The translations under genes were made by a program, and so were the position numbers. Shown piece by piece: positions 1 to 43,565 of a stretch of DNA of 43,565 bases. Position 1 is the first letter of the stretch, and every line of letters begins with the position of its first letter. The notes under the pieces were generated by a model. The model worked only from the letters and a program-made list of their open reading frames with translations. It searched no databases and was not told the origin of the DNA. This DNA is from a virus. The stretch lies in the IMG/VR virus record IMGVR_UViG_3300037193_000189, positions 1 through 43,565 of that record; one strand, given 5' to 3'.

Positions 1-51
1 AAGGACAAGGATGTACGCAAGGTCTACGAGGAGCCTGTAACCGTCGACTAG
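1..51 (+). CDS. 3' end of an unidentified gene (partial)
   Basis: The first 16 codons of the window are open in frame 1 and end in TAG at 49-51. They read as a short charged tail ending in the residues EEPVTVD. The start lies outside the window. The stop is seven bases before the ATG at 59, so this gene probably belongs to the same rightward operon as the nucleotide-metabolism genes. Too little is visible to assign a function. A chance open stretch cannot be excluded, but the tight spacing to the next gene favours a real gene. Confidence 0.6.
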   Translation, partial: KDKDVRKVYEEPVTVD

Positions 52-58
52 GAGAGCA

Positions 59-223
59 ATGGACGAGGAACAGATTAAGTACACGGAAGTAGGGGACATC
101 CTTGAGTATGACTACGACGGAGATTGCCGCCGTCCAGTCGTGATGTGTAACTGTTGCTGGGCGCTAGTTCCCTTGACGTATCGGGACCTGCACACGGAAT
201 GGCACCGGAAGGTAGGACAATGA
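59..223 (+). CDS. Small Cys/His (zinc-finger-like) protein, 54 aa
   Basis: This ORF starts with ATG at 59, with AGGAG at 50-54 as ribosome binding site, and its TGA overlaps the kinase ATG as ATGA at 220-223. The 54-residue product has an acidic N-terminal half (residues 2-22). It then has C30-x2-C33 (with an extra C32 and C23) followed by H45-x3-H49. That C-C-H-H spacing resembles the short zinc-finger-like proteins scattered through actinobacteriophage early operons. Zinc binding is inferred from the motif only, and the role is unknown. The overlap with the kinase suggests translational coupling. Confidence 0.75.
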   Translation: MDEEQIKYTEVGDILEYDYDGDCRRPVVMCNCCWALVPLTYRDLHTEWHRKVGQ

Positions 224-768
224 TTATTGGAATTGCCGGTAAGGCTGGGCACGGGAAAGACACCGTGGCTAACTTCATCGTGGAGATGGTTCCCGACGCC
301 AAGCGGCGTGCGTTTGCTGATCCGCTGAAGAAGATGGCACTTGCCATTGACCCGCTGATTGAAGGCAACAAGCGGCTAAGTGATTTCGTGGCCAATCCTG
401 ATGGGTGGCAGTCGGCTAAGAAGCACCCAGAGGTACGGCGCTTCCTTCAGCGGCTAGGCACGGAGGGTGTTCGCGGTACGCTCGGTGAGGAAACCTGGGT
501 TAATCACCTTCTAGACGAGTACTACGCTGATTGGGACCTGAGCGGAGAGCCAGTCTACGTGATTCCGGATGTCCGCTTCCCGAACGAACTGTCTGTGTGT
601 GATGAAGTGATCACGGTGATCCGTCCCGATGCCGCTGATCTTGGAGAGAATTCCGGTCACGCTAGCGAACAACTGATTGACGGCAACTACAAGATCCTCA
701 ACGACTCCGATCTAGAGCACCTGTGGACACGGGTACATGAACTGATGGATGAACTGGAGTTGCTGTGA
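220..768 (+). CDS. Deoxynucleoside monophosphate kinase
   Basis: The 182-residue product opens with a P-loop: G-K-A-G-H-G-K-D-T at residues 7-15. The family (phage dNMP kinases, T4 gp1-like) transfers phosphate from ATP to dNMPs, giving dNDPs for phage DNA synthesis in the cytoplasm. Residues 29-40 and the segment YVIPDVRFPNE near the middle fit the substrate-binding part of this family. The open frame extends back to 154. I chose ATG 220 because it gives the classic hydrophobic strand plus P-loop at the N terminus and an ATGA overlap with the preceding small gene. The next gene starts at GTG 765 inside its stop. It works with the dCMP deaminase and ThyX just downstream: ThyX makes dTMP and this kinase can phosphorylate it. 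Family assignment is fairly sure; the exact dNMP preference is not visible. Confidence 0.85.
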   Translation: MIIGIAGKAGHGKDTVANFIVEMVPDAKRRAFADPLKKMALAIDPLIEGNKRLSDFVANPDGWQSAKKHPEVRRFLQRLGTEGVRGTLGEETWVNHLLDEYYADWDLSGEPVYVIPDVRFPNELSVCDEVITVIRPDAADLGENSGHASEQLIDGNYKILNDSDLEHLWTRVHELMDELELL

Positions 769-920
769 AGCTAGTAGACGTGATCGCTTGGTTGATCCGT
801 AACGGCAACGCAGAGGATGAGGTAGCGATTGGGGAAGTTCCTAACGGGATGGCCATCAAGATCTATCGAGAGGGAGACGACTTCCCCTCAGCCTCATTGG
901 AGCTAGAAGTTGGTCAATGA
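765..920 (+). CDS. Small hypothetical protein, 51 aa
   Basis: This short gene starts at GTG 765, which overlaps the kinase TGA, and ends at TGA 918-920, which overlaps the ATG of dCMP deaminase. It therefore fits exactly into the gap between two recognised genes, with 4-base overlaps on both sides. The product has a hydrophobic start (KLVDVIAWLI) followed by an acidic body. I recognise no motif and no membrane segment long enough to span a bilayer. The perfect overlaps are the main evidence that it is real. Any role in nucleotide metabolism would be guilt by position only. Confidence 0.7.
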   Translation: MKLVDVIAWLIRNGNAEDEVAIGEVPNGMAIKIYREGDDFPSASLELEVGQ

Positions 921-1330
921 CCAAGCCTAGCGTTGATCGGATCTTGCTCCGTCATGCGTTCGACTGGTCCTCTGAGAGCAAGTGCAGAAGGCTTCAGGTT
1001 GGGGCTGTGCTTGCCTCAGAGGGCCGGTCAATCGCTACGGGGTACAACGGCACCCCCAGAGGTCTCCCAGCCTGTCTGTGTGGCCCTGAGAGCCGTTGTG
1101 AGTCTGCTGTACACGCTGAGCTGAACGCTCTCCTGTACGCAGGGAGACTGGGTGTGCGGACGGTCGGCACCACGCTCTACTGCACTCACAACCCGTGTGT
1201 AGGATGCTCCGGTGCGATCATCAATGCGGGTGTCGTCCGCGTGGTGTATGCTCAGCCGTACCGAGACCTCTCGGGACTAACCATGTTGGAACAGGCTGGA
1301 ATTGAAGTGGAGAATCTGATTGATTACTGA
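917..1330 (+). CDS. Deoxycytidylate (dCMP) deaminase
   Basis: The 137-residue protein has the zinc-dependent cytidine deaminase signature. H66-A-E68 provides a zinc ligand and the proton-shuttling Glu, and P93-C94-x2-C97 provides the two Cys ligands. The segment GYNGTPRG (residues 42-49) is typical of dCMP deaminases, and the additional Cys residues at 53, 55 and 61 match the structural-zinc region of the T4-type enzyme. The reaction is dCMP + water to dUMP + ammonia. The dUMP is the substrate for the ThyX encoded immediately downstream, whose start overlaps this gene by 11 bases. Length is normal for phage versions. Start ATG 917 overlaps the upstream stop as ATGA. Confidence 0.92.
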   Translation: MTKPSVDRILLRHAFDWSSESKCRRLQVGAVLASEGRSIATGYNGTPRGLPACLCGPESRCESAVHAELNALLYAGRLGVRTVGTTLYCTHNPCVGCSGAIINAGVVRVVYAQPYRDLSGLTMLEQAGIEVENLIDY

Positions 1331-2042
1331 ACCTAAGGTCACTGTGTGGGGGTACACTGCGGTAACCCCTGAGCTAGTAGACTTCATCGGATCTAGCGAT
1401 GAGGAAGGAGAGTACCTTTCTGAGGCAGACTACCTGGGCACAGCGGCAGGGAAGATCTGTTACACGACTAAGCCGAACTGGCGAAACCCAGACACCAATA
1501 CGGTTGACAAGTACATCAAGAACATCCTGAGCCTTCAGCATTACTCGGTGCTGGCTCACGCATCGGTCACGCTGTACCTGGAGGGTGTCTCTCGTGCCCT
1601 GACACACGAACTGGTGCGCTCTCGCTTCCTGGCCTTCTCTCAGCTCTCACAGCGCTACTGCAATAGCTCAGAGATGGACTGGGTGTGTCCTCCGATTGAC
1701 TTGGATGACAAGGAGGCTCAGCTAGATTATGCACAGCATTTTGACTCGTGCCTGACTGCGTATGATCAGCACACAGAGCGGCTGATGAAGAAGCTTGCCA
1801 GCATGGATCCGCACATGCGCAGGAAGCGTGCTCGTGAGGCAGCGCGTGGGGTGTTGCCGAACATCACGGAAACCAAGATCGTCACGAGTGGTAACCTGCG
1901 TGCCTGGCGAGACTTCCTGTCCCAGCGGCTTGACCCGACTGCTGACCTGGAGATCATGCGGCTAGGCTCTGTTATTCTGGAGATTATGAAGGACTACGCA
2001 CCCAGCACCTTCAGTGACTTTAAGAGGGAAGATGACAACTGA
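1320..2042 (+). CDS. thyX: Flavin-dependent thymidylate synthase
   Basis: The 240-residue protein is a ThyX: it methylates dUMP to dTMP using methylenetetrahydrofolate, FAD and NADPH, as a homotetramer in the cytoplasm. The core is recognisable from ISLxH-like residues 70-80 (two His, H74 and H80) and GVSRALTHELVR at 89-100. The flavin/substrate motif follows at 100-110, normally R-H-R-x7-S. Here it reads R100-S101-R102-FLAFSQL-S110, so the central His is replaced by Ser. QRY follows at 111-113, as in active family members. The start is taken as TTG 1320 because GGAG lies seven bases upstream (within GTGGAGAATC); this gives an 11-base overlap with dCMP deaminase. The substitution may be a lineage feature rather than a loss of activity. 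Confidence 0.92.
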   Translation: MITEPKVTVWGYTAVTPELVDFIGSSDEEGEYLSEADYLGTAAGKICYTTKPNWRNPDTNTVDKYIKNILSLQHYSVLAHASVTLYLEGVSRALTHELVRSRFLAFSQLSQRYCNSSEMDWVCPPIDLDDKEAQLDYAQHFDSCLTAYDQHTERLMKKLASMDPHMRRKRAREAARGVLPNITETKIVTSGNLRAWRDFLSQRLDPTADLEIMRLGSVILEIMKDYAPSTFSDFKREDDN

Positions 2043-2250
2043 AGCAAAGCAAGCCGCGATTATCGCGATAGCACTGTATCTCATCTACGACGTAGCGTTT
2101 TCGCTCGTGAGTGATACGGTTCTCTACGTCGCTAGCCTGGTGGTTATGGTCGCCTACGCGGGGCTAGCGGGATGGGCTTTCTATTCCTACCGAGAGCCAG
2201 AGAAGCCTAGCACCGTACGAGCGCGGACAAGTACACACCGCAGAGCCTGA
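2032..2250 (+). CDS. Small two-helix membrane protein, 72 aa
   Basis: The gene starts at ATG 2032 and overlaps the ThyX 3' end by 11 bases, the same arrangement as deaminase/ThyX. A GTG at 2014 in the same frame is an alternative start. The product has two predicted membrane spans, about residues 8-26 and 32-54, then a short basic tail rich in Arg and Thr. Nothing identifies a family. It is the last gene of the rightward operon and is followed within ten bases by a strong hairpin. Small two-span proteins at such places can be superinfection or host-takeover membrane proteins, but that is speculation. Confidence 0.65.
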   Translation: MTTEAKQAAIIAIALYLIYDVAFSLVSDTVLYVASLVVMVAYAGLAGWAFYSYREPEKPSTVRARTSTHRRA

Positions 2251-2256
2251 GAGACA

Positions 2257-2295
2257 CGAAACCCCCGATACCTGGTGAAGGTGTCGGGGGTTTCG
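2257..2295. terminator. Bidirectional terminator hairpin between convergent operons
   Basis: A perfect 12-bp inverted repeat (arms 2257-2268 and 2284-2295) extends inward by about four more pairs around a short loop. The arms carry runs of five C/G followed by AAA/TTT. It sits between the rightward gene ending at 2250 and the leftward gene ending at 2297, where a two-way terminator is expected. There is no long T-tract outside the stem on either strand, so efficiency is uncertain. Position and stem strength make the call likely. Confidence 0.8.
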
Positions 2296-2296
2296 C

Positions 2297-2767
2297 TTAC
2301 CCAGTGACCGGGGGAATTGCACCGGGTGGCAGTGTATCCGTAACTCCAGGAGGTGGCGGTGGGTACGCAATGCCCGCCGTACGCATCATAGAGACAACAA
2401 CGCGACCCCATGCAACCATTGCCTCAATGTGAGCACGATCAAAGGCACGTTCCCTCATCATGAGCCGTAGTTGTTCGTCAGTAGCGTCCAGACGAGATTG
2501 CATCTTCTGCATCTCAATTTCGTGACGCTGCTGATCCTCCATGCGCAACTCCCGTAATTGGGCTACGTCGGCTCTCCAGGAATCCACCTGTACCCGCCAA
2601 GACTCCTGGTCTAGCTTCTTTCTTTCGATCTCCGCTGTCTGCTCACCCAGTGCCCTTGCCTGAGCCTGAGCGTCCCTTGCAGTCCTAGCAGTATACCGGT
2701 TGGCAACCCAGATACCGCCGACACTTCCCACGAGGGAAATAATTGCGATAATTACGGACGGGTCCAT
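2297..2767 (-). CDS. Membrane-anchored coiled-coil protein with proline-rich tail
   Basis: The 156-residue product has one N-terminal transmembrane helix (about residues 4-22). A long charged, Gln/Arg/Glu-rich helical region with coiled-coil character follows (about 26-115), then a Pro-rich end with a run of five prolines. Its ATG overlaps the stop of the upstream membrane gene by one base (TAATG), so the two are probably coupled. It is the final gene of the leftward late transcript. The single-span plus coiled-coil plan recalls spanin-like or membrane-tethered lysis accessory proteins, but no motif proves this. A tail- or host-membrane function is equally possible. Confidence 0.75.
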   Translation of the reverse strand: MDPSVIIAIISLVGSVGGIWVANRYTARTARDAQAQARALGEQTAEIERKKLDQESWRVQVDSWRADVAQLRELRMEDQQRHEIEMQKMQSRLDATDEQLRLMMRERAFDRAHIEAMVAWGRVVVSMMRTAGIAYPPPPPGVTDTLPPGAIPPVTG

Positions 2768-3258
2768 TACTTCTCCTCGGTATCGTCCGTATTCAGGTTC
2801 GCGTAGGCTTCAGGCCATCCAGCCACAACCATAATAAACAGACTGATAAGTGCATAAATGACGAACGCATAAATATTAGCAAATTGTCCCTCACGTCCGT
2901 CTGTTGCGAGCCAAGTTGAGAATGACCACGCGTAGAACAACATCCAGACCAGCGGTGGAGTCAGGAAAGCGTTATACCCTAGCGCGTCGTAGTTCTCAGT
3001 GGACCAGCGCTTACGGAACGCCCCAGTTGTGAAGGCAAGCGTTCCTGCGATTATCCAGAGGATTCCGATCCATGAGCCGTCTAGGATTTGAAGAATTGTG
3101 TCTGTTCCATCTCCAGGCGATGAAAATCGTTCCATCGGGTTGAAGAGGTGAGTAATTCCGATAGCTGTCCAACTAAGTCCACCGAGAATCAGAAGTAAAC
3201 CCCTTCTACCGATTCTGTCGGTAAGCTTCAAGTTGGCCGGATTCATGCGCCTGTACAC
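2767..3258 (-). CDS. Four-span membrane protein, 163 aa
   Basis: Four hydrophobic stretches are visible (about residues 20-40, 58-80, 100-121 and 129-148), with a charged N terminus and an acidic C terminus (DDTEEK). I take GTG 3258 as start because GGGGA lies five bases upstream; an ATG at 3246 gives a product four residues shorter. It overlaps the next gene by one base. I do not recognise the family. A holin-type or transport role is possible, but a holin-like gene already lies next to the endolysin at 36.4 kb, so this could equally modify the host membrane. Confidence 0.7.
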   Translation of the reverse strand: MYRRMNPANLKLTDRIGRRGLLLILGGLSWTAIGITHLFNPMERFSSPGDGTDTILQILDGSWIGILWIIAGTLAFTTGAFRKRWSTENYDALGYNAFLTPPLVWMLFYAWSFSTWLATDGREGQFANIYAFVIYALISLFIMVVAGWPEAYANLNTDDTEEK

Positions 3259-3376
3259 TCTTTTCCCCGATTAGTTAGGAGCTTTAATGCTAGTCCCCTA
3301 ATACTAACAGGAACGATTAAGGACACACCACCAGAAGGCAATTTTTGCCTGTTGATCAAGCTTTCAACAAAATATC
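3259..3376. other. Intergenic gap, no gene seen
   Basis: These 118 bases separate the small Cys-containing gene from the membrane-protein pair. They are more A+T-rich than the flanks. They hold a weak 6-bp hairpin (arms 3336-3341 and 3345-3350) and an imperfect inverted repeat near 3270-3300. On the minus strand there is a TAGTAT-like -10, but I see no convincing -35. A promoter or weak terminator here is possible, and neither is established. Confidence 0.4.
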
Positions 3377-3724
3377 TCACGTGGTAGGCTCACCCTGTTG
3401 TGCGGCCTCTTCCGCCTGTCGCGCTGCCCTTCTGTCTCGAATTGCCTGGATGCGCTTCCGTCCAGCGTCAGCAACCTTCATTCTCGTGAACATAGCGTCT
3501 TCTGCGGTCTCGTAGTCGGGGTATGACTCGTCAATGACGATCCACACGCGGCCACACCGCTCACAGAAGATGTGGGGGAGAAGCCCCTCATCTGTTTGTT
3601 CGATCTGGACAGACTGTCCGTTCATTCGGCCAACCATGTAACTGAAGTTCAGTTGGTGCCCGTTCTCTTGGCAGAACTCGTCCCAGACAGCCTTTCTGAT
3701 TTCATCTGTAAGCTCAATAGCCAT
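3377..3724 (-). CDS. Small protein with possible zinc ribbon, 115 aa
   Basis: I place the start at ATG 3724 because AGGAG lies just upstream; the open frame extends to 3742 without a better signal. The product has C18-x4-H23 and C54-x2-C57-G, a pattern that could bind one zinc. A very basic, then Gln/Glu-rich helical C terminus follows (residues 80-115). It lies directly behind the collar-domain tail fibre gene, eight bases after that gene's stop, and is followed by a 118-base gap. Its function is unknown. Position in the tail operon hints at a virion or assembly role, but the Cys pattern would also suit a small regulatory protein. Confidence 0.7.
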   Translation of the reverse strand: MAIELTDEIRKAVWDEFCQENGHQLNFSYMVGRMNGQSVQIEQTDEGLLPHIFCERCGRVWIVIDESYPDYETAEDAMFTRMKVADAGRKRIQAIRDRRAARQAEEAAQQGEPTT

Positions 3725-3732
3725 TTTCTCTC

Positions 3733-4929
3733 CTAGTACCAAATCAAGTAGTTGATTGCAAAACTGGGCTGCTGGATGTCTGTGTTAACAGTAATTGGTG
3801 TCGGCTGAGCCACACCAGTAGTTGCAGCCTGGTTTCTTAGCGTGTGCGCCACTGGTTCGATGCTGATGGAGTGGTTGTGACCACCTGCATAACCTGAATC
3901 AAATGAATGGTTGTGCGTGCCTGAACCATCTGTCCAGGAGGTGGGTGTACGCCTGATCCTCTGAATGGCGTTGGTAGGCTCCCACCAATCCAGGCTTCCA
4001 GAGCTGTGACCACCGTGGTTACCGCCTTGAGCAGTCAGCCATGAGTGCTGGTGATCACCGACACCACCAGATGCGTGAGCGTGACCAGGGTTGCTGGGGT
4101 TGTTCTCAATGGTGTGGGTGTGGCTTACTTGAGGCAGATGGCTGGGTGTTAGCGTAGTGGAAGCAGAGCGGCTGGTTGCACCGAACTTAGTTCCCAGTGG
4201 GTTAGTGGCGTCGGCTCCGGAGAGCACTCGTCCGCGTAGATCTGGGATACGGAATTCTTGTGCTGTATTGCCAGGACCAAATAGATTCTCACCAGCAGTC
4301 TCGCTGAACAGTCCTTGAGCCTTAGCCCAGTCAAAGAGACCCTTGTAAGTAGTGCGAGAGATGGAAGAGCCATCCAGGAGCAGGGTGCCAGGCTTGGGGG
4401 TCTTGCGTAGTGTATGTTCAATCTCCCCTGTGGGCTGTCTTACATAACCAACAGGAGGGTGCTCAATACCGACAACTGACCACTCATCACCGAACTGCTG
4501 GATCTGTACAACCTGGTTGACCGTATGCGAGGATCCAGACATCCGGTTGACACCCGTGATAGTCTGGTTGGCATCGGTTCTAACGGTAACCGTTTCGTCC
4601 GTGATGGCTGTGATCTGCGCAATCTGAACTACCGGTGTCCTAGGAGCGGTCGCACCCACAACCACCATGTCAGTACCTACTACGTCAATCTGGACGCGTT
4701 CACCCAGGATCGGTGCGTAGGAGGCGAGACGACGAATAGCGGGCAGATCTTGACCGGCTACGTTGACGTCAACCGTACCGTTAGCGCGGATAGCAACAAT
4801 GATTCCCCACCGGCGCAGCACGGCAGAGGGGTTGACTTCCTGCACCATGGACTGAGCGATACCGGCAGATGCTCGTGGTGGAATGATTGGGCGAGGGATA
4901 CCACCGGGGCTAGCGTGTGGAGCCGTCAT
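3733..4929 (-). CDS. Tail-collar-domain tail fibre / tip protein
   Basis: The 398-residue protein looks like a virion tip protein. Residues about 40-155 read as small beta-rich OB-type repeats (WGIIVAI, GERVQIDVVG). Residues about 165-240 match the phage tail-collar domain: PGTLLLDGSSI followed by IPDLRGRVLSGAD. The last 130 residues are Gly/Ser/Thr-rich and carry five H-x-H pairs at 270/272, 283/285, 293/295, 339/341 and 351/353. The end is an aromatic INYLIWY. Regularly spaced HxH pairs coordinate metal in the needle-like tip of T4 gp37, so a trimeric metal-bearing tip is plausible here. The gene starts ATGA-overlapped with the hub gene upstream. The role would be host recognition at the distal tail. 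Confidence 0.82.
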   Translation of the reverse strand: MTAPHASPGGIPRPIIPPRASAGIAQSMVQEVNPSAVLRRWGIIVAIRANGTVDVNVAGQDLPAIRRLASYAPILGERVQIDVVGTDMVVVGATAPRTPVVQIAQITAITDETVTVRTDANQTITGVNRMSGSSHTVNQVVQIQQFGDEWSVVGIEHPPVGYVRQPTGEIEHTLRKTPKPGTLLLDGSSISRTTYKGLFDWAKAQGLFSETAGENLFGPGNTAQEFRIPDLRGRVLSGADATNPLGTKFGATSRSASTTLTPSHLPQVSHTHTIENNPSNPGHAHASGGVGDHQHSWLTAQGGNHGGHSSGSLDWWEPTNAIQRIRRTPTSWTDGSGTHNHSFDSGYAGGHNHSISIEPVAHTLRNQAATTGVAQPTPITVNTDIQQPSFAINYLIWY

Positions 4930-6023
4930 GCCGCACCCCTACGCTTATCGGTGGTAACACTCATCTCGCTCTCAGCGTCTAGTGGCATATCAATACCGCT
5001 CACCACAAACGTATCATCAAGCTTAGACCGCTCTCGCTTCACGCGCACCACGTCACCATCCTCTAGACGCGGGTCCGGTACGGCTGTTAGGGTTACCGAT
5101 AGCTCAGGCTTTCCGACGCGGCGTAGCAGAGACTGCCCGGTAGCAATTGCCTGCTCTTCCGTCTGGATGAGACCAGTTGGGAAGAAGTAGGGGATCTTGA
5201 CAAACGCGTTCTCTCTCCACACTTCTACGCGGATAGGCTGGTCAATCTCGGATCCCTCGGAGTAGACGATTACTCCGGTGTACAGCGTAGAGGAGTCAGT
5301 CTCTCGCCTGAAGGAAGTCACTACGCTGTTCTCATCGTCGGTGAAGACGCGTACCACGGTATCCTGATCAGGATCCGGAATCCTGCGTAGCGTGACAACA
5401 CCAGCCGCATCAAAGTACAGGTCCATTCCGTCAGCACGAGCAATCTTGACCGCATCATCCCAGGGATCGTTATCGGCAGACGTACCCAGGGTTGCACCAG
5501 GAACCGTGGCGTTAGTAGGCTGAAAGTTGTACTGAAGACCCGGTAGCCTAGACTCAAGCATGTCCCGGATCACGTCACCCACCTTGCCACCACTAGGCAC
5601 ACCGTATGGGAAGGTCCAGCGGAGACGAGAGATCAGTTTTGAAGGGTCATACGCGTCAATACTGATTTCCAGCGAATCGCCTTTGTCGTCAATCTTAGGG
5701 TTGTCCGGATAGAAACGACCAAGCGGGAACAACTCTTCTGTACCGTCCCTCCACTTGATGCCCCGGTATACCTGCAACTGATGTCCTGAGAATGGCTGTA
5801 GCATGTCCTCAAGCTCAGTCGGCACAAGTTCCCCGGTCGGATCCTGAATGATCATTGAACACTGCCGCCGGATCTTACGGGACGAGTCTATAGAGACTGT
5901 TCCACCAGTCACATTGAATGTGCCGATGACGAGACGTCCAGTCCGGTCCAGAATGTCACAACGCACCGAAACGTCATGGCTGGACGCCACAGACGCAGCA
6001 AATCTGTCTGAGCTAACAAACAC
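4926..6023 (-). CDS. Minor tail protein, DUF5047-type hub
   Basis: The 365-residue product fits the actinophage minor tail family containing DUF5047. Its N terminus is Ser/His-rich, then come DILDRTGRLV, a beta stretch, RKIRRQCSMIIQDPTG and LYRGI/ELFPLGRF-like segments (here VYRGIKWRDG and ELFPLGRF). Such proteins form the baseplate-hub-like ring that joins the tail tube to fibres. The start is GTG 6023, with AGGAG six bases upstream. The next gene begins inside its stop (ATGA). The C-terminal third (about 240-360) is beta-rich and ends basic. The family call rests on remembered sequence style; the position after the distal tail gene supports it. Confidence 0.75.
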   Translation of the reverse strand: MFVSSDRFAASVASSHDVSVRCDILDRTGRLVIGTFNVTGGTVSIDSSRKIRRQCSMIIQDPTGELVPTELEDMLQPFSGHQLQVYRGIKWRDGTEELFPLGRFYPDNPKIDDKGDSLEISIDAYDPSKLISRLRWTFPYGVPSGGKVGDVIRDMLESRLPGLQYNFQPTNATVPGATLGTSADNDPWDDAVKIARADGMDLYFDAAGVVTLRRIPDPDQDTVVRVFTDDENSVVTSFRRETDSSTLYTGVIVYSEGSEIDQPIRVEVWRENAFVKIPYFFPTGLIQTEEQAIATGQSLLRRVGKPELSVTLTAVPDPRLEDGDVVRVKRERSKLDDTFVVSGIDMPLDAESEMSVTTDKRRGAA

Positions 6024-6057
6024 TCAATTCTCCTTTTCCGTAGCCAATTACATTCTA

Positions 6058-9000
6058 TCAGTCGGCTACATAATCCCATCCGAGATCAGGAGAGCGCTGC
6101 TCTGTCCACTCCTGCTTGATTGTGCGGTGCCTCGTGCGCTGCTGAAATGGTCGCTCAGAAGGTGCGTCACCCTCTAGCCGGACGTAAATCGTCTCTCCGA
6201 TCTCCTCATACTGGTCTGGTGGGATCCTCAGAAGCAGGATTTCTGATCGCTCGGTAAGGTCACGGAAAGCCTCACGCTCTTCCCGAGAGTGAGTGACCAC
6301 GGTGAAACCACCCTCACGCAGACCACGCACACCGGTAGTGATGACAGCATCCGGGCGACCGATCGGCCGGAACTTGCCTTGACGGATCGGCCGGACGATG
6401 GCATCGTAGGACTGGACACCAAAGGCACGAGCGGAACCAGGGCGTAGCGGATCCGAGATCCAGAGCAGACCGTCAGACCAACTAACCGGCGGTAGTTCGA
6501 CAGGTGCGGACACGAGAGACGCGTTGGCATACAGAGCCTTGATGGTAACCGCATAGGTCATGGGATTACCCATGCGTGCTTCTTCATCGCGCACCACAAC
6601 GCGCTGTGTGTCAACCGGAATCGGAACGTTGCGCCCGTAGCGGATCGTACGGTCCTCTGAGACCTCGTACACGTTGGCGAACGTCTCACCCATGGTTCCA
6701 CCAGGGGACCACTCAGAACCGGTCGTAGGGCGCAACACAGGGTCAAAGAAGAGGTGTGTAGCGTTGGCTACCGGAGTTGCCTGGAAGGTGACACGCATAC
6801 CCGCGTATGCAGCACCAGCAGGAGCAACCGCAGTCACCACCGATCGAATAGCAGACTCGTCACTCTGCGGTGTGGCACTGAACGGCTGAATGAAGTTCTG
6901 ATCTGCGTCAAAGAACTCAATAGACACGTAGGCTTGCACCGGAGCATGGTTGAGTGCGGCAAGCAGCGTCGCGGCGGCTGTGTACGTCATACCGGGAGCA
7001 ACTGGCCACACCGTACCCGTGTATGCGCTCATGGTTCCTGCCCCATCGGACCGGACCTCTACCGCGTACAGAGACTGAGATGAGGAGAAGGCCACACCGG
7101 GAGTCACCGTGGAGTTGGAGTTGTCTCCTGAGTGGTCGGTGTCAATCCAGTCATCGAACCCACGTGCCGCGCCTTCACTGAGGATGGAGTCTCGTCCCTG
7201 AATGGTGATCTCAATCGTACCTTCATCATCGATCACCCGAGTAGTTGCGGTAGGGGCAGCAGGAGGAACGATCGATACAGTGAATTCCGCGTAAGACCAG
7301 CCAGAGTACACACCGTTGGTAGCTACCCGCACGTAGGCGCGATAAGTCTCGCCATTGACCAGAGGTGTAGGGATCTCTACGTTTCGGGTAGACTCCTCAA
7401 ACCGCTCTGTTGAGTCCCAGACAGCAGTAGCGGTTGTGGGGTCGAATGCACCACCAGCGGCGTAAACGTCGTTAACAATAACCTTTACGTGCCACAGTTG
7501 CTGAACGTCGTTCTCAATGTCGAACATCGTCCAGGTAACCGTAGGGTTGGTGACGTTAGTTGTACCAGCGGGAGCCAGCACGGTTACCGACGCAGCAGAG
7601 GATGCCTCAACGGTCGTACCCGATGAGTACGGAGAAACCTGGTTGTAGTCGTCTCGAATGGAGATGCTGAAGGTGTACCTCTGGCCATTAGGGATTTCAC
7701 CCGGACGGAACGCATACGAGGTACTAGAGCTAGGAAGGTAAGTTTCAGTAGCTACCCAGGACGAACCGTTCCACCACTGGTAGGGACCGTTCTGCACCTG
7801 ACGACGGATAGCAAAAGCCGTCTGCGAACCGATGTTGCCGTAGTGGTTGTTCCGCCATTCCATGGAGAAACCGTTACCGAGATCGGCAACAGAACCATTG
7901 GCAGGGAACACCATTGAGGAAGCAGATGGTGGTACGGCAACTTCAAAGTTCGAGTAAGACCACGCTGAGTACTGCGTTCCACCGGTCTCGTTAGGAGTCG
8001 ATCCCACACGAACGTAAGCGCGGTACTTCTTGTGGTTGGTGAGGTCTACGGAAGGCACCACAGCCGTTGCGGTACGGTTGTCGGCTGTGTTGGTGGCCAT
8101 CCATGTGTGTCCTAGGTGAACATCAGGATTGAAGTCCTCTGCCAAGTAGGTATCTTCAGGAACAATCTTGACAATCCAGGCATGCTGAGGCTGACCGTCC
8201 ACATCTGCGAACGTCCAGCGGATTGTAGGCCGTGGCGTACGAGCAAAACCGCTAGGCTCTGTGACACTCGTAGTCGGCGGGGTTGATGCGTAGAGTTGCC
8301 GATACGGTGCCCACGAGGTACCCCAGTTGCCGCTAGCGTCACGAGTCTGTACCGTCCACTCCCAGAGGTAGCCGTTAGGCCACTGTCCAGCAGGAATGCG
8401 GAGGTACCCATTGCTGAGACCACCACCAGGAGTTGACTGAGTGAGGTCCGTGACCGTGGTTGACCAGCCGGTACCCGTCCAGTATTCTGTGAGGTAGGTG
8501 TTGGGAGCAGTTAGCCTACGCCGCTGGACTCGCCACGCGCTCTGAGCATCGTTGTTCGGGTCGTTGTGCTGCCAGCGGAGATCCACACCACGGGTGTTCG
8601 CGTCCCACACAACACCGGCGGCAGGCTCTAGAAGCGTAGGAGCACCAGGAGCGGTGTTGAAGTCCTCAGAGGTGATGATGACAACCGGACGGTTGGAAGA
8701 GCTTGCAGGAGACAGCTCAACGTAGTACCGCTCATCGTCGTTGTATCCATCGGGTGCAGGACCGAGAGCAATACCGGTCGCCACACCATCCTTCAACTCG
8801 TTACCGATAGTGGTTCCGAGATTGACGTTACGCCACTGTCCGGTTGTTACACCCTGGTACTGCACGCGGTTCTGGTTGACACGAGAGTCCGACCACACGT
8901 CAGGCTCAGAGGTGTAGTTGTGTGTACCGAATCCGATACGCGCTTCCCACTCGTCCAGGTCACGGACGTAGAAGTCAATGAGGCAACCGGTTACTCGCTT

Positions 9001-9180
9001 GTTTGCTAGCTTCTGCCGGATGTCCAGGGAGTTGAAGAGCATAATGGCACGGCGGTTACCGGCATCATCCTCGTCTGGGTCGAAACCCTGGATGAAGCCG
9101 TCACGCCGCTCATACTTGCGACCACTGGAGAAGTACGTTTGACCACCAGTACAGTTGAAGCGGTTCAGATAGGTAGCCAT
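6058..9180 (-). CDS. Large minor tail protein with Fn3-like repeats
   Basis: This 1040-residue protein follows the tape measure directly, its ATG overlapping the tape-measure TAA by one base. The N-terminal 175 residues are beta-rich, with a regular arrangement resembling the DNRLRE-type domain of surface and tail proteins. Residues about 185-650 contain three or four fibronectin-III-like repeats, recognisable by recurring W-x-V and S-x-W-S-Y-(S/A)-x-F-x-V ends. Residues about 665-820 look like a carbohydrate-binding jelly roll. The last 160 residues (VRPIRQGKFRPIGRP onward) resemble the C-terminal half of distal tail proteins. It probably forms the distal tail with a sugar-binding extension. 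Residue ranges are approximate. Confidence 0.8.
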   Translation of the reverse strand: MATYLNRFNCTGGQTYFSSGRKYERRDGFIQGFDPDEDDAGNRRAIMLFNSLDIRQKLANKRVTGCLIDFYVRDLDEWEARIGFGTHNYTSEPDVWSDSRVNQNRVQYQGVTTGQWRNVNLGTTIGNELKDGVATGIALGPAPDGYNDDERYYVELSPASSSNRPVVIITSEDFNTAPGAPTLLEPAAGVVWDANTRGVDLRWQHNDPNNDAQSAWRVQRRRLTAPNTYLTEYWTGTGWSTTVTDLTQSTPGGGLSNGYLRIPAGQWPNGYLWEWTVQTRDASGNWGTSWAPYRQLYASTPPTTSVTEPSGFARTPRPTIRWTFADVDGQPQHAWIVKIVPEDTYLAEDFNPDVHLGHTWMATNTADNRTATAVVPSVDLTNHKKYRAYVRVGSTPNETGGTQYSAWSYSNFEVAVPPSASSMVFPANGSVADLGNGFSMEWRNNHYGNIGSQTAFAIRRQVQNGPYQWWNGSSWVATETYLPSSSTSYAFRPGEIPNGQRYTFSISIRDDYNQVSPYSSGTTVEASSAASVTVLAPAGTTNVTNPTVTWTMFDIENDVQQLWHVKVIVNDVYAAGGAFDPTTATAVWDSTERFEESTRNVEIPTPLVNGETYRAYVRVATNGVYSGWSYAEFTVSIVPPAAPTATTRVIDDEGTIEITIQGRDSILSEGAARGFDDWIDTDHSGDNSNSTVTPGVAFSSSQSLYAVEVRSDGAGTMSAYTGTVWPVAPGMTYTAAATLLAALNHAPVQAYVSIEFFDADQNFIQPFSATPQSDESAIRSVVTAVAPAGAAYAGMRVTFQATPVANATHLFFDPVLRPTTGSEWSPGGTMGETFANVYEVSEDRTIRYGRNVPIPVDTQRVVVRDEEARMGNPMTYAVTIKALYANASLVSAPVELPPVSWSDGLLWISDPLRPGSARAFGVQSYDAIVRPIRQGKFRPIGRPDAVITTGVRGLREGGFTVVTHSREEREAFRDLTERSEILLLRIPPDQYEEIGETIYVRLEGDAPSERPFQQRTRHRTIKQEWTEQRSPDLGWDYVAD

Positions 9181-12100
9181 TAAACACGTCCCTCGTACTG
9201 CCTGTTAATCTCTTCACTCCACGCTGTCAGAGTATCGGTCAGAGTCTGGTTCAACTGTTCAATTGTAACTGAATCGGCATTTCCGTTGATATTCACCTGA
9301 ACGGCACCCTGAGCAACCGTTAGTGTGTTTCCACCAGAGCTAGCCGCGCCTACCGCAGACTGGCCAGCACCTAGAGCCTTGAGAAGAGCCTCAGCGTCAC
9401 TGGCTGACTGGCTACGTAGGAACTCCTCAATATCCCCTGAGCGGTTGAACATCACGTCCCGGATGTCCGGAGCAGAAGACTTCAGAGCCTTCTCAATGTC
9501 CGGGAAGGCACGGAGGAAGGTGTCTTCAAGACGTGGTGACAACTTGTCTAGGTTAGAAGAAAGCTCCTTCTCAAGCTTGCGGATTGGGTCAATGTCGTCA
9601 TCGATGTGCGGATTAGCCCTACGGAACTCTTCTTCAGACATACCCGCGCGCTTGGCAAGAGCACGGATCTGGTCATCAGAGTCCATCTTCTCCTTGCCGT
9701 TGTTGTACTTGGTAGGATCGATGTCCCTACCGGTACGCAAGAAGTGTTCTAGAGCAGCGCTCAGCGCGTTGGAGATGCCATCCACAACAGGTGCGGGTAC
9801 GGGGTTCTGCGGAGTGCTGGTGCCTGGTCCGGCGGCTGGTGCAACACTGTTGATCAGGTCTAGTAGCACGTCCTGAAGCTCTGCCAGCGGCACTCCCATT
9901 GCCCCGCTGATAGCCTCCATCTGAGCAGAGCTACCCATGATCTGGGTTGCAAACTCCTTGATCTGGAGTCCAGCCTTGTCCTGGATGGCGGTAGCAAGCT
10001 CTGGGGAGAACTTGGCTAGCGCGTCCTGGAAGGAGATACCCAGTTCACCAGTAGGGATCTCAGGCACTACGATTGGTGGAACCTCTACCGGCGGCGTAGG
10101 AGGCAACACGATTGGTGGGGTGTCGGGAGTCTCGGTAGCAGGCTTCTCCCGTGGCATGATCCGGTCAATGAGATCCCGGATCCAGTCGGAAGCGTTACGC
10201 CACGAATCCTTGATGTGCTCACCAAGCTGAGGTGCTAGCCACTTGAAGACGCTACGGAAAGAGCGCTCAAATGTGGTCATCGGGTCGGCAATGATAGCCT
10301 CAGGCTTACCAGTACCATTGATGGCCTGAGTAATGCCAGGCTGTAGCCAACCGCCCGTGTCGTAAGAGCCTACCCGCTGGTGGTGAGCCCAGGCAGCGCT
10401 AGGAGATCCGTAGCGGTTCTTGATGTAGTTCAGACCCCACTGAGCCTGAGCACCCGCCGAACCCTCAACCGGTCCGTGTAGAGAAGTCATCTTCTGGAAG
10501 AGACCACGCGCCGATGAGCTAGGGTTGGCAGCGTTGGGGTTCCACGAAGACTCCTTCTGAATCAGAGCAGAAAGAGCAGCCCACTCCGCACCCTCACCCC
10601 AACCGAACTGTGCGGCAACTGCCTTTACCTGATCCTGAACGGGACCGGTTGTAACGGCAGGGTTTCCGCCACCGATGAGGCCACCGAGAGTGGAGATGGA
10701 TGTGAGAAGTTTGATAGCGGCATCCCGCATACCAGCCCAGCCCTTGTCATGGAAGTTGACTCCCATGGGCTCCATCCAGTTAGGGTCATCCGGCATGATG
10801 GAGCGAACAAAGTTGCGGCTAGTTTCAGGAAGTCCGAGCATCGCGGCGATGGAGTCGAACAGTGCGCCCGGATCAAAGAATCCACCAGCACCACCAGAGG
10901 CGAACACGCCGCCGACTTCTGGTAGGTGGTACTTCTTGGTGAAGCGCGCGGCATCGGCACCTGAGGCACCTGCACCGAACTTGGTACGAGAAGGAGAGCC
11001 ACCCGCCTCTACGTTGGTGCCACCGAGCGTACCCGCCATGTGACCGGGGTTGCCGTTGTAGGAACCAACCGCGTAGGCTGAGTTGAGTCCGGGAGCGAAT
11101 CCACCCCACGGGAAGCTTGAGGTAGCGCCAAGTCGGCGGTGTGGCGGCTGACCACGGAGCACGTTTGTAATAGCGCTCTGGAATCCGGAGCAGTCGTAAC
11201 CGGCCGGACCAACGCCACCCCAGATGTACGGCTTACCGTTCTGGGAGCGTGCAAAGTTCATGGCGTTGACCAGAGCACCACCAGCAGCGAACCCAGGAAG
11301 CTCTACGTTGCCGCCGGTAGCGTGCTTGGTGGGTCCCTGTGCGTAGCGTCCACCGGTCGCCTGTAGAGCCTCAGCCTGACCGCTGTTGAGTGCGGCTAGG
11401 AAGTTGCCCGCGATGTCTGCTACCTTGTCGTCTACGATGAAGGCACCAGGCTTGAAGACTGGGATCTCGTTACGCTCTACGAAGCCACCGGTAGCAAAGC
11501 CTGGTAGCTGTCCGTGCCGCGCCATCTCTCGGAGCTTGCGTACCCCCTGGTGACCACCAGCCCCGGCAACCTCCCTTGCGCTCCACACGTGTTCGTCGTA
11601 TGATAGGAGAGCAGGGACGCGATCGGCAGTACGACCACCGATGCCGTTAACCTTACCGGCTAGGTCGTCGGCAGCGTCACCACCAGAGGCAAGGCGAGGA
11701 ATCGTAGGAATGGAGATACCGAGAGCGCCATTAACCTTCTCAATGGGCCAGTTGATTCCGTCAATGATGAAGTTGACACCAGTACGGAACATGTCGTTGA
11801 TCATCTGCCAAGAGCGCTCAGCAATGCCCTTGATGCCATCCCAAATCCGCTGGAATCCGGTTGAAATGCCATTCCAGAAGCCATCCCAGCGAGTCTGGAA
11901 GTCAGCAAGTCCAGCCTGGAAGAATAGCTTGATGGCATTCCAGACGGTTTCACCAATGCCCTTGATGGAATTCCAGATGGTCTCCCATGCAGTCTTGATG
12001 GCATTCCAGATGGTATCCCAGGTGGTACGGAAGTTGTTTAGCCCAGCCTCAAAGAATGTGTAGATCGCATTCCAGACAGTTTCTCCGAGAACCCGAATGG

Positions 12101-15100
12101 CTTCCCAAATGGACGCAAACATCTCCTGAATGGCAGTCCAAATGGTATTCCAGAAATCGGAGAAGCTAGTCAGACCACCAGTGAAGAATGCATGGATCGC
12201 ATTCCAGATTGTGGTAGCAGCAGTCTGAATGGCAGTCCAGATGCTAGTGAAGAATGTAGAAACGGCTGTCCAGATGGTTGACCAAAGGGTTTGGATTCCG
12301 GTTAGCCAAGTTGTGAAGAATGTCTGGATCGCTGTCCAGATGGTAATGGCGGCAGTCTGTAGCGCTGTCCAGATGGTTGAGAAAAGCGTTGAAACAACTG
12401 TCCAGACCGCAGACCAAGTAGTCTGGAGTCCGGTTAGCCATGTATTGAAGAAATCAGAAATGGCGGTCCAGACAGTTGTTGCGATTGTCTGAATTCCGGT
12501 CCAAACTGAATTCCACAGTGAGGAAAGCAGATTCAGAGCAACATTCGCTGCTGCGCTGATGTATGCCCAGAAGCCATCCCAGTCTCCGGTAATGAGCGCA
12601 ATGAATCCCTGGAAGGCTAGTTGGATGGCAAGAATGACGGTCTCAATGATTACGCGGATCGGATCGAATAGACCGAACGTTACTGAGTTGAGACCAACCC
12701 AGAAGTTATCCCACAGCGTACCGATGAATCCGATGAAGCTATTGAAGGCGTTAAGGATGGCCTGACCAACACCTGTGACCACGGAAACCACGCCAGAAAT
12801 CATGGCGTTGAGTCCGTTAATCAGACCCTCGATAATCCAGGTACCGAATTGCGCGAACAGAGTAGATGGGGACGAGATACCAAGGGCATCCTTGAAGCCC
12901 TGAAGGAAGCTGTCAATGAGTCCGGTGAACCAACCCCATACCGCTCCACCGGCTGATTGCAGACCGGAAATGAGACCGGTAATGATGTCGATACCGATTT
13001 GCATCAACGCACCGGGCGCGCTGGTGAATAGGTTGGCGATAGTTGTTGGGAGGTTGGTGAAGAAGTCCCATACCGCTGTAGCCCCGCTGATGAAACCGTC
13101 ACGCAAAGAATTCATCGCGTTGGTTCCAAGGGTGAGCAGGGATGCACCTAGGTTAACCAGGAAGTTACCGATGTTGGCAGGTAGGTTCCGGAAGAATTCA
13201 ACCGTAGCGTTGAAGCCATTGACAATGGCGTCAGCGAAAGCGGTAGCTCCCTCAATAGCGAACCGCACCAGGGTACCGACCAGCGCACCGAGAGCATAGG
13301 CGATGCGGTTCGGTAGCTCTGAGATGAAAGTGACCGCGTTCTCTGGTAGGTTGCGGAAGAAGTCGATTACCGTAGTAATGGCGTTTCCGATACCCGGAAC
13401 AAAGGTGTTGGTGAACCAGTCGACTACGGTACCGACGATGTTGGTAATGCCGCTGAAGGCGCCATCAACAATCGCCCGGAATCCTTCAAAGTGGTTGTAG
13501 GCGTAAATGACACCAGCAACCAGAGCGGCAATACCAGCAATGATCCAGGTAATCGGTAGCGCAGAAATGGCGGCACCGAGAGCAGCGAAAATACCTGGTC
13601 CGGCAACAAAGGACATCTGGAAGGCTAGCCACGCGGCACGGAGTACGGTAAATGCCGGTCCAAGCGCACTGATGACGCTGGTAGCAACGCTCATCAACTT
13701 AGCCTGAGCATAGATGGCAGCGAATCCAGCCGCAATCGGTCCCAGGTACGGTGCGATGGTTGACAGGACAGCGGCTAGAGGTGGTAGGATCGTCGCGGCA
13801 AGTGCGGCTAGGTCAGGGATCAGCGGTGCAATTGCGATGACAACCGCTGAGATTGCGTCGGCTACTGGCCTAATCGCTGGCTGAAGGGCAATGAACGCCT
13901 GTGCGAGAGCAGTTCCGATGGCCAGAAGTCCCGGTGTCAGTCCCGCGATTGCGTCATTGATTCCCTGGAAGATGGCTACGAGACCAGCATTACCAACCGG
14001 TGTGTTGAGGAAGGCATTGATCTCTCCGGTAACCCGTACTAGAGTGCCTAGGAGGTTGCTACCGGCTGCAACTCCAGCCTGGAATACGGTGTTGAAGATA
14101 CCGGCAAGATTGCCAACTAGCTGCCCCAACTGCTTGACAACGTTGAGACCGTTCTGAATAATGGTGAACAGTTCACCGGAGTCCTTAGCCTGAGAAACCC
14201 AGGCAGCGAACCGGTTAGAGAGATCTAGGAACGACTGAGCAAGACCAGGCATGAACTGCGAGCCAACGGCAAACAGATCCATGAAGGCTTGTGTGAGAGG
14301 AACCAGAGCCTGAGACGCTGTGTGAATGGCGGTTGCGGTGTTGTTCAGTCCCTGGCGTACCGTCTCCTGACCCTGAGCAGTGTTCAGGTAGTCAAGAGCA
14401 CCCTTCATGGCTAGGTTGTAGCCATCGGCAATCGTGCCCAGAGAAGTCTTGAGCATCGGAATGTAGTTACCGGCTAGCTCTCCGATGCGCTGAGCGATGC
14501 CGGTAAACATCCGCTCCTGAACGTCTAGCCTCAGGTCATCCCATGCTGGCTTCAGACCACGAATCGTGGTAACAAGGTCACGAGCGGCGGGAGAAAGAGC
14601 AGCCATGGCCAGAGCAGCCTTGATGGAAGCCGCACTAGCCGCACCAGAAGCCTCAATGCTGGCATCTGCAAGTGCCTTCTGAGCCTCAGCAACGGCACGA
14701 GCGGCATCCTCGTTCTGCTGGTTGGCAGACGCGATGGCACGAGCAAGGTTCTCCTGAGCATCCTGGACGTCTCGTGCACCCTGAGCACGCGCCTTAGCTA
14801 GGTTCTCCTCGGCACGCTGGATGTTCTTGGCGTTGTCAGCGGCATCCTGTGCCTGCTGAGCACGTGCATCTGCTAGCCTCTGCTCTGCATCCTGGACGTC
14901 CCGTGCTGCCTGACGCTGGGCACGTGATACGTTCTCCTGAGCATCGGCAATGCGCTCTGCTGAGTCAGCGGCAACCTGAGCAGCATTCTCGCGTGCATCT
15001 GCTGCATCACGCTCTGCATCACGAATGGCACGAGCACCGTCCGTCTGAGCGCGTGTGAGGTCTTCCTGTGCGTCTGCGATACGGTCGGCAGAGTCGGCGG

Positions 15101-17009
15101 CAATCTGGGCAGCGTCGGCACGAGCGTCAGCAACGTCCTTCTCGGCATCGCTCAGACCACGTGTAGCGTCTTCTAGGTCACGCTGTGCATCACGGACCGT
15201 TTCTGAGCCTTCAACACCAGCCTCAGCCGCCTTACGCGACTCCTCTTGCAGATCCTTGTATCGGTCTGAAGCCTCATCTAGAGAAAGCTGAGCCTGCCGT
15301 ACCGCGCGGTCCAGGTCATCAATCTCTTCCGCACCAGCACCACCGGCACGTGCCTCAGCTAGCCTCTGCTTTGCTTCCTGAAGTCGGTCAACGGCTTCTT
15401 CTTCAGCAAGCGCAGCACCACGTAGTGAGAAGTCTAGTTGCTGTAGCTCTTCCCGCGCATCCTGGTAGGCACGAGTCAAAGCCTCCTGAGCATCACGCGC
15501 GGTCTGCTGAGCACGCTGAAGGCTGTACTGAGCGCTCTCTACCCGGTCTAGAGCCTGCTCCTGGTTACGCGCGCTCTGGGCTACTGCGTCGGCAACTCGC
15601 TCTTGTGCATCCTCAATCTGCTGTGCTACGCGGATGCGGGTATCGGCTAGGTTCTCTTCAGCGTCGGCTAGTGCCCGCTGTGCTGCCTTCTGTGCCCGTG
15701 CTGCTGCCTCAATGGCGTCCTGTAGCGCTTCCTGCGCATCAGCAATACGCTCTGCTGCGTTTACCCGTGCATCGGCTACGGCACGCTCAGCGGCTGCTAC
15801 AGCCCTTGCATTCTGCTGTGCTGAACGAGCGGCAGCCTCTACCGCGTCGGCTACTTGCTGCTGTGCTGAGGCAATCCGTTCTGCGGCTGCCTGCTGTGCA
15901 TCGGCGAGAGCCTGACGCGCGTCCGCTACTTGCTGCGCACCCGCAACCTGTGTACGGTCAGCCGTACGCACTGCATCAGCAAGACGATTCTGAGCGGCTT
16001 CCACAGCCTTTGCCGCCGCGTTACGGGTACCAGCCGCTGCCTGTGATGCCGTTGCCGCCGCTGTCTCTTGCGCGCTGAGTGCCTTAAATGCATCCCCGAT
16101 ACCGCTAAAGCCCATGATTGCGGTACCGATACCGGCCGTAATGCCGCCAAGCGCGGCTGGAATCAGGGCCAGCGAACCAGCGGCGGCAACGGCTGCTGCT
16201 CCTAGTGACGCAAGTGCTGGTGTCAGAGCAACGATAGCGGTTGCAATAGCCGCGATGCGACCGGTAGAACCACTCATCGTACTGTTCAGACTTGACAGAC
16301 CAGAGTTTGCGCGGCTAGTATCTAGGTTGACAGAAGGGTTAGCCCTCATACTGTCTAGCGCGTGCAGTTCAGCGATGAGCATGGCAATTTCTGCCATCAC
16401 AGCGCCGGTATCGATGTCGACAATAGGCTCTACATGCATGGAATCCAGGTCATGCAAATCCATCTGTAGAGCGTCGACTTCAGCTCTGGCTGTACTTGTG
16501 TCTACATCCACGTCAATGCGGAGCGGAGACATGCTTTCTAGGTTGCGTAGAGCACTAACCAGCGCCCCTACATCCGCCATAGCGGACCCTGTGTCTACGT
16601 CCACCTCAACGCGGGTGCCTGAAAGCCCTCTCAATGCGCTCTCTACACGGTCGATATCACCGAGAGCACGAGTAACATCAGCATCCACTTCTACGGTGGT
16701 GCCGGAAAGACCGGTCAGAGCAGTCTTGACCCGGTTGACATCAGACAGAGCGCGAGTAACGTCAGCCTCTACCTGAACCTTGATTTTCTCGCTACCCAGA
16801 TCACGGAGAGACTTCTTCAAACCATCCGTGGCAGCGCGTGTAGACTTCTCAAATTCCTTGCGGAAGGAGTCTCCAAGCTCCTTACCAAGCCTGCTACCAG
16901 CATCCGAACCCTGCCCACGAATGGCATTGTTCAGACCGTCGCGAATTTCCGGAGCGAGGGACCGGGTGATTGAGTGGATCTCTACGTGAGCAGAGCCGAT
17001 AATTGCCAC
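9180..17009 (-). CDS. Tape measure protein with NlpC/P60 and SLT domains
   Basis: The 2609-residue product is by far the largest in the window and sits right after the chaperones, the tape-measure position. GTG 17009 has a full AGGAGGTGA binding site. In order it shows: tandem V-x-V-D-x-D repeats (about 75-235); a hydrophobic stretch (about 250-300); a very long Ala/Gln/Asp-rich coiled coil (about 330-790); hydrophobic segments (about 1040-1165); and a Trp-rich tandem repeat array (about 1490-1735). Two wall-hydrolase domains follow. One is NlpC/P60-like, with Cys1940 in YDCSGF and His1990 in GHMAG. The other is SLT-like, with Glu2153 in QKESSW followed by SARGLFQ. At about 1.5 A per residue, as is usual for tape measures, the tail would be near 390 nm. 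The hydrolases should help the tip cross peptidoglycan during entry. Confidence 0.93.
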   Translation of the reverse strand: MAIIGSAHVEIHSITRSLAPEIRDGLNNAIRGQGSDAGSRLGKELGDSFRKEFEKSTRAATDGLKKSLRDLGSEKIKVQVEADVTRALSDVNRVKTALTGLSGTTVEVDADVTRALGDIDRVESALRGLSGTRVEVDVDTGSAMADVGALVSALRNLESMSPLRIDVDVDTSTARAEVDALQMDLHDLDSMHVEPIVDIDTGAVMAEIAMLIAELHALDSMRANPSVNLDTSRANSGLSSLNSTMSGSTGRIAAIATAIVALTPALASLGAAAVAAAGSLALIPAALGGITAGIGTAIMGFSGIGDAFKALSAQETAAATASQAAAGTRNAAAKAVEAAQNRLADAVRTADRTQVAGAQQVADARQALADAQQAAAERIASAQQQVADAVEAAARSAQQNARAVAAAERAVADARVNAAERIADAQEALQDAIEAAARAQKAAQRALADAEENLADTRIRVAQQIEDAQERVADAVAQSARNQEQALDRVESAQYSLQRAQQTARDAQEALTRAYQDAREELQQLDFSLRGAALAEEEAVDRLQEAKQRLAEARAGGAGAEEIDDLDRAVRQAQLSLDEASDRYKDLQEESRKAAEAGVEGSETVRDAQRDLEDATRGLSDAEKDVADARADAAQIAADSADRIADAQEDLTRAQTDGARAIRDAERDAADARENAAQVAADSAERIADAQENVSRAQRQAARDVQDAEQRLADARAQQAQDAADNAKNIQRAEENLAKARAQGARDVQDAQENLARAIASANQQNEDAARAVAEAQKALADASIEASGAASAASIKAALAMAALSPAARDLVTTIRGLKPAWDDLRLDVQERMFTGIAQRIGELAGNYIPMLKTSLGTIADGYNLAMKGALDYLNTAQGQETVRQGLNNTATAIHTASQALVPLTQAFMDLFAVGSQFMPGLAQSFLDLSNRFAAWVSQAKDSGELFTIIQNGLNVVKQLGQLVGNLAGIFNTVFQAGVAAGSNLLGTLVRVTGEINAFLNTPVGNAGLVAIFQGINDAIAGLTPGLLAIGTALAQAFIALQPAIRPVADAISAVVIAIAPLIPDLAALAATILPPLAAVLSTIAPYLGPIAAGFAAIYAQAKLMSVATSVISALGPAFTVLRAAWLAFQMSFVAGPGIFAALGAAISALPITWIIAGIAALVAGVIYAYNHFEGFRAIVDGAFSGITNIVGTVVDWFTNTFVPGIGNAITTVIDFFRNLPENAVTFISELPNRIAYALGALVGTLVRFAIEGATAFADAIVNGFNATVEFFRNLPANIGNFLVNLGASLLTLGTNAMNSLRDGFISGATAVWDFFTNLPTTIANLFTSAPGALMQIGIDIITGLISGLQSAGGAVWGWFTGLIDSFLQGFKDALGISSPSTLFAQFGTWIIEGLINGLNAMISGVVSVVTGVGQAILNAFNSFIGFIGTLWDNFWVGLNSVTFGLFDPIRVIIETVILAIQLAFQGFIALITGDWDGFWAYISAAANVALNLLSSLWNSVWTGIQTIATTVWTAISDFFNTWLTGLQTTWSAVWTVVSTLFSTIWTALQTAAITIWTAIQTFFTTWLTGIQTLWSTIWTAVSTFFTSIWTAIQTAATTIWNAIHAFFTGGLTSFSDFWNTIWTAIQEMFASIWEAIRVLGETVWNAIYTFFEAGLNNFRTTWDTIWNAIKTAWETIWNSIKGIGETVWNAIKLFFQAGLADFQTRWDGFWNGISTGFQRIWDGIKGIAERSWQMINDMFRTGVNFIIDGINWPIEKVNGALGISIPTIPRLASGGDAADDLAGKVNGIGGRTADRVPALLSYDEHVWSAREVAGAGGHQGVRKLREMARHGQLPGFATGGFVERNEIPVFKPGAFIVDDKVADIAGNFLAALNSGQAEALQATGGRYAQGPTKHATGGNVELPGFAAGGALVNAMNFARSQNGKPYIWGGVGPAGYDCSGFQSAITNVLRGQPPHRRLGATSSFPWGGFAPGLNSAYAVGSYNGNPGHMAGTLGGTNVEAGGSPSRTKFGAGASGADAARFTKKYHLPEVGGVFASGGAGGFFDPGALFDSIAAMLGLPETSRNFVRSIMPDDPNWMEPMGVNFHDKGWAGMRDAAIKLLTSISTLGGLIGGGNPAVTTGPVQDQVKAVAAQFGWGEGAEWAALSALIQKESSWNPNAANPSSSARGLFQKMTSLHGPVEGSAGAQAQWGLNYIKNRYGSPSAAWAHHQRVGSYDTGGWLQPGITQAINGTGKPEAIIADPMTTFERSFRSVFKWLAPQLGEHIKDSWRNASDWIRDLIDRIMPREKPATETPDTPPIVLPPTPPVEVPPIVVPEIPTGELGISFQDALAKFSPELATAIQDKAGLQIKEFATQIMGSSAQMEAISGAMGVPLAELQDVLLDLINSVAPAAGPGTSTPQNPVPAPVVDGISNALSAALEHFLRTGRDIDPTKYNNGKEKMDSDDQIRALAKRAGMSEEEFRRANPHIDDDIDPIRKLEKELSSNLDKLSPRLEDTFLRAFPDIEKALKSSAPDIRDVMFNRSGDIEEFLRSQSASDAEALLKALGAGQSAVGAASSGGNTLTVAQGAVQVNINGNADSVTIEQLNQTLTDTLTAWSEEINRQYEGRV
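11800..12530 (-). repeat. Trp-rich tandem repeats inside the tape measure
   Basis: The encoded protein (about residues 1490-1735) repeats a unit built on W-x2-(I/V)-W-x-A-(I/L) and FF-x2-(W/G)L, roughly every 20-40 residues. Trp falls at helix-like spacing. The DNA shows matching recurrent ATTCCAGA and GTCCAGAT words. Trp-bearing 11- and 13-residue periodicity is known in tape measures that contact the tail tube. This array is unusually dense. Confidence 0.7.
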
Positions 17010-17026
17010 CCGGTCACCTCCTCCGT

Positions 17027-17709
17027 CTAACCATTAACTGGTGGTGTATCTGGAAGACCCGGATTTTGCGGATCGTCCCTGAGAGAAGAATCCATTTTCT
17101 TCAAAGCTTCTAGCTTCTTCTCCCCATGTTCATTTAGTGCTAGCTCAATAAAGGCGCCGTACGTCAAATCCGTCAGGAGACCGGGGTCAACTCTGCGGTA
17201 GTCCCAGCCTGACCGCGCCGCGAACGCCGCGACGTACGGTTCGTGCTGGATGCGCCACGCTGAGAGCCGCTTGACGGTTGTGTAGGGTTTCCCCGTGTGT
17301 ACTGCTCCACAAGCCATCCGACTAGCTCAGCAAGCTCTTCAATCTTGATCGGGACATCCGGATCATCCAGAACCTCGTAGAGACGGCCGAGAGATGAAGT
17401 CGGGTCAACGCCAGGCTCAATACCCTCTGCCTCAGCGCGGTCTAGCTCTGCGTCCCGGTGGAATCGCTTACCAGTGAATGCCTCTGGCTCTTCACCATCA
17501 TTTGACTTGACACAAACGTCAAAGACCTGTAGGATTCCCTCAGACTGCTTGGAAACGTCGCGGCTGTCCACCTTTCCGACTAGCTCTAGAAGAAGCCGAC
17601 CATTCACAGCGGGACGGCAGTTAAGTTCTTTAGCTGGGCCGAGATCGAATGTAATTGCCTCAGGCTCTGGTGCGTCAGTAGCAATCTGACCGAAACTACG
17701 ATGTGCCAT
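17027..17709 (-). CDS. Tail assembly chaperone, -1 frameshift fusion
   Basis: The second frame (17027 to about 17317) has no good start. It continues the first chaperone if ribosomes slip -1 on GGGAAAC at 17293-17287 of the minus strand. In the zero frame this reads CGG GGA AAC; after slipping, base 17287 is read twice and translation goes on as CCC TAC ACA. The fusion is 141 codons of the first frame plus 86 of the second, 227 residues in all. The extension contains WDYRRVDPG and YGAFIELAL, a helical domain like lambda gpT. It ends 17 bases before the tape-measure start. The ratio of short to fused product matters for tail assembly in lambda-like phages. Confidence 0.88.
17173..17709 (-). 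CDS. Tail assembly chaperone, zero-frame product
   Basis: The 178-residue protein (lambda gpG-type) starts at ATG 17709, with GGAG upstream. The body is acidic and helical, with the segment DDPDVPIKIEELAELVGWLVEQY at about 113-135 split over two helices. Its end is a short basic, Arg/Ser/Thr-rich tail created by reading past the frameshift site. Such chaperones bind the tape measure and tail tube proteins during tail assembly and are absent from the virion. It precedes the tape-measure gene and overlaps the second chaperone frame, the standard arrangement in siphoviruses. I have no sequence motif beyond this context, but the context and slippery site are strong. Confidence 0.85.
   Translation of the reverse strand: MAHRSFGQIATDAPEPEAITFDLGPAKELNCRPAVNGRLLLELVGKVDSRDVSKQSEGILQVFDVCVKSNDGEEPEAFTGKRFHRDAELDRAEAEGIEPGVDPTSSLGRLYEVLDDPDVPIKIEELAELVGWLVEQYTRGNPTQPSSGSQRGASSTNRTSRRSRRGQAGTTAELTPVS
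17287..17293 (-). other. GGGAAAC slippery heptamer (-1 programmed frameshift)
   Basis: On the minus strand the heptamer is G GGA AAC in the zero frame of the upstream chaperone ORF, exactly the X XXY YYZ form required for tandem -1 slippage (to GGG AAA). It lies inside the overlap of the two chaperone frames. I did not identify a downstream pseudoknot by eye. Confidence 0.88.
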
Positions 17710-17800
17710 GTGTTACTGCTCTCCGTTTCTAGCTCAGGAAGATTCCTGCTCACACCAATAATACAGCATCTGTAATACTGGCAATCCTGTGGTTGACAAG
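17710..17800 (-). promoter_or_regulatory. Gap before chaperones with inverted repeats, possible promoter
   Basis: These 91 bases lie between the neck gene and the chaperone gene. On the minus strand they hold TTGTCA and, 16 bases on, TATTAC. They also hold an imperfect palindrome around 17760-17782 and a short perfect one (CAGGAA/TTCCTG, 17736-17749). A GGAG site lies upstream of ATG 17709. The hexamers are suboptimal, so a promoter for the chaperone and tape-measure genes is only a possibility; the repeats may instead fold in the 5' leader. Confidence 0.25.
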
Positions 17801-18199
17801 TCATTCCACCGCAATGTGGAGGTTGTCTGTAAGGTAACGGTTCGGACGAGTACCAGGGTGGTTTACGCTACGAGCAAATACCACTTCACCGCGCCTATTC
17901 GTGAAGCGCAGTACCTTTGCATTCCGTGCCCTGATGACATGTGGTCGGCTACCGTCATGGTGGATCCGTGCATACGAGACGTTAGAGCCTACCTGTACTG
18001 CGAGATCCCCACCCTTGCCGGTAATCCAGTCTCGGTGCATACTGGCACGCAGATTCCCGGTACGATGTCTCGCCTGTCGCCTTGCCGCGTTGAGAAGACG
18101 TCCAGCCCTGCGCCACAAGTCCTTACCAACCAGGCCATCCCGAGACTTAAACTCCTTGTCCCAGCCTGGTTGTAGCGGAACCTCAATGCGGTCAGCCAC
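17801..18199 (-). CDS. Neck / HK97-gp10-like head-tail protein
   Basis: The 132-residue basic product contains ARRQARHRTGNLRASMH (about 39-55), then a beta-rich part with SYARIHHDGSRPHVI and a C-terminal NHPGTRPNRYL segment. This layout matches HK97 gp10-like or minor-capsid/neck proteins, where 'R(T)GxLRxS', 'YA..vH.G' and 'hPGt.p..yl' recur. The role would be completion of the neck between head and tail. The start is GTG 18199, overlapping the upstream TAG by one base. Order here is terminator candidate, this gene, then chaperones. The family call is good; its exact place in the virion is inferred. Confidence 0.8.
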   Translation of the reverse strand: MADRIEVPLQPGWDKEFKSRDGLVGKDLWRRAGRLLNAARRQARHRTGNLRASMHRDWITGKGGDLAVQVGSNVSYARIHHDGSRPHVIRARNAKVLRFTNRRGEVVFARSVNHPGTRPNRYLTDNLHIAVE

Positions 18200-18699
18200 T
18201 AGACAACCTGCATCTCTACCGTCATACCGATACCGTGCATCTCTCCCTGAGGCTCCAAGACACCTACGTTAGCGATGACTCCAGTTCCGTAAGTCTGGTC
18301 AGAAGCAAAAGCCGCTTCCAGCAAGAGCCATCCGTCATGCATGATGATTTCGGAAGCCTCAGAGATAACCTGAGCGCTGGGAGCATTTCCGCTAGAGGTC
18401 AGGGCAGGGATGTGACGCCACAATTGGACGTCAAAAGTCATGGACCGTGGAGCGTTGTTCCGATTTGAGTAGGGGGTGTTCAGCTCATTTCCGGGAAGTC
18501 CGGTGTAGGTTCCACCAAACATCACAGCAAGAAGTGGCTCATCTACTGCGACACTGCCGATAGCGACGAATTGTCGGGTAGGAAGCTCAACTCCTGCTGC
18601 CTGGTAAGTAGCAACAACGGTATTGAGCAGATGCCAAGCCGCACTAGGAATAGGCTTGTCGTGTCCCCTGGGGTATTGGACTTCTCCACCTGGATACAT
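18199..18699 (-). CDS. Putative tail terminator
   Basis: The 166-residue protein has a helical start (AAWHLLNTVVATYQAAGVELP) and then beta strands around VAIGSVAVDEPLLAVMF and RSMTFDVQLWRHIPAL. This resembles tail terminator proteins of actinophages, which cap the tail tube at the head-proximal end. ATG 18699 has AGAGGA upstream. It is the first gene after a 15-bp hairpin and overlaps the neck gene by one base. It could alternatively be another head-tail completion protein; position and strand pattern favour the terminator. Confidence 0.6.
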   Translation of the reverse strand: MYPGGEVQYPRGHDKPIPSAAWHLLNTVVATYQAAGVELPTRQFVAIGSVAVDEPLLAVMFGGTYTGLPGNELNTPYSNRNNAPRSMTFDVQLWRHIPALTSSGNAPSAQVISEASEIIMHDGWLLLEAAFASDQTYGTGVIANVGVLEPQGEMHGIGMTVEMQVV

Positions 18700-18716
18700 A
18701 AATCCTCTTCACATAG

Positions 18717-18758
18717 TCAAAGGTGCGTGACCCCATAATAGCAGTCACGCACCTTTGA
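18717..18758 (-). terminator. 15-bp perfect hairpin inside the late operon
   Basis: The arms 18717-18731 and 18744-18758 are exact inverted repeats of 15 bases around a 12-base A+T-rich loop. The hairpin follows the stop of the 219-residue gene and ends about 17 bases before the next start, so it leaves no room for a new promoter. There is no long U-run after it on the minus strand. It may be a terminator or attenuator, or an RNA-processing site that sets head versus tail expression. Confidence 0.6.
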
Positions 18759-18769
18759 ACTACGTTAAC

Positions 18770-19429
18770 TTACTTGCTGTCCTCATCCTTGTTAACAACT
18801 GCCTCAAGGCGAGAGATCAGGGAGCTACGTGGGTTCTCAGAAGCCTTCTCAGCCTCTAGAGCCTCACGCGCCTTGTCCTTGTCGTCACCAACCTCTGCGA
18901 GCACCTGAGCAGAAGTCTTCCGCTTTGGTGCTGACTCCTCTACAGAAGCGCTGGGAGTCGTGACAGCGGCAGCACCTGAACCAGCCTCAGCGCTGTGGGA
19001 GTTGACTAGACCCTCACGTGCTGCGATGCGCTCGTTACGGCCTGGCTCCTCGTGCTGGGTGTTAACCGGCTGCTCATCCCGCTGGTATGCAGTGGTTGCG
19101 TTGTCTGTGGTCTCTAGACGCACACCCTCTGCGTTGCGGTGTCGTCGGTAGGTGTCCGAACCAGGAGCGCCGTACGGCTCTGCTGGTGGAGGAGTGTTGT
19201 CCAGGTGGTAGGTAACCTCTCGTACACGAGATCCACCGTCACCATGGGGAAGAACCTTGTAGTCACGTCGCTCGGACTCAACTAGCTCTAGCCGGTCGGC
19301 AACACCGTTGCCTGAGCGAGCGTCAACGTCAACGCGCTCATCGTAAATACCAAGCTGCTGACGTGCCGGAAGCGGAACGTACTCAAGGCTCTCTGAAGTT
19401 GATTCGTTCATGCGTAGAACGCGGGTCAT
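18770..19429 (-). CDS. Connector-region protein with PRSSL C-terminal motif
   Basis: The 219-residue product is hydrophilic and looks largely disordered (many Arg, Glu, Asn, Pro). It begins with an ATGA overlap to the head-tail connector gene. The C terminus holds VGDDKDKAREALEAEK, then NPRSSLISRLEAVVNKDE, which is closely similar to the end of the 88-residue protein at 20027-20293. No enzymatic motif is seen. It lies in the head-tail joining block, so it may be an assembly factor or minor virion protein. A 15-bp hairpin follows immediately. Confidence 0.75.
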   Translation of the reverse strand: MTRVLRMNESTSESLEYVPLPARQQLGIYDERVDVDARSGNGVADRLELVESERRDYKVLPHGDGGSRVREVTYHLDNTPPPAEPYGAPGSDTYRRHRNAEGVRLETTDNATTAYQRDEQPVNTQHEEPGRNERIAAREGLVNSHSAEAGSGAAAVTTPSASVEESAPKRKTSAQVLAEVGDDKDKAREALEAEKASENPRSSLISRLEAVVNKDEDSK

Positions 19430-20064
19430 GTCGTTACCACCTTAGGTTGGAACCGCGCACCTGTGGGATTTGTTGCGCGCAAAAAGAGGTCTACGGCATA
19501 GACCCCAGTCATGTTGTTTTGCATCAAAGACGTTGGGTCCGCATATGTGAACGTGACACCTTGCCTAGTGACTGATGTTACTCTAGCAGACTGCCTAAAG
19601 TCACCAGCCCCTAGTGCCTCATAACGGGAATCACTTCTAAGCATTTCAGCCGCCAAAGCAGCGGCTGCATCTCGTGCCATCTGAGGCGGATTCTGGCCTA
19701 CTTCTAGGGTTAGTTCTGCGTACTTGCCCGCTAGATAGCGGGGGAATGCAATGTAGGTACCGGCTGGTGAAAGTGATACCTGAGTGACAACACCGTCAAC
19801 CGTCGCGGATACGAGATTACGTACCGGGCGCCAAACGCTCAGCTTCACGTATCCGCGACGGTCGATCTGGTGTCGTGAGACTACGGTTACTTCACCGCTG
19901 TACCTACGGCCGGACAGCACGTAGAGAAGAGAAGTGGCGTGGTCTGCATACTCTTGCAGTAGCTCCACCGATGGATTGCCCTGAACCAGAGCATCCACTT
20001 CATCCGGTGTGCACCACGCCTGCAACTCAAGCCTCTCCGCTACCGATACCGGCACCTGTTTCAT
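19426..20064 (-). CDS. Head-to-tail connector (adaptor)
   Basis: The protein starts with AWCTPDEVDAL and a helix, YADHATSLLYVLSGRRY. A beta-barrel-like middle follows (PVRNLVSATVDG, YIAFPRYLAGKYAELTLEVG), then a helix with MARDAAAALAAEMLRSD and a C-terminal tail (GVYAVDLFLRATNP). This plan matches gp6/gp15-like adaptors that dock below the portal. ATG 20064 overlaps the upstream gene by 38 bases and lacks a clear binding site. A TTG at 20025 has GGAGAGG upstream, lies just after the upstream stop and would give the more usual short N terminus, so the start is uncertain. The next gene overlaps as ATGA. Confidence 0.8.
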   Translation of the reverse strand: MKQVPVSVAERLELQAWCTPDEVDALVQGNPSVELLQEYADHATSLLYVLSGRRYSGEVTVVSRHQIDRRGYVKLSVWRPVRNLVSATVDGVVTQVSLSPAGTYIAFPRYLAGKYAELTLEVGQNPPQMARDAAAALAAEMLRSDSRYEALGAGDFRQSARVTSVTRQGVTFTYADPTSLMQNNMTGVYAVDLFLRATNPTGARFQPKVVTT

Positions 20065-20293
20065 CGTTTGCTAGCCGCTCTAGGGAGGTAACAAGTGAGC
20101 TACGAGGCTCCTTGCGCTTACGCTCTTCATCTAGAGCAGCCTGGGCACGGACCTTATCGCCCGATACCCAGTCTTCAGTTTCGGCCACGGTCATGTTCTC
20201 GGGTACGTCGTACTGTACCTCAAGAACCTCTAGTGGCTCATTCTTGTCCCGCTTCAGTGCGTCGGGACGCTTACCCTTGCTCCGTGCTGCCAT
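20027..20293 (-). CDS. Small charged protein with PRSSL C-terminal motif, 88 aa
   Basis: The product is very basic at the start (ARSKGKRPDALKRDK), then acidic. It ends with SGDKVRAQAALDEERK and EPRSSLVTSLERLANDE. The last ~35 residues closely resemble the C terminus of the 219-residue protein at 18770-19429. ATG 20293 is preceded by GGAG. It lies between the probable tail-tube gene and the connector. Function is unknown. The shared motif suggests that the two proteins contact a common partner, perhaps in the neck or during assembly. Confidence 0.75.
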   Translation of the reverse strand: MAARSKGKRPDALKRDKNEPLEVLEVQYDVPENMTVAETEDWVSGDKVRAQAALDEERKRKEPRSSLVTSLERLANDETGAGIGSGEA

Positions 20294-20304
20294 ACCCTAA
20301 CTCC

Positions 20305-20997
20305 TTACGGTGTTACGACCGGAGGAAGTGGCTCATAGCCGTTGACGTTCAGCGGAACACCAGCGGCAGGAACACGCGCGTACTGGTACGGACGGTCTGT
20401 GTCCCAGTCCCAACCTGCGATACCGGAACCAGCGAACGACGGGTTGTCGTTACCCCAACCAGTTGCGTTCCACGCTAGAACATCATTCTCAAGCGTAGAG
20501 TCATCTGAAGGGTGTAGGAAGAGACGTGGGAAGATCCAGTGGTAGAACGGGTATTCTACGGCCTGGCGACCACCGTCGATAGCGTAAGACCAAACCTCAA
20601 GGGCCACACCGTTTGGCTGGTCAATCTCACCAGGTGCGGTAGGAGCCCAACCAACGGCACGCTCGCTCTCGTCACGGAGGATGGTTCCACCCATGGCAAT
20701 TTCGTTGAACTCAGGGTCCGGACCAGCGATCTGAATAGAGCACTCAATACGCTGGAAGACGTCTGAAGTCTGGTAGGTAACGGCAAAGTTACCGTTGGCT
20801 AGCTGCTGCTGAATGGTGTTCGCACCGTCGTAAACCGGTGTGAAGGTAACTGTCACAAACCGGTTCATGGTGTAAACGTTGGTTGCTGGGTCTTCAGCAG
20901 TGTCGCGAACAGCCGTACCGTCTAGGTTTAGCCGTGTAACACGAAGCGCCACACCCTGTACGGATGAGGTCTTCGCTAGGGGAGTGGGTGTAGTCAC
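20305..20997 (-). CDS. Probable major tail (tube) protein
   Basis: The 230-residue protein begins SSVQGVALRVTRLNLDGTAV, followed by FVTVTFTPVYDGANTI and CSIQIAGPDPEFNEIAMGG. It then has PNGVALEVWSYAIDGGR and FYHWIFPRLFLHPS, with LENDVLAWNATGWGNDN further on. This succession matches the tail-tube proteins I know from actinobacterial phages and prophages. GTG 20997 has AGGAG upstream. Its location right behind the capsid genes, before the connectors, is unusual for a tube gene, which more often follows the tail terminator. No other tube candidate exists between the terminator and chaperones, which supports the call. Confidence 0.6.
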   Translation of the reverse strand: MTTPTPLAKTSSVQGVALRVTRLNLDGTAVRDTAEDPATNVYTMNRFVTVTFTPVYDGANTIQQQLANGNFAVTYQTSDVFQRIECSIQIAGPDPEFNEIAMGGTILRDESERAVGWAPTAPGEIDQPNGVALEVWSYAIDGGRQAVEYPFYHWIFPRLFLHPSDDSTLENDVLAWNATGWGNDNPSFAGSGIAGWDWDTDRPYQYARVPAAGVPLNVNGYEPLPPVVTP

Positions 20998-21012
20998 TTT
21001 GTGATCTCCTGT

Positions 21013-21834
21013 TTATAGGGTTACTTCACACGCGAAAACAGGACCCGCAAAATCAACGGCTCCAAGACGCTGCGCGTAATACACGATTTCATTCTTGCGG
21101 GTGTCAAATGCTTCACCCAACGTACCCGGAAGTACATCAATGTCTGTGAGACGTACGTTGACAATCTCTGTTGCGTACATCCAGTTCGTACCGGTACCAT
21201 CCGGACCAGTGCCCGGGTAACCAGCACCCGGTACAACTACAAACCCGTGATCCTCGTAGGTCTGCTCATTGCGCCAACCATCAGGAAGCATTACCGCAAG
21301 TGCCTTAGGAGCGTGAATCATGCAGTCTCCCATGCCGTACTCTGCCATTGCTCCTACCAGCGCGCTAACCGCATTCTGTGCACCGACGATGGGAGTACCA
21401 CCGCTGATGTCGATAGCGTCGGGGCTGGCAAGGCGACGGTTGGGCAGATTATCTGCTTCCGCCACCTCACCAGTCCACAACTCGCGCTCAAGTAGCTTTG
21501 ACGTGTAGGCTTCAAGCAACCTGCGTGCCTGCTCATCACCGTTGTCTGCGAATCGGAAAGACGAATAACGCTTTTCGATCTCCAGCATCCACGGAATGGT
21601 TTCAATGGATGTCGGAACATTACCCGTTCCCATGTTCGTACCGCGCGTTGCGGTAAGAGGAGAGCGGTTAACGGCAGTGGTTACCGGAATGGAGGGAATG
21701 TAGGTGTACCCTGCAACCCATCGGTCATCAGTGATGACCGGAGTCCGAGCAAGGTTGGTGAGTCCGTTTGCAGGCGGTGCCGGTGGAGTAGGCTCCACTT
21801 CTGCTAGGGGTGCAACCCTAACCGGTGCTGTCAT
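21013..21834 (-). CDS. Second capsid-like protein (possible pentamer subunit)
   Basis: The 273-residue protein has RFADNGDEQARRLLEAYTSKL, then LERELWTGEVAEADNLPNR. This spine-helix plus WTGE pattern is typical of actinophage HK97-fold capsid proteins. DCMIHAPKALAVML and FVVVPGAGYPG further on match the same fold's P/A-domain strands. It follows the main capsid gene after 46 bases and has no fused scaffold. Two capsid genes in tandem recall phages with separate hexamer and pentamer subunits. It might instead be a vertex or decoration protein. The ATG has GGGAGG upstream. Confidence 0.65.
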   Translation of the reverse strand: MTAPVRVAPLAEVEPTPPAPPANGLTNLARTPVITDDRWVAGYTYIPSIPVTTAVNRSPLTATRGTNMGTGNVPTSIETIPWMLEIEKRYSSFRFADNGDEQARRLLEAYTSKLLERELWTGEVAEADNLPNRRLASPDAIDISGGTPIVGAQNAVSALVGAMAEYGMGDCMIHAPKALAVMLPDGWRNEQTYEDHGFVVVPGAGYPGTGPDGTGTNWMYATEIVNVRLTDIDVLPGTLGEAFDTRKNEIVYYAQRLGAVDFAGPVFACEVTL

Positions 21835-21880
21835 TCGAACTCACCTCCCTTGCTCGGATCCGATGCGTACTTAGTCACTG

Positions 21881-23632
21881 TCAGGCTAGGGTCACGTCTG
21901 CGGTACCCTGACCAGTTGGCCGTAGTGCGCTGACAACTCGTAGGGACTCGTGGCCAAACTTGACGATGTTTTCGAACGTCTCAACGAAGGTCTGGTAGTC
22001 GTTAGCAGCGTTGAGCGTGCTGTCACGGACTAGACCTAGGTCTAGGGTTCCACCGTCCATGAAGGCGAAAGTGCCCTCAGCGAACAGGTACCAAACGATG
22101 CTTGCAGGGTAGTCCTGGATTACGGCACCATCGGTGAGTGCGGGGTAGTCCTGACCAGCCTCGCCATCAAGAGCCCAGGTAACGTTGACGTTACGGCTGC
22201 TGAACCACCGGTTGATCCGAGCATCGGCAATCTCAAAGATCTCCAGACCATCGCCCGGGTGCTGCATGATGATGTCAGCGCGGAGCATGTCTAGAACCCA
22301 GGTTGGGAAGATTGCCCGTAGCGGCTGAGCACCGGTCATACGGTGCCGGTTGCGGTAGGATGCAATTCCCCGGTCCAGAACGGTAAGAACCTCACGAACC
22401 GCGCCTACCCGCTGAGCAGGAGTTGTGGCGTCGGTTGAAAGTGCACCGATCTGGGTTAGAAGCTGCTGCTCAGCAACACGAGCGTGAGCGACAAGCGCAA
22501 GCTCATTGTGGCGGGCAACTAGCTCTGGGTAAGCCCTGGTCATCAGGTTACCAAAGGTCATGATCATTGTGATTGCCTGTGTGTCAACCACAACTTCCGG
22601 ACCTGGCTCTACCCGGAATGAAGGCTTACGAGGTGATACGAAAGGAGGTGTGGCGGTGGGGTCATCCGGGTCCAGAGCAGCGATGTCGTCTGCTACGGTC
22701 CAGATACCAACCACACCGTTAACGTCGTTCAGGGTCGGTGGCCGCATGAAGCGAACTCCACCGCGCTGGGTCACGAAGACCGGAAGCGAATCACGAACGG
22801 GACGCTCGGTGCTACCAACCATGTCGAACAGGTCGTAGCGAACCTCTTCCGGTGCGCCAAGACCACCGGCGGCAACGATGGCACGCGGGTTGGTAACGGC
22901 GGAAACCTTACGTAGGTTCTCCTCTGCGTTGTTCGGAGTAAGCCTTAGCTCCTCTGAAACACCCTCAAGAGTGGCAGAAGCAACAATCAACTTGTCACCG
23001 TCACCACCGCGTAGGCCGCGCATGGTCTCAATTCGGCGAGTCATTGCGGCTGCAATGTCGGCTGCTGAGGTTAGCTCAGAACCCATTGCGTAGCCAGGGA
23101 GGTCAGCACCTGCCCGAATTACAGTGGTGCGCGCGGTCTCGCGCGTCTGAGGGCTACGGCCCTCTGGTGACTCAGGCACTTCTGTTGCCTCCTTGCCTGC
23201 ATCGGCTGTAACGGACTCCTCAGCGGCGGGAGCCTCTTCTTCTGTCTTTGGCTCCTCCACCTGTAGCTCAGCGGATGCTTCAACCTCTGGGGTCTCTGCT
23301 GGTGCTTCTGCGGCAGGTTCGGGGGTTTCGGAAGCTAGCTCAGCCTCTGCCTTCTCCTCAGCGGGAGCGGTAGCGGCTGCCTTGAAGTTGGCTAGCTTTG
23401 CGGAGAAGTCATTGCGCTTCTCCTGTGCCTCAGCGCGTCGTGCAACTTCTGCATCGTGTGCGTCAATGGCGTTTGCAAGCTCTTCCAGAACGGAAAGCTC
23501 AACAGGCTCTGCGTCTTCACCCTCAGGTGCAACAGCGCCGTCAATTTCGGAAAGAACCAGATCCCGTAGCTCTGCTAGTTCTGCATCACTCAGGGTCTCG
23601 ATTCGCCCTAGAAGTTCGCGAATGCGATCCAT
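21881..23632 (-). CDS. Major capsid protein with N-terminal scaffold domain
   Basis: The 583-residue protein has two parts. Residues 1 to about 165 are coiled coil followed by an Ala/Glu/Pro-rich acidic stretch, the usual form of a fused scaffolding (delta) domain. The rest (about 175-583) is a capsid-like domain with IRAGADLPGYAMGSE, the E-loop region, LPVFVTQRGGVRF, and a long helix with HNELALVAHARVAEQQLL. ATHL-type late strands follow (RAIFPTWVLDMLRADI; YPASIVWYLFAEGTF). The maturation protease upstream would cut between the two parts after assembly. ATG 23632 has GGAG nine bases before it. The call rests on position, length and layout, and is strong. Confidence 0.88.
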   Translation of the reverse strand: MDRIRELLGRIETLSDAELAELRDLVLSEIDGAVAPEGEDAEPVELSVLEELANAIDAHDAEVARRAEAQEKRNDFSAKLANFKAAATAPAEEKAEAELASETPEPAAEAPAETPEVEASAELQVEEPKTEEEAPAAEESVTADAGKEATEVPESPEGRSPQTRETARTTVIRAGADLPGYAMGSELTSAADIAAAMTRRIETMRGLRGGDGDKLIVASATLEGVSEELRLTPNNAEENLRKVSAVTNPRAIVAAGGLGAPEEVRYDLFDMVGSTERPVRDSLPVFVTQRGGVRFMRPPTLNDVNGVVGIWTVADDIAALDPDDPTATPPFVSPRKPSFRVEPGPEVVVDTQAITMIMTFGNLMTRAYPELVARHNELALVAHARVAEQQLLTQIGALSTDATTPAQRVGAVREVLTVLDRGIASYRNRHRMTGAQPLRAIFPTWVLDMLRADIIMQHPGDGLEIFEIADARINRWFSSRNVNVTWALDGEAGQDYPALTDGAVIQDYPASIVWYLFAEGTFAFMDGGTLDLGLVRDSTLNAANDYQTFVETFENIVKFGHESLRVVSALRPTGQGTADVTLA

Positions 23633-23732
23633 AATACGTAGCTCCAGTGTTTATACAGTCTGTGTGAGTTGCAGAAACCGGCTACGGCGGACCGCACTCA
23701 ACATGAGGTTAGCAAACATCTAACTAAAGAAT

Positions 23733-23754
23733 ACCAAAACACTTAAATTTTGGT
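23733..23754 (-). terminator. Weak hairpin after the protease gene
   Basis: Arms of 7 bases (23733-23739 and 23748-23754) surround an 8-base loop, three bases past the protease stop. The stem has only three G-C pairs, and ATTCTTTAG follows on the minus strand. It lies in the 124-base gap before the capsid gene, which also holds TATAAA at about 23650 without a good -35. This could be a weak attenuator or RNA-processing site; a capsid-specific promoter in this gap is not excluded. Confidence 0.3.
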
Positions 23755-23756
23755 GG

Positions 23757-25157
23757 TTAGCGGCCTAGCCGCTGGTTGATTCGGGACAGAAGTGCATTGC
23801 GCTTTTCTGCTTCACGCTCCGCTTCTAGAGCGGCAATACGTGATTCGAGAGAAGCGATGATTCCCGGAACGGTGATACGGTCCGGGTGGTACAACTCAGT
23901 ACCGGCGGCAACCAGTGCTAGTGGCTCACCAGCGGCAACCAGGGTGCGCGGACGCTGTACAGGGAAGCCAGGAGTGTTCACCTGGCAGACGGCAACTAGC
24001 TCTAGCTTGCCGTTCACCTGTCGCCAGTCTCCGGATGGTTCAGAGGCGCGGAACGCCCTGACCTGGAAATCTGTGATGTCTGGACGCATGGCACCTGCAA
24101 CCCAGATACCAAACTCGTCCTCACCCGCTACCACATCGGCAACGGCTGAACGAGTGTCGTCATAGTGCGCCATCGCCTTCTCTGCGTTCATGTTGAGCGC
24201 GGCGTGGCCACCTGTTAGAGTGAGCTGTCCGGTAAAGACATCCACACCCTCAGAGGTGCGAACGGGACGGCGGTTGAAGTACGCGTAGTTGCTTTCAGAG
24301 CGTGGAGGCTTGATCGCAGGGTTACCAAGATGTGACGTACCCCACGTTGCGATGTGACCGAATACGCGTCCATCTTCTGTGACCTGAAGGCGAGTAGGCT
24401 GGGTGAAACCGGGGTCCGTGAACCAATCCTTGGTTGGGTGGAGCGGACCAGCAGAGGCTAGAATGACCTCCTGCTCACCCTCTTCCGTCACAAACTCAAT
24501 AGTTGCCTCCTGGAAAGCAGGCTTGGCAACCAGGGTGGCAGCAACTAGACGGCCGTGGTTGATAACAATGTTCTCGCTACCGTCATCATCTACCGAAAGC
24601 TCAGCCTCAAACTGGTCAATGTCTCCCGACACACCAGTAAGGAACTTCTCCTTCACCTGACGTGCAGCCTCTACCGCATCCTCGTGTGTATCGAACACAC
24701 CTTCTGCGTTACCGAGACCACCAGTCTCTAGCCGCTCAATGTGCGTAATCTTTCCAACCGTAACGGCACCATCGTGGCCCTGAGCAGTGGTCTTCTGCCA
24801 CATCAGGGGCATAGGTGGCTCCTTGAATTCAAGGGCACCCTGGGTGAAAGAGCGACGGTCGCCAGAAGGGATACCCTCTGGAATCACAATCGGAATGCGG
24901 AACCGACGACCGGCACCCTCAGGAAGAGTCTCAGCCGCTGGTGGTGCTGCTTCATCAACAGCCGCCGCAACAATCGTCTGAAGGGTCTTCAGTGTGTCAA
25001 TCTGGGGTAGCTCTTCAGCGTCATTCGCTACCAATGTGCTGGATTCCCAGGCGTTACCGGAGAACTCTTCTACCGCACCATCCTTCACGCGGAAAGTCTC
25101 ATCCGTGCTGGGATTCCAGAAATACCGGTAGGTTTCGTCCCACGTAACTTCAGGCAT
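23757..25157 (-). CDS. Capsid maturation (prohead) protease
   Basis: The start is taken as ATG 25157 because GGAGG lies five bases upstream; the in-frame ATG at 25169 lacks such a site. The 466-residue protein contains the protease core at about residues 85-230: IPEGIPSGDRRSF, PLMWQ, GHDGAVTVGKI with a likely catalytic His, and LTGVSGDIDQ with a likely catalytic Ser. The C-terminal half (about 240-420) is an additional beta-rich domain, and the end is a coiled coil. It is longer than simple prohead proteases (about 200 residues). It should clip the scaffold from the capsid protein encoded next. The catalytic residues are my reading from the motif. Confidence 0.85.
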   Translation of the reverse strand: MPEVTWDETYRYFWNPSTDETFRVKDGAVEEFSGNAWESSTLVANDAEELPQIDTLKTLQTIVAAAVDEAAPPAAETLPEGAGRRFRIPIVIPEGIPSGDRRSFTQGALEFKEPPMPLMWQKTTAQGHDGAVTVGKITHIERLETGGLGNAEGVFDTHEDAVEAARQVKEKFLTGVSGDIDQFEAELSVDDDGSENIVINHGRLVAATLVAKPAFQEATIEFVTEEGEQEVILASAGPLHPTKDWFTDPGFTQPTRLQVTEDGRVFGHIATWGTSHLGNPAIKPPRSESNYAYFNRRPVRTSEGVDVFTGQLTLTGGHAALNMNAEKAMAHYDDTRSAVADVVAGEDEFGIWVAGAMRPDITDFQVRAFRASEPSGDWRQVNGKLELVAVCQVNTPGFPVQRPRTLVAAGEPLALVAAGTELYHPDRITVPGIIASLESRIAALEAEREAEKRNALLSRINQRLGR

Positions 25158-25210
25158 CTGGTCCTCCATAAATCATAAGGCTACAGCAAATTATACTTTG
25201 CAATGTGTTT

Positions 25211-26329
25211 TCAGTCGTTTCTACTGTCACCGGGCCAGTAACCGTATCGCTCGTGGAACCACTCTGCGGCAATCCGCTTAGCGTATTCGGGGTTGACATA
25301 CTTCTTGATGTGGCTGAATAGCTCTGTCCAAGAATTCCACTTGGCCAGACCCTCACCGTGCAGCCAGTACCGCTTTAGTTGATTGTCGTCATTAGCGAAA
25401 ACGGAGAACGCTGGTGCCTGCTCTTCCGGGATCTCCTGATCCTGAGCAGGAATTTCCTCGGCAGGCAACTCCTCCACCGACTCATCGGCAACAGGTGCAC
25501 CCAGCGGGAAGGACATCCGGTCACCAGCCATCACCAGGTAGACGTTCTCTACTGGCCACGGCTTCTCTCCACCAGCCGGAATCTCCGTGACCTGAGGAAG
25601 TCCGTAACGAACCGTCATGTGAGGTACAAAGTCGTGATCAGAGCCCAGTTCGATTCCCATACCGGTCAGCGTTTCAACGAGGATAGAGCGGAAAGCGGCA
25701 AGACCAACACAGTTGATGGAGTACCACTGAGGAGGTCCGTCCCCGTTGTCGACAAACCACCCTGCACCCTGTACGCTCGCCTCCATCGGCTCTGAAGCCA
25801 GCACAGCCGCAGCAATGGCGGTGGAGATCTCTGCACGCTTCTGAGCGTCAAAGTCGACAGCATCACCGAGATAGGCTAGGGTGACGTGCAGTTCTTCCAT
25901 CGGCTCATCTGTAGCCTTAGGACCGGCTAGAAGCTCAGCAATCTCCGGTGGCGGGTAGATGGCAATCATTGCACCAGGATGTACCTCTGTCTCTTCATCA
26001 CCGATGGCGGCTACAACCACCTTGCGCTGCCATGCTTCCGGCAACATGTCGACACGAGACAGAGCCTTACTACGTCGGGTGATCCAGCGCTGAGCCTTAC
26101 GCTTGTTCTCTGCGAACTCGTAGGCTTCCAGCGCGTAACGGAGATGAGTGGCATTCGGGATGGGGAAACTACCGTCACTCATCGCTACGCCACGGCGCAC
26201 CCACTCACGACGCTTGGCCAGTGACTGAAGCTCTCGTAGTGCAGGGTCGCTTGAGTGCTCGCCCAAACCAACGTTGGCTAGCTTGAGCATAGGTGTAGCG
26301 AGCAACCTAGCTCGCAATTCGTTGCTCAC
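25211..26329 (-). CDS. Head-associated 2H phosphoesterase (LigT-like)
   Basis: The 372-residue protein has three parts. At 52-72 is DGSFPIPNATHLRYALEAY, a segment found in phage head-protein families. The middle is a 2H phosphoesterase with both signatures, H148-V-T150-LAYLGD and H237-M-T239-VRYG. It is followed by a Pro/Glu linker. The end (about 315-365: LKRYWLHGEGLAKWN and AKRIAAEWFHERYGYWPG) resembles a terminal domain of actinophage head proteins. 2H enzymes cut or ligate 2'-5' or cyclic phosphodiesters. In a virion gene this could degrade cyclic nucleotide signals of immunity systems, as the 2H protein Acb1 of T4 does. That role is inferred. GTG 26329 has AAGGAG upstream and overlaps the previous gene by 23 bases. 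Confidence 0.82.
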   Translation of the reverse strand: MSNELRARLLATPMLKLANVGLGEHSSDPALRELQSLAKRREWVRRGVAMSDGSFPIPNATHLRYALEAYEFAENKRKAQRWITRRSKALSRVDMLPEAWQRKVVVAAIGDEETEVHPGAMIAIYPPPEIAELLAGPKATDEPMEELHVTLAYLGDAVDFDAQKRAEISTAIAAAVLASEPMEASVQGAGWFVDNGDGPPQWYSINCVGLAAFRSILVETLTGMGIELGSDHDFVPHMTVRYGLPQVTEIPAGGEKPWPVENVYLVMAGDRMSFPLGAPVADESVEELPAEEIPAQDQEIPEEQAPAFSVFANDDNQLKRYWLHGEGLAKWNSWTELFSHIKKYVNPEYAKRIAAEWFHERYGYWPGDSRND

Positions 26330-28370
26330 TACTTTCTCCTTGTGGTGGTCGTAGATGCTTCACCGCATCCCAGTTAGTACCAAGCATGATTTCTTTACCC
26401 GGCCACGTCCTGGCTCCTGGTGTGTAACCCAGGCGGGATAGCTCAAAAGGTGTCGGGTAGTAGTTTGGATTGTTTTCCATTAGACGGAACTCGGTGTTAA
26501 GGCGCGTAGCAACCTCAGTGTATCCGGCATCTTCTGCACGAGCGCGCAACCTACCGATATGCCGCATTGCCTCAGCCTGGTTCTTGTAGTCGAATCCAGC
26601 ACGAGCCCACGCGTATCCACCGACGTCGATATTAGCGAGAATAGAGACCTTATCGACTCCATCCCGGATAAACCAGTTCTCCTGGTTACGGTACAAATCG
26701 CTGGCAATACCCTGACCCTGGAATGACGGATCAATAGTGAGGTAGTCGTTGTGTACCTCTGTGACTCGGTTGAAGTCGTTGATATCGTCGAAATGGAACG
26801 TACGGGTGATCTCCCCGATGTGCCGTCCATCCGGGGTTGTGATCCTGCCGGAAAGCTGAACAGCGGTATCCATTCGAGATACGGTACGGAACTCCACCTT
26901 TGCACCGATCCTGCCCAGACCAGTTGGACCGTTGTAGGCAGCGTGGATAGCATCCTTGAGAGCCTGCCTGTCGTTACCCGACAAAGCTTGCTGTAGCAAC
27001 TCCAGTCGCGGACCAGGTGAAGCCGCGATGTCTGCCGCACGATCACCCCAGTCTGAGTAGTTCGCAGGGTCAAAGCCACTAGGTAGGAACTGCTCTGAGG
27101 TAACACCCTCGGAGTCTCCGTCTACAGCGGTGCTGTCAATGAAGATGACCTCACTGGAATGGATGACGTGGGGGCTAGGGTATCGCGCTTCTGGATTGAC
27201 GTAGGTGATAACTCCGGTATTGGGATTGATGTGAGAGATCTGCATCCGCTCACCGTTTACATCAATGAAGTCGTCAACCTCTAGCTTATGACCATCGGCA
27301 TCGGTGGCAGTTGCCGGGGCAGGATCCTCTACCTCAGCGTCATCCTCATCATCCCAACCAGGATCCACATCTCCAGGATCGTATTCGTAATCCTCGTCCA
27401 CATCCTCGTAGATGATTTCGTCCTCATCACCGTAAGCCGCCTCACGGTAACGCCTAATGCGTTCGTCAAGCTCACTGATGGTTGCTCCATCTTCATCAAA
27501 GCCAGCATTGACGAGACGTTCCCTGAGCTGTCCACCCAGGTAAACGGCTGCTTCATATGCCTGCCCATCCCCGGTTGACTCAGCCGCCTGTGACGCTTGC
27601 TCAAACTGCTCCTGGATGCCTACCACGTGATCTGGGATCTCAGGTTCGTCACCCTGTGGAGCGTTTCCGCCTTCTAGACGCTCCATCTCTGCGCTGTGAT
27701 GCCCTAGAAGCTCTCGCACCCGCACTACTCGGGAGTCCTCTGCGTCCATACCTGCACGCAGCATCTGAGCAAGGGTTGTGTTAAGCTCTCGTCCGGCAAT
27801 CGAGTGGTCTTCAAGGGATCCGGTCTGGTCGGCACGGCTGGATGCCCTCATAGCCACCTGTAGCTGAACCCGCACATGCTCTGGTAGCTTGGCCGCGTCT
27901 TCAGATGGTGGCTCTTCTGTGCCCTCTTCCGCCATGCGGTCAAGCTCTGGCACGCTATCGGAGTGCATCTCCTCTGTACGCGTCAGAGTTGAGGGGTCCA
28001 TGTCCTGATTGCTGTCCTCATGGTCAGGATGTCCCACCGTGATAGAGCCGTCAGCGTTGATGGACTTGATTTCATGGAATCCTGGTGCGTCGGTGTGGCC
28101 AACCATGTCACCGACGCTTGCCAAAGTACCGTCTCCGATGTATGCTGAACCCTCTGGTGGTTCTGCTACGGTCAATCGGTCGGTAGGAATGGTGCCTAGA
28201 CGTCCATCCGGAAGCTCAACCAGCGCTTCTGCTGGATCTCCTTCCAAACGCCCTGGCCTAAGCCCTCGAACCGTACCGATTAGACCTCCAGATACCCGGA
28301 CGTGAACGCCCTTTGTCACAAATCGACCACGCCAGTCCCGAGGATGCTCGTGTTCGCGCCAAATTGCCAT
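26307..28370 (-). CDS. Head-associated protein with GNAT-like domain
   Basis: The 687-residue product starts with EHPRDWRGRFVTKG, a motif common at the N termini of phage head and MuF-linked proteins. A long acidic middle follows (residues about 115-370, very rich in Asp and Glu), with a small beta domain near 365-420. Residues about 470-630 look like a GNAT acetyltransferase: LTIDPSFQGQGIASDLYR near 545-560 is the acetyl-CoA loop (Q-x2-G-x-G/A), and GGYAWARAGFDY near 585 matches the C-terminal GNAT strand/helix. It lies between the portal-MuF fusion and the 2H phosphoesterase, so it is probably in the head. The substrate is unknown. Alternatively the domain is structural only. Start and stop overlap both neighbours. 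Confidence 0.7.
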   Translation of the reverse strand: MAIWREHEHPRDWRGRFVTKGVHVRVSGGLIGTVRGLRPGRLEGDPAEALVELPDGRLGTIPTDRLTVAEPPEGSAYIGDGTLASVGDMVGHTDAPGFHEIKSINADGSITVGHPDHEDSNQDMDPSTLTRTEEMHSDSVPELDRMAEEGTEEPPSEDAAKLPEHVRVQLQVAMRASSRADQTGSLEDHSIAGRELNTTLAQMLRAGMDAEDSRVVRVRELLGHHSAEMERLEGGNAPQGDEPEIPDHVVGIQEQFEQASQAAESTGDGQAYEAAVYLGGQLRERLVNAGFDEDGATISELDERIRRYREAAYGDEDEIIYEDVDEDYEYDPGDVDPGWDDEDDAEVEDPAPATATDADGHKLEVDDFIDVNGERMQISHINPNTGVITYVNPEARYPSPHVIHSSEVIFIDSTAVDGDSEGVTSEQFLPSGFDPANYSDWGDRAADIAASPGPRLELLQQALSGNDRQALKDAIHAAYNGPTGLGRIGAKVEFRTVSRMDTAVQLSGRITTPDGRHIGEITRTFHFDDINDFNRVTEVHNDYLTIDPSFQGQGIASDLYRNQENWFIRDGVDKVSILANIDVGGYAWARAGFDYKNQAEAMRHIGRLRARAEDAGYTEVATRLNTEFRLMENNPNYYPTPFELSRLGYTPGARTWPGKEIMLGTNWDAVKHLRPPQGESSEQRIAS

Positions 28371-28579
28371 CAGAAATCCTCGGAATCAATGATTTCAGCA
28401 GCCTTGCTCTGGAATTCTGCTTCAATTTCCGGCCGAGGGTCAAAATCCACGTGCCATACGTTGTAATCACCCGACTCCGGACGTGATTCAGGGTTGAATT
28501 CGTCCGTATCTACGTTGGCCTTGACCCACTTGTAGTGCAGTTCGGCGAGATCTCGCAGCATTTCAAACCGGTTGCTCAT
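28370..28579 (-). CDS. Small acidic protein, 69 aa
   Basis: It starts ATGA-overlapped with the portal stop and its TGA shares a base with the next ATG (TGATG), so it lies exactly between two large genes. The product has an N-terminal helix with Lys/Trp/His, then an acidic half with many Asp and Glu, ending SEDF. No family is recognised. Its place next to the portal and GNAT-like protein suggests a head role or an assembly partner. Confidence 0.75.
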   Translation of the reverse strand: MSNRFEMLRDLAELHYKWVKANVDTDEFNPESRPESGDYNVWHVDFDPRPEIEAEFQSKAAEIIDSEDF

Positions 28580-30975
28580 ACTCCCACCTTAGCAGGCTGA
28601 TCAATTACGACCGGAAGCCAATCACAGCGGCATCCTGTGTGGTCTCCTGGGTAATAATGGGTGACATAAGGGAACTCACCAGATGGAGCCGACAACTCCT
28701 CTACGTCCCAGGAGTCAAATACCTTGTCGTCAAGCCTCTGGTGAGGTTCAAATTCGTTCTCCGAGAAGTGATGAACCCACTTGAAGCCCGTTGCCATGTC
28801 CCATTCTGTCTGGGTGATAGCGTCTACCGACAGAACCGCGCGACCGGAGTCAACGGGGCTGTCCGGAGATCCGCCACCCGCGACTGCCGTAGCCTTCCGG
28901 ACTAGCCCCATGTCCACGTAGGCTGCCTGGGAGTCGGGGTTACGGAGCCTTTCGGCGGCTGCTTCCACCAGTCGGGAAGCTAGCCAGTCCCACGCCTTAG
29001 CTACGTTGGCGTCCTGGTTCGGTCGCATCTTCTCATAGATGCCCAGTGCGCGCCAACCGCGTGCCTGAGCCTCCTTAATCAACCCCTCGAACGACGAACG
29101 GGCACGATCGATGGTGTCCCGCACTAGCTTACGTTGGTCTTCTAGACCGAACTCCGCTAGCCGATCGGCCGGAATCTGCGCTAGAGCCTCTTCCACCGCG
29201 ACAGCGGCAACTAGTGGCTTCAGCTCTGCGTCATTCCGTACCTTGGAGATGGTACGAGCACCAGCCTTCTCCAACGCGCGGGCAACCACGTCATTGAGAT
29301 GGGTATAGACGGCTTCTCGTAGCTCTCGCTCCACTCCTAGAGCACGCTCAAGCTTCTTGTTCCGAGCAACCGTGATATCAGACGGACGCGCCGCCTTAGC
29401 CGCCGCAAATTGCTTCAGGAGGTGCAGTACCTGTGCGTCACGAACGGAAAATGGCTCTGGTGGAGGTAGCGTGCCTTCCGGTGGTTCTGGTGCGGGAGGT
29501 GTGGTCTCGGGTGGACTCTGCGGAATGGCAGGCTGAGCATCCGGTGTGTCCTGTGGTGCGAGATCACTGGGCTCTGTCTTTCGCGTCGGGTCGCCGAATG
29601 ACTGCTGTGCCAGTTGCTCTGCTTCCTTGACCAGATCCGGAGCAACCTGCCGTAGGAAGTCCAGGGTGGTGGAAGGAGCTACGGAACCAGACAGTGCAAC
29701 TCGCAACGCTAGTTCTTCATCAGTCGGTGCGTCAGCCTCAGAGAAGCCGTGAGCACGTCGCCATGCAGCACCGGAGATGAGCATACGGCCGTAACCCTTG
29801 TCCGCGTCCTCAGAGCGGTCAGGCTTGGTAACAACCTCACTCGGGTCATACCAGACGTGTACGCGGTTAACCTCGTTGAGATCGTAGCCACGAGCAATGA
29901 GCGCCGGACGTAAGTATACGGTGGTCAATGCCTCACACAACAGAAGGATCATCGGCTCAATGTGAGCCTTGAGAAGATCCTGACTGATGGTCTGTGCATT
30001 GGAGTAGCGGACTCCAGACATACCCTGGATGAATTCCTTAGGCAAGTCGATACCGTCTAGAACTCGGTTCAGCGTCTTCTCATGGCGCTCTAGGATCGTG
30101 TCGTCAAAGCCGCGCGAGATGTCAAACATCTTAATTGCTGTCTCGGCAAGCTCTGCTGGACCACGAATGATCATCGGGATGATCTCTGACTGAGACTCGC
30201 CTTCTACCGGTTCCGTGAGGGAGAGAATCAACTCCTCCTCAAACGGGTCTGTATCCGGCTGTGCCGTGTCTCCTGACGGGTCTACAGACCGCTGGAAGCG
30301 TAGTTCGTCGGCAACGTACATGATGCCCGCGTTCAGGCGAGACTGACCGGATACCCGAATGATCCTGGAGAGAAGTAGAAGTTCCTGGCAAGCCTCTTCC
30401 ACGCCACGCAGGGACGAGTCTGCTTCTGCCGAGAACTTAGGGTGTGTTCGCCAGATGCGGGCAATGAAGTCATCCTCAGCCAGATACTCACCAGGCTCTG
30501 ACTGCCGCTCTCGTAGGCGTACCCGGTTGTTGGCTTCCGGAACGATCTCCTCATTGGAGCGAATCGACCACTTGTCACCCTGCCCTAGAAGGTGGCATTC
30601 TCCCGCAACCAGTAGGTTGAGCACAGCGGTACGAATGAAGTTCGGTGCTCCACCAGGACCGTTGAAAAGCTTATTCAGCTCATAACGTGCCGCGTTAACA
30701 AGGTCCCGATCCAGACCACCTACGTCACCAATAGGTGCGGGAGTCTCGGCATCATCGGTTTGGTACCCAGCAAGCAGACGCACACGGGAAGTGATTTGAG
30801 CAAAGTAATTGAAGCCGTACTTGATTTCACCAATCGCGTCATAATGTCGCCACGCTAGACGCTGCCACTCAAACGACGTTCGGTCTCTTAGCTTCTCAAC
30901 CTCTGCCTTACGAGCGAGATTGATTCGGCGTGCTGAGCCGACAATAGCGTTAGGCTCATTACGATTACGAGGCAT
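28576..30975 (-). CDS. Portal protein fused to MuF-like domain
   Basis: The 799-residue protein is a portal in its first ~470 residues. It has WQRLAWRHYDAIGEIKYGF near the start, RTAVLNLLVAGECHL and LSRIIRVSGQSRL, followed by FDISRGFDDTILERH and IDLPKEFIQGMSGVRYSNA. A Pro-rich linker (about 480-520) follows. The last ~280 residues are mostly helical and end with the MuF-like signature: W-x-HH...HQRLDDKVF (about 740-750), then YPGDHTGCRCDWLPV (about 775-790). Portals form the dodecameric DNA gate, and MuF-like parts are minor head components. Fusion of the two is seen in some actinophages. The start ATG 30975 has only a modest GGGA site upstream. It follows the moron terminator by 75 bases. 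Confidence 0.88.
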   Translation of the reverse strand: MPRNRNEPNAIVGSARRINLARKAEVEKLRDRTSFEWQRLAWRHYDAIGEIKYGFNYFAQITSRVRLLAGYQTDDAETPAPIGDVGGLDRDLVNAARYELNKLFNGPGGAPNFIRTAVLNLLVAGECHLLGQGDKWSIRSNEEIVPEANNRVRLRERQSEPGEYLAEDDFIARIWRTHPKFSAEADSSLRGVEEACQELLLLSRIIRVSGQSRLNAGIMYVADELRFQRSVDPSGDTAQPDTDPFEEELILSLTEPVEGESQSEIIPMIIRGPAELAETAIKMFDISRGFDDTILERHEKTLNRVLDGIDLPKEFIQGMSGVRYSNAQTISQDLLKAHIEPMILLLCEALTTVYLRPALIARGYDLNEVNRVHVWYDPSEVVTKPDRSEDADKGYGRMLISGAAWRRAHGFSEADAPTDEELALRVALSGSVAPSTTLDFLRQVAPDLVKEAEQLAQQSFGDPTRKTEPSDLAPQDTPDAQPAIPQSPPETTPPAPEPPEGTLPPPEPFSVRDAQVLHLLKQFAAAKAARPSDITVARNKKLERALGVERELREAVYTHLNDVVARALEKAGARTISKVRNDAELKPLVAAVAVEEALAQIPADRLAEFGLEDQRKLVRDTIDRARSSFEGLIKEAQARGWRALGIYEKMRPNQDANVAKAWDWLASRLVEAAAERLRNPDSQAAYVDMGLVRKATAVAGGGSPDSPVDSGRAVLSVDAITQTEWDMATGFKWVHHFSENEFEPHQRLDDKVFDSWDVEELSAPSGEFPYVTHYYPGDHTGCRCDWLPVVIDQPAKVGV

Positions 30976-31050
30976 CTACGATCCCATCAACAAAGAAGGA
31001 TGCGGACTACGGCGCATCACTTCCTACCAGGTTATCAGATGCAAATAACA

Positions 31051-31084
31051 AAACCGCCCCGGAATCGAAATCCCGGGGCGGTTT
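31051..31084 (-). terminator. Rho-independent terminator after the moron gene
   Basis: Perfect 12-bp arms (31051-31062 and 31073-31084) are G+C-rich (CCGCCCCGG type) around a 10-base loop. On the minus strand the stem is followed by GTTTTGTTATTTGC, a good T-rich tail. It lies 11 bases past the stop of the 72-residue gene and 75 bases before the portal start. This is the clearest intrinsic terminator in the window. Confidence 0.9.
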
Positions 31085-31095
31085 CTGGCTCTGAG

Positions 31096-31314
31096 TCAGA
31101 GCGGCTGACGGGTGTAAACCTTGTACTCCGTCTTGTCGGTGATGGTGTTGAAGGCGAGAACCGTGGTCTTGCCCACCTTGTTCACCGCGATCCACCGGCG
31201 GGTGACCGTGGAAGCCCCGGCAAGAACGTTCGGGATGTCAAGCTTCCACCACTCACCGTTGACCATCACAAAGTCGTTGGTGTCGATCTGAGCGGCAGTG
31301 GCGGTGGTGTACAT
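31096..31314 (-). CDS. Independently transcribed small protein (moron), 72 aa
   Basis: I start at ATG 31314, which has AGGAGG seven bases upstream; the open frame runs further back to 31374 but would then include the promoter. The protein reads like a small beta-barrel: TNDFVMVNGEWWKL, TVTRRWIAVNKVG, TVLAFNT and YKVYTRQPL. I do not recognise a family. A consensus-like promoter (31382-31353) and a strong terminator (31051-31084) enclose it, so it forms its own unit between terminase and portal, on the same strand as both. This is the definition of a moron: such genes are often expressed apart from the late operon and alter the host or other phages. Function is unknown. Confidence 0.8.
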   Translation of the reverse strand: MYTTATAAQIDTNDFVMVNGEWWKLDIPNVLAGASTVTRRWIAVNKVGKTTVLAFNTITDKTEYKVYTRQPL

Positions 31315-31352
31315 CCTGGTTCCTCCTTGCTCGGTTCCTGCTGACATGAGGA

Positions 31353-31382
31353 ACAGTACATGGAGGTTCGCCAAGTTGTCAA
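31353..31382 (-). promoter_or_regulatory. Sigma70-type promoter for the moron gene
   Basis: On the minus strand TTGACA (31382-31377) is a perfect -35. It is followed after 18 bases by TACTGT (31358-31353) as -10. Transcription would start near 31346, giving a leader of about 32 bases before ATG 31314. It begins two bases after the terminase stop, so it sits in a true gap. Confidence 0.65.
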
Positions 31383-31383
31383 C

Positions 31384-32991
31384 CTACCTAGCCTGAAGTG
31401 CCCTGGATCTCCTGATGTGCCTGGTAGGAGCATGCAAGGAGTGTCCTGCTACGGCCTGTTGCCGGACCACGGGCGACGGTACTCGTGCCGCTGTGGTGGC
31501 CTGTTGGACACGCGACCCGCTTTGGACCGTCGCGGGTGCGGGGGCACCGGAACCAGATGGTGGGAGGATTGCAAGCATGATGGCGTCAGCATCGTCAGGT
31601 GATCTGTCGATTCGCTTTCGGATGTCATCCTTTGCCTCCACTTGAATCTTGCCCTTGTTGATCTGGTAGCGAGCACTTGTTAACTGCTTGACTGCATCGT
31701 CAGCATCTTCCATCTGAGAGAAGTCTAGCAAGTGCTTGCGCAGCATCTCACGCGCGTACCAGTGGTTCTCAGCTCTCCGGTTGACAAACTGCTTCTTGTC
31801 ATCGGCGGCAGCGGCTGCTACGAAGGGGATGATGGCGACATTAGGAAGTCGCCTACGGAGATCCGCGATGAATCCGAAACCAACTCCGGTGGCGTCGATA
31901 TGAAGCAGGGTGGCTCCGGACTGCATCTGTGCCTCTACGATCTTGTCTGAGATCTCGGTAGGATCCTCAGAACGAATCGTCCACTTACGCAGGATCTTCC
32001 GTCCGACGCGCTCACGAATGACCGTCTCGTCACCAGTCTCCGATGCCGCGATGTCTACCCCTAGCTGAATGGTGTTCAGCCTCTTGTATCGGGCTAGGTC
32101 TTCAGGATCGTAGTCGTCTGGTGCGTTGAGAGCGGCTGTCACGTCCGCAACCCTGATGATGGTCATGGAGTCTTCAGTGGGGAATTCGGCAGCAATCTTA
32201 GCCTGCCAGAGCGCGGAGTCCTCACCCCATGCAATTCTCTTATCATCCACCCACTTCTTTGACAAGAGAACCTTCTTGAAGATGGGTGCGCAGATCTCAC
32301 CGGACAGGTTCGGAGTCTCCCACGCGGGGATCTGAATGACCATCCAGCCGTTGCCCTCAGGAGTGTTGGCACCGTGGACAACATCTTTGAAGTGCGATTG
32401 TGGGTCATCTGGGTTACCGATGGCGAGGATTACACACCCCTCGTTCGTGGCGAGGGTGTCAACGGCTGTCCAGATCTCGTTGGGCACACCACCAGCCTCG
32501 TCGATGATCACTAGAAGGTGCTCAGCGTGGAGACCGGAGAATGTCTCCGGTGCGTTGTCGGCAGGCTTTCGACCAAGACCAGCCTGATAACCGTCAATCC
32601 ACCATTCGGTTTGTGTGATACGACCGGGTAGCAACTTGTTACCGTGCTCATCAACTGCCTTTGAATGCAGGGCGTTGATTTCGTTCCACAGAATCGCTCG
32701 TACCTGGTGGAAGGTAGGCGCGGTAGTAACCACCCTAGCAGTACCTGGAGGCCAGCGAGCGAGCCACCTAGCGGCTACCAGCGATGCTGTCTTAGATTTA
32801 CCAGCGGAGTGACAAGACGGTACCGCAATTTTAGGGATCTCCATCTCCACCGCACGCATGATCTCGCGTTGCTTGGAGTAGGTTTCAGTCTTGACAACAT
32901 CGCGCGCCCACTCTACCGGGTCGCCATAACTCTTCTTGTTGGCGTAGCGAGCGGCAAGTTGCCTCAGCGGGTCAACATCATTAAGTGTCAT
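31384..32991 (-). CDS. terL: Terminase large subunit
   Basis: The 535-residue motor has Walker A at 59-70 (SCHSAGKSKTAS) and Walker B at 159-166 (LLVIIDEA, catalytic Glu165). The RNase H-type nuclease has Asp313 in GVDIAAS, Asp366 in HIDATGVG, and Asp467 and Asp469 in PDDADAIMLA. It packages phage DNA into the prohead and cuts it. Length is normal. The C terminus has an extra Arg/Ser-rich tail of about 60 residues after the nuclease. The ATG overlaps the upstream tail-lyase stop as ATGA. No separate small terminase gene is seen in this window; it may lie beyond the right edge or be too divergent for me to recognise. Confidence 0.95.
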   Translation of the reverse strand: MTLNDVDPLRQLAARYANKKSYGDPVEWARDVVKTETYSKQREIMRAVEMEIPKIAVPSCHSAGKSKTASLVAARWLARWPPGTARVVTTAPTFHQVRAILWNEINALHSKAVDEHGNKLLPGRITQTEWWIDGYQAGLGRKPADNAPETFSGLHAEHLLVIIDEAGGVPNEIWTAVDTLATNEGCVILAIGNPDDPQSHFKDVVHGANTPEGNGWMVIQIPAWETPNLSGEICAPIFKKVLLSKKWVDDKRIAWGEDSALWQAKIAAEFPTEDSMTIIRVADVTAALNAPDDYDPEDLARYKRLNTIQLGVDIAASETGDETVIRERVGRKILRKWTIRSEDPTEISDKIVEAQMQSGATLLHIDATGVGFGFIADLRRRLPNVAIIPFVAAAAADDKKQFVNRRAENHWYAREMLRKHLLDFSQMEDADDAVKQLTSARYQINKGKIQVEAKDDIRKRIDRSPDDADAIMLAILPPSGSGAPAPATVQSGSRVQQATTAARVPSPVVRQQAVAGHSLHAPTRHIRRSRALQAR

Positions 32992-35930
32992 CGTGGTAGC
33001 GCAAACGTCCTGGCAAAGAAGATCGGCTCAACTTCTTCATCCACCGATTCCCCGCGTTCGTAGTCGTCAGGAGGTGGCCCGTCGTAACCATTAGCAGGCT
33101 CAAATACGTCATCCTCATCGTAATAGCCGATGATAGATGAAAGGTATCCAATTGCCTTAGGCTCTCCTTCAATGGTTGTCCTAACCATCAATTCTTCTGA
33201 ATACAACTTTACAGGAACCAGCAATCCGGATGCGCGCGTCTTTGCCCGTGCAATCTGGAGACCCTTAGCCCATACAAGGTTTCCGAACGAATCAACGGTT
33301 GCAGTAGCGTATCCGAACAGAGACTTGACTTGCTTGTTGCTACCCTTGGTGTTGCTCGTTCGTGCGACGGCCGTTGTTACCGCAATACGGGGCGGTGGTC
33401 GCTTGACCAGGGAAAGTGCAAAGGTGTAGGCACTGTAGTACCCGCGCACCGGTCGTAGGTACGGCTGTCCTGTGAGTGATGTGCCAGCGGAAAGCGCCGC
33501 GTACTGCCCTACCGAGCGAATCGTAGCAGGAGGCACCGTTGAAGCCTGGACTAGCTTTCCCTGAGATGCCAGTGGCCGAATCAGCCCGATGAAGGGGAAC
33601 TTCTTGACACCAACAATAGTGCTGGCTTCACCAGAGATCGGAGTAGTTCGGGTGAGCTTTGCTTCTCGTGCAGGTGATGTAGCCGTTGCCTTACCAGACA
33701 AAGAAGTTACAACTGCCAAGTTACCCTGGGCAGAAGCCTCAGCCCTACCCACAAGAGAACCAGCAGCACGTAGCTCAGCCGGTGGCACGTGCGAAACGGC
33801 AACAATGGGGTTGGCCTCAAGAGGAGTGATGCTCAGAAGGTCCCGGTTGTTGATAGACGTAGTAGCTTCTGCCGTACCGGAAAGGAAACCAATCCTCAAC
33901 ACATCGGCGACGCTGGATGACGTGGCTTCCGCTGTAGCCTCTAGCTCACCGACAACTTCAAGATCTGCATTCTCCAGTACAGAGGTGGCTAGCGATGTCA
34001 CATCCTGATACCGGTGAGCGCGGCTTAGTGTCGGTGTGGGCTGAACACTGGTTACCTGAGCGGTGCCTTCTAGTCCAGTGACAACCCCTAGATCAGGAAG
34101 AGGGGAGTTTCGGCCAACAGCATCTGCCCGCCCGGACAGAAGAATAGTTTGCGATGGTGATTCCCCTGGTGGAACGAGAATGTGAAAAGCGGTCCACTGG
34201 TCAGCAGGAGACCATACCATATTGCTAGGGTCAACAGATGTGACACCGGTTGCTAGACGGTCAAAGGTGAATACCTCTACACCAGCCCACGGCTCTGCGC
34301 CCCCCTGCTTGCTAACTACGGGGTTGCCGTCGTAACCTGTAGGAACGGTAGTGACTGAGTGGGTGGTGTACAAGCCTGAATCGGGACCGTTGTCAAGAAT
34401 GAGGCCAATGAGGGACCGGTAATCCCCCGCTTCCAGACCACTGAATCCAGTAAGGTCTACGGAAGAAGCGCTACCACCACTCGTCTTAACTACCTGAATC
34501 GCCTTGTTACCGTTGCGGATAACGTAGATAACCCAGGCAGCCTTACGGTTTACGTTACCGGAGGAAGCTACCGAGGTGTCAAGAGTGTGGTTGACAACAA
34601 GTGTGTCACTCCCAGTAGCACTTTCCTTGTAGAAAACGGTACCTCGTTGGTTGGTAGAAGTACCGTTCCACGCTTCCCACAGGTCACCTGTAGGACCCTT
34701 TGTCCAGCCGGTTGAAGACGTTTCCGCCCGGCAGTACGCAGCATCGTTACCGTAGATGACCACGATCTGATCACCAGGTTCAATGCCAGCAGGCATCGTG
34801 ACTGTGTGGCTTGTGGTAGCGTTGTCATCCCTTCCGGGAGTACGGGAGATGACCTCAGCGGGTACTAGCTCTCCGCTACCACCTCCACCACCGGTAGATG
34901 CAGTAACAGTCACCTCAAGCATCTGGGGGTTGGACCATCCCTGAGCGTTCTTGGCACCACCCATGAGGGTGTATGTGCCTTCATTGCTCGGAGTCCAGGA
35001 GAGCGCGGCTGAAGTTCCGATAACGGATCCAGCACCTGTAGGACCACTGAGAATAGTCCACTTGTATTCAGTGATGCCAGAACCAGTGACGGACATGGTT
35101 CGATTAAAGGCTACTCCAGGCTGGGCAGTTGCCGCCGCTCCGAGATCAGCAACCGGGGCATTGAAGTAGTTCTCTGGAGTTGCCCAACCGGTGTGCCAGT
35201 GTGCCACGTTCTGGTACTGAACCGTTGCCCAGTCTGTAGGATCAATGCCTGAGCGGAGACTTCCGTTGGTGTAGAACTGAGCGTAGCTACCCCACTTAAA
35301 CATGTAGGTAGCAAGGTCAGGAATGAGCGCCGTAGATACCTTGTATACGGGTACCGTAAAGTCCTGGTAAAAGACGTAGAGAAAGCTCTTATGAACCAGA
35401 AATAGAATGTCGTAGACGTCACCGAATTGGTAGTTGCTATTCAAGTCCAAGACATCAACTGTGTTGTCCTGACCAGGGTCATAAGCGCGTAGCACAAGAC
35501 GGGTGGTATTGGTGCTGGTCTTGTACCTCGTACGCACCATGACGATATCGTCTTGAGCTGAGTGAATCTGACCTGTTGCAGTTCCTGCGTCATTGGCCAA
35601 CGGGTGATCAATAACCTTTGCACGGAATCGCTGCCAGTGAGTACCGCCATCCTGAGGACGCCACCCTAGATTGGTATCGGCACCTTGCGCTTGCTCGCGT
35701 CCCTCTACACGTGGGTTATCAGTACCGCTGGTTGTCGGTGCGTCTGCACGAACAGAGGTTTGCACCCAGCCATTGAGAACGGTAAACTCTGGATTGTAGT
35801 CCAGACCAGCCGCAACCTGGGAGCAGTTGTACAGCACCCTTTCAGCCCAATCCGGGCGGCTGATATCAAAGGCGTAATGGCTCTTACCAGCGGCAAGGCC
35901 AAAGTTGATAAGTGTGGAGGGTGCTACCAC
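32988..35930 (-). CDS. Tail protein with alginate-lyase (PL7)-like domain
   Basis: The 980-residue protein has an N-terminal lyase-like domain (about 15-240) with all three PL7 signatures: R74-V-E-G-R78-E, Q121-I-H123, and YMFKWGSYAQ (209-218, catalytic Tyr216). PL7 enzymes cleave uronic-acid polysaccharides. An Ig/PKD-like domain follows (about 258-345). Next comes a jelly-roll-like domain (about 355-595, with PAGIEPGDQIVVIYG) that resembles parts of the 664-residue fibre protein. After it lie tandem ~30-residue L-x-G-x-A-x-A repeats (about 595-780) and an acidic end. GTG 35930 has AAGGAG upstream. It likely acts as a tail-borne depolymerase on host capsule or matrix. The substrate is not visible. 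Confidence 0.75.
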   Translation of the reverse strand: MVAPSTLINFGLAAGKSHYAFDISRPDWAERVLYNCSQVAAGLDYNPEFTVLNGWVQTSVRADAPTTSGTDNPRVEGREQAQGADTNLGWRPQDGGTHWQRFRAKVIDHPLANDAGTATGQIHSAQDDIVMVRTRYKTSTNTTRLVLRAYDPGQDNTVDVLDLNSNYQFGDVYDILFLVHKSFLYVFYQDFTVPVYKVSTALIPDLATYMFKWGSYAQFYTNGSLRSGIDPTDWATVQYQNVAHWHTGWATPENYFNAPVADLGAAATAQPGVAFNRTMSVTGSGITEYKWTILSGPTGAGSVIGTSAALSWTPSNEGTYTLMGGAKNAQGWSNPQMLEVTVTASTGGGGGSGELVPAEVISRTPGRDDNATTSHTVTMPAGIEPGDQIVVIYGNDAAYCRAETSSTGWTKGPTGDLWEAWNGTSTNQRGTVFYKESATGSDTLVVNHTLDTSVASSGNVNRKAAWVIYVIRNGNKAIQVVKTSGGSASSVDLTGFSGLEAGDYRSLIGLILDNGPDSGLYTTHSVTTVPTGYDGNPVVSKQGGAEPWAGVEVFTFDRLATGVTSVDPSNMVWSPADQWTAFHILVPPGESPSQTILLSGRADAVGRNSPLPDLGVVTGLEGTAQVTSVQPTPTLSRAHRYQDVTSLATSVLENADLEVVGELEATAEATSSSVADVLRIGFLSGTAEATTSINNRDLLSITPLEANPIVAVSHVPPAELRAAGSLVGRAEASAQGNLAVVTSLSGKATATSPAREAKLTRTTPISGEASTIVGVKKFPFIGLIRPLASQGKLVQASTVPPATIRSVGQYAALSAGTSLTGQPYLRPVRGYYSAYTFALSLVKRPPPRIAVTTAVARTSNTKGSNKQVKSLFGYATATVDSFGNLVWAKGLQIARAKTRASGLLVPVKLYSEELMVRTTIEGEPKAIGYLSSIIGYYDEDDVFEPANGYDGPPPDDYERGESVDEEVEPIFFARTFALPR
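33590..34145 (-). repeat. Tandem L-x-G-x-A-x-A repeats in the tail lyase
   Basis: About six units of roughly 30 residues each open with L-S/E-G/A-x-A-x-A (for example LLSGRADA, LEGTAQV, LEATAEAT, LSGTAEAT, LVGRAEAS, LSGKATAT). They continue with a Leu/Val-rich strand. They look like a fibrous beta stalk. The DNA units have diverged, so the repeat is old. Confidence 0.65.
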
Positions 35931-35945
35931 ATTCGCTCCTTACAA

Positions 35946-35989
35946 ATAGAAAAGCGGTCAGGCCGTAACAGACCCGACCGCTTTTCTAT
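35946..35989 (-). terminator. Terminator-like hairpin before the tail-lyase gene
   Basis: Perfect 14-bp arms (35946-35959 and 35976-35989) surround a 16-base loop. The arms end in AAAAG/CTTTT, so each strand has a short T-run in or after the stem. It follows the gene ending at 35996 by six bases and precedes the GTG at 35930 by 15 bases, leaving no room for a promoter. It should end the lysis/fibre transcript or act as an attenuator. Confidence 0.8.
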
Positions 35990-35995
35990 GATAAC

Positions 35996-36451
35996 TTACT
36001 GGATGGCTAGGATTAGCTCACCGATTGGGAACTCTGCCGCGTCACCAGCGGCGTAACCACGCTTGTTCGCAACATCTGCGAACCACCAACGCTGAGGTGT
36101 TGCTGCGCTGTCCCAGATTTCGAATCCACGCACGCCACCTGTGTCTGTTGACTCGTCATACGGGATGTCCGGCATGTTGTCAAATCGGATCACAGCGTTA
36201 CTGTGAACCTCACCCTGGGCTGTCTCGTCTACCGAATCAAGAGGAAGCTGCTGCCTCTGGTAACCAGAACCACCAGCAGTCGTAACCTCAGTACCGGGAG
36301 TGGCATCGGTACCTGTAGTGGTGACGAGAGCCACCATGAGAGGCATAACCGGCGCTACTGCGGTTGCACCTGTAGGAGCACCGCTAGAGCCTGTACCCTG
36401 CTGGACCAGCCAACGCAGAGTCTGCGTCTCTCCAAAGTCAGTTAGAGCCAT
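35996..36451 (-). CDS. Putative small structural protein, 151 aa
   Basis: The product is beta-rich. It has SSGAPTGATAVAPVMPLMVALVT near the start, an Asp/Ser/Thr-rich middle, GVRGFEIWDSA, WWFADV and GDAAEFPIGELILAI at the end. The pattern 'GFeIWdsA... GD.f.fp.GeLi..i' is one I associate with small virion proteins of actinophages, possibly in the tail or capsid-fibre class, but I cannot name a family. AAGGA lies upstream of ATG 36451. It is last in the leftward lysis/fibre unit and is followed by a strong hairpin. Confidence 0.65.
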   Translation of the reverse strand: MALTDFGETQTLRWLVQQGTGSSGAPTGATAVAPVMPLMVALVTTTGTDATPGTEVTTAGGSGYQRQQLPLDSVDETAQGEVHSNAVIRFDNMPDIPYDESTDTGGVRGFEIWDSAATPQRWWFADVANKRGYAAGDAAEFPIGELILAIQ

Positions 36452-36453
36452 TA

Positions 36454-36819
36454 TCAGAAATCCTTAACTGCGTGACGTCCGACAGAAACCGGTGCAACTA
36501 CCGGACCTGGAAGAGCGATAACACCAACTGCACCGAGACCGGCAAGGATTGCCTGAATTGTCTCTGCGTTTGTCCATCCGTCAGTGAGAGCAGATGAAGC
36601 GAATACCACGATTGCGCTTGCTGCGGCAACGTAGCCCTTCATGTAAGCCCATACACCAGCGGGAAGGTTACCGGCACCTAGGACACCCACGGCACCGAGA
36701 GCAACGGCAAGAACGTTGAAAATCTCGGTAACAGAAAACGTGTTGTCAGTGAGGGCCGGTGCGATTGCTGCTAGCACAGTGGCTAGTAGCATGGAAAAGA
36801 ACTTCTTGTAACCTGTCAC
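36454..36819 (-). CDS. Holin-like membrane protein, 121 aa
   Basis: The product has four hydrophobic segments (about residues 7-23, 35-50, 62-80 and 89-107) and a short charged end. It lies right behind the endolysin gene, 37 bases away. These features fit a holin, which forms holes in the membrane to release the endolysin. Ala/Gly/Val richness is typical. The start is GTG 36819, with AAGGAG upstream. No specific holin family is clear by eye, so the call rests on membrane topology and neighbourhood. Confidence 0.75.
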   Translation of the reverse strand: MTGYKKFFSMLLATVLAAIAPALTDNTFSVTEIFNVLAVALGAVGVLGAGNLPAGVWAYMKGYVAAASAIVVFASSALTDGWTNAETIQAILAGLGAVGVIALPGPVVAPVSVGRHAVKDF

Positions 36820-36856
36820 CGGGGTCTCCTTTTATAGAACCTGAACCGATTCTACC

Positions 36857-37915
36857 TTATTTGGCATCTAGTTCTTCTAGCATGCCCTGAAGCTTTGCAA
36901 TAGCGTCAAGAATCTGGTCACGAGCGTAACCTACGTCAACACGTCGCGCCGGTTCGATAGCATCATTCTCAGCGGTTGTACGGGTTGCAGGTGCGTTCTC
37001 TGGGTCATCAACACCCAGAGCGGTCAGAATCTGGTTACGAGCAAAGCCCAGGTCATCGCGCTTTGCTACCCGGGACAACTCCTCCCTGAGAAGTGCGCGT
37101 ACTTCATCCTTGGAAGCCATTACAAACTCATCTCCTAAAAGTCTTGCCCTGGTTGCTGGTCCCACAATTCCGTCAGCGGTTAGACCATTCAACGCCTGAA
37201 ATGCCTTTACGGCAGATTCGGTTGCCGGGCCAAAATCTCCATCTGCAACCAGTTTAAGGTGCAAAGCCGCATTCAAAGCCTCTTGAATCTCTTTTACACC
37301 GTTACCCTTGTCACCCTTGCGGAAAGTTGCTTGTGATGGGGTTCCGACCGGGGCACCTGTAACCAATGATACGGCTTGAGCACGAAGAGCGTTCAGATCA
37401 TAAGTTTTGCCGTTAGCGTAACCAGGATCCCATTTACCCGTTACAGAGGTCTCTGCATGGCCTCTCACCCAGTCTGCGTTAGGACGCTTGAGGATCTGGG
37501 ATACCACGGCAGAGAGGATCACAGCAGTCCGGTACTGTGCATCCGTCATCGGCTTGGTACCGGGATACACGATCTCGTGACCCCACATGAGCTTATTGAA
37601 GGTGCGCGTGGTCGGAAGAGGACCCATAGCGCGCCCACCAGAGGCACCAGCATGGTTGGCAGGGTGCGCGGCAATGATGGTTACCCCGCCGTCATCGTCT
37701 CCTGAGGAGTTGCAGAGCGGTCCAGAGAGACCAGCGCGACCGTTGGCTAGGGTTGCGTACGCCTTTCCGTAGTTGCTCGCTGTGTGGTGCAGAGATAGCC
37801 CCTGGTAGTTAGAAGTCTGACCGTTACCCCGGAACTCCCAACCGGGCCACCAGCGGACAGGGATTCCGTGTGCCTGAAGACCCTCAGCGACTGCCTTAGC
37901 GAAAGATACGCTCAT
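36857..37915 (-). CDS. Endolysin: N-acetylmuramoyl-L-alanine amidase
   Basis: The 352-residue lysin has a PGRP/Amidase_2 catalytic domain in the first ~185 residues. Zinc ligands are the first His of LHHTA (about 44), the His in VRGHAE (about 151) and the Asp in KWDPG. It also has a peptidoglycan-binding (PG_binding_1) domain at about 200-260, with KGDKGNGVKEIQEAL, DGDFGPATESAVKAFQ and DGIVGPATRARLL. The C terminus is a coiled-coil-like helix pair with two similar FARNQIL/YARDQIL units, perhaps for oligomerization. I chose ATG 37915 for its ATGA overlap; GTG 37924 is possible. It cuts the bond between muramic acid and L-Ala during lysis. Confidence 0.93.
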   Translation of the reverse strand: MSVSFAKAVAEGLQAHGIPVRWWPGWEFRGNGQTSNYQGLSLHHTASNYGKAYATLANGRAGLSGPLCNSSGDDDGGVTIIAAHPANHAGASGGRAMGPLPTTRTFNKLMWGHEIVYPGTKPMTDAQYRTAVILSAVVSQILKRPNADWVRGHAETSVTGKWDPGYANGKTYDLNALRAQAVSLVTGAPVGTPSQATFRKGDKGNGVKEIQEALNAALHLKLVADGDFGPATESAVKAFQALNGLTADGIVGPATRARLLGDEFVMASKDEVRALLREELSRVAKRDDLGFARNQILTALGVDDPENAPATRTTAENDAIEPARRVDVGYARDQILDAIAKLQGMLEELDAK

Positions 37916-38172
37916 CCTTCCCACCTGAATTCGTCGTCTGCATCAGGGTCAAAGTCATCCTGGAGGTAAGGTGCATTTGGCTCTTCATCAAGGAATCCAA
38001 TAATCAGGATGCCCTCTTCTGAAGTCTCGTACCGAATCACGACATCACTAGCCAAGGTGTCTGGGTTGTCGTCGCTATCGGCGACTGAGGACAGATGTGC
38101 CCTTACGTGGTCCACCGAATCGATAACTCCGCGCTCACCAGCAGAGTGAGGGACGAAACGTGAGTATTCCAT
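37912..38172 (-). CDS. Small acidic protein, 86 aa
   Basis: The product is beta-rich in the middle (SDVVIRYETSEEGILIIGFLD) and strongly acidic at the end (QDDFDPDADDEFRWEG). I recognise no family. GGAG lies upstream of ATG 38172, and the stop overlaps the endolysin start as ATGA. It separates the fibre genes from the lysis pair. A regulatory or lysis-timing role is conceivable from position alone. Confidence 0.7.
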   Translation of the reverse strand: MEYSRFVPHSAGERGVIDSVDHVRAHLSSVADSDDNPDTLASDVVIRYETSEEGILIIGFLDEEPNAPYLQDDFDPDADDEFRWEG

Positions 38173-38210
38173 ATATGCTCTCCAACGTAGGTAATCCCAG
38201 GATATCGCAT

Positions 38211-40205
38211 TTAGGCGTACGCAATGAGCATACGGCCCGGTTCTGGCCCTTGAGGTGCGTCACTCAAAGGAATTGCGACGTGATAGGACACAAACTGTTC
38301 AGCGACGTTGTACCCGGCATTTCCAGGAGCAATGCTGGTGCCTGTGACGCGATCGTACATGGAGAAGATAGCCGCAGACTGGGTGCTGTCGGGATTCTGA
38401 GCAATAGGAGTGGAATATCCGGCCGGAATCGACGTAATGGCCTGGTTCGTTGTCATGCTGGAGTCAGTAGCAACGAACAGGAGAGAAAGGTATTCGTCTT
38501 CAGGCACCGAGAGCGGCACGAATCCTGCCGCAGTAGAGGTTGATCCTCCGGTATCCGGATTCGAGATAATCGGATCCTTGGAAGCGATGATTGACCAGGC
38601 GATGTAGGTTGCCTGCTCTGAGGTATCTGTGAAGAAAGTCAGATCATCATCACCGGTAGCCCGCTTGGCCACAATAGTCAGCCTGTGGTTGGTGCTCTGA
38701 CCTTCACCCATGCTGCCCAGAATCTCCCAGGCAGGATCGTTTACCGTCACTACGGCTGTCTGCGTATCGTTGGCAAAGCCGACTACCAGTAGGTCTCCGA
38801 TCTCGTAGTCAGGAAGGATGATCGGGTAGTCAAAGGTATTGGTAGTAAAGCGACCGGTGGTGTAATCTCGGATCCGCTCATCCAACGCCTCTGCTGGTGG
38901 TGCGAGAGTAACACCCTGGGAAACCGGAATCTCCACCCACGCGGGACGAGTTGAGGTGCTACCCGTATCTCCTGGTGCGAGATCCGTGCTGTCTGTTCCA
39001 CCGTGAATAAGGCCACCAAGATACTGAGCGGTGCTGGTGTTCATCGCTCGGTAACCCAGTTCGAATACGATTCGGTCACCCGGATCTAGAGTTACGTCCG
39101 CAGTGTGACCTGTGATCGTGAATTCAACCGCAACCGCGTTAGTTGGGGTAGCCGTGGACGTGACAGGCCATTCTACGTTGTCGGTTCTGGAAAGGATCTG
39201 AGCCTTTCGAGAGCCATCGGACGCCATGACCCACGCGCCAACCTGAGTGTAGAGGTCAGCATCAGCGTGTGTCTGGAAGCGAGCAAATGTCAACTTCCAC
39301 GACACGTTAGCCGGAATCTTTCCGGTCTGCTCTACCGCGCCCGTAATCCATGTACCGATGTGGACGTAGTAGGGAGAAGTAGACGACTCCTCACCCAGAC
39401 CACGCCACGCCGCCGGTCCCGAGGGATCGTTAGACAGGAGAAGCGGGTTGTCTACGTTGTTCGGATCGTAGCCGGACCATTCAATACCGGGATCCGTTGT
39501 AGGCTTCTTGTCGGCGGGTGTGTTTGAGAGGTAGGTTCGTAACGTGGTATGAGTGGGTGCGGCAGGAGCAAGAGTAGCAGCGAACACAAAAGACGCGTCT
39601 GCACGAGACGCGGTTACCGTGCCAGACTGGGTACCAGAAGCAGTGCGTTCGATCTCGAATACACCGATAGCGATACGTTCGAACGTAGAGCCGTCAGCCG
39701 TATCAACCGCTGGTCTCGGAGTCCATCCCGTTGGTTCGGTGAACGTAGTGGCAATTCCCGCACCATCACCGGTGTCATATACGATCGCACCAACAACCAG
39801 TTGCTCTGCCGCTGTGGTGTCCTGAGTCGGCAATGCGTGTGTGAGACCTGATGCACGGGTTGTAGTGGTCGGTGCAGGAGTAGTCAGCCAACCAGGACCA
39901 CCGCGCCACGCGAGACGAGACACGACGAAAAGACGTCCATTAGCGGGGTTGGTGATGGTGATAGGATCGGTGGCAGTAGAAGCAGAGGCGATAAACGCGC
40001 TGACGTTTACCGAGGAGTCACCGGCAGTGCCGCTGAATCGTCCAGCCTGAGTGAACCCTGAAACAGCAATAGCACTGCCGCTCGTACCGCTAACGGCAAT
40101 GATAAGTTGGTGGTCTCCGGAAGCCAACCCAGTAGGTGCGGGCACCACAACAGAAGCACCGGTACCGGCAACCTGTGACTGCCCAACAAAAGTAGCCTTA
40201 GGCAT
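38211..40205 (-). CDS. Large tail fibre / adhesin-like protein
   Basis: The 664-residue protein has no catalytic motif. It reads as three beta-rich domains. The first (about 1-215) has PTGLASGDHQLIIAVSG. The middle (about 220-430) has jelly-roll-like segments (YVHIGTWITG, LTFARFQTHADADLYTQVG). The third (about 435-664) has PDYEIGDLLVVGFANDT. Domains one and three share the plan 'GD-L-hhhh ... G-W ... A' with a domain of the tail lyase at 32988-35930. It probably binds cell-surface sugars. The ATG overlaps the upstream TAA by one base. Confidence 0.7.
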   Translation of the reverse strand: MPKATFVGQSQVAGTGASVVVPAPTGLASGDHQLIIAVSGTSGSAIAVSGFTQAGRFSGTAGDSSVNVSAFIASASTATDPITITNPANGRLFVVSRLAWRGGPGWLTTPAPTTTTRASGLTHALPTQDTTAAEQLVVGAIVYDTGDGAGIATTFTEPTGWTPRPAVDTADGSTFERIAIGVFEIERTASGTQSGTVTASRADASFVFAATLAPAAPTHTTLRTYLSNTPADKKPTTDPGIEWSGYDPNNVDNPLLLSNDPSGPAAWRGLGEESSTSPYYVHIGTWITGAVEQTGKIPANVSWKLTFARFQTHADADLYTQVGAWVMASDGSRKAQILSRTDNVEWPVTSTATPTNAVAVEFTITGHTADVTLDPGDRIVFELGYRAMNTSTAQYLGGLIHGGTDSTDLAPGDTGSTSTRPAWVEIPVSQGVTLAPPAEALDERIRDYTTGRFTTNTFDYPIILPDYEIGDLLVVGFANDTQTAVVTVNDPAWEILGSMGEGQSTNHRLTIVAKRATGDDDLTFFTDTSEQATYIAWSIIASKDPIISNPDTGGSTSTAAGFVPLSVPEDEYLSLLFVATDSSMTTNQAITSIPAGYSTPIAQNPDSTQSAAIFSMYDRVTGTSIAPGNAGYNVAEQFVSYHVAIPLSDAPQGPEPGRMLIAYA

Positions 40206-40627
40206 TATGCTTCCGTAATGGTGAAGGCAGTAAGCACCCAGTCATTAGGTGGGTTTGTCAAGCTTCCTGGACCAACGTACTCTAGCGCGAGGATGGCGAT
40301 TTCACCGGCGGCTACGGTGTGCGGACCACGAGTCAAGCCCTGTGTCTTTCGGATGGTAGAAGCAATCTCTACGGTGCAAGAGCCACTTGACGGATAGATG
40401 CGGTATCGGATAACCTGTCCATCGGATCCATTAGTGGGTTCCCCGATGACGACAGCCGCACCAGAAGACGCGGCATAGGTTCGTACATTCTGACCGGTGG
40501 ACGCATCACTAGTGATAGTGGCAGAACCAGTGGATGCCTGTAAAACACGGGTAGGCACAATCCGGATTGCTTTGAATTCCTGAGCAATCCGGGAAGCAAG
40601 GTCAGAGATACCGCTTTGTAGGCTCAT
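40205..40627 (-). CDS. Small fibre-like protein, 140 aa
   Basis: It begins MSLQSGISDLASRIAQEFK, a helix much like the start of its upstream neighbour, then continues in beta strands (STGSATITSDAS, VIGEPTNGSDGQVIRYRIY, WVLTAFTITEA). This is the look of a short fibre or spike head on a helical stalk. It starts with ATGA overlap and ends with TAATG overlap. No family is recognised. Confidence 0.65.
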   Translation of the reverse strand: MSLQSGISDLASRIAQEFKAIRIVPTRVLQASTGSATITSDASTGQNVRTYAASSGAAVVIGEPTNGSDGQVIRYRIYPSSGSCTVEIASTIRKTQGLTRGPHTVAAGEIAILALEYVGPGSLTNPPNDWVLTAFTITEA

Positions 40628-41133
40628 ACCAGTCCGTTATTGAATACCGTCACGAAATTGGTTGTGGTGTCGCCTACATCTGTCGCTGAAGCGGCATCGA
40701 TGTTGGTTCGTGCCTGTGCCTTCTGTGGATCGGTCAGGGTCTGAGCGGCGTCAAAACGCACCCGATTACCTACAGCCGTGGTCAGCGCTGCTAGTTCGTC
40801 GTCGGTGGCTGACGCGTCAATCAGAGTCTTCAGCTCTTGCAAGGTGTCGTAAGCAGCACCAGCACCACCGAGAATGGCGTCACGAGACGCAGCAATCTCG
40901 CTAGAGGTCTTGGAGCTTGACCATGTGCTTGTGGTGGCGGTAGCGTTGTCGTCAATACCAGCGGCAGAGCCAACACTAGACGCAACCTCGTTGATAGCGG
41001 CAACCAGGTTGGTCTTGTTTGTGGTGGTTAGCCCTGTAAGGTCAGCCGCGTTGCCATTGATCCAGGTCTTAGCCTGCTTGATCTGGGTAGCAATCGCGGT
41101 AGCAAGATCAGAGATGTTAGTGACAAGGGACAT
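40624..41133 (-). CDS. Tail fibre protein with coiled-coil stalk, 169 aa
   Basis: The product starts MSLVTNISDLATAIATQIK. It then has KTNLVAAINEVAS, GGAGAAYDTLQELKTLID and VRFDAAQTLTDPQKAQARTNID. These are standard phage tail-fibre stalk motifs that trimerise. The end is FVTVFNNGLV, nearly the same as the end of the 130-residue protein encoded just upstream. It is probably part of a modular fibre set. It overlaps neighbours by one base upstream and four downstream. Confidence 0.8.
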   Translation of the reverse strand: MSLVTNISDLATAIATQIKQAKTWINGNAADLTGLTTTNKTNLVAAINEVASSVGSAAGIDDNATATTSTWSSSKTSSEIAASRDAILGGAGAAYDTLQELKTLIDASATDDELAALTTAVGNRVRFDAAQTLTDPQKAQARTNIDAASATDVGDTTTNFVTVFNNGLV

Positions 41134-41525
41134 TAAACTAGACCGTTCTGGAAGATGAGGGAGAAAGAGGGAGCGTCAATATCGTATGCCTTGTGTGGCT
41201 CAACGGCCTGTTCATGCTCCGCAATACTGCTGTTAATGTAATCCTGGATGTCGGGTGGGACGGTTTCGTCTCCAGTAACTGTGCTGCCAATGGTAATCGT
41301 ATCGCCTTCAGTCGTAATGGCGATACGATTACCCGCACTGAGCCTCAGATACCCTAGGATTCCGTGGTCACCAGACGCAGCCTTGACCCCAACTAGCTTG
41401 CCCACCTCAGGATTAGAAGCGTCGAAAGGCGGCAAACTTCCCCTAGGCTCCTGATACAGGAAACGCATGTACGGGGGAACCGTAGGAGTGCTGGAATCTT
41501 CATCATTCCATACCGGCTGTGTCAT
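41133..41525 (-). CDS. Small fibre-associated protein, 130 aa
   Basis: The N terminus is acidic and Pro-rich (WNDEDSSTPTVPPYM). A beta-rich middle follows (GYLRLSAGNRIAITTEGDTITIG). The C-terminal part is HKAYDIDAPSFSLIFQNGLV. The last hexapeptide, FQNGLV, is shared (FNNGLV) with the next fibre protein. Function is unknown. Its place at the head of the small fibre genes and the shared end suggest a structural part or capping segment. Confidence 0.65.
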   Translation of the reverse strand: MTQPVWNDEDSSTPTVPPYMRFLYQEPRGSLPPFDASNPEVGKLVGVKAASGDHGILGYLRLSAGNRIAITTEGDTITIGSTVTGDETVPPDIQDYINSSIAEHEQAVEPHKAYDIDAPSFSLIFQNGLV

Positions 41526-41547
41526 AGAGACCCCTTTCGCCTCTATC

Positions 41548-42060
41548 TTAACTTACAAACACAGATCCCAGTGGGTCTGCCTTAATGAATTCCTGCACCA
41601 GCCCCTGGTAAATGGGGTCCGGAGCAAAGGTAGTCGGCTCTGGTGTCGGCTCTACAGCCTGGGGTGTAGGTTCTGGTGGCGTAGTGACCGGAGGAGGTGT
41701 TGTAACCGGCGGTGGTGCGACTGTTGTAGTAGGAACCGGTGGTGTGGTGGTCTCGTTAAGCGGCGCGCTGGTCTGTGGCTGTAAGGTAGGTCCCTCTGGT
41801 GACGGTACTGGGTACTCCGTGGTTGGTTCAGGGCGTGCGTGTCGTCCGCGTGGCTCTGTAGTCACAGTTGTTGTCTCCTTTTCCACAATGATTCTCGGCA
41901 CCGGTGGCACCATATCCGATGATACCGGAGCCTGAGTCTCTGTCTCCGGTGGTAATTCTCGGTCGGGTAGAAGTGCCCATCCTGCTCCAATGGCGATTGC
42001 CGCTGGTGAGAAAATCAAGGTCCACTTCAACCACAAAAAGAAGTCGTCCCGATCCCACAT
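41548..42060 (-). CDS. Pro/Thr-rich single-span membrane protein, 170 aa
   Basis: I start at ATG 42060, two bases after the peptidase stop; the frame is open further but without context. Residues about 8-32 form a transmembrane helix after a Trp/Phe/Leu-rich start. The rest is a long Pro/Thr/Glu-rich extended region with TTTVAPPP and TTPPPVTTPPEP. It ends in a short helical segment, YQGLVQEFIKADPLG. The linker is the same type as in the peptidase upstream. The protein would span the membrane with a wall-crossing tail, perhaps helping lysis. I do not know a family. Confidence 0.7.
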   Translation of the reverse strand: MWDRDDFFLWLKWTLIFSPAAIAIGAGWALLPDRELPPETETQAPVSSDMVPPVPRIIVEKETTTVTTEPRGRHARPEPTTEYPVPSPEGPTLQPQTSAPLNETTTPPVPTTTVAPPPVTTPPPVTTPPEPTPQAVEPTPEPTTFAPDPIYQGLVQEFIKADPLGSVFVS

Positions 42061-42062
42061 GA

Positions 42063-42836
42063 TCAGTACTGGCAGGGAGCTAGAGACGCGTGTACGTGAT
42101 CCTTGTGGTTCTCCGTGACAGATCCACGGTCCTCCATCTGCTTCCAACCAGAGCCAGAGTTACGGCGCTGCCACCAAATGACTGAGGCAACCCCTAGATC
42201 CCGCTGGTTGGCGAGGATGTAGTCTGCGATACGGTCACCAAGTCCACGATTTCCGTACACCATGAAGTCAACTGCCATTCCGGATGGGTGGCACGAGTTA
42301 CGGCTACGTCCAGCGCGACCACCGAGACGAGTCACACCAGGATTAGCAGCCATCACCTGATCACACATCTCAATAGCGACTGGACGAACCCCTAGAGAGC
42401 GATCGTGGCAGGCAGGAATGTGAGGGTTCCCTGCTGGTGCAGGTGCTGGCACAGCCTCTGGAGGAGTTACCGGATCCTCAGGTACATCCTCTTCAATGGG
42501 TGCAGGTGCGTTAGGGATCTCTACGGGTGGTGGAGGAGGTGGGGCTACCGTGGTCGTCGGTGGCACCGTTGTAGGCTTGGGGGCTACACTCGTGGGTAGC
42601 GGTTGCGACGATTCAGCAGGAACGGGAGAATCCTTCTGACGGCCGGTAGCACGCGGTTGCGGAGTAGGGCTAGGAGTCGTGACATCGTACCGTCCCTTAT
42701 ACGTAGGTTGGGTAGATTGTACCGTATTGGCGCTTACCGTGGTCTGGGGTGTAGCGGGTTCCGTCACAAGAAGCGCGGTGGTCATGAGTGCAACTACAGA
42801 CATACTCGCGCCAATACCAATGGCGGTCAGCCTCAT
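42063..42836 (-). CDS. Secreted HxH peptidase (M15 / ARB_07466-like)
   Basis: The 257-residue protein has an N-terminal hydrophobic signal or anchor (about 4-26) and a ~100-residue Pro/Thr-rich linker. The C-terminal catalytic-type domain (about 140-257) contains CHPSGMAVDFMV and KDHVHAS, the zinc-binding H-x6-D...H-x-H pattern of M15-type peptidases. The words RNSCHPSG and WWQRRNSGSGW are typical of the ARB_07466-like domain of actinobacteria. It should cut cell-wall peptides outside the membrane, although catalysis is not proved for this domain. ATG 42836 has AAGGA seven bases upstream. It lies between a GH16 gene and a membrane protein, which suggests an envelope-degrading set. Confidence 0.78.
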   Translation of the reverse strand: MRLTAIGIGASMSVVALMTTALLVTEPATPQTTVSANTVQSTQPTYKGRYDVTTPSPTPQPRATGRQKDSPVPAESSQPLPTSVAPKPTTVPPTTTVAPPPPPPVEIPNAPAPIEEDVPEDPVTPPEAVPAPAPAGNPHIPACHDRSLGVRPVAIEMCDQVMAANPGVTRLGGRAGRSRNSCHPSGMAVDFMVYGNRGLGDRIADYILANQRDLGVASVIWWQRRNSGSGWKQMEDRGSVTENHKDHVHASLAPCQY

Positions 42837-42864
42837 CAAATAATCCTTACGTCGTGTTCCTCAG

Positions 42865-43565
42865 TCAGTTGAGACTGTAGAAATTCACCCAATCAACATC
42901 CAGCGTAGCATTTCCAGCCTTACCGGTGTTGTCCAACTGAATTGTCAAGTGACCCTTTGGCATCGCGGTAATGTCTGCTTCCGAGAAGCTGAACCACTCT
43001 CGGCCGTTGATGAAACCCTTGATGTGCTTTGGCGTCCACTCTACGGCTACATTCTGCCACTCGCTCATGCCGCCCGGTACGTTGCAGTCTTCCGCGTGCT
43101 CCTGCTTCTTTGGAGTCTCACCCGGGTAGTGGATGTAAGCGGTAATGCACTTCTGGCCTGGATTGTCAAGCTCCATAAAGTCATACTCGCCATCCTTGAC
43201 CCGCTGGTTGCGAGAAGACCAGATGATGAGTACTGGGTTCAGCTCTGCGCCGTTGCTCCGAACTCGTGCCTCAACGCGTCCGTACTGGAAGTCATAGGTG
43301 GATGCCATGCCGCCGGAATCACCGTTGGCTTCTCCAGTGATGCGTAGGTAGCCGTCCTGGACCGTGATGGCCTCAGGGGTACGACGTCCGTTCCCAGCGT
43401 GGCCCTCACCGTTGTAGACGCTCCACCGCTCTTCATCGGGCTTACCCGGCACGCTGAAGTCATCCGACGCGTAGAGGGCTTCTCCCCAGTTGAACGTTCC
43501 GGCGGCAGTGACACCGGTAGTCTGGACGGGGTTGTTGCCTGGAGTCGCACCGTTCTTAGGAAGCG
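42865..43565 (-). CDS. GH16-type glycoside hydrolase (5' end outside window)
   Basis: The frame is open to the window edge, so the N terminus is missing; at least 232 residues are visible. The domain reads FNWGEALYASDDFSV, RITGEANG, DFQYGRVEARVRS and GEYDFMELDN. It then has WQNVAVEWTPKHIKGFINGREW and ends in beta strands. G-E-Y-D-F-M-E (43171-43188) is the intact E-x-D-x2-E catalytic motif of family GH16, whose members cut beta-1,3/1,4 glucans, agar or related polysaccharides. A retained motif argues for an active enzyme. It may be a virion depolymerase or a secreted lysis aid. The substrate cannot be read from the sequence. Confidence 0.85.
   Translation of the reverse strand, partial: LPKNGATPGNNPVQTTGVTAAGTFNWGEALYASDDFSVPGKPDEERWSVYNGEGHAGNGRRTPEAITVQDGYLRITGEANGDSGGMASTYDFQYGRVEARVRSNGAELNPVLIIWSSRNQRVKDGEYDFMELDNPGQKCITAYIHYPGETPKKQEHAEDCNVPGGMSEWQNVAVEWTPKHIKGFINGREWFSFSEADITAMPKGHLTIQLDNTGKAGNATLDVDWVNFYSLN

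Follow-up and report, generated by a model that had tools for sequence, protein, structure and literature searches.

The head-gene block of the virus record analyzed here (the window, 43,565 bases) contains a gene that encodes a genuine 2H phosphoesterase, as judged by its domain, motifs, and predicted fold. The enzyme domain is placed between two segments of head-protein type, and we read it, with a probability of about 0.5, as an accessory phosphodiesterase that is carried in the head and acts at entry on a defence-related nucleotide. The features underlying this reading were all computed here: the domain and its fold, the conserved catalytic residues, the location among head genes, the head-type flanks, and the accessory and mobile character of the enzyme.

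The gene and its surroundings

Structural genes in the window follow the order terminase, portal, a 687-aa gene, the 2H gene, protease, and major head protein, and then the tail genes. The preliminary description of this DNA had located the 2H gene between portal and protease; this order is confirmed, with the 687-aa gene also lying between the portal and 2H genes. The features are as follows.

28576..30975, minus strand: portal protein (phrog_776, E 3e-93)
26307..28370, minus strand: 687-aa gene, GNAT-like domain close to the C end (Pfam GNAT, weak and below cut-off)
26336..26341, minus strand: Shine-Dalgarno sequence AAGGAG, 5' of the GTG start (from the sequence)
25211..26329, minus strand: 2H phosphoesterase head gene, 372 aa, GTG start (open reading frame; PF13563; phrog_18402 and phrog_2659)
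25991..26203, minus strand: N-terminal head-protein domain, aa ~43–113 (tblastn, 19 phage records)
25484..25987, minus strand: 2H phosphoesterase domain, aa ~115–282 (HMM; AlphaFold2 model and PDB matches)
25880..25888, minus strand: catalytic motif 1, H148-V-T150 (invariant in 59 sequences)
25613..25621, minus strand: catalytic motif 2, H237-M-T239 (His invariant; Thr in 58/59, Ser in 1/59)
25604..25606, minus strand: Tyr242, aligned with Arg130 of LigT (Tyr in 57/59)
25214..25396, minus strand: C-terminal domain ('tag', phrog_6439), aa 312–372 (phrog_6439, E 1.8e-13)
23757..25169, minus strand: head maturation protease (phrog_859, phrog_18402, and phrog_29860; TIGR01543 weak and below cut-off)
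21881..23632, minus strand: major head protein (phrog_777, E 2e-84)

At the DNA level, the window as a whole has no relatives in the phage collection, and PADLOC defence models gave only weak, unrelated matches. Genes for dCMP deaminase and thymidylate synthase are located at 917–2042 on the plus strand, opposite to the structural genes. The GNAT-like domain of the 687-aa protein is also found fused behind a protease-2H protein in Micromonospora (L017) and in a viral contig (L036); from these fusions, the 687-aa protein may be a second head cargo.

Conservation of the catalytic residues

The gene product scores 31.5 bits with PF13563 (2'-5' RNA ligase superfamily, 2H; cut-off 27 bits, E 2e-7), and it also matches the PHROG profile for head maturation protease/2H (E 4e-18). 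The match of its 2H domain to the family HMM has an E of 2.5e-58, with the query itself being a member of that model. Both H-x-T signatures that had been described, His148/Thr150 and His237/Thr239, are intact and at exactly the positions claimed. Across 59 aligned domains, with identities to the query of about 26–39%, the residues H148, T150, H237, L147, L151, G155, and F192 are invariant. Invariance of catalytic residues in sequences this divergent argues for maintenance of catalytic function. The second Thr is missing from some relatives, the Streptomyces members of the Woodruffvirus type: in three loci (L008, L012, and L015, comprising these types and a plasmid prophage) the second HxT is replaced by HxA or HxC, and the activity of these domains is possibly altered or lost.

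Fold and family placement

An AlphaFold2 model of the domain has a confident 2H fold (pLDDT about 94); in the PDB, its highest-scoring structural matches come from bacterial CPDases and from LigT (Z 17.6, 17.2, and 16.2). These results bear out the 2H fold that had been claimed. LigT types superpose with Z of 16–18 and rmsd of 2.6–3.6 over 152–158 residues; rotavirus VP3 and Usb1 have Z of about 13, and Acb1 has 9.5 over 129 residues. Profile searches of the family gave the same ranking, with E of 8e-11 to 1e-5 for LigT types and 0.004 for Acb1, and a phmmer search of the PDB with the single protein gave no match. The preliminary description had named LigT, tRNA cyclic phosphodiesterases, and Acb1 as structures for comparison and had pointed to Acb1 as a model: the likeness to LigT-type RNA 2',3'-cyclic phosphodiesterases stands, being far better than that to Acb1, and a kinship with Acb1 in particular is not supported.

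Searches with family models point in the same direction. The Pfam model of Acb1 (PF23474) does not match the 2H protein even at an E of 10, with T4 57B as a control scoring 202.7 bits, and the ThpR equivalog model TIGR02258 is matched with 26 bits against a cut-off of 65.7. Some relatives match the Acb1 model weakly, below its cut-off, and alignment of the 2H profile with T4 57B by hhalign has a probability of 94%. In LigT, a protein whose biological role is not known, Arg130 is located five residues past the second His, where it binds phosphate and helps to position water (PMC5283653). This position is occupied by Arg in E. coli ThpR and by Tyr in 31 of 31 Acb1 relatives, and is therefore a mixed sign for the window protein, which has Tyr242. 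The HxT/HxT tetrad, a feature of Acb1 (Hobbs 2022), is also present in it. Since it fails both family models, ranks by fold with LigT types, and has Tyr in place of Arg130, we place it outside both the ThpR orthologues and the Acb1 family; its assignment as an Acb1 homologue was rejected on the family model and the fold ranking. By sequence and model, it is predicted to be a 2H enzyme of the LigT-like kind that has a single feature in common with Acb1.

Flanking domains and an empty slot in Atuin

The flanks had been described as being of head-protein type, and both segments are indeed found in other phage head proteins. Matches to the N-terminal domain include proteins annotated as capsid maturation protease and portal and extend to a Bacteroides phage; the domain is also present in Atuin gp74 and GMA6 Orf19. 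The C-terminal domain, phrog_6439, is more widely shared: its partners in 59 viral-contig proteins include Phage_portal (18), MuF (11), 2H (6), Portal_Mu (5), ADP-ribosyltransferase (4), and S78 protease (3). Of 80 contigs with the domain (loci L155–L234), 52 have it no more than 18 residues from the C-terminus; 17 are ORFs of no more than 150 aa, the domain also occurring in small, solo ORFs. This occurrence in portals, MuF proteins, proteases, and enzymes is the less expected feature of the analysis. Modelled alone by AlphaFold2, the domain is small and helical (pLDDT 83.5); the model has no significant Foldseek match in the PDB, and a second comparison with the PDB gave no Z above 4.3.

We regard the phrog_6439 domain as a candidate head-docking tag. 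A solo copy in the non-head arm of Mendokysei is a caution against this idea. A broader proposal, that the domain is a general docking tag of actinophage-type heads that loads exchangeable enzymes (2H, ADP-ribosyltransferase) into the prohead for delivery at DNA entry, here an eraser of immune nucleotides acting before transcription, is put forward only tentatively and is the less probable part of our account.

Among the matches listed, Atuin is the closest relative of the head module, with 48% identity in the major head protein and 51% in the protease (gp75). Directly upstream of its protease is a 799-aa protein in which the two segments that flank the 2H domain in the window are separated by only about 35 residues. 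No 2H match occurs anywhere in the 194-kb Atuin genome. A head of this type can therefore be made without the enzyme, and with the flanks in the same slot, the 2H enzyme appears to be accessory cargo rather than a structural need. From sequence comparison, the pair can be read as a natural experiment in which the slot is empty in Atuin and filled in the window.

Relatives, fusions, and mobility

Relatives of the 2H protein were identified by tblastn in 327 phage records, all with less than 60% identity, from hosts that are mainly Mycobacterium and Gordonia but also Streptomyces and Arthrobacter. Plasmids of Streptomyces, Micromonospora, and Deinococcus also contain 2H relatives, several of them surrounded by phage head genes. 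A search of viral contigs with the single protein gave no match; a search with an alignment and profile gave 295 loci, of which 80 were kept.

The fusion partners of relatives in the 327 records are often portal, MuF, protease, or capsid domains. Pfam analysis of 54 full-length relatives identified XkdF protease (11), Phage_portal (7), Mu-like protease (5), MuF (5), and S78 protease (4), along with Mu-type and other portal families and, in a few, capsid families. On a tree of 104 2H domains, the starred branches force at least four changes for portal, at least five for 2H-MuF, and at least five for S78/glag, which suggests that the domain has moved many times between head proteins. The window domain clusters with XkdF-fused copies, including Streptomyces sequences, with moderate support (92/84). 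The portal, protease, and major head protein of phage GMA2 are related to those of the window, and the GMA2 2H domain is in a different starred clade. Along with its absence from Atuin, this repeated fusion to different head proteins is in keeping with the cargo-like behavior attributed earlier to the enzyme. The arrangement of N-terminal head domain, 2H domain, and phrog_6439 was not seen among the other 2H-bearing proteins compared.

Other enzyme domains are found near these proteins. A solo 2H protein of mycobacteriophage I3 (L014, 4623–5534) has an extra N-terminal domain of about 145 aa that resembles an ADP-ribosyltransferase by eye. Genes described by the phage authors as VIP2-like ADP-ribosyltransferases are present in GMA6 (L104, 84–1199) and GMA2 (L103, 8581–9312), where they share the head block with the 2H protein; in GMA6 the two genes adjoin.

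Possible presence in virions

GenBank KR063281 labels the 2H-bearing Orf10 of GMA2 a putative structural protein, and gives its portal and major head protein the same label. The source study describes mass spectrometry on purified virions (PMC4524720), and evidence other than peptides may underlie the label. Orf18 of GTE6, a protease-tag-2H protein from the same study, is annotated only as a hypothetical protein. In a literature search on virion proteomics of 2H proteins, PMC4524720 alone was relevant.

Proposed role and alternatives

We propose that the gene encodes a LigT-like, metal-independent 2H phosphodiesterase, an accessory enzyme with a head-protein domain on either side; these domains would most likely carry it into the prohead. 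It would probably ride into the bacterium with the DNA, and once ejected it would act in the cytoplasm ahead of phage transcription. Its most likely activity would be hydrolysis of a nucleotide that host defence produces or sets free; candidate substrates are a 2'-5' or cyclic oligonucleotide signal, and a 2',3'-cyclic-phosphate end or nucleotide. We infer packaging, ejection, activity, and target alike. The joining of phrog_6439 to ADP-ribosyltransferases counts in favor of the cargo reading, and the sequence and fold, which are nearer to LigT than to a proven immune eraser, count against the proposal, as does the missing second Thr of some relatives.

The nearest solved structures are RNA 2',3'-cyclic phosphodiesterases, and the enzyme could instead heal RNA ends, opening 2',3'-cyclic phosphates on host or phage tRNA cut by defence nucleases to allow re-ligation. 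The partners of such a pathway are missing by model cut-off: RNA_ligase (PF09414), RtcB (PF01139), and KptA (PF01885) were found above cut-off in 0 of 35 relatives in searches whose positive controls worked, with two PF09414 matches and one KptA match below cut-off. The count for PF09511 was also zero, but with no positive control for that model it carries no information. The absence of RNA ligases and KptA argues against plain RNA repair, and the window itself is without tRNA genes; host ligases could still serve, and we consider RNA healing unlikely, though one of the two main rivals. An Acb1-type anti-CBASS nuclease, cutting 3'3' cyclic di- and trinucleotides through attack by the 2'-OH, is a little less likely again. 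It would share the superfamily, the tetrad, and Tyr at the Arg130 position, and the hhalign result and weak Pfam matches of some relatives lend it some weight, but the window protein is unmatched by PF23474, and both its structural and its profile scores (best E 8e-11 for a LigT type) are far better for LigT types.

Head-fused 2H domains have also been suggested to be injected, Usb1-like RNases that attack host RNA at entry (Iyer 2017, PMC5512222). The fold similarity to Usb1 agrees with this, but LigT types fit better, and an injected RNase is improbable for the window protein. Least probable is retention of the domain for head assembly with catalysis being irrelevant. The 2H domain is nearly always found with head genes, and one group lacks the second Thr; against this, the catalytic His and Thr are invariant in highly divergent copies, and the related Atuin head is built without the domain. 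An accessory, head-carried phosphodiesterase is favored by the absence of repair partners together with the structural label of the GMA2 protein, with the GTE6 label also being weighed.

Relation to known systems and significance

Fusions of 2H domains to MuF or portal proteins have been described, with proposed roles as RNases or in nucleotide degradation, argued from missing RNA repair partners (Iyer 2017, PMC5512222), and head-fused 2H domains were later proposed to be packaged, injected, and to act on immune nucleotides (Iyer 2022, PMC9503650). The packaged immune eraser of the preliminary description is thus a hypothesis already published. New here are the architecture of the window protein, the comparison with Atuin, the placement with LigT rather than Acb1, and how widely the C-terminal domain is shared. 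The window protein shares with the described fusions a 2H domain within head proteins, but is encoded by a separate gene, between the N-terminal head domain and phrog_6439. The actinophage head genes Verity gp18, Phlop gp17 (a solo 2H gene), and Abt2graduatex2 gp11 carry this domain at the corresponding place in their head operons; they differ in fusion partners and order, and have about 30% identity to the window protein. LigT and ThpR have the fold and the first motif, HxTLxxLG, in common with the window protein, which differs in its Tyr for Arg130, its sub-threshold TIGR02258 score, and its location in a phage head gene. Like T4 Acb1, it is a phage enzyme of the 2H superfamily with a Tyr after the second motif; unlike it, the window protein does not match the Acb1 model, the first motif of Acb1 being HSTICYS and T4 acb1 being free-standing. 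The T4 gene (57B; L099, 92–911) adjoins ipI, a gene for an internal virion protein, as the Acb1 paper also says.

Actinophage head genes of this type carry the labels 'RNA ligase' or 'head maturation protease'. The first label appears to stem from the old name of the 2H family. No RNA ligase domain was found above cut-off in the checked genomes with this annotation (for example, NC_055920 gp17 and NC_041947 gp18), so for head-region 2H domains the label looks misleading, and indications are that such annotations in actinophage head genes describe a phosphodiesterase domain.

The pairing of Atuin with the window, along with the recurrent C-terminal domain, makes cargo loading of siphovirus heads testable in cultured phages of Gordonia and Arthrobacter. 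Provided that the enzyme leaves the head together with the DNA, nucleotide-based immunity could be disarmed ahead of any phage transcription, something beyond the reach of a gene whose expression starts only after entry.
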